In this document: in pieces, positions 1 to 36,895 of the stretch
Numbering within the stretch: position 1 is the stretch's first letter
Layout: every line of letters begins with the position of its first letter
Assembly: GCA_903929135.1 (NCBI GenBank)
Contig: CAIYTH010000054.1
Span: 1-36,895, forward strand
Origin: an uncultured Chlorobiales bacterium
Lineage (GTDB): Bacteria; Bacteroidota; Chlorobiia; Chlorobiales; Chlorobiaceae
DNA length: 36,895 nucleotides
Reading direction: 5' to 3'
The notes under the pieces: model-generated
Seen by the model: only the letters and a program-made list of their open reading frames with translations
What the model was told of the DNA's origin: nothing
Databases searched by the model: none
Program-made: the position numbers and the translations under genes

Positions 1-1574
1 GAAATGCGGGCAAGCTGCGCGATGTAGTGTTCGTTGGCTATTGCGGTCACCAGGTGACGGTTGAAGAACGCCTCGAAACGCCTGAGCCGGTTGATCTCCA
101 TGAGGATCAGGTCGTAGCGGTTCTTTGCGGCCATGTCGAGGGCGACCTTCCCGTTTTCGGCCTGGTCAGACCGACAGTTCAACTCGGCGAGATACTTGGA
201 GAGCATGATCCGGTTGGGCGCCTGGTCGTCGACGACCAGGATATGTTTTTCGTCCAGCAACTCCCGCTTGATCTGCTCGACGGTGCTGGAGTCATATGAG
301 GGTAAATCGATGACGAATTCGGTCCACTCTCCGGGCTCGGACCTGCAGACGATCGAGCCGCTGAAGGATTCGACAATCCGCCGGCAGAACGAAAGGCCGA
401 GGCCGTTTCCGCCGGATTTGCCGAAGGTGTAGAACTGGTCGAAGATCGCTTCCCGTTTGTCGATCGGTACCCCCGGTCCCTTGTCCCGGATGATGATGCG
501 GTTGCTGAATTGGCTGGTTGCCAGATCGATATCAATGCGGAATCCGGGTCGGCTGCGGTAATAGAGGGCGTTGCCGAGCAGATTGAAAAGAGTATGGGTG
601 AGCAGGTCGCGGTCGCCGAAGAAGTCGAAATCACGAGACATGTCGGTATGGACCAGAAGACGGTCTTCCGGTGCACCGAATCCGAAGTTTTCGATGGCCG
701 CCTGGACAGACTGTGCCGCCGAATGGCGCCTGAACTGCCGTCGGTCGATCTCGCTGCCGTTCAGGCTCGCCAGGATCGAATCGATGATCTTGTTGCTCCT
801 GCGGATGGTTTCATCGCCCTGGTCGATGATGTCCCTTATGCCGGTCAGTGCTGCCGAGGGAATGGTGACCACCCCTTCGTTGACGTTGTCGGTTGCACGC
901 TGTTCGGGCAGCATGGCCTTGATGGTGTCGATGGCCATGGTGATCGTGTTCAGCGGGCTTCTCATCTCATGGGCGATCGAACCGCTCAGGCTCTTCATGA
1001 GCGATAACTTGGTTTCCTGCCGCGACTGTTTCCATCTGGTGATGATGAAAAACCCCGATATGCCGTAAACAAAGGTGGGTATCATGTCAGCGTCGAGGTG
1101 TGCGTAACTGACGCTGCCGTCAAGCATGGTTACGGCAAGAAATGCCAACAGGTAGGCGATCGGTATGCAGATGGAGAGGATGACCAGGTCCTGTACGATG
1201 GTGATAATCAAGAGCGTGCTGATCAGCCCTGCCGGTATGGACCATGCTATCTGCCATTCGCTTTTCATGACCATGAACAGGTCATAGAAATTGGCGTAAA
1301 GGGCCAGGTAGCCGACGAAATAGAGGGGAAATCTCTGCCTGAATGGCCGGGGCATCGAACGGTACAGACTCAATGGCAGGGCAAACACCACCGTCATGCT
1401 CTTCAGGATGAGGTTGTCATATGCCTCATAGATGTGGAGACTCCAGAGGACGCTGGTCAGAATCTGCCAGAAGATGATGAAATGTCCGATGCTCGGGATG
1501 TTCGGCTCATTGTTGTCGATTACCGCTTCCGCCCGGCGCTTCAGGTTTTTGATCATGTTGTTCATGGTCATCAT
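1..1574 (-). CDS. CqsS-like hybrid histidine kinase, copy 1 (3' end outside window; receiver broken)
   Basis: Membrane sensor kinase paralogous to the two genes to its right. Numbered from the Met at 1565 that aligns with the paralogs, it has a multi-helix membrane sensor (about 25-175), HisKA with the H-box SIAHEMRSPLN (His199), an HATPase_c domain with DKGPG-type and GLGLSFCRR motifs, and the first part of a receiver. The sensor aligns with Vibrio CqsS: EWQIAW keeps the Trp equivalent to CqsS W104, but S107 is replaced by Pro111 and F162 by Tyr167. The receiver follows the paralogs up to YDLILM, then reads EINRLRRFEAFFNRHL instead of DIEMPVLNG, so the phosphoacceptor Asp is lost and the rest is unrelated up to the window edge. 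Start could be 1574, 1571 or 1565; no clear ribosome site is visible. The sensing role is inferred from homology; whether this copy signals is doubtful. Confidence 0.85.
   Translation of the reverse strand, partial: MMTMNNMIKNLKRRAEAVIDNNEPNIPSIGHFIIFWQILTSVLWSLHIYEAYDNLILKSMTVVFALPLSLYRSMPRPFRQRFPLYFVGYLALYANFYDLFMVMKSEWQIAWSIPAGLISTLLIITIVQDLVILSICIPIAYLLAFLAVTMLDGSVSYAHLDADMIPTFVYGISGFFIITRWKQSRQETKLSLMKSLSGSIAHEMRSPLNTITMAIDTIKAMLPEQRATDNVNEGVVTIPSAALTGIRDIIDQGDETIRRSNKIIDSILASLNGSEIDRRQFRRHSAAQSVQAAIENFGFGAPEDRLLVHTDMSRDFDFFGDRDLLTHTLFNLLGNALYYRSRPGFRIDIDLATSQFSNRIIIRDKGPGVPIDKREAIFDQFYTFGKSGGNGLGLSFCRRIVESFSGSIVCRSEPGEWTEFVIDLPSYDSSTVEQIKRELLDEKHILVVDDQAPNRIMLSKYLAELNCRSDQAENGKVALDMAAKNRYDLILMEINRLRRFEAFFNRHLVTAIANEHYIAQLARI
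741..812. repeat. 72-bp segment identical in all three kinase genes
   Basis: The 72 bases at 741-812 recur without a mismatch at 3743-3814 and 6583-6654. They code for the end of the HisKA dimerisation region (IIDSILASLNGSEIDRRQF part). Flanking kinase DNA is also very similar, while the sensor-coding DNA differs widely. Direct repeats of this length in the same orientation are good substrates for gene conversion and deletion. Confidence 0.85.
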
Positions 1575-1585
1575 CAGCTTTTGTT

Positions 1586-1747
1586 CTATGATGTAACGCC
1601 TGTTTTCTCGATGATGAGCGCATGGAATACCGAAACCCGCGGAATGATGATCATGCCGAGGCAGGGAAACATGCTTTCAGGCTGGCTGACGACTGCCCCG
1701 GCACGTTGTATCAGGTGGTGTACGTTGATGTTGGAGACGGTTCTCAT
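1586..1747 (-). pseudogene. N-terminal stub of a fourth CqsS-like kinase
   Basis: Just upstream of copy 1, in another frame, about 53 codons read like the first residues of the paralogs. The pattern LIQRAGAVVSQPESMFPCLG lines up with copy 2 (LRARAEAVFSQ, then a hydrophobic stretch) and ends with VFHALI before a stop at 1586. Copy 1 has its own complete N-terminus after this, so the stub is an extra copy and not a frameshifted start. DNA further upstream (1780-1878) also matches the region upstream of copy 2. It looks like what remains of a receptor gene whose body was deleted by recombination between paralogs. Translation as a short leader cannot be excluded. Confidence 0.55.
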
Positions 1748-1779
1748 CAGGATCTGCTTGGTTACGGTAATCCTGCTTC

Positions 1780-1878
1780 CCGGATCAGACCACAGAGCCA
1801 ATGGTAAAAAAGAGGGGCGTTGGGAACAACGGTCTAAGGATAAGTCAGGGGGCTTTGAAGGAAAGCATGAACCTTTCA
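1780..1878 (-). repeat. Duplicated upstream region of the kinase genes
   Basis: Two blocks here match the DNA in front of copy 2. CCGGATCAGACCACAGA (1780-1796) resembles 4605-4621. The stretch starting CAGGGGG and containing GGAAAGCAT (1846-1878) resembles 4675-4708. Order and spacing are the same in both places. The duplication unit therefore included promoter or leader DNA as well as the coding region. Confidence 0.55.
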
Positions 1879-1899
1879 GAGCCTTTGTGCGGCATTCGC

Positions 1900-1935
1900 T
1901 TTCATGTTTGATATATAATATAATGTATTGAATTC
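1900..1935 (-). promoter_or_regulatory. AT-rich block, probable promoter of kinase copy 1 / stub
   Basis: A TATATAATATAATG-rich block stands out from the surrounding GC-rich DNA, between the end of copy 2 and the stub. A similar block (4730-4785) lies in front of copy 2. The position upstream of minus-strand genes suggests a promoter; no exact -35/-10 pair is claimed. Confidence 0.35.
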
Positions 1936-2026
1936 ATACTTTACGGTGAAAAATTTGACTGTGCCCGCTGATTCGCGGGGAGCGTTCGGGGAGGAGGGCA
2001 GCTCATTCATGCAGCAATTCTGGATA

Positions 2027-4573
2027 CTATGATCTGGTCTTCTTTTCGAAATCGGAAAAGTTTGAAAGAGCGGCTGCCGTGAGTTCATAGCTGCTGCGGA
2101 GGTATTCGATCCAGCCGTCTTCAGGGCATTCCCGGTTTCGCAGCGAGTCGTTCATGCTGGTGGCAATAGTCTGTATTCTGGCAGCTCCGATGCTGGCGGC
2201 CGATCCCTTGAGGGTATGGCTCGAACGACTTGCATTCTCATGATCGTTCTGGAGACAGGCTTTTCCGATCTCTTCGACCAGTCTGCCGGCATCCTGCACG
2301 AAGAGGTTGAAAAGCTGTTTGATAAAGACTTCGTCACCCAGTTCCTTTAGGCTTTCGAGGATTGATGGATCGAGCAGGGGAACCTGCTCCATTTCAAGCC
2401 ATGGTTTATTCCTGGACGTTGTATCGTAAGGACCAGACGGTGCATATCGAACCGTTTCGGTCAGCAGGGTCGAGATGACATTGACCAGTTCGTGCTTGTG
2501 TACCGGTTTTCCCAGATGGACGTTGATGCCGGATTTCTTCGCCGCCATAACGCTCTCCTCGTCGGTGTATCCGCTGAGGGAGATGATCGGCACTTCCCGG
2601 AAACGCCCTGCAGTGCCGCTCCTGATCGCCTTTGTGGTTTCGATGCCGCCCATGACGGGCATCTCCAGGTCCATGATGATCAGGTCGATCGTCTTCTGCC
2701 GGAGCATCTCGATGGTCGCCATGCCGTCTTCGGCCTGGAATATCCGGTAGCCGAGCGGTTCGAGGAGTGCCTTCAGAAACTCCCTGGTCATGATGTTGTC
2801 GTCGACCAGCAGGATGGAGGCTCCGGGCACGCCGGTCATGGGCATGTCGTTCATGCTGGATTTTTCCAGGAAAAAGCAGCTCTCCAGAAGCGCTTTGACC
2901 TGCGCTTTACCAAGCGGCTTGAGGATATAGTCGTCCATGCCGGAGTGCAGGGTCCGACGTATGGCTTCGTTTTCGGCAAGGCCCGTGACGCCGATGATCG
3001 GGATCTCCCGGTAATGCAGCGCCATGGCAGGGTCGATCTCCTTGCCGGCCCTGAGCTGCCGGACGGCTTCGTCGCCGTTGAGCACAGGCATTTCGATATC
3101 CATGAGGATCAGGTCGTAGCGGTTCTTTGCGGCCATGTCGAGGGCGACCTTCCCGTTTTCGGCCTGGTCAGACCGGCAGTTCATCTCGGCGAGATACTTG
3201 CAGAGCATGATCCTGTTGGGCGCCTGGTCGTCGACAACCAGAATCTCTTTGCCGGACAGCAGTTCCCTTTTGATCTGCTCGACTTCGTTCGAGTCATATG
3301 AAGGCAATCCGATGACGAATTCGGTCCACTCTCCGGGCTCGGACCTGCAGACGATCGAGCCGCCGAATGATTCGGCAACCCGCCTGCAGAACGAAAGGCC
3401 GAGACCGTTGCCGCCAGATTTGCCGAAGGTGTAGAACTGGTCGAAGATCGCTTCCTGTTTGTCGATCGGTACCCCCGGGCCGTTATCCCTGACGATGATG
3501 CGGTTTTCATGCTGGTCGGTTTCCAGGCCGATATCAATGCGGAATCCGGGCTTGCTGCGGTAATAGAGGGCGTTGCCGAGAAGGTTGAACAGGGTATGGG
3601 TGAGCAGGTCGCGGTCGCCGAAGAAGTCGAAATCATTCGACAGGTCGGAATGGATCAGGATGTGGTCTTCCGGTGCAGCGAATCCGTAGTTTTCGATGGC
3701 TGCCTGGACGGCCATTGCCGCAGAGAGACGCCTGAATTGTCGTCGGTCGATCTCGCTGCCGTTCAGGCTCGCCAGGATCGAATCGATGATCTTGTTGCTC
3801 CTGCGGATGGTTTCGTCGCCCTGGTCGATGATGTCCCTGATGCCGGTCAGTGCTGCCGAGGGAACGGCGACCGCCCCATCGTTGGCATTACCGGTGTCAC
3901 GCTGTTCGGGCAGCATGGCCTTGATGGCGTCGATAGCCAGGGTGATCGTGTTCAGGGGGCTTCTCATCTCGTGGGCGATCGTTCCGCTCAGGCTTTTCAT
4001 GAGCGTTACCCGGTTATCCTGGTGTGCCTGCTTGCCTCGGGTGACGAGAACGCAGCCACTGGTGCCGAAGAGGAAAATCGTCAGGTAGAGGGGATCGAAG
4101 TACCGGTAACTCACAGCACCGTCCTGGAGGGTGACGGCCATATGCGCAAATGCGTATGCAAGGGGAAAAAGAATGGTGATGAACAGCCAGTCGGATGCGA
4201 TGACGATGAACATCTCGATACCGCAAATTGTCGCCATGACCCATATCGGATCCCATTCGTTTACCATCATCGTATAGAAGCAGAAATACGGGCATGCCAG
4301 AAGGACGTAAAACAGCAGATAAAAAGGCAAGAGTTCACGGATCGGGGATTTGATGCGGTCATGAAAGAACAGGGGAATTGCCAGGATTACCCCGACAGCC
4401 CGCAGGGTGGGGAAGTCATGGTAGCTTGGTCTGAGGATCTGGATCAGAAAGTGAAATCCCGGAAACCATACAAATGCGAAAAAACCTATAAAGGAAATTA
4501 TAGGTTTTGTTTGGCTGAAGACCGCTTCAGCCCGAGCTCTAAGTATGTTGATGACCGTATTGAGGGTACTCAT
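2027..4573 (-). CDS. CqsS-like hybrid histidine kinase, copy 2 (HisKA-HATPase-REC-REC-Hpt)
   Basis: An 848-residue sensor kinase with its own phosphorelay. Residues 25-180 form a multi-pass membrane sensor related to CqsS, the Vibrio receptor for alpha-hydroxyketone autoinducers. HisKA has GTIAHEMRSPLN with His201. HATPase_c (about 310-425) has DNGPG and GLGLSFC. Receiver 1 (about 443-565) has Asp448/449, Asp492 and Lys552. Receiver 2 (about 586-705) has Asp591/592, Asp635 and Lys689. The C-terminal Hpt carries SHTLKGSAASIG with His786. In the ligand pocket the Trp equivalent to CqsS W104 is kept (Trp111) and so is F162 (Phe169), but S107 is Ala114. I chose the ATG at 4573; a GTG at 4618 would add 15 residues. 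It lies 281 bases behind copy 3 with an AT-rich block between, so it probably has its own promoter. The ligand is inferred. Confidence 0.93.
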   Translation of the reverse strand: MSTLNTVINILRARAEAVFSQTKPIISFIGFFAFVWFPGFHFLIQILRPSYHDFPTLRAVGVILAIPLFFHDRIKSPIRELLPFYLLFYVLLACPYFCFYTMMVNEWDPIWVMATICGIEMFIVIASDWLFITILFPLAYAFAHMAVTLQDGAVSYRYFDPLYLTIFLFGTSGCVLVTRGKQAHQDNRVTLMKSLSGTIAHEMRSPLNTITLAIDAIKAMLPEQRDTGNANDGAVAVPSAALTGIRDIIDQGDETIRRSNKIIDSILASLNGSEIDRRQFRRLSAAMAVQAAIENYGFAAPEDHILIHSDLSNDFDFFGDRDLLTHTLFNLLGNALYYRSKPGFRIDIGLETDQHENRIIVRDNGPGVPIDKQEAIFDQFYTFGKSGGNGLGLSFCRRVAESFGGSIVCRSEPGEWTEFVIGLPSYDSNEVEQIKRELLSGKEILVVDDQAPNRIMLCKYLAEMNCRSDQAENGKVALDMAAKNRYDLILMDIEMPVLNGDEAVRQLRAGKEIDPAMALHYREIPIIGVTGLAENEAIRRTLHSGMDDYILKPLGKAQVKALLESCFFLEKSSMNDMPMTGVPGASILLVDDNIMTREFLKALLEPLGYRIFQAEDGMATIEMLRQKTIDLIIMDLEMPVMGGIETTKAIRSGTAGRFREVPIISLSGYTDEESVMAAKKSGINVHLGKPVHKHELVNVISTLLTETVRYAPSGPYDTTSRNKPWLEMEQVPLLDPSILESLKELGDEVFIKQLFNLFVQDAGRLVEEIGKACLQNDHENASRSSHTLKGSAASIGAARIQTIATSMNDSLRNRECPEDGWIEYLRSSYELTAAALSNFSDFEKKTRS

Positions 4574-4854
4574 CCGGATTTGACCTAGAGTTTGATCATG
4601 CCACCCGGATATGACCACAGACTGAAGGCCGTAAAAGAAACAGCCGTTTTAATACAGCAGTCTATGGGGAGCTTCAGGGGGTTTTAATGGAAAGCATACG
4701 CTTTTCAACCACTTAATGCAGCGCATGATTTTATAAAAAATATATAAAACGAATTGATGAATTTATATATAAAAAATAAAGAGGCTTGCTGTTCGGGAAG
4801 GGTTGAAGGGACAAACGGCAGACTATGAACTGAACGGCATCGGCTCCACGCAAA
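4574..4854. promoter_or_regulatory. Intergenic region with AT-rich promoter block for kinase copy 2
   Basis: 281 bases between copy 3 and copy 2. The stretch around 4730-4785 is almost entirely A/T with several TATATAAA-like hexamers, in sharp contrast to the coding DNA. The part nearest copy 2 (4605-4708) is the duplicated leader also found in front of the fourth-receptor stub. I see no gene here. Promoter function on the minus strand is inference. Confidence 0.35.
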
Positions 4855-7413
4855 TCATACCGGGGGAGTGACCATTGTTTGTTGTTCAGGGCCGGCGTAG
4901 TTCGAAAAAATCTCGGACGTGAGTTCGTAGACCTGCCGGAGGTAAGCCATCCAGCCTTCGTCGGGGTATTTCAGGTTTCGCAGCGAGTCGTTCATGCTGG
5001 CGGCAACAGCCTCGATTCTGGCTGCCCCGATGCTGGCAGCCGACCCCTTGAGGGTGTGGCTCGTACGCTGGGCATTGTCATGATCGTTCTGCCGGCATGC
5101 CTTTTCCATCTCTCCCACAAGTCTGCCGGCATCCTGTACGAAGAGGTTGAAAAGCTGTTTGAGAAAATCATCGTCGCCAAGTCCCTGAAGGCTTTCGATG
5201 ATGGACTGGTCCATCAGGGGGATCTTCTCCATCTCAAGCCACGGTGAATTTGCGGCCAGATCGTCATCCGTGTCCGATTGTCCGTTCCGCAACGTCTGGG
5301 TCAGCAGGGTCGAGATGACGTTGACCAGTTCGAGCTTGCGCACCGGCTTGCCAAGATGGACGTTGATGCCGGATTCCTTTGCGGCCGCAACGCTCTCTTC
5401 GTCGGTGTACCCGCTGAGGGAGATGATCGGCACTTCCCTGAAGCGTCCGGCATTTCCGTTCCTGATCGCCTTTGTGGTTTCGATCCCCCCCATGACCGGC
5501 ATCTCCAGGTCCATGATGATCAGGTCGATCGGCGATTGCCTGAGGATTTCGATGGTCGCCATGCCGTCTTCAGCCTGGAATATCCTGTAGCCGAGCGGTT
5601 CGAGGAGAGCCTTGAGAAACTCCCTCGTCATGATGTTGTCGTCGACCAGCAGGATGGACGCTCCGGGCACCCCGGTCATGGGCATCTCATCTCCTTTGAG
5701 TTTTTCCGTAAAGAAACTGCTTTCGACAAGCTCTTTGACCTGTGCTCTTCCGATCGGCTTGAGGATGTAGTCGTTCATACCGGAGTGCAGGGTCCGGCGT
5801 ATGGCCTGGTTTTCGGGAAGTGCCGTAATGCCGATGATCGGTATCTCCTTGTAGTGCAGTGCCATGGATGGTTCGATCTCCTTGCCGGCCCTGAGTTGCC
5901 GGACGGCTTCGTCGCCGTTCAGCACGGGCATCTCGATATCCATGAGGATCAGGTCGTACCGGTTCTTCGCAGCCATGTCGAGGGCGACCTTTCCGTTTTC
6001 GGCCTGATCAGGCCGGCAGTTCATCTCATTGAGATACTTGCAGAGCATGATCCTGTTGGGCGCCTGGTCGTCGACGACCAGGATAAGTTTTTCGGCCAGC
6101 ATCTCCCGTTTGATCACCTCGACTCCGTTCGAGTCGTAAGAGGGCAGGTTGATGACGAATTCGGTCCACTCACCGAGGGTGGACCTGCAGACGATCGATC
6201 CACCGAAGGATTCGGCAACCCTCCGGCAGAACGAAAGGCCGAGGCCATTGCCGCCGGATTTGCCGTAAGTGTAGAACTGGTCGAAGATCGCTTCCCGTTT
6301 GTCGACCGGTACCCCCGGTCCCTTGTCCCGGATGATGATGCGGTTGCCGTGCTGGTCGGTTTCCAGATTGATATCAATGCGGAATCCAGGCTTGCTACGG
6401 TAATAGAGGGCGTTGCCGAGAAGGTTGAACAGGGTATGGGTGAGCAGGTCGCGGTCGCCGAGGAAGTCGAAATCACGAGATACGTCGGTATGGACCAGGA
6501 TGCGGTCTTCCGGTGCACCGAATCCGAAGTTTTCGATGGCTGCGATGACGGTTTGTGCTGCAGCGAGTCGTTTGAACTGGCGTCGGTCGATCTCGCTGCC
6601 GTTCAGGCTCGCCAGGATCGAATCGATGATCTTGTTGCTCCTGCGGATGGTTTCGTCGCCCTGGTCGATGATGTCCCGGATGCCGCTCAGGGCTGCCGAG
6701 GGAATGGTGACGGACCCGTCGTTGCCGCTGTCGGCTTCACGCTGTTCAGGCAGCATGGCCTTGATGGCGTCGATGGCCAGGGTAATGGTGTTGAGCGGGC
6801 TTCTCATCTCGTGGGCGATCGTTCCGCTCAGGCTCTTCATGAGCGATAACTTGGTCGCATGGCGGAAATGCGTCCATCGGGTACCGATAAGGCTGCCGGT
6901 TATACCGAAAACAAAGATGGGCAGGTAGGCCCATTGCATATGGGTATAGCTGACCCCTCCGTCGAGCATGGTCACGGTGAGATGGGCAAGACCATAGGCC
7001 AAAGTCAACAGGATGCCGATCAGCAACCAGTCGTAGACAAACGGGATTATGACCAGCAAGCCGCAAAGAGTCGACATTGCCCACACTTCGGACCACCCGT
7101 TCTTCATCGTCATGAAGAAAAAGAAAAACGGAGAAGATAATAGGATGAAAAACAGATAATAGGGGGGATAGAATCCGGGCAGAGAGCCTTTAAGACGCAT
7201 GTAGAACACGAAAGGGAGCGCCATCGCAGCTTGGATAATGCGCAACGGGAGGTTTTCATACGGTTGGGGAATCAGGTAACCCCATATAAAATAACAGACT
7301 ATCTGCCAGATTACGCAAAAAGCCCCTAATGCAGGTATCAGCGGCTCCGAGTGCTCGAAGACTGATATGGTCCGATGATGAAGGGTATCGATCATTTTTC
7401 TGTAATCGATCAT
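4855..7413 (-). CDS. CqsS-like hybrid histidine kinase, copy 3 (HisKA-HATPase-REC-REC-Hpt)
   Basis: An 852-residue paralog and the one closest to Vibrio CqsS. The sensor region has PYENLPLR, NGWSEVWAMS and WAYLPIFVF, matching CqsS PQSYENLGLR, NDWSTIWAMS and WQYIPIFLF. Trp111, Ser114 and Phe169 correspond to CqsS W104, S107 and F162, reported determinants of CAI-1 recognition; CqsS C170 is replaced by Ile176. Then follow HisKA (His201), HATPase_c, two receivers with the Asp and Lys residues of active domains, and a C-terminal Hpt with HTLKGSAASIG. Start at 7413 is supported by AAAAGGA four bases upstream of the ATG. CqsS itself has one receiver and passes phosphate to a separate Hpt protein, LuxU; here the Hpt is built in. 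No autoinducer synthase gene (CqsA/LqsA type) is in the window. Confidence 0.94.
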   Translation of the reverse strand: MIDYRKMIDTLHHRTISVFEHSEPLIPALGAFCVIWQIVCYFIWGYLIPQPYENLPLRIIQAAMALPFVFYMRLKGSLPGFYPPYYLFFILLSSPFFFFFMTMKNGWSEVWAMSTLCGLLVIIPFVYDWLLIGILLTLAYGLAHLTVTMLDGGVSYTHMQWAYLPIFVFGITGSLIGTRWTHFRHATKLSLMKSLSGTIAHEMRSPLNTITLAIDAIKAMLPEQREADSGNDGSVTIPSAALSGIRDIIDQGDETIRRSNKIIDSILASLNGSEIDRRQFKRLAAAQTVIAAIENFGFGAPEDRILVHTDVSRDFDFLGDRDLLTHTLFNLLGNALYYRSKPGFRIDINLETDQHGNRIIIRDKGPGVPVDKREAIFDQFYTYGKSGGNGLGLSFCRRVAESFGGSIVCRSTLGEWTEFVINLPSYDSNGVEVIKREMLAEKLILVVDDQAPNRIMLCKYLNEMNCRPDQAENGKVALDMAAKNRYDLILMDIEMPVLNGDEAVRQLRAGKEIEPSMALHYKEIPIIGITALPENQAIRRTLHSGMNDYILKPIGRAQVKELVESSFFTEKLKGDEMPMTGVPGASILLVDDNIMTREFLKALLEPLGYRIFQAEDGMATIEILRQSPIDLIIMDLEMPVMGGIETTKAIRNGNAGRFREVPIISLSGYTDEESVAAAKESGINVHLGKPVRKLELVNVISTLLTQTLRNGQSDTDDDLAANSPWLEMEKIPLMDQSIIESLQGLGDDDFLKQLFNLFVQDAGRLVGEMEKACRQNDHDNAQRTSHTLKGSAASIGAARIEAVAASMNDSLRNLKYPDEGWMAYLRQVYELTSEIFSNYAGPEQQTMVTPPV

Positions 7414-8288
7414 CCTGTCCTTTTATACAAGGTTTACAACTGTATGAACGATGACCATTCAACCAGAGAGGCCCGACTGCGTGGGAGGGGATTGCCGGAA
7501 CCTGTTGATCGCGATGTGTTGCGATTGTCCTGCTAATTTATGGGTAATTATTCAATAATTCATTTTGGTGTTGAACTTTTTTACGGCGGGCGTTTCCTGG
7601 ACGTCTGACCCGTCGGGTAACTCCGACTGCCTGCGTGGATGACCGGGTATCGGTAGAGTGGTCTGTGTGCCCGACGGTCGGGAATCTTCAGCGGTTTGAC
7701 GCAGGAAGTACCTTGGGAGGTTTGGCTGATAGTGAACAAATGCTAAATTCGGATGGATGCATGTTGTTATTTCCGATGACCTTTGTATTCCTGCCGACGG
7801 GTCGGCTGATCGGGAAGTGCGTCTTGACGGAGATACGACCATCTCGTTCAATGATGCTCTGTTGCTTTTCCTGCTTCAGGTCATCGATCGACTCGTTGTC
7901 GGAGTGACGATTCGGACGATGGAGGTTTCCCCCCTCTGCCAGATCCTTTCCGGCCGCGGTTATCGGATTTCATGAATCAAGGCGACATCGTACCGTTGTT
8001 TTTTCCGTCTGCATCCGGTCGCCCGGAGGAGAGTGAATCCTGGCCTTTCGAGGCAGGGCAGCCATGATTCGTCGAGGACACGGTTCTCATTCCTTCATGG
8101 AGGCCGCGCGCCGGTCGATGAGTGGATGTGACAGCACCATTGTTTCCCGCAAAATGGTTCAGGAATCCCGTTCTGATGATCAGGTTCATCAGGCGCATCT
8201 CTCAATGCCTGGTGTTTCCTGCAGGCCGGTCAGGATCCGGCGATGACATTGCAGATGTCGTACTTTCAATCCATAATATTTCAAATAC
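7414..8288. other. 875-base region without a confident gene
   Basis: This stretch separates the kinase array from the DUF3570 gene. A short plus-strand reading frame at 7757-7975 (72 codons) has coding-like third positions but no recognisable motif and no clear ribosome site; it may be a gene remnant. Other open frames here are short and look like chance. The leader of kinase copy 3 lies in 7414-7560, with the AT-rich stretch around 7538-7565 as the most likely promoter area. No tRNA, repeat array or mobile element is visible. Confidence 0.4.
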
Positions 8289-9494
8289 ATGTGCGTTTCC
8301 CCCACCAGAATACCTGACATGTATGGCGCCTTGCTGTTGACTGCTGCGCTGCTGCTCCCTTCGGTCAACATCGCCTATGCAGATGCTCCCCCCGAACATG
8401 CGACCGTCGGATTGAAATACCTGAATTATCAGGACAGCCAGTCTGGCGACACGTCAATCACCCGGGGAATGACAAGGGACAGGATCGCGGTCAATGCCCT
8501 GACGCTTGAAAGTCAGGTACCCATCGCCGGAAAATGGCTGATCGGGGCGACCTTGCTTGAAGACTCGATAACCGGAGCATCGCCGGCCTACCACTCTTCC
8601 GGTTTTCCTGCTGCCGCTCATGATGCAGCATCCGGAGCATCGGGAGAACTGCGTCATGCCGGCGACCTGTCGGTTACCCGATATTTGCAGGGCGGCAGCG
8701 TTACCGGTGGGGTCAGCTACTCCCGGGAGTCAGACTACATCTCCCGAGGGTATTCCCTTCGGGGCAACCTTTCCACGGATGATAAAAATACCACGTTCAC
8801 CCTTGGAGCAGGTTTCAATGACGACACTGTCGATCTCAACCGTCAGGCAGTCATCGCTTCGAAACGGCAGGTTGAGCCTGGCAAAAAGCATATATACACC
8901 GGCATTGTCGGTCTGACGCGGGTGCTGACGAAGAGTGATATCGTGCAGCTTAATGTCGGTTATGCCAACGGCAACGGTTATTACAGCGATCCTTACAAGG
9001 ATCCGGACAGGCGTCCCGAGGTGCGCAACATGACGACGCTCATGACACGCTGGAACCACCATTTTGAGGGGACCGAAGGTACGGTCCGGCTGGCCTATCG
9101 CTATTATTCAGATACGTTCGGCATTCGTGCCCACACCATGGATGTGGAGTATGTTCAGCCACTGCATCGAGGCTGGACGGTTACACCTCTTTTAAGGATG
9201 CATTCCCAGAAAGAGGCGGATTTTTACCTGGCGACCAACACGGCATCTCCGTCCGATCCGACGCCGGTGCCTGCAACTGCGGTGTATTACTCGGAAGACC
9301 AGCGCCTGTCGGCGTTCGGCGCGCTGACCCTCGGCATCAAGTTCGGGAAAGCTCTGGGGCGGAGCTGGCTTGCAGATGTGAAATATGAACATTACGAGCA
9401 GCACGGCTCCTGGTGCATGAACGGACATGGTGACCCGGGTGTGGCCACGTTCATCGCCAGAAGCGTTCAACTCGGTATTTCCCGGGAATTCTGA
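8289..9494 (+). CDS. DUF3570 family outer-membrane-type protein
   Basis: A 401-residue protein with an N-terminal signal peptide (MYGALLLTAALLLP, cleavage near NIAYADA). The family pattern is clear: KYLNYQDSQ near the mature start, ITGASPAYH, DLSVTRYL, ESDYISRGYS, NTTFTLGAGFNDD, TRWNHHFEGTEGT, YRYYSDTFGIRAH, QRLSAFGALTLG, and a last beta strand ending VQLGISREF. The terminal Phe and alternating strands suggest a beta-barrel in the outer membrane. DUF3570 genes commonly sit beside a DUF4266 lipoprotein, a thioredoxin-like protein and an ApbE flavin transferase; none of these is here, so the gene is isolated. The first ATG (8289) precedes a rather polar stretch; the ATG at 8319 gives a cleaner signal peptide. 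Molecular function is unknown. Confidence 0.88.
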   Translation: MCVSPTRIPDMYGALLLTAALLLPSVNIAYADAPPEHATVGLKYLNYQDSQSGDTSITRGMTRDRIAVNALTLESQVPIAGKWLIGATLLEDSITGASPAYHSSGFPAAAHDAASGASGELRHAGDLSVTRYLQGGSVTGGVSYSRESDYISRGYSLRGNLSTDDKNTTFTLGAGFNDDTVDLNRQAVIASKRQVEPGKKHIYTGIVGLTRVLTKSDIVQLNVGYANGNGYYSDPYKDPDRRPEVRNMTTLMTRWNHHFEGTEGTVRLAYRYYSDTFGIRAHTMDVEYVQPLHRGWTVTPLLRMHSQKEADFYLATNTASPSDPTPVPATAVYYSEDQRLSAFGALTLGIKFGKALGRSWLADVKYEHYEQHGSWCMNGHGDPGVATFIARSVQLGISREF

Positions 9495-10244
9495 TGCCCA
9501 CGGCATCCTCGTACGTTGATTTTCCTGCATGTTACTGTACGTAGTCAAAATCCGTAAGATGTCAGATTTTTTCAGGATATCTGAACGGGATTATGGCGTA
9601 TTATGTTTTTCCTCTATTCTTTTTATGGATTAAGTGGTTTATATTTAAAGAAGTTCTTTCTTCCCTCCCCCCCCTTATCCCCCAGATACAGGATGTTCCC
9701 CATGGCTGCCTGCTTGGCAACCGGGGAGCATCTGACAGCAGCATGGCTGTTGTGGCTCTATTTTTTTGTTTCACGAATTCAGGACAGTTTCGAGAACAGA
9801 CGACACGGCAGGCTTCAGGTGAAGTTCACGTGTCACTCACGTTGATGACCGTTGACATGTTTCAGGAAAATCAAGTTTTGACCCGTTCGAGGTTTATGGA
9901 GTACTCTGCTGTTTCCCGTTACCGAAAGGGAACCGACCGCCCTGATCCGGTCACATTTCTTGTGCGTCATGAATTGGCCATGTTTTCTGTTTTTTCTGAA
10001 AAGGTCAGTTCGCATGCGTGTTTTTCCCTGTTTGACGGGAGATCAATGAGGATCGGCACTGGAATAAACAGGCCTTCTCCCATTGCTCCGGATCGATCTT
10101 CCGGCGGGAGGAGAGCCGGGCGGCCAGCACCTGATCGTCAACCAGTCCATGCGGTTGATGTTTTCCTCGATCAGTTCGTTTTCATCTCTGACAACTCTTA
10201 CCACATACCGGCGACCGTCCGTCCCCCGATGGGCGCCCCACTGA
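9495..10244. other. 750-base region without a confident gene
   Basis: Open frames exist on both strands, including a 228-codon plus-strand frame from 9593 and a 79-codon minus-strand frame at 10043-10282. None has a recognisable domain. The plus-strand frame has an irregular composition and no ribosome site. The minus-strand frame contains a protein-like stretch (RYVVRVVRDENELIEENI) and could be a decayed gene fragment. The region also contains the leader of the response regulator gene that follows. Confidence 0.35.
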
Positions 10245-10274
10245 CTGTTCCGTGTTGCCTGAAACACGGAACAG
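10245..10274. promoter_or_regulatory. Perfect 12-bp inverted repeat before the response regulator
   Basis: CTGTTCCGTGTT (10245-10256) and AACACGGAACAG (10263-10274) are perfect complements around a 6-base loop, GCCTGA. The repeat ends 19 bases before the regulator start codon and just before its ribosome site. It could be an operator for autoregulation or a hairpin in the mRNA leader. No run of T follows, so a classical terminator is less likely. Confidence 0.55.
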
Positions 10275-10293
10275 CATGACAAAAAGGAGCGCC

Positions 10294-11049
10294 ATGAAAC
10301 TACAGCCCTATCAATCTTCCGTACGTGACGTCCGGGTTACCATTGTAGACGGAGACAGCATTTTTCTTCATGCCATGGTCGAACATCTCACCAGTCAGGG
10401 ATATTCGGTCACCGGACTCGTGACGGCCGGCGATTTTTACAAGCATTTATTTACCTCACGTTGCGATCTGGCAATCATCGACGTTGCCCTGCCGGACCAG
10501 AGCGGGCTCGTGCTCGCCGAATATGTCCGTAAGAATACCGATGCCCGCATTATCATGCTCAATACCCGTCCCGACGTCGAGGACCGTCTGGCCGGATACG
10601 GGTCGGGAGCTGATGTCTGCCTCGTCAAGCCTGTGGATGGACGGGAGCTGTCGGCCATCATCGCCAATATGTTCGACCGGACGGATTCGGCCGGGCCTCG
10701 AGTCGAGACTCTGCCCTCCTCCTCCGACTCCCTTGTGGAGGAGAGCGGCAAGGCCTGGAAGCTGTTTCGAAACGAATGGTCCCTGCATACTCCCGGAGGC
10801 GATACGCTTTCCCTGACGGCCAAAGAGTTCGATTTCATGCTCTCGCTGGTCCTCCAGAGCACGGCGATCGTGACGAGGCAGTATATCCTCAAAATTCTCG
10901 GATACCAGCCGAATGAACAGGGTAACCGGGCTCTTGAATCGCTGATTTACCGGCTTCGCAGGAAAACAGAAACCTTCGGTTACGGGTTTCCTGTTAAAAC
11001 ATATCGCGGTATCGGTTACTGTCTCGCTTCTCCGATTCTTCTCGCATGA
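10294..11049 (+). CDS. OmpR/PhoB-type response regulator
   Basis: A 251-residue two-domain regulator. The receiver (about 12-130) has the acidic pair Asp19/Asp21, phosphoacceptor Asp63 in LAIIDVALPD, and Lys112 in LVKPV. The C-terminal winged-helix domain (about 155-250) has LSLTAKEFDFMLSLV and the recognition-helix and wing pattern ALESLIYRLRRK then VKTYRGIGYCL. It binds DNA as a phosphorylation-controlled transcription factor. Start at 10294 is chosen because AAGGAG lies just upstream; an in-frame GTG at 10252 falls inside the inverted repeat. No sensor kinase is adjacent. The secreted Cache protein 354 bases downstream could be functionally linked, but that is speculative. Confidence 0.9.
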   Translation: MKLQPYQSSVRDVRVTIVDGDSIFLHAMVEHLTSQGYSVTGLVTAGDFYKHLFTSRCDLAIIDVALPDQSGLVLAEYVRKNTDARIIMLNTRPDVEDRLAGYGSGADVCLVKPVDGRELSAIIANMFDRTDSAGPRVETLPSSSDSLVEESGKAWKLFRNEWSLHTPGGDTLSLTAKEFDFMLSLVLQSTAIVTRQYILKILGYQPNEQGNRALESLIYRLRRKTETFGYGFPVKTYRGIGYCLASPILLA

Positions 11050-11403
11050 CACCGCAGATGAACCTTATGGATCGTCGTTTCATGAATACCAGAAGATGTT
11101 CTCTGTCGTGTATTCATGAGCCTCCATCAGGTTGCCGGACCGTCAGGTAATTCCGGTCAGTAATGCATCCGCAGATCTGTTCCCTCCCCCATGCAACTGT
11201 CGTACGCTGTTGACAGCCGAACTGTTTATTTTGCAGTGACCTGCTCAGTCGTTTGTTTGCAACAGGTTGTTCCTGCGCAGTTCATGTTCCGGCTTTCCTG
11301 ATTTCGGTAGCCTCGCTGATCGCTTTTCGAGCGATCCGCTCGGTCGGGAGGATCATGAAATGCAGTGGCCGTGCTTTTCGAAAACACTCGAAAGGAGGTT
11401 GAC
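11050..11403. other. 354-base leader region with two hairpins
   Basis: No gene is seen. TCATGAATAC (11080-11089) and GTATTCATGA (11110-11119) form a perfect 10-bp inverted repeat with a 20-base spacer. GATCGCT (11318-11324) and AGCGATC (11330-11336) form a 7-bp hairpin with a 5-base loop. The first may be an operator or the transcript end of the regulator gene; the second lies 67 bases before the Cache gene and could act in the mRNA leader. Confidence 0.45.
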
Positions 11404-12177
11404 ATGCCCAGACTTCTTGTACTTCCGCTCCTGGTGATCATGATACTGTCATCGGTTCCCGTACGGGCCGGGACGAAATCCCGGGAGATCAGGCTTGATC
11501 CGCAGGTGGCGCTTGCCGCCACAAAGGGAGTGGTCGAAGAGCATCTTGCAGGTATCCTGCGGACGGCAAGGGTGATTGCCGTTACTCCTGAAGCCCGTAC
11601 GGCCAGATGGGAGGTTGTCAGGCCACTTCTCGATCGCTTTGCCAACGATCTTGCCACCGAGGCGACCATCTGGTTTGCATTGCCAGACGGCAGATATTTT
11701 GTTACGGAGAGCGGAGGAGTCGCCAGTCAGAACCTGAACGATCGTCCCTATTTCCCGAGGCTCTTTGCGGGCCAGGAAGTTTTTGGCGACCTGGTGATCA
11801 GCAGGGCTACCGGATACAGATCGGTGATCGTCGCCACCCCCGTGATCATGAACGGCAAGGTTGTTGCTGCCGTCGGAGTTTCAGTCAGGGTCGACCTGCT
11901 TTCGAAGCTGGTCGAGTCGAACACGAAGCTGCCTGCTGGCGTCTACTTCTATGCATTGGCGCCGGATACCCGTATCGCCCTGCACCGTCATGCTGACCGC
12001 ATGTTCAAAACGGTCAGTGATGTCGGGGATGAAAAGCTCGGGGCTGCCTTCATTGCCATCATGAACAACGACCAGGGGGTTTTCACGTATACTCTCGATG
12101 GAAGAAACATGATTTCGGTGTTCCGGAAATCAACACCCCTGGGATGGTATTTCTTTATCGCCAAACAAAGGAGCTGA
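11404..12177 (+). CDS. Secreted Cache-domain sensor-like protein
   Basis: A 257-residue exported protein. Residues 1-22 are a signal peptide (MPRLLVLPLLVIMILSSVPV, cleavage after VRA). The rest is a periplasmic dCache-like ligand-binding domain: ATIWFALPDGRYFVTESG, the NLNDRPYFPRLFAGQEVFGD segment, then TGYRSVIVATPV with GKVVAAVGVSVRVD, and a distal lobe ending FRKSTPLGWYFFIAKQ. Such domains usually sit outside the membrane in chemoreceptors and kinases; here no second membrane helix or output domain follows, so it is a stand-alone binding protein. A strong ribosome site, AAAGGAGG, lies just before the ATG at 11404. The cytosine deaminase gene starts 6 bases after its stop, so the two are probably co-transcribed. 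The ligand is unknown. Confidence 0.85.
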   Translation: MPRLLVLPLLVIMILSSVPVRAGTKSREIRLDPQVALAATKGVVEEHLAGILRTARVIAVTPEARTARWEVVRPLLDRFANDLATEATIWFALPDGRYFVTESGGVASQNLNDRPYFPRLFAGQEVFGDLVISRATGYRSVIVATPVIMNGKVVAAVGVSVRVDLLSKLVESNTKLPAGVYFYALAPDTRIALHRHADRMFKTVSDVGDEKLGAAFIAIMNNDQGVFTYTLDGRNMISVFRKSTPLGWYFFIAKQRS

Positions 12178-12183
12178 TGAAGC

Positions 12184-12657
12184 ATGGGCAGGATTACGCA
12201 CCAAACCCTTGAAACCGACGATCGGAGCTTTATGCAGTTGGCCTGCGAACAGGCCCTGAAAAGTTACCGTGAGGGAGGCATCCCCGTCGGGGCGGTCATG
12301 GTTGAAAATGGAAAGGTGATTGCCGTCGGCCATAACAGAAGGGTCCAGGATAACGATCCTGTCGCCCACGGCGAAATAAACTGCATAAGAAATGCAGGCA
12401 GACGGACCCGCTATGAGAACGTCACGCTCTACACGACCCTGTCTCCCTGCATGATGTGTGCAGGATCGATCATACAGTTCGGCATCAAGCGGGTCGTTGT
12501 TGGCGAAGACAGGAGTTACAGGGGGTACATCCGGCTGTTGAGGGACTGCGGCGTCGAGGTGCTCTTGCTTGATGATGAAAACTGCCGGCGACTCATGGAG
12601 GAATTCATCGCCGATCACCCCGATCTTTGGGATGAGAACATCGCCGGAAACAGTTGA
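12184..12657 (+). CDS. Cytosine deaminase, yeast Fcy1-like
   Basis: A 157-residue zinc deaminase converting cytosine to uracil, if the close likeness to yeast Fcy1 (158 residues) holds. Zinc and catalytic residues are present: His62 and Glu64 in AHGEI, Cys89 and Cys92 in SPCMMC. Several stretches track the yeast enzyme: YREGGIPVGA (yeast YKEGGVPIGG), GHNRR.Q, TLYTTLSPCMMCAGSI, GIKRVVVGE, and a C-terminus of the form RLMEEFIADHPDLWDENI (yeast KIMKQFIDERPQDWFEDI). This matches Fcy1 better than TadA or guanine deaminase, which lack that tail. AAGGAG upstream overlaps the end of the Cache gene. It converges on the TolC-like gene with only 6 bases between the stops. It would serve pyrimidine salvage. 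Confidence 0.88.
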   Translation: MGRITHQTLETDDRSFMQLACEQALKSYREGGIPVGAVMVENGKVIAVGHNRRVQDNDPVAHGEINCIRNAGRRTRYENVTLYTTLSPCMMCAGSIIQFGIKRVVVGEDRSYRGYIRLLRDCGVEVLLLDDENCRRLMEEFIADHPDLWDENIAGNS

Positions 12658-12663
12658 CAAATC

Positions 12664-14166
12664 CTACAGACCTGCTTTTTTTCTCGCCTCCTGGTCGTGT
12701 TGCCATCCTCCGCCAAGAGCTACGTAGAGTGCGGTCGTGTCCTGAAGCTGCCGGGCCTGTGCCTGCAGGTATCCGATTTTTGCCTGGCGGTACTGGATGT
12801 CCGCGAGAATTACCGGCACATAACTCACCGACCCGGCCTTGTAATTTGCCTGGACAAGGTCCAGGGAGAGTCGTGCATCATCGATGGCGCGGCTTTCGGC
12901 CTGCAACAGTTCGGTGTCGTGTTCGATGGCGCGGATGAGATCTGCGACCTGGGCGAAGGCGGCAAGAACGGTCTGCCTGTAGAGCGCCCTTGACTGATCC
13001 CTTGAGTAGATTGCCGACCGACGCTTCGCGTTGAGCGTACCGCCGTTGAGCAGCGGCTCCGTAATGTTGGCTCCTATGCCCCAGAATGTGTTTTCGCCGT
13101 CCACCAGGCCTTTCAGCACGGTACTTGAACGACCGTAGCTTCCGGAAAGTGTGAAGCTGGGAAACATGGCTGCTGTGGATGCGCCGACGGCTGCATTGGC
13201 GGCGTGAAGCTGCGCCTCGGCGGCAAGAATGTCGGGCCGCTGGCGAACCAGCTCCGATGGCAGGGAAAGGGGCAGGTGTTCTGGACGCGAAATCTCTGAC
13301 AGCCGGAGATCCGGCGTCTGCCATTCGGCCGGCGTTTTTCCGACGAGCGTCGCGAGCAGGTGTTCTGCCTGGCTCATTTTCTGCCTGACCGGGGGAATGG
13401 TGGCTTCAAGGGATGACAACTGGCCCTGAATGGACAGAACGGAGCTGTAGGCCGTCAGGCCTGCCCGATACTGTTTTTCGGCGATCGAAAGCTGCTCCTT
13501 TTCAATGGCGATCAGTTGTTCGAGCTCGTCGATCTCCGCCCGATAGGCGGCGATGGCGATGCAGGTGTTGACCATGTTTCCGGTCACCATCATGTAGGTG
13601 CCGAGTATCTGCGCCCTCTGCTGGTCGACCTGTGCGCCGAGTCCTTCCACTGCACGTCGCTGGCCTCCGAACAGGTCGAGGGAATAGCTGACCGTTGCCG
13701 AGAGGGTCGAGAGGTTGAAGATGGTGCCGGTCCTGGTGACTCCGGCTGGAGTAGACGAACTGTTCCCCCTGGACTGACCGAAGGTTGCGCTGATCTGGGG
13801 ATAAAAGATGCCGGAACCGGCACGGAGGTTCTCCTGGCTCTGCCTCAGGTTCGCCTGTGCCGCCTGGAGACCGGGATTCTCTGCCAGGCCACGAGTCACG
13901 ACAGAATCGATCTGCTTCGAATTGAACGATCGCCACCAGTTCGCCGCCGGTCCGACGCCTTCGTCGAACCGGGAAGGGCCTGTTTTTCCGGGGTAGCTGT
14001 CCCGGGAAGGCTCCTGGCGGTCGTAGGTGCCGACTTCCGGTGCATCCGGACGGACGAAGTCCGGTCCGACGGCGCATCCTGTCAGTGAGAACAGGGTGAT
14101 GCAGCCTAACGCCATCGAGGCAAAGGCCGGATGGCTTCTCCTCCGCCGCAGGACCGGAAGAGGCAT
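12664..14166 (-). CDS. TolC/NodT-type outer-membrane efflux lipoprotein
   Basis: About 500 residues. The N-terminus has a lipoprotein signal ending LTGC, followed by AVGPDFVRPDAP, a hallmark of NodT-type outer-membrane factors. Then come the repeated long helical and beta-barrel segments of the OEP family: NPGLQAAQANLRQSQENLRA, DLFGGQRRAVEGL, LPSELVRQRPDILAAEAQL and a second half repeating the pattern (GGTLNAKRR, SLDLVQANYKAG). It forms the outer-membrane channel of the exporter encoded just upstream. I chose the ATG at 14166, 4 bases after the stop of the adaptor gene; a TTG at 14214 would overlap the adaptor. Last gene of a four-gene operon. Confidence 0.9.
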   Translation of the reverse strand: MPLPVLRRRRSHPAFASMALGCITLFSLTGCAVGPDFVRPDAPEVGTYDRQEPSRDSYPGKTGPSRFDEGVGPAANWWRSFNSKQIDSVVTRGLAENPGLQAAQANLRQSQENLRAGSGIFYPQISATFGQSRGNSSSTPAGVTRTGTIFNLSTLSATVSYSLDLFGGQRRAVEGLGAQVDQQRAQILGTYMMVTGNMVNTCIAIAAYRAEIDELEQLIAIEKEQLSIAEKQYRAGLTAYSSVLSIQGQLSSLEATIPPVRQKMSQAEHLLATLVGKTPAEWQTPDLRLSEISRPEHLPLSLPSELVRQRPDILAAEAQLHAANAAVGASTAAMFPSFTLSGSYGRSSTVLKGLVDGENTFWGIGANITEPLLNGGTLNAKRRSAIYSRDQSRALYRQTVLAAFAQVADLIRAIEHDTELLQAESRAIDDARLSLDLVQANYKAGSVSYVPVILADIQYRQAKIGYLQAQARQLQDTTALYVALGGGWQHDQEARKKAGL

Positions 14167-14170
14167 GCCG

Positions 14171-15115
14171 TTATTTATGGTTTGCTGGCTGTTCACCGAT
14201 GTAGATGTCGACAAGTTGACCTGGATACAAGGTAATGGCTTTCGGCTTCTCGAAGCTGAAGATGACCGGTAGGACCCTGACGTCCACCCGTTCGGTCCTC
14301 TGGCTCGAAAGCTCGATCTTCGGGGAGACGCTCGGCTGGAATCTGACGAATTTCAGGGGTATGGTGATGCTGGTGCCGCGGATGGACATGCGTGCACTCA
14401 TCTGTGACGGGTCCGGAAGCCGCTGGATCAGGATTTCGTCGACGTAACAGCGCACGGCCAGGTCGCCGTTCATGCTGCCCATGACCAGGACCGGTGAAAA
14501 CCCGCTGGTGTAGGTGTTATAGCCTCCCTGGCTCGAAATGTAACTGCCTGTGGAGGTGTTGATCGAGAGGATCGATCCGTCGGATACCGCCTTGATGGCA
14601 TATTTGGAGAGCAGGGCGGTCGCGGCCTGGTATTGCTTCTGGGCGAGCTCGAGACCTGCCTTCGCTGTCCCGACGGCATGTTCGGCAGTGTCGAGTGCGT
14701 CCCTGCTCACGGATCTGGGGTCGAGATCCCATGAGGCTTTCAGCTTGCCGAATTGTGCCTGCATGTTTGCCTGGTTAGCCTTTGCCACATCGACCTGGGC
14801 TTTGGCCGCTTCGGTCGTGGCCTTCTGCACGGAGTCGTCGAGGATCAGCAGCGGCGTACCTGCCCTGACTTTCTGCCCTTCTGAAACGAGAATTTTCAGC
14901 ACGGTGCCCGATACTTCGGGATAGATGCTGACGTTGGCCCCGTTCGACTGGGCGCTTTCGATGATGCCGTTGGCATAAATGCCTTTTGGATAAGGGTTCG
15001 ATGCCGGTTTGAAGAGCGGAGGCTGCGGATTTGACTGTATTCTCATGAAAAACGCGCTTCCGGCGCCGAGAAGGATGCCGAGTACGGCGATTCCGACCAG
15101 GATTTTATTTCTCAT
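14171..15115 (-). CDS. HlyD/DevB-type membrane-fusion adaptor
   Basis: A 314-residue periplasmic adaptor linking the inner-membrane ABC pump to the outer-membrane channel. One N-terminal membrane helix (ILVGIAVLGILLGAGSAFF) anchors it. The biotinyl-lipoyl halves are split as usual: VSIYPEVSGTVLKILVSEGQ on one side and the distal half around SDGSILSINTSTGSYIS on the other. Between them is a coiled-coil hairpin (about 95-165) rich in Ala, Gln and Lys. A beta-barrel domain follows (VRCYVDEILIQRL). Its start overlaps the end of the ATPase gene by 11 bases, so translation is probably coupled. Confidence 0.9.
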   Translation of the reverse strand: MRNKILVGIAVLGILLGAGSAFFMRIQSNPQPPLFKPASNPYPKGIYANGIIESAQSNGANVSIYPEVSGTVLKILVSEGQKVRAGTPLLILDDSVQKATTEAAKAQVDVAKANQANMQAQFGKLKASWDLDPRSVSRDALDTAEHAVGTAKAGLELAQKQYQAATALLSKYAIKAVSDGSILSINTSTGSYISSQGGYNTYTSGFSPVLVMGSMNGDLAVRCYVDEILIQRLPDPSQMSARMSIRGTSITIPLKFVRFQPSVSPKIELSSQRTERVDVRVLPVIFSFEKPKAITLYPGQLVDIYIGEQPANHK

Positions 15116-15809
15116 TCAGGTGATTGTTTTCAAGTCCGGTGATTTTACCGTCCTCCATTTTCATGATCCTGTCGGCGTATTCGTAGATGCGACTGTCATG
15201 GGTGACGATGATGATGCACCTTTTTTCGTTGAGTATGTTGGTCTTGACGAACTCCACGATCTTGCGGCCGGTATCTCCGTCAAGCGAGGCCGTCGGCTCG
15301 TCGAAAATCAGGATGTCCGGCTGTCCGACGATCGCCCGGGCAATGGCAACCCGCTGCTGCTCGCCGCCGCTCAGATTGACAGGCTGAAGCTCGGCCCGGT
15401 CCTTCAGCCCTACGATCTGCAGGTACTCCAGTGCAAGCCTCAGTGCCTGGTTCCACTCCATTTTTTTCAGGATGAGCGGAATGGCCACGTTTTCGACGGT
15501 GGACAATCGGGGGAAAAGGTGGTAGTCCTGAAAGACGAATCCGAGCTTGTTCAGGCGGAGGTCGGCGAGTTCATCGTCAGTCATGGCCCAGAGGTCCCTG
15601 CCCTCGATGGTCACCTGGCCGCCGTTCGGCTTCAGTATGCCTGAAATCATGCTCAGCAGGGTGGTTTTTCCGCTGCCTGACGGACCGACGATATAGAGCA
15701 TCTCCCCATAATGTGCTTCGAAATTCGCGTCCTTTACAGCCTGTGTGCGGGCCTCGCCTTCTCCGAACCATTTTTCGAGGTTGCTGGCCCTGATCACGCA
15801 ATCGTCCAT
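15105..15809 (-). CDS. ABC exporter ATPase (LolD/MacB/DevA family)
   Basis: A 234-residue ATP-binding subunit powering the exporter. Walker A is GPSGSGKTT, the signature is LSGGEQQRVAIARAI, Walker B with the catalytic Glu is ILIFDEPTASLDG, and the switch His is in IIVTHDSRI. The Q-loop lies in LGFVFQDYHLFP. Length and motifs place it with the LolD/MacB/DevA group that works with FtsX-type permeases. The gene starts one base after the stop of the permease gene and overlaps the adaptor gene, so all are one operon. Confidence 0.93.
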   Translation of the reverse strand: MDDCVIRASNLEKWFGEGEARTQAVKDANFEAHYGEMLYIVGPSGSGKTTLLSMISGILKPNGGQVTIEGRDLWAMTDDELADLRLNKLGFVFQDYHLFPRLSTVENVAIPLILKKMEWNQALRLALEYLQIVGLKDRAELQPVNLSGGEQQRVAIARAIVGQPDILIFDEPTASLDGDTGRKIVEFVKTNILNEKRCIIIVTHDSRIYEYADRIMKMEDGKITGLENNHLNEK

Positions 15810-15810
15810 A

Positions 15811-16947
15811 TCAACCCCTGAAGATGTCGAATGGTTGTATCTGGAGCACCTTTCTCACGCCGATATAGCTCGAAACGCCGGCGATGATGGTCACCATGAC
15901 AAGGGCGAAGGCGAGAATGGTGAAGGTGATCTGTGCTGCATAATCCGGCATGCGCAGCTTGGCGAGCATCATGAAGGAGGATGCGGCTCCGACGCCGAGC
16001 CCGTAACCGATCAGCGAGGTGAAAAAAGCCTGGAACATGATCATGGAAATCAGTTCGCGTCCTTTTGCACCGATGGCTTTCATGGCGCCGAATTTTTCCA
16101 GGTTCTCGAGAATAAACGTATAGAAGGTCTGGCCCGAGATGGAAAGGCCGACGATGAAGCTGATGGTCGTCATGAGCAGGATGTTCATGCCCATGCCGGT
16201 CTTGAAGGTGTAGAAATCGGAAATCTTTTTCACGAACTGCTCACGGGTCAGGGCCTGATAGCCCAGTTTCGCGATTTCACGCTGAATTCGGGGGATGTCG
16301 GTCTCGCTTTTCGGTTCGATCAGGACGTAGGATGTCGTGAAGCGTGTCGAAGGGATGTAGGTGATCGCCCGGTTGAACGTCGTATAGAGCGTCGGGACAC
16401 CGAAAAGGCCGGATGAGGCGACCTTGGCGATACCGACCACGAGTCCCCGGTTGTCGTTGATCTCGAACTCTGAGCCCAGCTTCGGGTTTTCGAGCTTGTT
16501 GAACTCAGCATCCTTCACGATGAGGAACGCATTCTCGGCGAATATGTCTTCGATTTTACCTTCGAGCAGCTCCGGCCTGCCAAAGAGCGTGGCATCGTCG
16601 AGTCCGATGACGGTAACTCCCTGAAAGTTGCCGTTCCTGAGCTTGACCTGTGCTCCGCCGTAGTAGAGCGGGACCGCATATTTCACGCCATTGATGCTTC
16701 GAGCCGTCGAAAGAACGTAATCGGGCATCGGAATGCTGCTGACGGTATTGTTCACGGCAGGGTCCATGACCCAGATTCTTGCGCCGATGTTGTACACGGG
16801 AGCACAGGACTTGGAGAGGATACCCGAAAACATCGACATCATCATGACCATCAGAAACACGGCGAACGTGATGCCGACGAGCAGGGCAGTGAACTTGCTC
16901 TTGTCGTTCACGAGCAGTTTAAGCGCTATTCTGTAGATGCCGGACAC
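15811..16947 (-). CDS. ABC exporter permease (FtsX/DevC type)
   Basis: A 378-residue permease. It has the four-helix FtsX plan: one helix near the N-terminus (FTALLVGITFAVFLMVMMM, about 19-40), a large periplasmic domain (about 45-255), and three helices at the C-terminus (about 255-290, 305-335, 345-365). The conserved LEKFGAMKAIGA coupling segment sits between helices 2 and 3 as in DevC and MacB. It ends with QIQPFDIFRG, typical of DevC. First gene of the exporter operon with ATPase, HlyD adaptor and TolC-like channel. DevBCA pumps export glycolipids in cyanobacteria and related systems export peptides or drugs; the substrate here cannot be told from sequence. Confidence 0.9.
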   Translation of the reverse strand: MSGIYRIALKLLVNDKSKFTALLVGITFAVFLMVMMMSMFSGILSKSCAPVYNIGARIWVMDPAVNNTVSSIPMPDYVLSTARSINGVKYAVPLYYGGAQVKLRNGNFQGVTVIGLDDATLFGRPELLEGKIEDIFAENAFLIVKDAEFNKLENPKLGSEFEINDNRGLVVGIAKVASSGLFGVPTLYTTFNRAITYIPSTRFTTSYVLIEPKSETDIPRIQREIAKLGYQALTREQFVKKISDFYTFKTGMGMNILLMTTISFIVGLSISGQTFYTFILENLEKFGAMKAIGAKGRELISMIMFQAFFTSLIGYGLGVGAASSFMMLAKLRMPDYAAQITFTILAFALVMVTIIAGVSSYIGVRKVLQIQPFDIFRG

Positions 16948-17122
16948 CGTTTATCGCCCAGGGTTATTGATGTTGACCTTCCCCATGATACTCTGAAAAC
17001 TGATCCCGGATATTCCGGTGATTGAACCACGCAGGTTCGATACAGAATGTTCCTGCCCTCAGTGCCCGGAGCTGCATGAAACTCCCGATAACCGCAAATC
17101 CCGCAGCAGGTCAGCTTTTCTT

Positions 17123-17518
17123 TCATTCGAACTCGATCAGGGCCTGGCCGCTTTTCACCGCCTCTCCGACGGTGGCAAGAATTTTTTTGACGGTACCGGC
17201 GGCATGGGCCGTGATGTTCGTCTCCATCTTCATCGCTTCCAGCACCACCAGCAGGTCGTTCACCTGAAGCTGCTGGCCTGCCTGGACATTGATGCGCTGA
17301 ACGATTCCTGCGATCGGGCTGCGGCAGACCTTCTCATCGGGCAAACCGTCATGAGGGGCCGGAGCTGCCTGGGGCCGGGGCGGCGGCGGTATCGACGGTC
17401 CGGACTGTATCGTCGAGGTCGGAGCGGGAAATGTTGCCGGCATCCGGACCTCCTCGCCTTCAACCACCTCCACGTCCACCACATATTTCTTCCCGTCTAT
17501 GGTCAACATCAATTGCAC
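17123..17518 (-). CDS. Biotin carboxyl carrier protein (1.3S-like)
   Basis: A 131-residue biotin carrier. Residues 1-25 form a short N-terminal segment (LTIDGKKYVVDVEVVEGEE), 28-62 a flexible Pro/Ala linker, and 65-131 the biotinyl domain with EAMKMET and biotinylated Lys97. The layout and size match the 1.3S subunit of propionibacterial transcarboxylase (123 residues) and decarboxylase gamma/carrier subunits. It ferries the carboxyl group between the 5S-like and 12S-like enzymes encoded upstream on the same strand. It is the last gene of that cluster, separated from the preceding 65-residue gene by 11 bases. Confidence 0.93.
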   Translation of the reverse strand: MQLMLTIDGKKYVVDVEVVEGEEVRMPATFPAPTSTIQSGPSIPPPPRPQAAPAPHDGLPDEKVCRSPIAGIVQRINVQAGQQLQVNDLLVVLEAMKMETNITAHAAGTVKKILATVGEAVKSGQALIEFE

Positions 17519-17529
17519 GGCTTGTCTCC

Positions 17530-17727
17530 TTATTTAGTGGGGGTGGTAGTGGTAGTGCTGAAGGTGTGGGACGACTGGATGGAGACCCGCCCAAGCTGTG
17601 ACCAGGAGCTCGGTCCCTGGTCGATGATGAAACGCGCCCGGCGGATCCTGACGTTTTTCCCGAGATAGGCCGCGATGGCGGCCGACATGATCATCAGGAG
17701 TTCGGGGGTGATTTCTGGTTCGGTCAT
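17530..17727 (-). CDS. Small protein of the carboxyltransferase cluster
   Basis: A 65-residue protein starting MTEPEITPELLMIM. It has an Ala-rich amphipathic helix (IMSAAIAAYLG), a basic stretch (KNVRIRRARFI), then SWSQLGRVSIQSS and a Thr-rich tail. This pattern resembles the soluble part of small OadG-like or delta-type subunits found beside biotin-dependent decarboxylases and carboxylases, but there is no membrane helix. The gene sits between the 12S-like gene (19 bases away) and the biotin carrier (11 bases away) on the same strand, so it is surely part of the operon. An assembly or scaffold role in the complex is inference. Confidence 0.75.
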   Translation of the reverse strand: MTEPEITPELLMIMSAAIAAYLGKNVRIRRARFIIDQGPSSWSQLGRVSIQSSHTFSTTTTTPTK

Positions 17728-17746
17728 GGATGGTTCGGAGATTGGT

Positions 17747-19291
17747 TTACAGGGGAATAAGGCCATGTTTTTTCTGCGGCCTGAACTCCCGTTTGGAATG
17801 GAGGACATCGAGCGCCATGGCCAGATAGCGGCGCGTCTCTGCCGGTTCGATGATGTCGTCTGCCTGCAGGCGGGCCGCGGCTGCATACGGCGTCGCGAAG
17901 GTGCTTCGATACTCTGCACCCAGCTCTTTCCTGCGAGCCACAGGGTCGGAAGCTTTGTTGAGTTCGTCCCTGAAAATGATATCCACGGCCCCGTCCGCAC
18001 CCATGACGGCGACTTCAGCCGAAGGCCAGCAGATGACCCGGTCGGCGTCAAGATCCTTGCTGCACATGGCGAGGTAGGCCCCTCCATAGGCTTTTCTGAG
18101 GATCACCGTTATTTTCGGCACGGTCGATGCGGAATAGGCGAAAAGCATCTTGGCGCCATGCCGGATGATACCGCCATACTCCTGTTCCACGCCGGGAAGG
18201 AATCCGGGGACGTCGACCAGGGTGACTATCGGGATGTTGAATGCATTGCAGAAGCGGATGAAGCGGGCGGCCTTGTCCGAGGCATTGATGTCGAGCACAC
18301 CGGCCATGACGCAGGGCTGGTTGGCCACGACGCCGATCGACCTGCCCTGGATGCGCGCAAAGCCGATGACAAGGTTGGGAGCAAAGGATGCCTGGACCTC
18401 CATGAAATCGCCGTGGTCCATCAGGTGTCCGATGACCTCCCGGATGTCGTAGCTCTGTTTCGGGTCAAGCGGGATGACAGAGTTCAGACCCTTGTCCGGC
18501 AGGATCACCTCTTCGGATTCGAAACGTGGCGGGTCCTCAAGGTTGTTGGAGGGGAGGAACGAGAGCAGGCGTTTGCAGATGGCGACCGCGTCGAGGTCGT
18601 CTTCGGCAATGAAATGAACCACTCCGGAGTTGTTCATCTGTGCTACCGGTCCTCCGAGCTCCTCGGAGCTCACCTCTTCACCGGTTACCGCCTTGATGAC
18701 CGAGGGCCCGGTGATGAACATGCGTGCCGCCTTCGTCTGGATGATGAAATCGGTCAGTGCCGGACTGTAGGCCGCACCGCCCGCGCAGGGGCCGCAGATC
18801 AGGGATATCTGGGGCACGACGCCTGAAAGCATGACGTTGTTGTAGAAGATCCTGCCATAGCCGGAGAGGCTGTCGATGCCCTCCTGGATGCGTGCGCCGC
18901 CCGAATCGTTGATGAACACGAAGGGGGAGCCGGTCTTCTGCGACAACTGCATCATCTGCACGATTTTCGCGCAGTGCACTTCACCGGCAGATCCTCCGCC
19001 GACCGTGAAATCCTGGCTGGCCAGATGCACCAGCCTCCCGTCGATGCTTCCGGCTCCGGTAACGACACCGTCTGCCGCCATTTTTTTCCCCTGCATCCCG
19101 AAATTGGTGCCGCGGTGTTCGGCGAAAAGCCCCACCTCCTGGAAACTGTCCTGGTCAAGCAGTGCTGCGACGCGTTCGCGGGCCGTCAGGCTCCCTGCTG
19201 CGTGCTGTTTGTCGATACGCTTCTGTCCGCCTCCGAGCTGCAGCTCATCTTTTCGCTTGTTCAGTTCCTGTACGATCTGATCGATATTCAT
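17747..19291 (-). CDS. Acyl-CoA carboxyltransferase, 12S/MmdA-like
   Basis: A 514-residue carboxyltransferase of the methylmalonyl-CoA decarboxylase alpha / propionyl-CoA carboxylase beta family; the transcarboxylase 12S subunit has a similar length. Typical segments: GGGQKRIDKQHAAGSLTARE at the N-terminus, LASQDFTVGGGSAGE, INDSGGARIQEG, ICGPCAGGAAYSPA with the oxyanion glycines, MFITGPSVIKAVTGE, LVDVPGFLPGVEQE, and KAYGGAYLAM near the second oxyanion hole. It moves the carboxyl group between methylmalonyl-CoA and biotin. The start is preceded by a GGAG sequence. It follows the 5S-like gene by 19 bases. Confidence 0.95.
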   Translation of the reverse strand: MNIDQIVQELNKRKDELQLGGGQKRIDKQHAAGSLTARERVAALLDQDSFQEVGLFAEHRGTNFGMQGKKMAADGVVTGAGSIDGRLVHLASQDFTVGGGSAGEVHCAKIVQMMQLSQKTGSPFVFINDSGGARIQEGIDSLSGYGRIFYNNVMLSGVVPQISLICGPCAGGAAYSPALTDFIIQTKAARMFITGPSVIKAVTGEEVSSEELGGPVAQMNNSGVVHFIAEDDLDAVAICKRLLSFLPSNNLEDPPRFESEEVILPDKGLNSVIPLDPKQSYDIREVIGHLMDHGDFMEVQASFAPNLVIGFARIQGRSIGVVANQPCVMAGVLDINASDKAARFIRFCNAFNIPIVTLVDVPGFLPGVEQEYGGIIRHGAKMLFAYSASTVPKITVILRKAYGGAYLAMCSKDLDADRVICWPSAEVAVMGADGAVDIIFRDELNKASDPVARRKELGAEYRSTFATPYAAAARLQADDIIEPAETRRYLAMALDVLHSKREFRPQKKHGLIPL

Positions 19292-19310
19292 GCTTCTCCG
19301 TTCTGGGGAT

Positions 19311-20870
19311 TTACTGGTAAGGGGCGACCGTCACCTTGTGCTGATGACCGCTCAGGGTAATCGAGTAGGTGATGGGTCCGGTGATGGCGCCCTGATGACC
19401 TTCGACAGGGTTCGTTTCAGATTCGCCGGTATCGGGATCTTTGCCGAGGTTGCGGGGGCCTTCGTGCCGTTCAGCGAAAAATTTCGGAGCCACCTGCGGG
19501 AACATGGCGTAGGTGAGGACATCTTCGTCCGTGCCGTTGCAGCCGGCCAGGGCGAGGGCCTCGGACCGGAGCTTGTCCCATTCGGGTTTCAGCAGGTCCG
19601 CCGGCCGGCAGGTGATCGGCTCCTTCTTTGCGTGGCTCCGGGCCATTTCTACGACCTCGGGATTCTTTTCGCCGGGCACGGCTCCGTAATAGCCGAGCAT
19701 GAGGTCGGCGAACTCGCCGGTCAGCACCGCGTAGCGGCCCATGAGTACGTTGAGCACCGCCTGGGTGCCGACGATCTGGCTGCTGGGAGTGACCAGGGGA
19801 ACGTATCCGGTGTCCCTGCGGACCAGCGGAATCTCCTCGAGGACCTCCTTCATCCGGTCCCCGGCACCCTGCTGCCTGAGCTGGCTTTCCATGTTTGAAA
19901 GCATGCCGCCGGGGATCTGGCTCTTGAAAATCTCCGTCTCGACGCCGGTTACCTGTGACTGGAATTCGTGATAACGTCGGAGGACGTTCGTGAAATGGTC
20001 CTTGACCTGCCTGATCCGTTCAGGATCGACCCTTGTCGTGTAGCCGGTGCCATCCAGCATTTCGATGACGCTCTCCGTGGGATTGTGCCCGGGTCCGAGG
20101 CTCAAGGTGCTGATGGCCGTGTCCACGCAGTCCACACCGGCCTCGATCGCCTTCATCAGGCTGACCATGGTGACGCCGGTCGTCGCATGGACATGGAGAT
20201 GTACCCTGAGGTCCGGCCCGCAAGCCTCCTTGATGCCTTTGACCAGGTCGTATGCGGCCTGCGGCTTGATCAGGGCGGCCATGTCCTTGATGCAGATGGA
20301 GTCGACCCCCATCTCCTGCAGTCGACGGGCCTGTTCGACAAAGAGCGCTGTGGTGTGGATCGGGCTGACGGTGTAGGAGATGGTTCCCTGTGCGTGACCA
20401 CCCGCTTTTCTGACCGCCCGGACCGATGTCTCGATATTGCGCAGGTCGTTGAGCGCATCGAAGATGCGGAATACATCGATGCCGTTTTCAGCCGACTTCC
20501 CGCAGAATCGTTCCACCACCTCATCCTGATAATGGCGGTATCCGAGAAGGTTCTGTCCCCGTAGCAGCATCTGCAGCGGAGTTTTGGGCATGAGCTTCCT
20601 GAAGGTGCGCAACCGTTCCCAGGGGTCCTCGTTGAGGTAACGGATGCAGGAGTCGTAGGTTGCTCCTCCCCAGCACTCGATCGACCAGTAGCCTGCATCG
20701 TCGAGATCCTTGCAGGCGCCGGTCATGTCCTCTATTCCCAGCCTGGTGGCGATCAGGCTCTGGTGCGCGTCCCGAAGGGCGAGTTCCGTAATGTCAATGA
20801 TCCGGTCGATGATTTCTCCGTTTTCTTGATGTTGAACAGGCGAAGTCGTCTGTTGTCGGGAAATGCCTGT
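19311..20870 (-). CDS. Pyruvate/oxaloacetate carboxyltransferase, 5S-like (PycB/OadA family; start unclear)
   Basis: About 500-520 residues; transfers a carboxyl group between biotin and pyruvate. Motifs: ITELALRDAHQSL with the metal-binding Asp, GYWSIECWGGATYD, LLRGQNLLGYRHY, DVFRIFDALND, SICIKDMA with the Lys that is carbamylated in the family, and HLHVHATTG with metal-binding His residues. There is no C-terminal biotin domain, and the length matches the transcarboxylase 5S subunit. The start is odd. The frame is open back to a stop at 20871-20873 but contains no ATG, GTG or TTG before the DAHQSL motif. The first ATG (20726) would remove that essential motif. Either a rare start codon is used, or a base is missing near 20817-20822: an upstream frame reads NIKKTEK, and one extra A would join it to IIDRIIDITEL. 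Confidence 0.85.
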   Translation of the reverse strand, partial: TGISRQQTTSPVQHQENGEIIDRIIDITELALRDAHQSLIATRLGIEDMTGACKDLDDAGYWSIECWGGATYDSCIRYLNEDPWERLRTFRKLMPKTPLQMLLRGQNLLGYRHYQDEVVERFCGKSAENGIDVFRIFDALNDLRNIETSVRAVRKAGGHAQGTISYTVSPIHTTALFVEQARRLQEMGVDSICIKDMAALIKPQAAYDLVKGIKEACGPDLRVHLHVHATTGVTMVSLMKAIEAGVDCVDTAISTLSLGPGHNPTESVIEMLDGTGYTTRVDPERIRQVKDHFTNVLRRYHEFQSQVTGVETEIFKSQIPGGMLSNMESQLRQQGAGDRMKEVLEEIPLVRRDTGYVPLVTPSSQIVGTQAVLNVLMGRYAVLTGEFADLMLGYYGAVPGEKNPEVVEMARSHAKKEPITCRPADLLKPEWDKLRSEALALAGCNGTDEDVLTYAMFPQVAPKFFAERHEGPRNLGKDPDTGESETNPVEGHQGAITGPITYSITLSGHQHKVTVAPYQ

Positions 20871-21292
20871 TCATGGCGGGCACTGTTTTCGCGAACTGGA
20901 CCTTTCGTCAAATTCCGAGTAACGTGAACCACTCCCCAGGCACTCCGGGTTCCCGATGGCCGACCATCAAAGGCCACCCGGACTCTTATATATCTTATAA
21001 ATTATTTTTTGAAAAAGACCTATTTCATTTGAATCGGGATCATGTTTCCTTTGTGAATTTCTTGCGAAATCTCATTTTGCTTCGCATTCTGTGTTCGTCG
21101 CCCTCATGCAAGGGGCATTGAAACCCGAATGCGAGTGCCTTCAGGTAGCTGAACGGCCTCTCCATATTCGGAAAGCATCGGGAAATTACAAGGCGGTCCG
21201 GCACTCCGCGATGCGAAGTGGCTTGATCGGCCAGCTGACGGCAGCGTTCTGCCGGATATCGTTCATTCCGGGGCCGGTGAGGCCTGTCATCC
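20871..21292. promoter_or_regulatory. Divergent intergenic region, carboxyltransferase cluster / MFS gene
   Basis: About 420 bases between a minus-strand operon and a plus-strand gene. The AT-rich block at 20983-21012 (CTTATATATCTTATAAATT) is the best promoter candidate for the minus-strand operon and resembles the blocks before the kinase genes. A small inverted GGCC motif flanks it at 20960-20977. The MFS-proximal part has no clear promoter or ribosome site. No gene is seen. Confidence 0.35.
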
Positions 21293-22510
21293 ATGAATAT
21301 TCTGCTTGAGGCAAACCGCTCTTTTCTTAAACTGCTGCTGTTCCGCATCCTGATTGTTCTTGCCTATCAGGTGATCGCGGTGGTGGCGGGCTGGCATATG
21401 TACCAGCTCACGCACGATCTCCTGGCGCTCGGCCTGATCGGCCTTGCCGAGGTCATTCCTTACTTCTCGTTCGCACTGATCGCCGGACATGCCATCGACC
21501 ACTACTCCAGGAAATTGTTCGGAGTCGTTGCCTGCCTGCTTCTCGTACTCAATGCACTGACGCTTGCCGCAGTCTCTGCTGGGTGGATAGCCGGGAACCC
21601 TTCAATGCTTATCTACGGTGCCATCGCCATCGGCGGGATTGCCCGCGCATTCATCAGCCCGTCCTACAGCGCCCTGTTCGCACTGATCCTGCCGCGCAAT
21701 CAATACGCACGAGCCGCGGGCATCGGCAGTTCGGTGTTTCAGCTGGGCCTGGTCGTCGGGCCGGCTCTGGGTGGCATCATGGTCGGATATCTGGGCAAGA
21801 CGGCGAGTTACATCGCGGCTGCGCTTTTTTCGCTGTGTGCCGCTGTTTTCCTTTTTTCAATCCGAATCGATGAGCCCCGTGCGGGAGAGAGCACCCCGGT
21901 TTTCCGGAGCATCGCCGAAGGTTTCCGGTTCGTGTTCGGCAACCAGATCGTACTCGGGGCGCAGTCGCTGGACATGTTCGCCGTCCTGTTCGGCGGTGCG
22001 GTGTCGATGTTGCCAGCCTTCATCCACGATGTCTTTCACTACGGTCCCGAGGGACTTGGTGTTCTTCGGGCTGCGCCGGCCATCGGCGGGATGACGACAG
22101 CAATGTTCCTTGCGCGACATCCGATCAGGTTCAACAACGGTCGATGGCTGCTCGGCGCAGTCGCCGGGTTCGGTCTCTCCATCATCGCCTTCGCATTGTC
22201 TTCAGGTTTCTGGATCGCCGCCTTCCTGCTGCTGCTTTCTGGTGTCTGCGACGGCATATCCGTGGTGACGAGGGTCACCATCATGCAATTGGTGACTCCT
22301 GATGCGATCCGTGGACGGGTTTCGGCCATCAACGGCCTCTTCATCGGTTCCTCAAACGAACTCGGCGCGTTCGAGTCAGGCCTGGCGGCACGCTGCATGG
22401 GTCTTGTGCCCTCCGTGGTCTTCGGCGGCGCCATGACGCTCGCCGTTGTGGCCGCCACAGCGGTGTTCGCCCCCAGGCTCCGTCGCCTGGAGATCAGGCA
22501 CCTTGACTGA
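21293..22510 (+). CDS. MFS exporter (EntS-like, MFS_3 type)
   Basis: A 405-residue inner-membrane transporter with about twelve membrane helices in two bundles. The first loop has GLIGLAEVIPYF and AGHAIDHYSRK, the MFS motif A position; the sixth helix region has GSSVFQLGLVVGPALGGIM, the motif C pattern of exporters. The middle loop contains PVFRSIAEGFRFVFGNQIVLG, typical of the MFS_3 / EntS group that exports siderophores and drugs. The substrate is unknown. Its stop lies 35 bases from the stop of the converging rhodanese gene. The ATG at 21293 lacks a strong ribosome site. Confidence 0.88.
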   Translation: MNILLEANRSFLKLLLFRILIVLAYQVIAVVAGWHMYQLTHDLLALGLIGLAEVIPYFSFALIAGHAIDHYSRKLFGVVACLLLVLNALTLAAVSAGWIAGNPSMLIYGAIAIGGIARAFISPSYSALFALILPRNQYARAAGIGSSVFQLGLVVGPALGGIMVGYLGKTASYIAAALFSLCAAVFLFSIRIDEPRAGESTPVFRSIAEGFRFVFGNQIVLGAQSLDMFAVLFGGAVSMLPAFIHDVFHYGPEGLGVLRAAPAIGGMTTAMFLARHPIRFNNGRWLLGAVAGFGLSIIAFALSSGFWIAAFLLLLSGVCDGISVVTRVTIMQLVTPDAIRGRVSAINGLFIGSSNELGAFESGLAARCMGLVPSVVFGGAMTLAVVAATAVFAPRLRRLEIRHLD

Positions 22511-22545
22511 CGGCCTCGTTCAGGACAAGCAGCACGCAACCCGGA

Positions 22546-22920
22546 TCATGACCTCATGTTGAACATCCGCAGCAACCAGTATATAGGGTTTTGTTTCGGC
22601 TTTCTTATGACCGGCAGTCCGTCCTTCTCCCAGCGGGTGATGCCGTACTGCATGTTGATCACTTTGCGATACCCGTGATCCGCCAGAAAACGGGCAGCAA
22701 TCAGGCTTCGGTTGCCGCTGTTGCAGGCGATGATCGCCTGACGGTCAGCAGGGATCTCCCTGAAACGCTCTTCAAGCCTGTTGAGAGGAAGCAGCAGGAC
22801 TTCGGGGAGATCGAATGATTTTTTCGCGACCTCTTGTGGCTGGCGGACATCGACCAGCAATACCCCTTTTTTTATCATGGCGTGAGCGGCAGTCGGGCTG
22901 ATCTCTTTGATCTTGATCAT
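22546..22920 (-). CDS. Single-domain rhodanese-like sulfurtransferase
   Basis: About 124 residues. The rhodanese fold is visible: LLVDVRQPQEVAK near the start, LPEVLLLPLNRLEERF, the active-site loop IIACNSGNRSLIAA with the catalytic Cys, and GYRKVINMQYGITRWEKDGLPV at the end. It moves sulfane sulfur from thiosulfate or persulfides to an acceptor. The C-terminus ends with an aromatic, possibly membrane-associating tail (YWLLRMF). The ATG at 22956 would add 12 residues; I prefer 22920, where the domain begins. A palindrome of CsoR/CstR type lies about 95 bases upstream, which fits sulfide or persulfide control. Confidence 0.88.
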   Translation of the reverse strand: MIKIKEISPTAAHAMIKKGVLLVDVRQPQEVAKKSFDLPEVLLLPLNRLEERFREIPADRQAIIACNSGNRSLIAARFLADHGYRKVINMQYGITRWEKDGLPVIRKPKQNPIYWLLRMFNMRS

Positions 22921-23013
22921 GTTGTTTCTTGCGCATTGGATTGTACAGCTCGTCATACGCTGAAGCAGGCCGCTTCAGGATGATCGACCGTCGATGTCTT
23001 TTCCTGTATACCT

Positions 23014-23030
23014 ATACCCCGTATGGGTAT
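23014..23030. promoter_or_regulatory. Candidate CsoR/CstR-family operator
   Basis: ATACCC (23014-23019) and GGGTAT (23025-23030) form a perfect inverted repeat with a 5-base spacer. CsoR-family repressors, including the persulfide sensor CstR, bind sites of the ATACCC-N-GGGTAT type. It lies upstream of the minus-strand rhodanese gene and also about 210 bases upstream of arsR. No CsoR-family repressor is encoded in the window. Assignment rests on the motif and gene context. Confidence 0.45.
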
Positions 23031-23201
23031 TAATAGTACGAAATATCCTTCAAAGAACAGCAGTTTATCTGTTCCTGATGTTGCCGGCGTGACGGTCAGC
23101 TCAGGAGTTCATCCGGAAGCAGCCCTGAATGCGGGAAGCTTTTGAACGCGAATGTGTCGTCTTTGAAAACTTTTCTTCCGGCATGGAGGTTTTTCTTGTA
23201 T

Positions 23202-23235
23202 GATATTTCAACTATTCAACAAATTTTGTAATATC
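23202..23235. promoter_or_regulatory. Candidate ArsR operator/promoter of the ars operon
   Basis: Immediately before arsR there is an AT-rich segment with GATATT (23202-23207) and AATATC (23230-23235) as inverted arms, enclosing a direct repeat of TTCAAC (23207-23212 and 23215-23220). ArsR repressors bind AT-rich dyads overlapping their own promoter. The site ends 5 bases before the arsR start codon. Precise contacts are unknown. Confidence 0.4.
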
Positions 23236-23240
23236 GGGGC

Positions 23241-23633
23241 ATGAACAAAATATCAGCCATCACGATTTTCGAATCGCTTTCATCTTCAGTGCGCCTGGAT
23301 GTCTATCGTCTGCTCATCAGGAGAGGCACTGAAGGCATGGTCGCAGGCGAGATAGCCTCGACGCTTGACGTGCCGTCGACAAACCTCTCGTTTCACCTGA
23401 AAGCGCTGACACACGCGGGTCTTGTCAACGTCGAGCAGGAGGGGCGTTTCCAGCGCTACCGTGCCAGCCTTCCGCTGATGCTGGATCTTATCGCCTATCT
23501 CACCGATGAATGCTGCGGAGGCAAGCCTGAAACGTGCGGGGATTTCAGTGGTGTGGCAATCTGTCCCCAGTGTTCTGAAACCTCACCGGGGGCCAGTGAA
23601 GGCAAGGGAACAACAAACAATACAGCTTCATGA
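23241..23633 (+). CDS. arsR: ArsR arsenic-responsive repressor
   Basis: A 130-residue winged-helix repressor. The DNA-binding part is MVAGEIASTLDVPSTNLSFHLKALTHAGLV (about 33-62, read in two halves around the turn), with the wing VEQEGRFQRYRA. The arsenite site is not in the recognition helix as in plasmid R773. Instead Cys91, Cys92 and Cys99 lie in the C-terminal helix (DECCGGKPETC), like the Acidithiobacillus ferrooxidans type. Two further Cys (108, 111) follow. It binds the operator upstream and is released by As(III). Its stop overlaps the arsC start (ATGA), so the operon is translationally coupled. Confidence 0.95.
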   Translation: MNKISAITIFESLSSSVRLDVYRLLIRRGTEGMVAGEIASTLDVPSTNLSFHLKALTHAGLVNVEQEGRFQRYRASLPLMLDLIAYLTDECCGGKPETCGDFSGVAICPQCSETSPGASEGKGTTNNTAS

Positions 23634-24127
23634 ACATCCTTTTTCTCTGTACAGGCAACTCGTGCCGTTCGATACTCGGTGAAGCCACCTTCAACCATCT
23701 TGCCCCATCGGGCTGGACGGCCATGAGCGCCGGAAGCAAGCCCGCAGGGCACCTCCATCCTCGCTCGATCGCTCTTCTCCGGCGTGAAGGGATTTCTGTC
23801 GCCGGATACCACAGCAAGTCATGGGACCATCTCCCGCTTACCCCGGACATCGTTATCACCGTCTGCTCGAACGCGGCGGGTGAGACATGCCCGGCATATC
23901 TCGGTCCGGTATTGCGAGCCCACTGGGGAGTTGAGGACCCGGCCCAGGCGACCGGCACCGATGAGGAGATCGATGCGGCTTTCATGAGCGCCTACACCAT
24001 CCTGCGCGCCCGCATCGAAGCGTTCCTGGCGCTGCCGCTCGAGGAGCTGAAAACAGACCCTGAACGTCTGAAGATCGAACTCGATCGTATCGGCACGCTT
24101 TTGCCATCAACTTCATTTCAAGGTTAA
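23630..24127 (+). CDS. arsC: Arsenate reductase, low-molecular-weight phosphatase type
   Basis: A 165-residue enzyme reducing arsenate to arsenite. The phosphatase P-loop is CTGNSCRS (Cys7, Cys12, Arg13). Redox cysteines follow at 79 and 87 in VCSNAAGETCP. HWGVEDPAQATGT is the conserved Asp-containing loop. This layout is the thioredoxin-linked (or related thiol-linked) class, not the glutaredoxin ArsC of plasmid R773. Co-translated with arsR through an ATGA overlap; arsD starts 13 bases downstream. Confidence 0.95.
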   Translation: MNILFLCTGNSCRSILGEATFNHLAPSGWTAMSAGSKPAGHLHPRSIALLRREGISVAGYHSKSWDHLPLTPDIVITVCSNAAGETCPAYLGPVLRAHWGVEDPAQATGTDEEIDAAFMSAYTILRARIEAFLALPLEELKTDPERLKIELDRIGTLLPSTSFQG

Positions 24128-24140
24128 TCGGAGATTCATC

Positions 24141-24497
24141 ATGCAGAAAATACAGGTATTTGAACCCGCCCTTTGCTGCAGTACCGGTGTGTGCGGCGTG
24201 GATGTCGACCAGACGCTCGTTACCTTCACGGCTGATGTGAACTGGGCCAGGCAGAACGGCGTCCCGGTGGAGCGCGTCAACCTCGCCCAGGAGCCCCTGG
24301 CCTTTGCAGACAATACGAATGTCAGGGAGTTGCTCGAGCGTACCGGACAGGAGTCCCTGCCCCTTACCCTCGTCGGTGGAGATATCGTCCTGGTCGGCAC
24401 CTACCCGTCTCGTGCGGATCTGGCCCGCTGGTCCGGCGTTGCTCTGACGACTGCGCCACAAACGCAGAGCTGTTGCACGGGGAAGAACTGCTGCTGA
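24141..24497 (+). CDS. arsD: ArsD arsenite metallochaperone
   Basis: A 118-residue cytosolic chaperone passing As(III) to ArsA. The essential cysteines Cys12, Cys13 and Cys18 are in PALCCSTGVCG, and two more vicinal pairs close the protein (SCCTGKNCC, 111-112 and 117-118), as in R773 ArsD. The core follows the family: TADVNWARQNG, VNLAQEPLAFADN, LPLTLVGGDIV. GGAG lies 9 bases before the ATG. The arsA start follows closely after the stop. Confidence 0.95.
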   Translation: MQKIQVFEPALCCSTGVCGVDVDQTLVTFTADVNWARQNGVPVERVNLAQEPLAFADNTNVRELLERTGQESLPLTLVGGDIVLVGTYPSRADLARWSGVALTTAPQTQSCCTGKNCC

Positions 24498-24511
24498 AAA
24501 GGATGATGCCA

Positions 24512-26272
24512 ATGCAGTTCCTTCAACATCTCCCGCGTTATCTCTTCTTTACCGGCAAAGGCGGCGTGGGCAAGACCTCGATCGCCTGTGCGACGGCACT
24601 CCGGCTCTCGGAACAAGGGCGACGCGTGCTGCTGGTCAGTACCGACCCGGCCTCGAACGTCGGGCAGGTTTTCGGTGTGACTATCGGCAACCGGATTACA
24701 CCCATGACTGCAGCGTCACCGAACCTGCATGCGCTTGAAATCGATCCGCAGGCAGCAGCCCGGGCCTATCGGGACCGGATTGTCGGACCCGTGCGGGGCG
24801 TGCTTCCCGAAGCGGTTGTCAAAGGCATAGAGGAGCAGCTTTCCGGTGCATGCACGACGGAGATTGCCGCATTCGACGAGTTCACCGCTCTCCTGACCGA
24901 TACGGAGTTGACGGCCGGGTACGACCATATCGTGTTCGACACGGCCCCCACAGGACATACGCTTCGCCTGCTGCAGCTTCCGGGGGCATGGAGCGGATTT
25001 CTCGAAGCTTCGAAAGGGGATGCGTCATGTCTTGGACCGCTTGCCGGACTTGAGAAGCAGCGCAAGCAGTACAAAGCGGCTGTCCAGGCCCTCGCCGACC
25101 CGCAGCGTACCCGACTGGTCCTGGTCGCCCGCGCCCAGCATGCCACGTTGCTCGAGGTTGCCCGTACCCATGAGGAGCTTGACGCCGTCGGTCTGTCGCA
25201 GCAATACCTTGTTATCAACGGAGTGCTGCCTTCATCCGAAACGGTTCAGGACGACCTGGCAGCGGCTATCTTTGCACGGGAGCAATCTGTCCTCGCTGCC
25301 ATACCCGGCCAGTTGCAGGCTTTGCCCTGCGACAAGATTGCACTCAAGCCTTTCAACCTCGTAGGTCTCGATGCCCTTCGCAACCTGCTGGATGACGCTG
25401 TTTCGACGACAGATGCCGGCAGCATCGGGATGCCGGCCGCTTTACAGGCGCCGGGGCTCTCTTCGCTGGTCGATGATATTGCCGCAGATGGACATGGCCT
25501 CATCATGTTCATGGGCAAAGGCGGGGTTGGAAAAACAACGCTCGCCGCCGCGCTCGCCGTCGAACTTGCACGACGCGGCCTGCCGGTCCACCTCAGCACT
25601 TCCGATCCGGCGGCGCACCTTGCCGAAACCCTTGAGGGATCGGTGGAGAACCTCACGGTAAGCAGAATCGATCCCCGCGAAGAAACTGGTCGCTATAGAA
25701 AGCAGGTGCTGGACACAAAAGGCGCCAGTCTCGACGAGGACGCCAGGGCGCTTCTGGCAGAAGATCTGCGCTCGCCGTGTACCGAGGAGATCGCCGTGTT
25801 CCAGGCCTTTTCGAGGGTCATTCGCGATGCGGACAGCAAGTTCGTCGTCATGGATACCGCCCCGACGGGGCACACACTTCTGCTGCTTGATGCAACCGGC
25901 GCCTATCACCGTGAGATCGCGCGTCAGGCTGGTGGCTCCGGTATGCCCGGCCTGACCCCGCTGATGCGGCTGCAGGACCCTCGCCAGACCAGGGTCGTGA
26001 TCGTCACCCTGGCCGAACCCACCCCGGTTCTGGAGGCTCACGCTCTCCAGGAAGAGCTCCGCCGTGCTGGCATAGAGCCATGGGCCTGGATCGTCAACAA
26101 CTGCGTTGCATCGAGTGCCCCGCATTCGATGCTGCTCAGGCAGCGGGCGCATAACGAGCTGCGGGAGATCACTGCGATAGCAACCCGGTACGCCGGACGT
26201 ATGGCCATCGTGCCGCTCCTGAGACATGAACCGACAGGTGTTTCCCGACTGCTTGAACTGTTTCAGCCATAG
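24512..26272 (+). CDS. arsA: ArsA arsenite-transporting ATPase
   Basis: A 586-residue double ATPase, the normal full length. Half A1 has P-loop TGKGGVGKTS (about 14-23) and half A2 has MGKGGVGKTT (about 334-343). Each half has the DTAPTGHTLRLL / DTAPTGHTLLLL signal-transduction motif. The three arsenite-binding cysteines fall where expected: Cys113 (SGACTTEI), Cys172 (ASCLGPL) and about Cys423 (SPCTEEIA). I chose the ATG at 24512, with AAAGGA upstream just after the arsD stop; ATGs at 24503 and 24506 are alternatives. It energises arsenite export through the Acr3 carrier encoded next. Confidence 0.96.
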   Translation: MQFLQHLPRYLFFTGKGGVGKTSIACATALRLSEQGRRVLLVSTDPASNVGQVFGVTIGNRITPMTAASPNLHALEIDPQAAARAYRDRIVGPVRGVLPEAVVKGIEEQLSGACTTEIAAFDEFTALLTDTELTAGYDHIVFDTAPTGHTLRLLQLPGAWSGFLEASKGDASCLGPLAGLEKQRKQYKAAVQALADPQRTRLVLVARAQHATLLEVARTHEELDAVGLSQQYLVINGVLPSSETVQDDLAAAIFAREQSVLAAIPGQLQALPCDKIALKPFNLVGLDALRNLLDDAVSTTDAGSIGMPAALQAPGLSSLVDDIAADGHGLIMFMGKGGVGKTTLAAALAVELARRGLPVHLSTSDPAAHLAETLEGSVENLTVSRIDPREETGRYRKQVLDTKGASLDEDARALLAEDLRSPCTEEIAVFQAFSRVIRDADSKFVVMDTAPTGHTLLLLDATGAYHREIARQAGGSGMPGLTPLMRLQDPRQTRVVIVTLAEPTPVLEAHALQEELRRAGIEPWAWIVNNCVASSAPHSMLLRQRAHNELREITAIATRYAGRMAIVPLLRHEPTGVSRLLELFQP

Positions 26273-26401
26273 GCAGGGCGATTCTGAAATGGAATGCGAA
26301 ACCTGTAACGACCCATGGCATTGACGACTCGAACTCCCGGTTGCACGTTGAACGGGAGTTCATGCATCGTCCACCACAAAACCAATAAAACAAGAACATC
26401 C

Positions 26402-27475
26402 ATGTCCGTTCAATGTGAAGTCACAACGAAAAAAACCGAGAGTGCATCCATGAGCGTGTTCGAGCGATATCTGACCGTTTGGGTATTCCTCTGCATCGTC
26501 GCCGGTATCGCGCTCGGACAGTTTCTGCCGGGCCTGTTCCGGGCGGTCGGCCGCATGGAGGTCGCCAGGGTCAACCTGCCGGTCGGCCTCCTGATCTGGG
26601 TGATGATCATCCCGATGCTGGTGAAAGTCGATTTCGGCGCTCTGCACGAGGTGCGCCAGCACCTCCGCGGCATCGGCGTCACCCTGCTGGTCAACTGGCT
26701 CGTCAAGCCTTTCTCGATGGCTCTTCTCGGCTGGTTCTTCATCCGCAACCTCTTCGCGCCGATGCTTCCGGCAGGACAGATCGACAGCTACATAGCGGGG
26801 CTCATCCTGCTTGCTGCCGCACCCTGTACGGCGATGGTTTTCGTCTGGAGCCGCCTGACAAACGGGGATCCGCTTTTCACACTCTCGCAGGTCGCGCTGA
26901 ACGACGCGATCATGGTGGTGGCGTTCGCCCCGCTGGTGGGGCTGCTGCTTGGCATTTCGTCCATTACCGTGCCCTGGGCAACGCTGATCACCTCGGTGGT
27001 GCTGTATATCGTGATTCCGGTCATCCTGGCTCAGTTCTGGCGCAGATCGCTGTTTTCGAAAGGGAAGGAGGCTTTCGATGCGGCAATGGAAAAGATCGGC
27101 CCCTGGTCGATTGCGGCCCTTCTTGCAACCCTGGTGCTCCTGTTTGCGTTTCAGGGGGAAGCTATCCTGAAGCAGCCCCTGGTTATCGCACTGCTTGCCG
27201 TTCCGATCCTCGTCCAGGTATTCTTCAACTCCGCCCTGGCATACGGGCTGAACCGGCTGGTCGGCGAGAAGCATTCCGTCGCTGGTCCTTCGGCCCTGAT
27301 CGGCGCATCCAATTTCTTCGAGTTGGCTGTGGCCGCAGCCATCAGCCTGTTCGGATTCGATTCGGGCGCGGCGCTGGCCACCGTGGTGGGCGTACTGATC
27401 GAGGTGCCGGTGATGCTGCTCGTGGTACGTATCGTCAATGCTTCGAAAGGATGGTACGAACAGGCGCAGGCATAG
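26402..27475 (+). CDS. acr3: Acr3 arsenite efflux carrier
   Basis: A 357-residue inner-membrane carrier with about ten helices. The Acr3 signature Cys lies in LLAAAPCTAMVFVWS (Cys142), and the family segments NWLVKPFSMALLGW, LNDAIMVVAFAPLVG and LIGASNFFELAVAAAISLFG are present. It belongs to the BASS-related Acr3 family, not the ArsB family. Last gene of the operon, 129 bases after arsA. The Met at 26402 is the first in a plausible position; an earlier ATG at 26315 would add an unusual 29-residue extension. Confidence 0.95.
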   Translation: MSVQCEVTTKKTESASMSVFERYLTVWVFLCIVAGIALGQFLPGLFRAVGRMEVARVNLPVGLLIWVMIIPMLVKVDFGALHEVRQHLRGIGVTLLVNWLVKPFSMALLGWFFIRNLFAPMLPAGQIDSYIAGLILLAAAPCTAMVFVWSRLTNGDPLFTLSQVALNDAIMVVAFAPLVGLLLGISSITVPWATLITSVVLYIVIPVILAQFWRRSLFSKGKEAFDAAMEKIGPWSIAALLATLVLLFAFQGEAILKQPLVIALLAVPILVQVFFNSALAYGLNRLVGEKHSVAGPSALIGASNFFELAVAAAISLFGFDSGAALATVVGVLIEVPVMLLVVRIVNASKGWYEQAQA

Positions 27476-28111
27476 CCGGATGTGATTCCGTCCGCTTCTT
27501 CATGGAAGGCAAAAGCGGCCTGATCCTCCATGATTCTGCTTATCATGAGAGCAATGAACTCCCGACCGGTTCGGAAGCGTCCCGGTCGGACAAAGCCGCG
27601 CTCCGTTGCTCAGGGCTGAATTCATGCCTGTTTCGTGCCGATACCGGAACAGGTCTGCATGTTCCCGGTTACGAAGGAGGCAACAACCGTGATAAAAATC
27701 CAGGGACAGCCGTTCTCTCGATACTGCAAACCGTATCGGGTCAAGGGCGGGAATTTTATTATGCTCAGGACGGTTCATGTTGCATGCCTCACCTCCTGTA
27801 ATCTTGAAAGAATTGCCTGATAAACGGTTGATTCCTGATGCCGGCAGGACCGGAATGGACAACGCTGAATCCCATAGAGCTTTCAATCATTGCAGGAGGG
27901 CCGGATATGCCGCAGCAATATCCGGCTTACCGATTCCATGATCATGTTGACCGGGATGTCGTCCAAATCAGTTTTTCAACGATGAGCATCTGAATCACTG
28001 ATTCCAGGTTATACTGTTCTGCGTCATGCTCCGTAAACCTGTGTACTCTGAGGTTATCGATGTACCGGAACGAGGAAGGATGCCGGGGATGGCCTCATAA
28101 AACAAAGCTTT
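27476..28111. other. 636-base region with two hairpins, no confident gene
   Basis: Between acr3 and the CheY-like gene. CCGACCGG (27562-27569) pairs perfectly with CCGGTCGG (27582-27589), 87 bases after the acr3 stop. GCCGGATAT (27900-27908) pairs with ATATCCGGC (27918-27926). Either could end or protect the ars transcript, though no T run follows. Open frames here (for example minus 27500-27886) have no recognisable domains. I see no tRNA or repeats. Confidence 0.4.
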
Positions 28112-28489
28112 ATGTCTTACAAACACACCATTCTGCTGGTGGATGACAAGGTGCTCATCCTTGATATCTGCAAGCAGATACTTGAAATGAAGGGATATCG
28201 TGTACTGATGGCTTCGACACCATCAGAAGCAATGCAAGCCGTTGAGAAATATGATGGAGAGATACATCTGCTCCTGACCGATGTCATGATGCCCGCAATG
28301 AATGGCGTGGAGTTGAGCCGGCGTCTATCTTCTCTTCGTAACAATATGCGGACACTTTTCATGTCCGGATATTCGGCAAACCTTCTCGCTGAAGAGGGCG
28401 TTGATTTTGATACGAAGAATTTGATCCAGAAACCGTTTACCATGGATGAACTCATCAGGCGGGTAAACAGCACATTGAAAAAACCCTAG
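28112..28489 (+). CDS. CheY-like single-domain response regulator
   Basis: A 125-residue stand-alone receiver. All key residues are present: Asp11 and Asp12 (LLVDD), phosphoacceptor Asp57 (LLLTDVMMPAMNG), the Ser in LFMSGYS, and Lys107 (LIQKPF). The MSGYS and QKPFTMDEL segments are typical of receivers attached to PAS-type hybrid kinases. There is no output domain, so it must act through protein contact or a phosphorelay. It stands alone, 74 bases before the tail-sheath gene on the same strand. No ribosome site is obvious. Confidence 0.92.
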   Translation: MSYKHTILLVDDKVLILDICKQILEMKGYRVLMASTPSEAMQAVEKYDGEIHLLLTDVMMPAMNGVELSRRLSSLRNNMRTLFMSGYSANLLAEEGVDFDTKNLIQKPFTMDELIRRVNSTLKKP

Positions 28490-28563
28490 TCATTACGAGG
28501 CCACCACACGAGTGATGGCACCTTTTCCCGGCTTGCTTCCAGAATACGTTCAATCATTCCGCA

Positions 28564-30003
28564 ATGGCAAACTACCGTGCTCCGGGTGTTTATGTGGAAG
28601 AGATCCCCTTTTTTCCGCCATCGGTTGAAGAGGTCGCGTCGGCTGTTCCCGCGTTTGTCGGTTATACTGAAAAGGCAACCGCTAAGACGCCTGGCGACCT
28701 GTCCGGAGTGCCGACTCCGATTCAAAGCTGGCACGACTATCTCTCCTGGTTCGGCGGTCCCGACAGAGAGGACCCGACCCACATCGACATCAGGGTGGAT
28801 GAACAGAAATCAGGCACCACCACGACGGGTTTCAAGGTGAGCATCCAGCCTGATCATGTGAACCTGAGCAGGCATATTTTCTATCATGCCGTCCGCCACT
28901 ATTTCGCCAACGGCGGCGGGACCTGTTACATCGTTTCTGTCGGCGACTATTCAAAACCGGTAACGAATGCCGACATTGCAACGGGGCTCGGAGTGGTGGC
29001 GGCGATCGATGAACCGACCATGATCGTGGTGCCGGAGGCGATTGCCCTCGACCCGGCCGGATACCGGAACATCATTCAGCAGATGATCATCCAGGCCTCG
29101 TTCCTGAAGGAGCGCTTTGCCATCATTGATACTGCGCTGACGACCGTACCGAAAACAGTCGAATCGATCGCCAATGATGTCAGGACTGCAATTGACCATC
29201 TTCCGGTCGAAAACTCCGTCAGGAGTTACGGTGCGGTGTATTACCCGTTCCTTGAAACAACCTACACCTATGAATTCGATTTCGACACGCTGAAGCTCAG
29301 CGAACACAGGCTCAACGGGGGGACGCCGATAGATGATAAAACCGGCAGATCGATGCTGGAGCTCAGAAGCAGCTCCGCCGCCATGTACAACGGGGTATTC
29401 GCCGAATTTGCAAAACACCATATCACCCTGCCGCCCTCGGCTGCAGTCGCGGGTGTCTATGCTCGGGTCGACCGGGAACGGGGGGTCTGGAAAGCTCCGG
29501 CCAACGTCGGGATGCTTGATGTTGTCAAGCCCATTGTTCCCTTGTCGCTGACCGATCAGGAGCGGCTGTCCATCAATACGGAAACGGGCAGGTCGGTCAA
29601 TGCGATCGTGAGCCTGACGGGAAAGGGGACAGTTGTGATGGGTGCCCGTACGCTGGATGGCAACGACAATGAATGGCGGTATATCAATGTCCGCCGGTTT
29701 TTCATGGTGACGGAAGCCTCCCTGAAAAAATCGACGGGATGGGTGGTGTTCGAACCCAATACCGTATCGACCTGGTTGAAGGTCCGGGCCATGATCGAGA
29801 ACTATCTGGAATTGAAATGGCGGCAAGGCGCACTGGCCGGCGCAAAACCGGAACAGGCCTTTTTCGTCAACGTCGGCCTCGGTAAAACCATGACCCCGGA
29901 GGATATCCTCGAAGGCCGGTTGATCGTCGAACTCGGCATGGCTGTGGTCCGTCCTGCCGAGTTCATCATTCTGCGATTGACACAGAAGATGCAGGCCTCA
30001 TGA
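28564..30003 (+). CDS. Contractile tail-sheath protein (eCIS/phage type), orphan
   Basis: A 479-residue sheath subunit of contractile injection systems. The N-terminus YRAPGVYVEEIPFFPPSVEE followed by VPAFVGYTEKA is the classic start of sheath proteins from Afp/PVC-like extracellular injection systems and related phage tails. The C-terminal core is also typical: WRYINVRRFFMVTEASLK, WVVFEPN, LKVRAMIENYLELKWRQGAL, and a final beta region ending FIILRLTQ. In an injection particle this protein forms the outer sleeve that contracts. No tube, baseplate, spike or AAA+ gene is next to it, so it is isolated. It may work with genes elsewhere or be the remnant of a cluster. The frame is intact. Confidence 0.92.
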   Translation: MANYRAPGVYVEEIPFFPPSVEEVASAVPAFVGYTEKATAKTPGDLSGVPTPIQSWHDYLSWFGGPDREDPTHIDIRVDEQKSGTTTTGFKVSIQPDHVNLSRHIFYHAVRHYFANGGGTCYIVSVGDYSKPVTNADIATGLGVVAAIDEPTMIVVPEAIALDPAGYRNIIQQMIIQASFLKERFAIIDTALTTVPKTVESIANDVRTAIDHLPVENSVRSYGAVYYPFLETTYTYEFDFDTLKLSEHRLNGGTPIDDKTGRSMLELRSSSAAMYNGVFAEFAKHHITLPPSAAVAGVYARVDRERGVWKAPANVGMLDVVKPIVPLSLTDQERLSINTETGRSVNAIVSLTGKGTVVMGARTLDGNDNEWRYINVRRFFMVTEASLKKSTGWVVFEPNTVSTWLKVRAMIENYLELKWRQGALAGAKPEQAFFVNVGLGKTMTPEDILEGRLIVELGMAVVRPAEFIILRLTQKMQAS

Positions 30004-30206
30004 ACCGGACATGCAGCCATTATTGTCGCGATCTGTCTGTATGATAACAGAACCTCGAATGGCGAAGGTTTTCGGGTATCACGCAAGACTTGTCTTTTAC
30101 AAAGTTTTATGTGGGGAAATAACAGCCGGGATTACAGATGGGTATGCAAGCTGTTTCCCGGTATCGATTTTACGAAAGTGTGTCACCCGCTCTGAACTGC
30201 AGAAGC

Positions 30207-31595
30207 ATGAAATACAGAATCGAAAAAGATACGCTCGGGGAGATCAGGGTTCCTGTCGACCGCTACTGGGGTGCACAGACCCAGCGTTCGATAGGGAATT
30301 TCAGGATCGGCCATCCGCATTCGATGCCGAAAGCTGTTATCGAGGCGTTTGGTTACCTGAAAAAGGCTGCGGCAGTGATCAATGGTGAGCTCGGAGTCCT
30401 GAGCAAGGAGAAAGCGGCACTCATCACGGCTGTCTGCGATGAGATTATCGAAGGGAAACTCGAGGAGCATTTTCCGTTGGTCATCTGGCAGACCGGATCA
30501 GGGACCCATACGAATATGAATGTCAACGAGGTCATCGCAAATAGAGCCCATGCTTTGTCGGGAATGATTCCGGGTGAGGGCGTGCGGCTTTTGCATCCCA
30601 ATGACGATGTGAACCGGTCTCAGTCTTCAAATGACGCATTCTCCTCGGCAATGAATATCGCGGCGTACGGCATGCTTGCCGGAAAGAGCATTCCCGGTAT
30701 TCAGCATCTTCGGAATGTGCTTGCGGCGAGGTCAGATGCGATGCGGGATATTGTGAAACTCGGGCGTACGCACCTCATGGATGCGACGCCGATGACGCTT
30801 GGACAGGAGTTTTCGGGATATGTGTCCCAGCTCGATCATGGACTTGCCGCACTTGGTCATACGTTGCCTCATCTTTCCGAAATTCCTCTTGGCGGTACGG
30901 CAGTCGGGACGGGGCTCAATGCTCCAAAAGAGTTCGGGACAAAAGTGTCCGCGATGATTGCGTCGATGACCGGGCATCCGTTTATCACCGCGGAAAACAG
31001 ATTTGAAGCGCTTGCTGCCCATGATGCATTGATCGAATCACATGCGGCACTCAAACAGGTGGCTGTCAGCCTGATGAAAATTGCAAATGACATCCGCCTG
31101 CTTGCATCTGGGCCCCGCTCCGGAATCGGGGAGATCGTGTTGCCCTCGAACGAACCGGGCTCATCGATAATGCCCGGCAAGGTAAACCCGTCGCAGGCTG
31201 AAGCTCTTGCGATGGTTTGCGCCCAGGTCATCGGCAATGATGTGACCATATCGGTGTCAGGTATGCAGGGCCATCTGGAACTGAATGTTTTCGGTCCGGT
31301 AATGATCGCGAATTTTCTGCTCTCCGCTGAACTGCTCGGAGATGCCTGCAGGTCATTCGCCGACAGGTGTATCGACGGTATTGAGCCGGACAGAGAACGG
31401 ATAAAGATGCATCTGGATCGTTCTCTTATGATGGCTGCGGCACTGAATCCGCATATCGGCTATGACAAGGTCGCAGAAATCGTGCTTGCTGCCCAGGCTG
31501 AAGGCATGACGTTGCGCGAAGCGGCGATTGCATCGGGATATGTATCTGCAGCGGAGTTTGATTCCTGGGTAGACCCCAGGAGCATGATCGGGTAG
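30207..31595 (+). CDS. fumC: Fumarate hydratase, class II
   Basis: A 462-residue oxygen-stable fumarase interconverting fumarate and malate, the usual length. Characteristic segments: [69 protein letters not shown], and the signature [13 protein letters not shown] (about 316-328) with the catalytic Ser loop. [11 protein letters not shown] is also conserved. In a green sulfur bacterium it would run in the reductive TCA cycle. The ATG at 30207 begins the conserved [16 protein letters not shown]; the earlier ATG at 30138 adds residues unlike the family. Confidence 0.96.
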
Positions 31596-31785
31596 TCCTG
31601 CATCCTCTTTCGATGCGACGGAGTCGAACCTCCGTTCCAAACCGCAAGGAACCCTCCCCTGTTTTCATGTGTTGATACAAGAGCTTGAAGAATAACCTCT
31701 GATCGGATAAGCGTCTCATGCCATCGACATCACCGGCGCTTGCATCCCGTTCGGAAAACCCGTTTCGCTTTCAACAGGAACCATC

Positions 31786-32862
31786 ATGTCACAGCTCTTT
31801 TCCACCGCCACATTAGGATCGATCACGCTCCGGAATCATCTGGTCATGGCGCCGATGACCCGCAATCGTGCACCAGGCAATGTGCCGAACGAACTCATGG
31901 CGGAGTACTACGCCCAGCGGGCCTCTGCCGGTCTCATCATCACTGAAGGCACATCGACCTCTCCCGACGGCCTGGGTTATCCTCGCATACCGGGAATATT
32001 TTCAGGTGAGCAGATCGCAGGGTGGAAGCTGGTCACCGATGCCGTTCACGCGAAGCAGGGGAAGATTTTCATCCAGTTCATGCATTGCGGGCGGATAGGC
32101 CATCCGCTCAACCTGCCTCTTGGTGCTCGGGTGCTTGCGCCGTCGGCCGTGGCTGCCGCCGGTGATATCTACACCGATGCGGAGGGTATGAAACCATACG
32201 TCATCCCTCAAGCGATGACTGATGCGGAGATAAAGGATGCCATCGGGGAATTCGCCCAAGCTGCGAGGAACTCGATCGAAGCGGGTTTTGACGGCGTCGA
32301 ATTGCATGGTGCGAACGGATATCTGCTTGAACAGTTCATCCGCCCTAATTCGAATCTGCGCACCGATCGATACGGCGGGGTTATCGAGAACCGGGCCCTC
32401 TTCGTACTCGAAGTGGCTGACGCCGTGATCGATGCGATCGGCAAGGAGCGCGTCGGCATCCGCCTGTCGCCTTACGGCATTTTCAACGACATGCCGCTCT
32501 ATCCGGCGATGGATGCTGATTACACCTATCTTGCCAGGCAGCTTGACGCTCGCGGTCTGCTCTATATCCACCTGGTTGATCACTCTGCCATGGGGTCGCC
32601 GGAAGTTCCGCCATCGATCAAGTCGATGTTCCGCAAAGAGTTTAACGGGAAGCTGATTCTTTCCGGCGGTTACGATGCCGCACGGGCGGAGAGCGATCTG
32701 GCATCGGGCAAATGCGATCTGATTGCGGTGGGGAGGGCATTTCTTGCCAACCCGGATCTGGTGACGAGATGGAAGTCCGGCGCGCCGCTCAATGAACCGG
32801 ATATGAGTACGTTTTACATGACCGGGCCAAAGGGATATACCGATTATCCGGCGTTAACATGA
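31786..32862 (+). CDS. Old yellow enzyme family alkene reductase
   Basis: A 358-residue FMN-dependent ene-reductase of the NemA/PETN reductase group. Active-site residues: Thr25 (MAPMTRNR), His174 and Asn177 (ELHGANGYL), and Tyr179. The FMN-phosphate segment LILSGGYDAARAE and IAVGRAFLANPDL are present, as is SNLRTDRYGG. It reduces activated C=C bonds or nitro compounds with NADPH; the natural substrate is unknown. Start at 31786 (MSQLFSTATLGS) is standard for the family. Confidence 0.95.
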   Translation: MSQLFSTATLGSITLRNHLVMAPMTRNRAPGNVPNELMAEYYAQRASAGLIITEGTSTSPDGLGYPRIPGIFSGEQIAGWKLVTDAVHAKQGKIFIQFMHCGRIGHPLNLPLGARVLAPSAVAAAGDIYTDAEGMKPYVIPQAMTDAEIKDAIGEFAQAARNSIEAGFDGVELHGANGYLLEQFIRPNSNLRTDRYGGVIENRALFVLEVADAVIDAIGKERVGIRLSPYGIFNDMPLYPAMDADYTYLARQLDARGLLYIHLVDHSAMGSPEVPPSIKSMFRKEFNGKLILSGGYDAARAESDLASGKCDLIAVGRAFLANPDLVTRWKSGAPLNEPDMSTFYMTGPKGYTDYPALT

Positions 32863-33201
32863 CATGATAGAGAGCCTCCTCGTCCTCACGCCGGAAGAGC
32901 TGCAATAACTCGCGAGGAGCTGTGCCCTTTCTTTTCATGGAGTAATCCAACCTTCGGCTCAAGGCAGCCCATCGCCTGCCTCGAGGCGGTTTTTCCCGGG
33001 TTTTCATCCAACCCATTGCTTATCTTTATGCTCATCCCGTCATCAGAGGGTACATCCTCCGGATAACGTTCAGATGCGATCGGACAATGCGGGGCGACTG
33101 AGAACGGCATTCGAAGCTTTCTTCCTGCCTCAGTGCATCCCATTGCACCTGCTCTTCCCTCCTGGTTGAACTGAAAACCCATACATTGAAAGGAAACAGA
33201 T
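32863..33201. other. 339-base region without a confident gene
   Basis: Between the ene-reductase and the SDR gene. Minus-strand open frames (for example 32886-33284) overlap the SDR gene start and have no recognisable motifs. The last 20 bases hold the SDR ribosome site (AAAGGAAA). Nothing else is seen. Confidence 0.4.
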
Positions 33202-33957
33202 ATGACTCGTAAAATTGCCATTATCACCGGTGGCAGCAGAGGTCTCGGAGCCAATGCCGCCCTCAAGCTGGCCGCCCGCAACACCGATGTGATGATTACC
33301 TACAGGCAGGACAAGGCTGCTGCCGAAGAGGTCGTTTCCGGTATGGTCAGGCATGGCGCACGAGCTGCCGCACTGCCTCTCGATTCCGGTTCTGTCTCAG
33401 GAATTCCTGCCTTTACCCTCCAGGTGAGGGAAACCCTGGAGCAGTGGGATGCGGCGAGCTTCGATATCCTTGTCAACAATGCAGGAATGGGCATTCAGGC
33501 ACCCTTCACCGATGTGACGGAAGCTCAGTTTGATGCGCTCATGAATGTTCACCTGAAAAGTGTTTTTTTCCTGACCCAGGCGCTTTTGCCGCTGATATCG
33601 GATGGCGGACGCATACTCAATGTCTCTTCAGGCCTTGCCCGCTTTGCTTCGCCGGGATATTCGGTTTATGCGTCCATGAAAGGCGCGATTGAAGTGCTCA
33701 CCAGATACCTTGCCAAAGAGCTCGGTCACCGGGGTATCGCGGTGAATGTCCTGGCCCCGGGAGCAATAGAAACCGACTTCGGCGGCGGCACTGTCCGTGA
33801 CAACAAACAGGTTAACTCGTTCATCGCTTCCCAGACGGCATTGGGGCGTGTCGGCCTTCCGGACGACATCGGCGATCTCATTGCCGCCCTTGTTTCTGAC
33901 GACTGCCGATGGGTGAATGCCCAGCGTATCGAGGCGGCCGGCGGCGTGTTTATCTGA
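33202..33957 (+). CDS. Short-chain dehydrogenase/reductase
   Basis: A 251-residue Rossmann-fold oxidoreductase of the classical SDR family. The cofactor loop is TGGSRGLG (9-16), the structural motif NNAG is at 92-95, and the catalytic set is Ser142/143 (NVSSGLA), Tyr156 and Lys160 (YASMK) with Asn115. The C-terminus has NVLAPGAIETDF and NAQRIEAAGGVFI. It resembles FabG-like NADPH reductases; the substrate is not predictable. AAAGGAAA precedes the ATG. It may handle redox chemistry related to the ene-reductase before it, but the gap argues against one operon. Confidence 0.94.
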   Translation: MTRKIAIITGGSRGLGANAALKLAARNTDVMITYRQDKAAAEEVVSGMVRHGARAAALPLDSGSVSGIPAFTLQVRETLEQWDAASFDILVNNAGMGIQAPFTDVTEAQFDALMNVHLKSVFFLTQALLPLISDGGRILNVSSGLARFASPGYSVYASMKGAIEVLTRYLAKELGHRGIAVNVLAPGAIETDFGGGTVRDNKQVNSFIASQTALGRVGLPDDIGDLIAALVSDDCRWVNAQRIEAAGGVFI

Positions 33958-34099
33958 CCGGAGGCGGGGGCAGGTTCAATGACGACGTCAGGCGCTTCAT
34001 CACAGACGATGGAACGTGCTGAATGGACGCATGCTGCACCCTGGGGATGAGTGGCAGTTGCTGAGTGTACAAGTTGAACGTGAATAACCGTTAATTACC

Positions 34100-34780
34100 A
34101 TGGGATCGAAAAAGCAATCATCAAAAAATGACCAACAGGAATTCAGCTGTGCAGAATGCATCCAGTCAAGCTGTTACCGCCAGGATCGCCATTTCCCTGA
34201 TTTCTGCCTTTCTGAAACCGTCGCTCCTGCCGAACTCGATGGCATCACGCAGCAGTACAGGGGAGAGAGCCCCGATGCCAGGATAGCCAGGGCATCGGCC
34301 GAGGTTGAGGGGACCTATTACGGGAAACTCACACGTGTTGAAGAGATCATCGCATTTGCCAACCGCATTGATGCAAGAAAAATCGGACTTGCCACCTGTA
34401 TCGGCCTTTCGGAAGAGTCGCGTACCTTCATGAAGATTCTGAAGATCAATGGACTGGAACCCTACTCGGTGATCTGCAAGGTCGGCTCTGTCGATAAAAC
34501 AGAAATCGGAATTCCCGACGATCTTAAAATCCTGAAAGGGAGCCACGAGTCCATGTGTAACCCGATACTGCAGGCGAAACTGCTCAACGGGCAGAAAACC
34601 GACCTGAACGTCATCATCGGTCTCTGTGTAGGTCATGACTCCCTGTTCATCAAATATTCCGATGCTCCGGTCACGACGCTGATCACCAAGGATCGCATGC
34701 TTGGCCATAACCCGGCTGCAGCGCTCTATACCAGCGGTTTTTACTATAAAAGGCTTTTTGAGAAGGGGCGGAACCTCTGA
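34100..34780 (+). CDS. DUF1847 cysteine-rich protein
   Basis: A 226-residue protein of the DUF1847 family. The N-terminal cluster CAECIQSSCY with a further Cys in FPDFC (Cys17, 20, 25, 36) suggests a metal or iron-sulfur site. The rest is the family core: EEIIAFANRIDARKIGLATC, GLEPYSVICKVGSVDKT, CNPILQAKLLN, LNVIIGLCVGHDSLFIKY and LITKDRMLGHNPAAALY. Family members are common in anaerobes; no function is established as far as I know. The protein has no signal peptide, so it is cytoplasmic. Confidence 0.88.
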   Translation: MGSKKQSSKNDQQEFSCAECIQSSCYRQDRHFPDFCLSETVAPAELDGITQQYRGESPDARIARASAEVEGTYYGKLTRVEEIIAFANRIDARKIGLATCIGLSEESRTFMKILKINGLEPYSVICKVGSVDKTEIGIPDDLKILKGSHESMCNPILQAKLLNGQKTDLNVIIGLCVGHDSLFIKYSDAPVTTLITKDRMLGHNPAAALYTSGFYYKRLFEKGRNL

Positions 34781-34861
34781 GCCGTCATGGCTGAAACTGC
34801 TTCCTGACAGAGCCTCATCCGGTTGTCGGCCTGGCATTCCGTTACCTCAAACGAAGAGAAC

Positions 34862-35668
34862 ATGAGAAAGTCTGCTTCTTTTGCCTTGCTGTTCATGGTT
34901 GTCTGCAGTTTCCTGCTGGCCGGTTGTGACAAAAAAAGAGTCCGAATCGCATCTGTCGACGATCTGAAAGAGAAGCGAATCGGCGTTCTTCAGGGTTCTG
35001 TGCATGATGTTTATGCAACGAAAGCCTTTCCCAAAGCAACCATTCTGCAATTCAAAAGCCCCTCCGACATGATTCTTGCAGTCAAGACAGGCAAAATTGA
35101 CGCCGGGATCTACACTTCGGACGAGTTGATCGAAATGATACGGCAGCAACCCGACATCGGCCTTGTCGGGCCCGCGCTTTTTTCTTCAGAGCTCGGGCTG
35201 GGGTTCCGCCGTGGCGATGACACCCTGCGGCTCTCTTTCAACAGGTTCCTGAGGCAGATTCGTCACAACGGCATCTATGATGACATGGTTGACAGATGGA
35301 TGAAAAAAGGGGAGACAACGATGCCCGGCATACCCGGCGCCGCATCGGGCGAGCCGCTCGTCATCGGTCTGGTCAGTGATAACGGCCTGCCGTTCACAGC
35401 GGTCAAGGATAATCGGCTGGTCGGTTTCAATATTGAGCTTCTCGAGCGCTTTGCAGCATTTTCGGGCAGGAGGCCTGCCTATGCCGATATCGATTTCGGA
35501 AGCCTGATTGCCGCATTGGCAGGTAAGAAGATCAATATGATCGGGGCGGTCATGTGGATCACCGGGGAACGTAAAAAGCAGATTGAATTTTCCGATCCCT
35601 ATTATGTTCAGGGGGCCTATTTTTTTGCCCTGAGGAGGAATATCGTGGAGCCGAGCCCCTTGAACTGA
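34862..35668 (+). CDS. Solute-binding lipoprotein with permuted PBP domain
   Basis: A 268-residue exported lipoprotein: signal helix ALLFMVVCSFLLAG followed by Cys, then a bacterial extracellular solute-binding (family 3) domain in swapped order. Residues about 35-150 read like the second half of the fold: LKEKRIGVLQGSVHDVYAT, ILAVKTGKIDAGIY, and NGIYDDMVDRWM. Residues about 165-260 read like the first half: PFTAVKDNRLVGFNIELLER, DFGSLIAALAGKKINMIG and ITGERKKQIEFSDPYY. Such permuted forms are known in some proteins fused to or paired with amino-acid ABC permeases; no permease is adjacent here. It probably binds a small polar ligand. ATG at 34862 is preceded by GAAGAG. Confidence 0.85.
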   Translation: MRKSASFALLFMVVCSFLLAGCDKKRVRIASVDDLKEKRIGVLQGSVHDVYATKAFPKATILQFKSPSDMILAVKTGKIDAGIYTSDELIEMIRQQPDIGLVGPALFSSELGLGFRRGDDTLRLSFNRFLRQIRHNGIYDDMVDRWMKKGETTMPGIPGAASGEPLVIGLVSDNGLPFTAVKDNRLVGFNIELLERFAAFSGRRPAYADIDFGSLIAALAGKKINMIGAVMWITGERKKQIEFSDPYYVQGAYFFALRRNIVEPSPLN

Positions 35669-35741
35669 ATCATCCGGACCGGGAAGGTAGCTGCTGATTT
35701 CCGGTCGGATCAAAATTCAGGATGGTCTCCTTCACAGCTCA

Positions 35742-35978
35742 TCAAGGCCAGATCTCAACCACGTCGCACTTTTCTCTTTTCAACGTATTTGCATTCGCCG
35801 GCTCATGACTGTTATGAAGCCTGCGCAATACCAGGAATCGTTCGGCAGTTTCCCTGTCCCTGAACGAGTAACGGAGTCCAACGGCCGGGTCTCCCTCGAC
35901 ACTGATGGAGATTATACCGGCCTGCCAGTGGTATTCAGCCGATGCCCTGCGAGCCAGGGCATGAAAATCGTGTTCCAT
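35742..35978 (-). CDS. Small hypothetical protein
   Basis: A 78-residue open frame (MEHDFHALARRASAEYHW to KCDVVEIWP). Codon third positions favour G and C like neighbouring genes. It lies 39 bases downstream of the secreted protein on the same strand and could be in its operon. No known domain, membrane helix or signal peptide is visible; the pattern EYHWQAGIISISVEGDPAVG looks like a beta-alpha fold. Real gene status is moderately likely. Confidence 0.45.
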   Translation of the reverse strand: MEHDFHALARRASAEYHWQAGIISISVEGDPAVGLRYSFRDRETAERFLVLRRLHNSHEPANANTLKREKCDVVEIWP

Positions 35979-36017
35979 ATCATTCGTTGTATTTTATAGC
36001 GTTTTCATCTCTGATCA

Positions 36018-36617
36018 TTACATCTTGACGACCATGATGGTGATGGAGCCGGAGTTGTTGGCGAAATTTCGGCTTATCAGCACGTCTCCCGTTGTGGCGT
36101 CTTCCTTCCGGATTCCGTTCAGGCTTGCCGTAACGGAGTTGCCTGAAGCCGATTCAGGAGTGCCGTCCGACGCGGCCTGACGATTCGATACGCCGGATGT
36201 GGATGATATCGATAGCGTGCCCGGCCCGATAACGCTGACCGTGGCATTGCCGTTGGTTGGAAATCCTCGTACCGCCCATACCTGCTTCATGGTAAGTGTG
36301 ACATCCGATGCGTTGAACGCGGTCGATCTCGCATTGTTGATGTTGCCTGCGTGAGGATCGGTGTTTCGACCGTGCGAGGGCTTCACCTCTTTGTTCTTCG
36401 ACAGCAAAACCATCGAGCCGTTCTGGTTTTCGACTAACGCGCACTGTGTGAGATTGATGCTCGTGAAGTAATCCAGTATGATGACGTCGGGAATGATCAC
36501 GGTCAACGCAGCGTTTCCGCTCACTATCCGGGTTTCTGCCCCGGCTGATGCAGGTGCGGCTGCTGCCAGAATCGACGCTCCGAGAACAAGCGACCGAAGG
36601 GAGTTTGGCTTGAACAT
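36018..36617 (-). CDS. Secreted protein of unknown function
   Basis: A 199-residue protein with a clear signal peptide (SLRSLVLGASILAAAAPASA, cleavage near AGA). The mature part starts with beta-type sequence (NAALTVIIPDVIILDYFTSINL) and is rich in Ser, Thr, Asn and Gly, typical of surface or extracellular beta proteins. Two Cys are absent apart from one in LTQCALVE. It ends with NNSGSITIMVVKM. I do not recognise a family. It is probably exported to the periplasm or cell surface. The 78-residue gene may be co-transcribed. Confidence 0.7.
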   Translation of the reverse strand: MFKPNSLRSLVLGASILAAAAPASAGAETRIVSGNAALTVIIPDVIILDYFTSINLTQCALVENQNGSMVLLSKNKEVKPSHGRNTDPHAGNINNARSTAFNASDVTLTMKQVWAVRGFPTNGNATVSVIGPGTLSISSTSGVSNRQAASDGTPESASGNSVTASLNGIRKEDATTGDVLISRNFANNSGSITIMVVKM

Positions 36618-36895
36618 GATGATGAGTTTCAGTCAATGACACTTATCCGAACTTCAAACTGATGCGGCACCCTGATCCTTTATGAGGCCCGTGCTTTTTA
36701 CAGTGTTTCGTGACTATTCCTGCAATTGATGTGCCAGAAAGTGATTTTTCGTTTGTCTTTTATATATATGATTTGATAAGGCGTGTTAAACCAATCATTT
36801 GAGAGTTTTATTGACGGGAGTGGGATCTCTATCTCATGCGTTTGCCGGCTTGACGGTATCGTGTTTTCTCACTTCGATTTAGGACAACTGTTTCA
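36618..36895. promoter_or_regulatory. Upstream region of the secreted-protein gene
   Basis: The right end of the window, without a gene. An AT-rich block at 36757-36778 (TTTTATATATATGATTTGAT) resembles those before the kinase and carboxyltransferase genes and is the best promoter candidate for the minus-strand secreted protein. Confidence 0.3.

Follow-up and report, generated by a model that had tools for sequence, protein, structure and literature searches.

Why does a green sulfur bacterium carry three CqsS-like receptor kinases side by side, and whose signals could they perceive? The question is raised by the window analysed here, a stretch of 36,895 nucleotides that makes up an entire contig (C54) of a Chlorobiaceae genome of 2.14 Mb, assembled in 62 contigs and 91.7% complete. 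It is well supported that the locus is a real array of CqsS-family receptors. The explanation that we favour on balance is that the array is a receptor bank without a synthase, derived from a cqsA–cqsS pair, in which three inputs feed one shared output.

Organization of the array

A sequence-only reading of this DNA had recognized three adjacent hybrid kinases in what looked like a green sulfur bacterium, with several receptors placed side by side. The assignment of the host to the Chlorobiaceae and the finding of three tandem kinases agree with it: the kinases are consecutive open reading frames on the minus strand, with Pfam kinase, receiver and Hpt domains, copy 1 being incomplete. The features of the window are as follows:

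1..95, no strand assigned: contig end foreign to copy 1, an apparent chimeric piece, alanine-dehydrogenase-like (junction approximate)
96..1574, minus strand: copy 1, CqsS-like hybrid kinase, N-terminal part of about 493 aa (sensor, HisKA, HATPase and the start of REC1)
2027..4618, minus strand: copy 2, CqsS-like hybrid kinase of 863 aa, with a GTG start and homology from about residue 16
4855..7413, minus strand: copy 3, CqsS-like hybrid histidine kinase of 852 aa (6TM sensor, HisKA, HATPase, REC, REC, Hpt)
6850..7413, minus strand: sensor domain of copy 3, residues 1-188 (AlphaFold and Vibrionaceae CqsS sensor profile)
7072..7074, minus strand: codon of copy 3 Ser114, equivalent to S107 of V. 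cholerae CqsS, the head-group specificity position in TM4
8289..9494, plus strand: DUF3570 protein, divergent neighbour of the array, at the place of cqsA in cqsA-bearing relatives

The HATPase, two receivers and the Hpt domain are detected by Pfam in copies 2 and 3, and the HATPase and the first half of a receiver (29.6 bits against a cut-off of 30.2) in copy 1. Each of the three has the IAHEMR H-box together with motifs N, G1 and G2. HisKA scores about 20 bits in them, under its cut-off of 26.9, and V. harveyi CqsS, at 22 bits, likewise falls short of it. By Pfam and by these motifs, the array has the kinase core and receiver of CqsS, with a REC and an Hpt in addition.

The reading frame of copy 1 in the window covers positions 3-1574 of the minus strand. 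An alanine-dehydrogenase-like gene, so named from reading the protein rather than from a family search, lies on another contig of the same genome (C41) and matches bases 10-95 with 83% identity; the first 95 bases or thereabouts therefore appear chimeric. On the basis of this match, a chimeric contig end was preferred to an insertion within copy 1. The rest of copy 1 is probably the 350-aa frame with REC, REC and Hpt at the right end of contig C22. It is assigned to copy 1 because amidotransferase and photolyase genes follow it, the same genes that follow the third array kinase in G007, which belongs to the same genus.

Sensor homology to CqsS

A profile built from 36 Vibrionaceae CqsS sensors, with the kinase part left out, matched the isolated sensors of copy 3 (E=3e-35), copy 2 (8.7e-22) and copy 1 (4.2e-15), as well as that of a fourth CqsS-like copy of this genome, on C33 (2.7e-29). 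When a set of 1575 proteins was searched, the profile matched none of the eight reversed control sensors even with E values of up to 100 allowed. Together, these results indicate that the resemblance is more than chance. The earlier claim that the membrane sensors themselves align with Vibrio CqsS is thereby upheld for the isolated domains, the matches to LuxN, TorS and ArcB falling only in the kinase, receiver and Hpt parts. The motifs that it had listed for copy 3 are all present (PYENLPLR, WSEVWAMS and WAYLPIFVF), and the catalytic histidine is found at residue 201 versus 194 in CqsS, with the proposed offset of +7, the numbering being that of V. mimicus CqsS, which here represents V. cholerae. 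Of the three copies, only the third bears the CqsS signature strongly: of the 29 sensor columns with at least 85% conservation across 32 CqsA-adjacent receptors, 22 are kept in copy 3, 20 in the C33 copy and 13 in each of copies 1 and 2.

The sensors had been described as seven-transmembrane domains. The AlphaFold model of copy 3, the one copy modelled, has six transmembrane helices instead (residues 4-47, 55-69, 82-104, 109-126, 129-151 and 163-210; mean pLDDT 91.4), the sixth continuing into the H-box helix. Its sensor gave no match in a PHROGs scan and none at E<=0.001 with Foldseek against the PDB; the best TM score among the 50 matches listed, about 0.45 (ImcA), allows no interpretation. 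An alignment of the sensors yielded three matches to sequences of solved structures; all lie at the H-box end and none has an E below 0.16.

Concerted evolution of the three copies

Within the array, the sensors are 32-37% identical, whereas the kinases reach 84-86% and the receivers 85-93%; the Hpt domains of copies 2 and 3 share 73%. The three array kinases of G007 are 53-60% identical among themselves. In a sensor tree of 75 rows (SH-aLRT only), each copy pairs with one kinase of G007, one-to-one and in gene order (copy 1 with L123_8001, copy 2 with L123_5075 and copy 3 with L123_2459), while in the corresponding kinase tree, also of 75 rows and with SH-aLRT only, copies 1, 2 and 3 cluster together. 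More careful trees of 19 rows gave the sensor pairs supports of 100/99, 98/94 and, for the copy 3 pair, 93/92 (not starred), and the kinase group of the three copies 95/96. The AU test rejected a sensor clade of the three copies (p=3.8e-7) and, for the kinases, each of the three cross-species pairs (p=2.5e-4 to 8.1e-4). The dS of the kinases is 0.28-0.32 and the synonymous sites of the sensors are near saturation, with differences at 18-22 of 93-98 four-fold sites in the kinases and at 18-20 of 28-29 in the sensors.

These data, the AU tests included, support concerted evolution: the kinase halves of copies 1-3 have been homogenised, most simply by gene conversion confined to that half, and the sensors kept apart. 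Instead of gene conversion, the genes may have been duplicated again and their sensors replaced. Among 13 CqsA-linked pairs from Chlorobi whose kinases are 80-90% identical, sensor identity is 78-88%, as against the 32-38% of the array. Between the two species, orthologous array pairs share 60-63% of the kinase and 43-49% of the sensor, and CqsA-linked pairs with kinases 58-64% identical have a mean sensor identity of 50% (range 38-70%). Array sensor divergence therefore lies within the CqsA-linked range, so that its rate does not imply new ligands and an acceleration between species is unsupported.

A different view of the same divergence is that the receptors are decaying orphans that have drifted since cqsA was lost, the sensors being under relaxed constraint and binding no ligand. 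Sensors much more divergent than kinases would fit such a decay, as would the 13 of 29 conserved columns held by copies 1 and 2. So would the state of the array in G007, where the first copy (L123:2459-7255) has Asn for the catalytic His (IANEMK) and the second (726 aa) has no Hpt, losses which indicate that array members can lose parts. However, copies 2 and 3 keep open frames with the H, N, G1, G2, REC and Hpt motifs, the sensors show ordered one-to-one identity across two species despite homogenisation, and the W104 position is Trp in all of the 122 distinct family members compared. We consider decay unlikely.

Locus comparison and the probable absence of CqsA

From a scan of genome contigs, 80 loci were taken of 308 stretches encoding a relative, some of them cut by contig ends. 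Among the matches listed, 38 loci carry Chlorobi titles, with CqsA beside the receptor in at least 23; the amidotransferase is also found in at least 10 of these 23, and the photolyase too in at least seven. The order cqsA, cqsS, amidotransferase and photolyase is present in at least seven relatives (L127, L128, L130, L136, L146, L149 and L150). At the G007 array (L123), the order is DUF3570, three kinases, amidotransferase and photolyase, with no cqsA at the site, and the DUF3570 protein is a 67% identical counterpart, at the same place, of the one in the window. This genome and G007 are the only two with the receptor array among the matches listed. The comparison suggests that, in an ancestor common with G007, the cqsS gene of a cqsA/cqsS/amidotransferase/photolyase locus gave rise to three tandem copies, and that cqsA went from the array site in that same ancestor.

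No CqsA/LqsA synthase passed the NF005526 cut-off in this genome, where two matches reached 182 bits against 428; nine of the 61 genomes searched have a CqsA above it. A cqsA remnant was not detected in the window (best tblastn E=0.35), nor was a CqsA near the parts on C22, C33 and C48 in the stretches examined. With a genome 91.7% complete, absence of the synthase is likely, if unproven. Sensor matches occur in 23 of the 61 genomes, including all nine with CqsA and all 14 with AfsA, and three of the 23 have neither. At 100 bits or more, nine genomes retain a match, of which four (G000, G004, G017 and G019) have no CqsA over the cut-off, three of these being 98-99% complete.

Ordinary self-signalling would place cqsA in the unassembled part of the genome, with several receptors serving quorum sensing as in Vibrio. 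The incompleteness of the assembly leaves room for it, and G007 combines the same array with two CqsA genes on other contigs, away from the array, so that an array need not imply non-production. Nevertheless, no CqsA exceeds the family cut-off, the sequence here covers the place where relatives have cqsA and shows no such gene, and four of the nine genomes with the stronger sensor matches have no CqsA either, which makes self-signalling quite unlikely. As regards the earlier proposal of quorum sensing by CAI-1-like molecules, the tandem receptors stand; quorum sensing of the cell's own product is not supported, given the lack of a synthase over the cut-off, and neither is a CAI-1-like specificity of all three receptors, since the head-group Ser is found in copy 3 only. 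The same reading had said that the lack of a synthase in both the genome and its community partners would speak against it: the genome has none over the cut-off, and relatives have one.

CqsA directly upstream of a CqsS-like kinase was also seen in L161, L162, L163 and L169, from metagenome-assembled genomes titled Rickettsia typhi, Alphaproteobacteria, Rickettsiales and Proteobacteria, titles that are perhaps misassigned.

The head-group position of the sensor

In V. cholerae CqsS, W104 and S107 set the specificity for the head group of the ligand and C170 that for tail length, according to PMC3376566; PMC3285556 gives a C170/F175 rule for the tail. Trp is kept at the W104 position in the three array copies. 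At the S107 position, copy 3 has Ser114 and copies 2 and 1 have Ala, with a one-residue insertion nearby in copy 1; among the other copies of the genome, C33 has Thr and the AfsA-linked kinase has Trp. The C170 position is Gly in copy 3, Val in copy 2 and Ile in copy 1. On these residues, copy 3 is most likely a receptor for alpha-hydroxyketones of other cells, and copies 1 and 2 are predicted to be retuned, with a preference for other head groups.

Over 140 rows, duplicates included, the S107 position is Ser in 70/70 CqsA-adjacent receptors and Trp in 14/14 AfsA-adjacent ones. Removal of duplicates leaves Ser in 64/64 and Trp in 14/14, and another duplicate filter leaves 64 CqsA and 13 AfsA rows. 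With duplicates again included, receptors next to a methyltransferase gene have Cys (three) or Ala (one), the one next to a ketosynthase gene has Ala, and those with no recognised neighbour have 29 S, 9 A, 5 W, 4 T, 2 C and 2 Y. Residue sets are disjoint between CqsA- and AfsA-linked rows in five of 417 columns, and the S107 position alone is fixed on both sides. In the shorter kinase type (four CqsA-linked versus 14 AfsA-linked rows), 16 of 417 columns are disjoint and columns 44, 114 and 217 are all fixed on both sides, so the position is not unique within that type. A phylogenetic control of the link between residue and synthase found two independent pairs, each in the expected direction (p=0.5 in a sign test), which means that the 64/64 versus 14/14 pattern reflects few events. 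Since the receptor residue goes with the neighbouring synthase, ligand class might be predictable from sequence.

AfsA genes and other partners of CqsS-like kinases

A further run of genes was noted in this genome:

L023:2369-6758 (own contig C48): AfsA-domain gene, flavin amine-oxidase-like gene and 713-aa CqsS-like kinase

The AfsA-domain gene, two genes before this fifth CqsS-like kinase, passes PF03756 (112.7 bits against a cut-off of 24) and fails the ScbA/BarX gamma-butyrolactone synthase model NF041195 (37.4 bits against 200). From its gene content, the run is a candidate for an alternative signal system. PF03756 is found in 15 copies in 14 of the 61 genomes, and in all 15 the flavoenzyme gene comes next, with a full kinase gene behind it in 14 cases and, in the remaining one, a kinase match that the contig end truncates. 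LpxD accompanies nine AfsA loci within the same stretch, as well as four CqsA loci that share their kinase type (L076, L080, L085 and L090). Near lpxD-prs, where some genomes of the genus have AfsA and the flavoenzyme, the latter four have CqsA in their place, and the receptor has Ser, not Trp, at the S107 position. Their CqsA proteins form one clade (99) beside the CqsA of G007, inside other Chlorobiaceae CqsA.

The array could then hear the product of the AfsA-type gene of its own genome instead of alpha-hydroxyketones, that gene being the sole candidate signal synthase found in the genome adjoining a CqsS-like kinase. We regard this as decidedly improbable, because Trp occupies the S107 position in 14/14 AfsA-adjacent receptors, compared with Ser, Ala and Ala in the array, and because, in the sensor tree, the array belongs with the CqsA-linked and Vibrio receptors to a group of 53 rows with a support of 99, outside which the AfsA-linked ones lie.

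Other neighbours were observed in the wider family. A single stretch, L077:905-12652, holds two tandem AfsA-flavoenzyme-kinase cassettes, and a third kinase there has Ser at the S107 position. A protein of 464-483 aa precedes the CqsS-like kinase in L083, L116, L118 and L121, where the S107 position is Ala or Cys; Pfam assigns the L083 and L116 proteins a leucine carboxyl methyltransferase domain, with thioesterase matched only weakly and under the cut-off. This protein is possibly a third type of synthase. On a Paraburkholderia caribensis plasmid (L102:2813-6562), a ketoacyl-synthase-III-like gene lies immediately 5´ of a CqsS-like kinase, and Rhodanobacter and Dyella plasmids (L218, L219 and L221) carry a CqsS-like kinase and a hypothetical gene of about 320 aa beside a helicase gene. 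The CqsS-like plasmid matches fall into Vibrio, Rhodanobacter, Dyella, Tistrella, Cupriavidus and Paraburkholderia groups, and all but three Vibrio records were taken in; the AfsA protein of G003 gave no match against plasmids.

It is tentatively proposed that CqsS is one branch of a receptor platform with an exchangeable partner synthase, where a single TM4 residue would tell which partner is used: Ser for CqsA, Trp for AfsA with the flavoenzyme, and Ala or Cys for the methyltransferase. If this were true, membrane kinases of Gram-negative phototrophs would receive AfsA-type molecules as signals, and the array, with Ser, Ala and Ala, would be a bank tuned to several such chemistries. The wider family hints that green sulfur bacteria may use an AfsA-based signal. 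A literature search for AfsA joined with CqsS or with quorum sensing found no such report, and one for AfsA in Chlorobi found nothing relevant by title.

Relation to known systems and proposed signalling

The array resembles Vibrionaceae CqsS in its sensor, in the PYEN, W104/S107 and PIFxF positions (copy 3), and in the order of kinase core and receiver. It differs in being tandem, in having no cqsA neighbour and in the Ala at the S107 position of copies 1 and 2. Pfam finds a single receiver and no Hpt in V. harveyi CqsS, but a pair of receivers plus an Hpt in copies 2 and 3. With the Chlorobiaceae cqsA–cqsS pair, it shares the locus (in at least seven relatives) and the REC-REC-Hpt kinase (checked in L127 and L134), but the pair is made of one synthase and one receptor and the array site of three receptors and no synthase. 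In Legionella, the receptors LqsS and LqsT outnumber the synthases, one being an orphan receptor of the family, a surplus that likens them to the array by description, not by sequence. Streptomyces AfsA/ScbA and the C48 gene have the PF03756 domain in common; the Streptomyces receptors are cytoplasmic repressors, while the C48 gene is paired with a CqsS-like membrane kinase.

A generic membrane kinase, LuxN- or TorS-like, alike in the kinase part alone and unrelated to alpha-hydroxyketone sensing, is hardly credible: the LuxN, TorS and ArcB models are indeed the best NCBIfam matches, but they cover nothing outside the kinase, receivers and Hpt and score far under their cut-offs, V. harveyi CqsS has the same LuxN top match, and the sensor-only profile matches are strong. 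The LuxN model NF041945 gave the array kinases 171-269 bits, failing its curated cut-off of 1550. For V. harveyi CqsS, too, the LuxN top match is below the cut-off and a CqsS model is not listed, and a LuxN or TorS identity taken from NCBIfam was rejected for this identical result.

Under the favoured explanation, a synthase-less receptor bank, the three sensors would have diverged and stayed distinct since the ancestor common with G007, pairing in order with its sensors, and the kinase-receiver halves would have been re-homogenised in this genome, most simply by gene conversion. Distinct sensors on homogenised kinases suggest three membrane inputs wired to one output. Each 6TM sensor would take up a small hydrophobic signal in a TM4/TM6 pocket, and binding would shift the balance between kinase and phosphatase. 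Phosphate would pass from His201 (in copy 3) to the receiver, to Hpt and then to a common putative response regulator; sigma-54 activator domains gave 11 matches in the genome, seven of them above 220 bits, and none is tied to the array. In copy 3, which keeps the residues for an alpha-hydroxyketone or enaminone head group, the likely ligands are CAI-1-type molecules from other green sulfur bacteria. The Ala at the head-group position of copies 1 and 2 would make them prefer other head groups. This suggests a cell that listens to several chemical signals, perhaps not made by itself. The array would represent a natural experiment in which receptor output is kept while the input changes, with three old, distinct sensors on a homogenised kinase.

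The occurrence of CqsS outside Vibrio, presented earlier as new, is already in print: cqsA/cqsS are reported from Chlorobium and Prosthecochloris in PMC5289986 (citing Tiaden 2010a) and PMC10158934, and CqsS-like sensors including those of Chlorobia in PMC4821796. One Prosthecochloris genome has retained cqsS and lost cqsA, as stated in PMC10158934, and the receptor-only state is therefore already known. Searches covering mainly open papers found no gene conversion of CqsS and, among the titles examined, no amplified receptor array, and those for autoinducer work on C. tepidum found nothing relevant by title. With the family already known in the phylum, the amplified, synthase-less, concerted array and the link between residue and synthase look new.

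Near the array, positions 12664-16947 of the window hold an exporter cluster with outer membrane efflux, HlyD-like, DevA/LolD-like and DevC-like genes.
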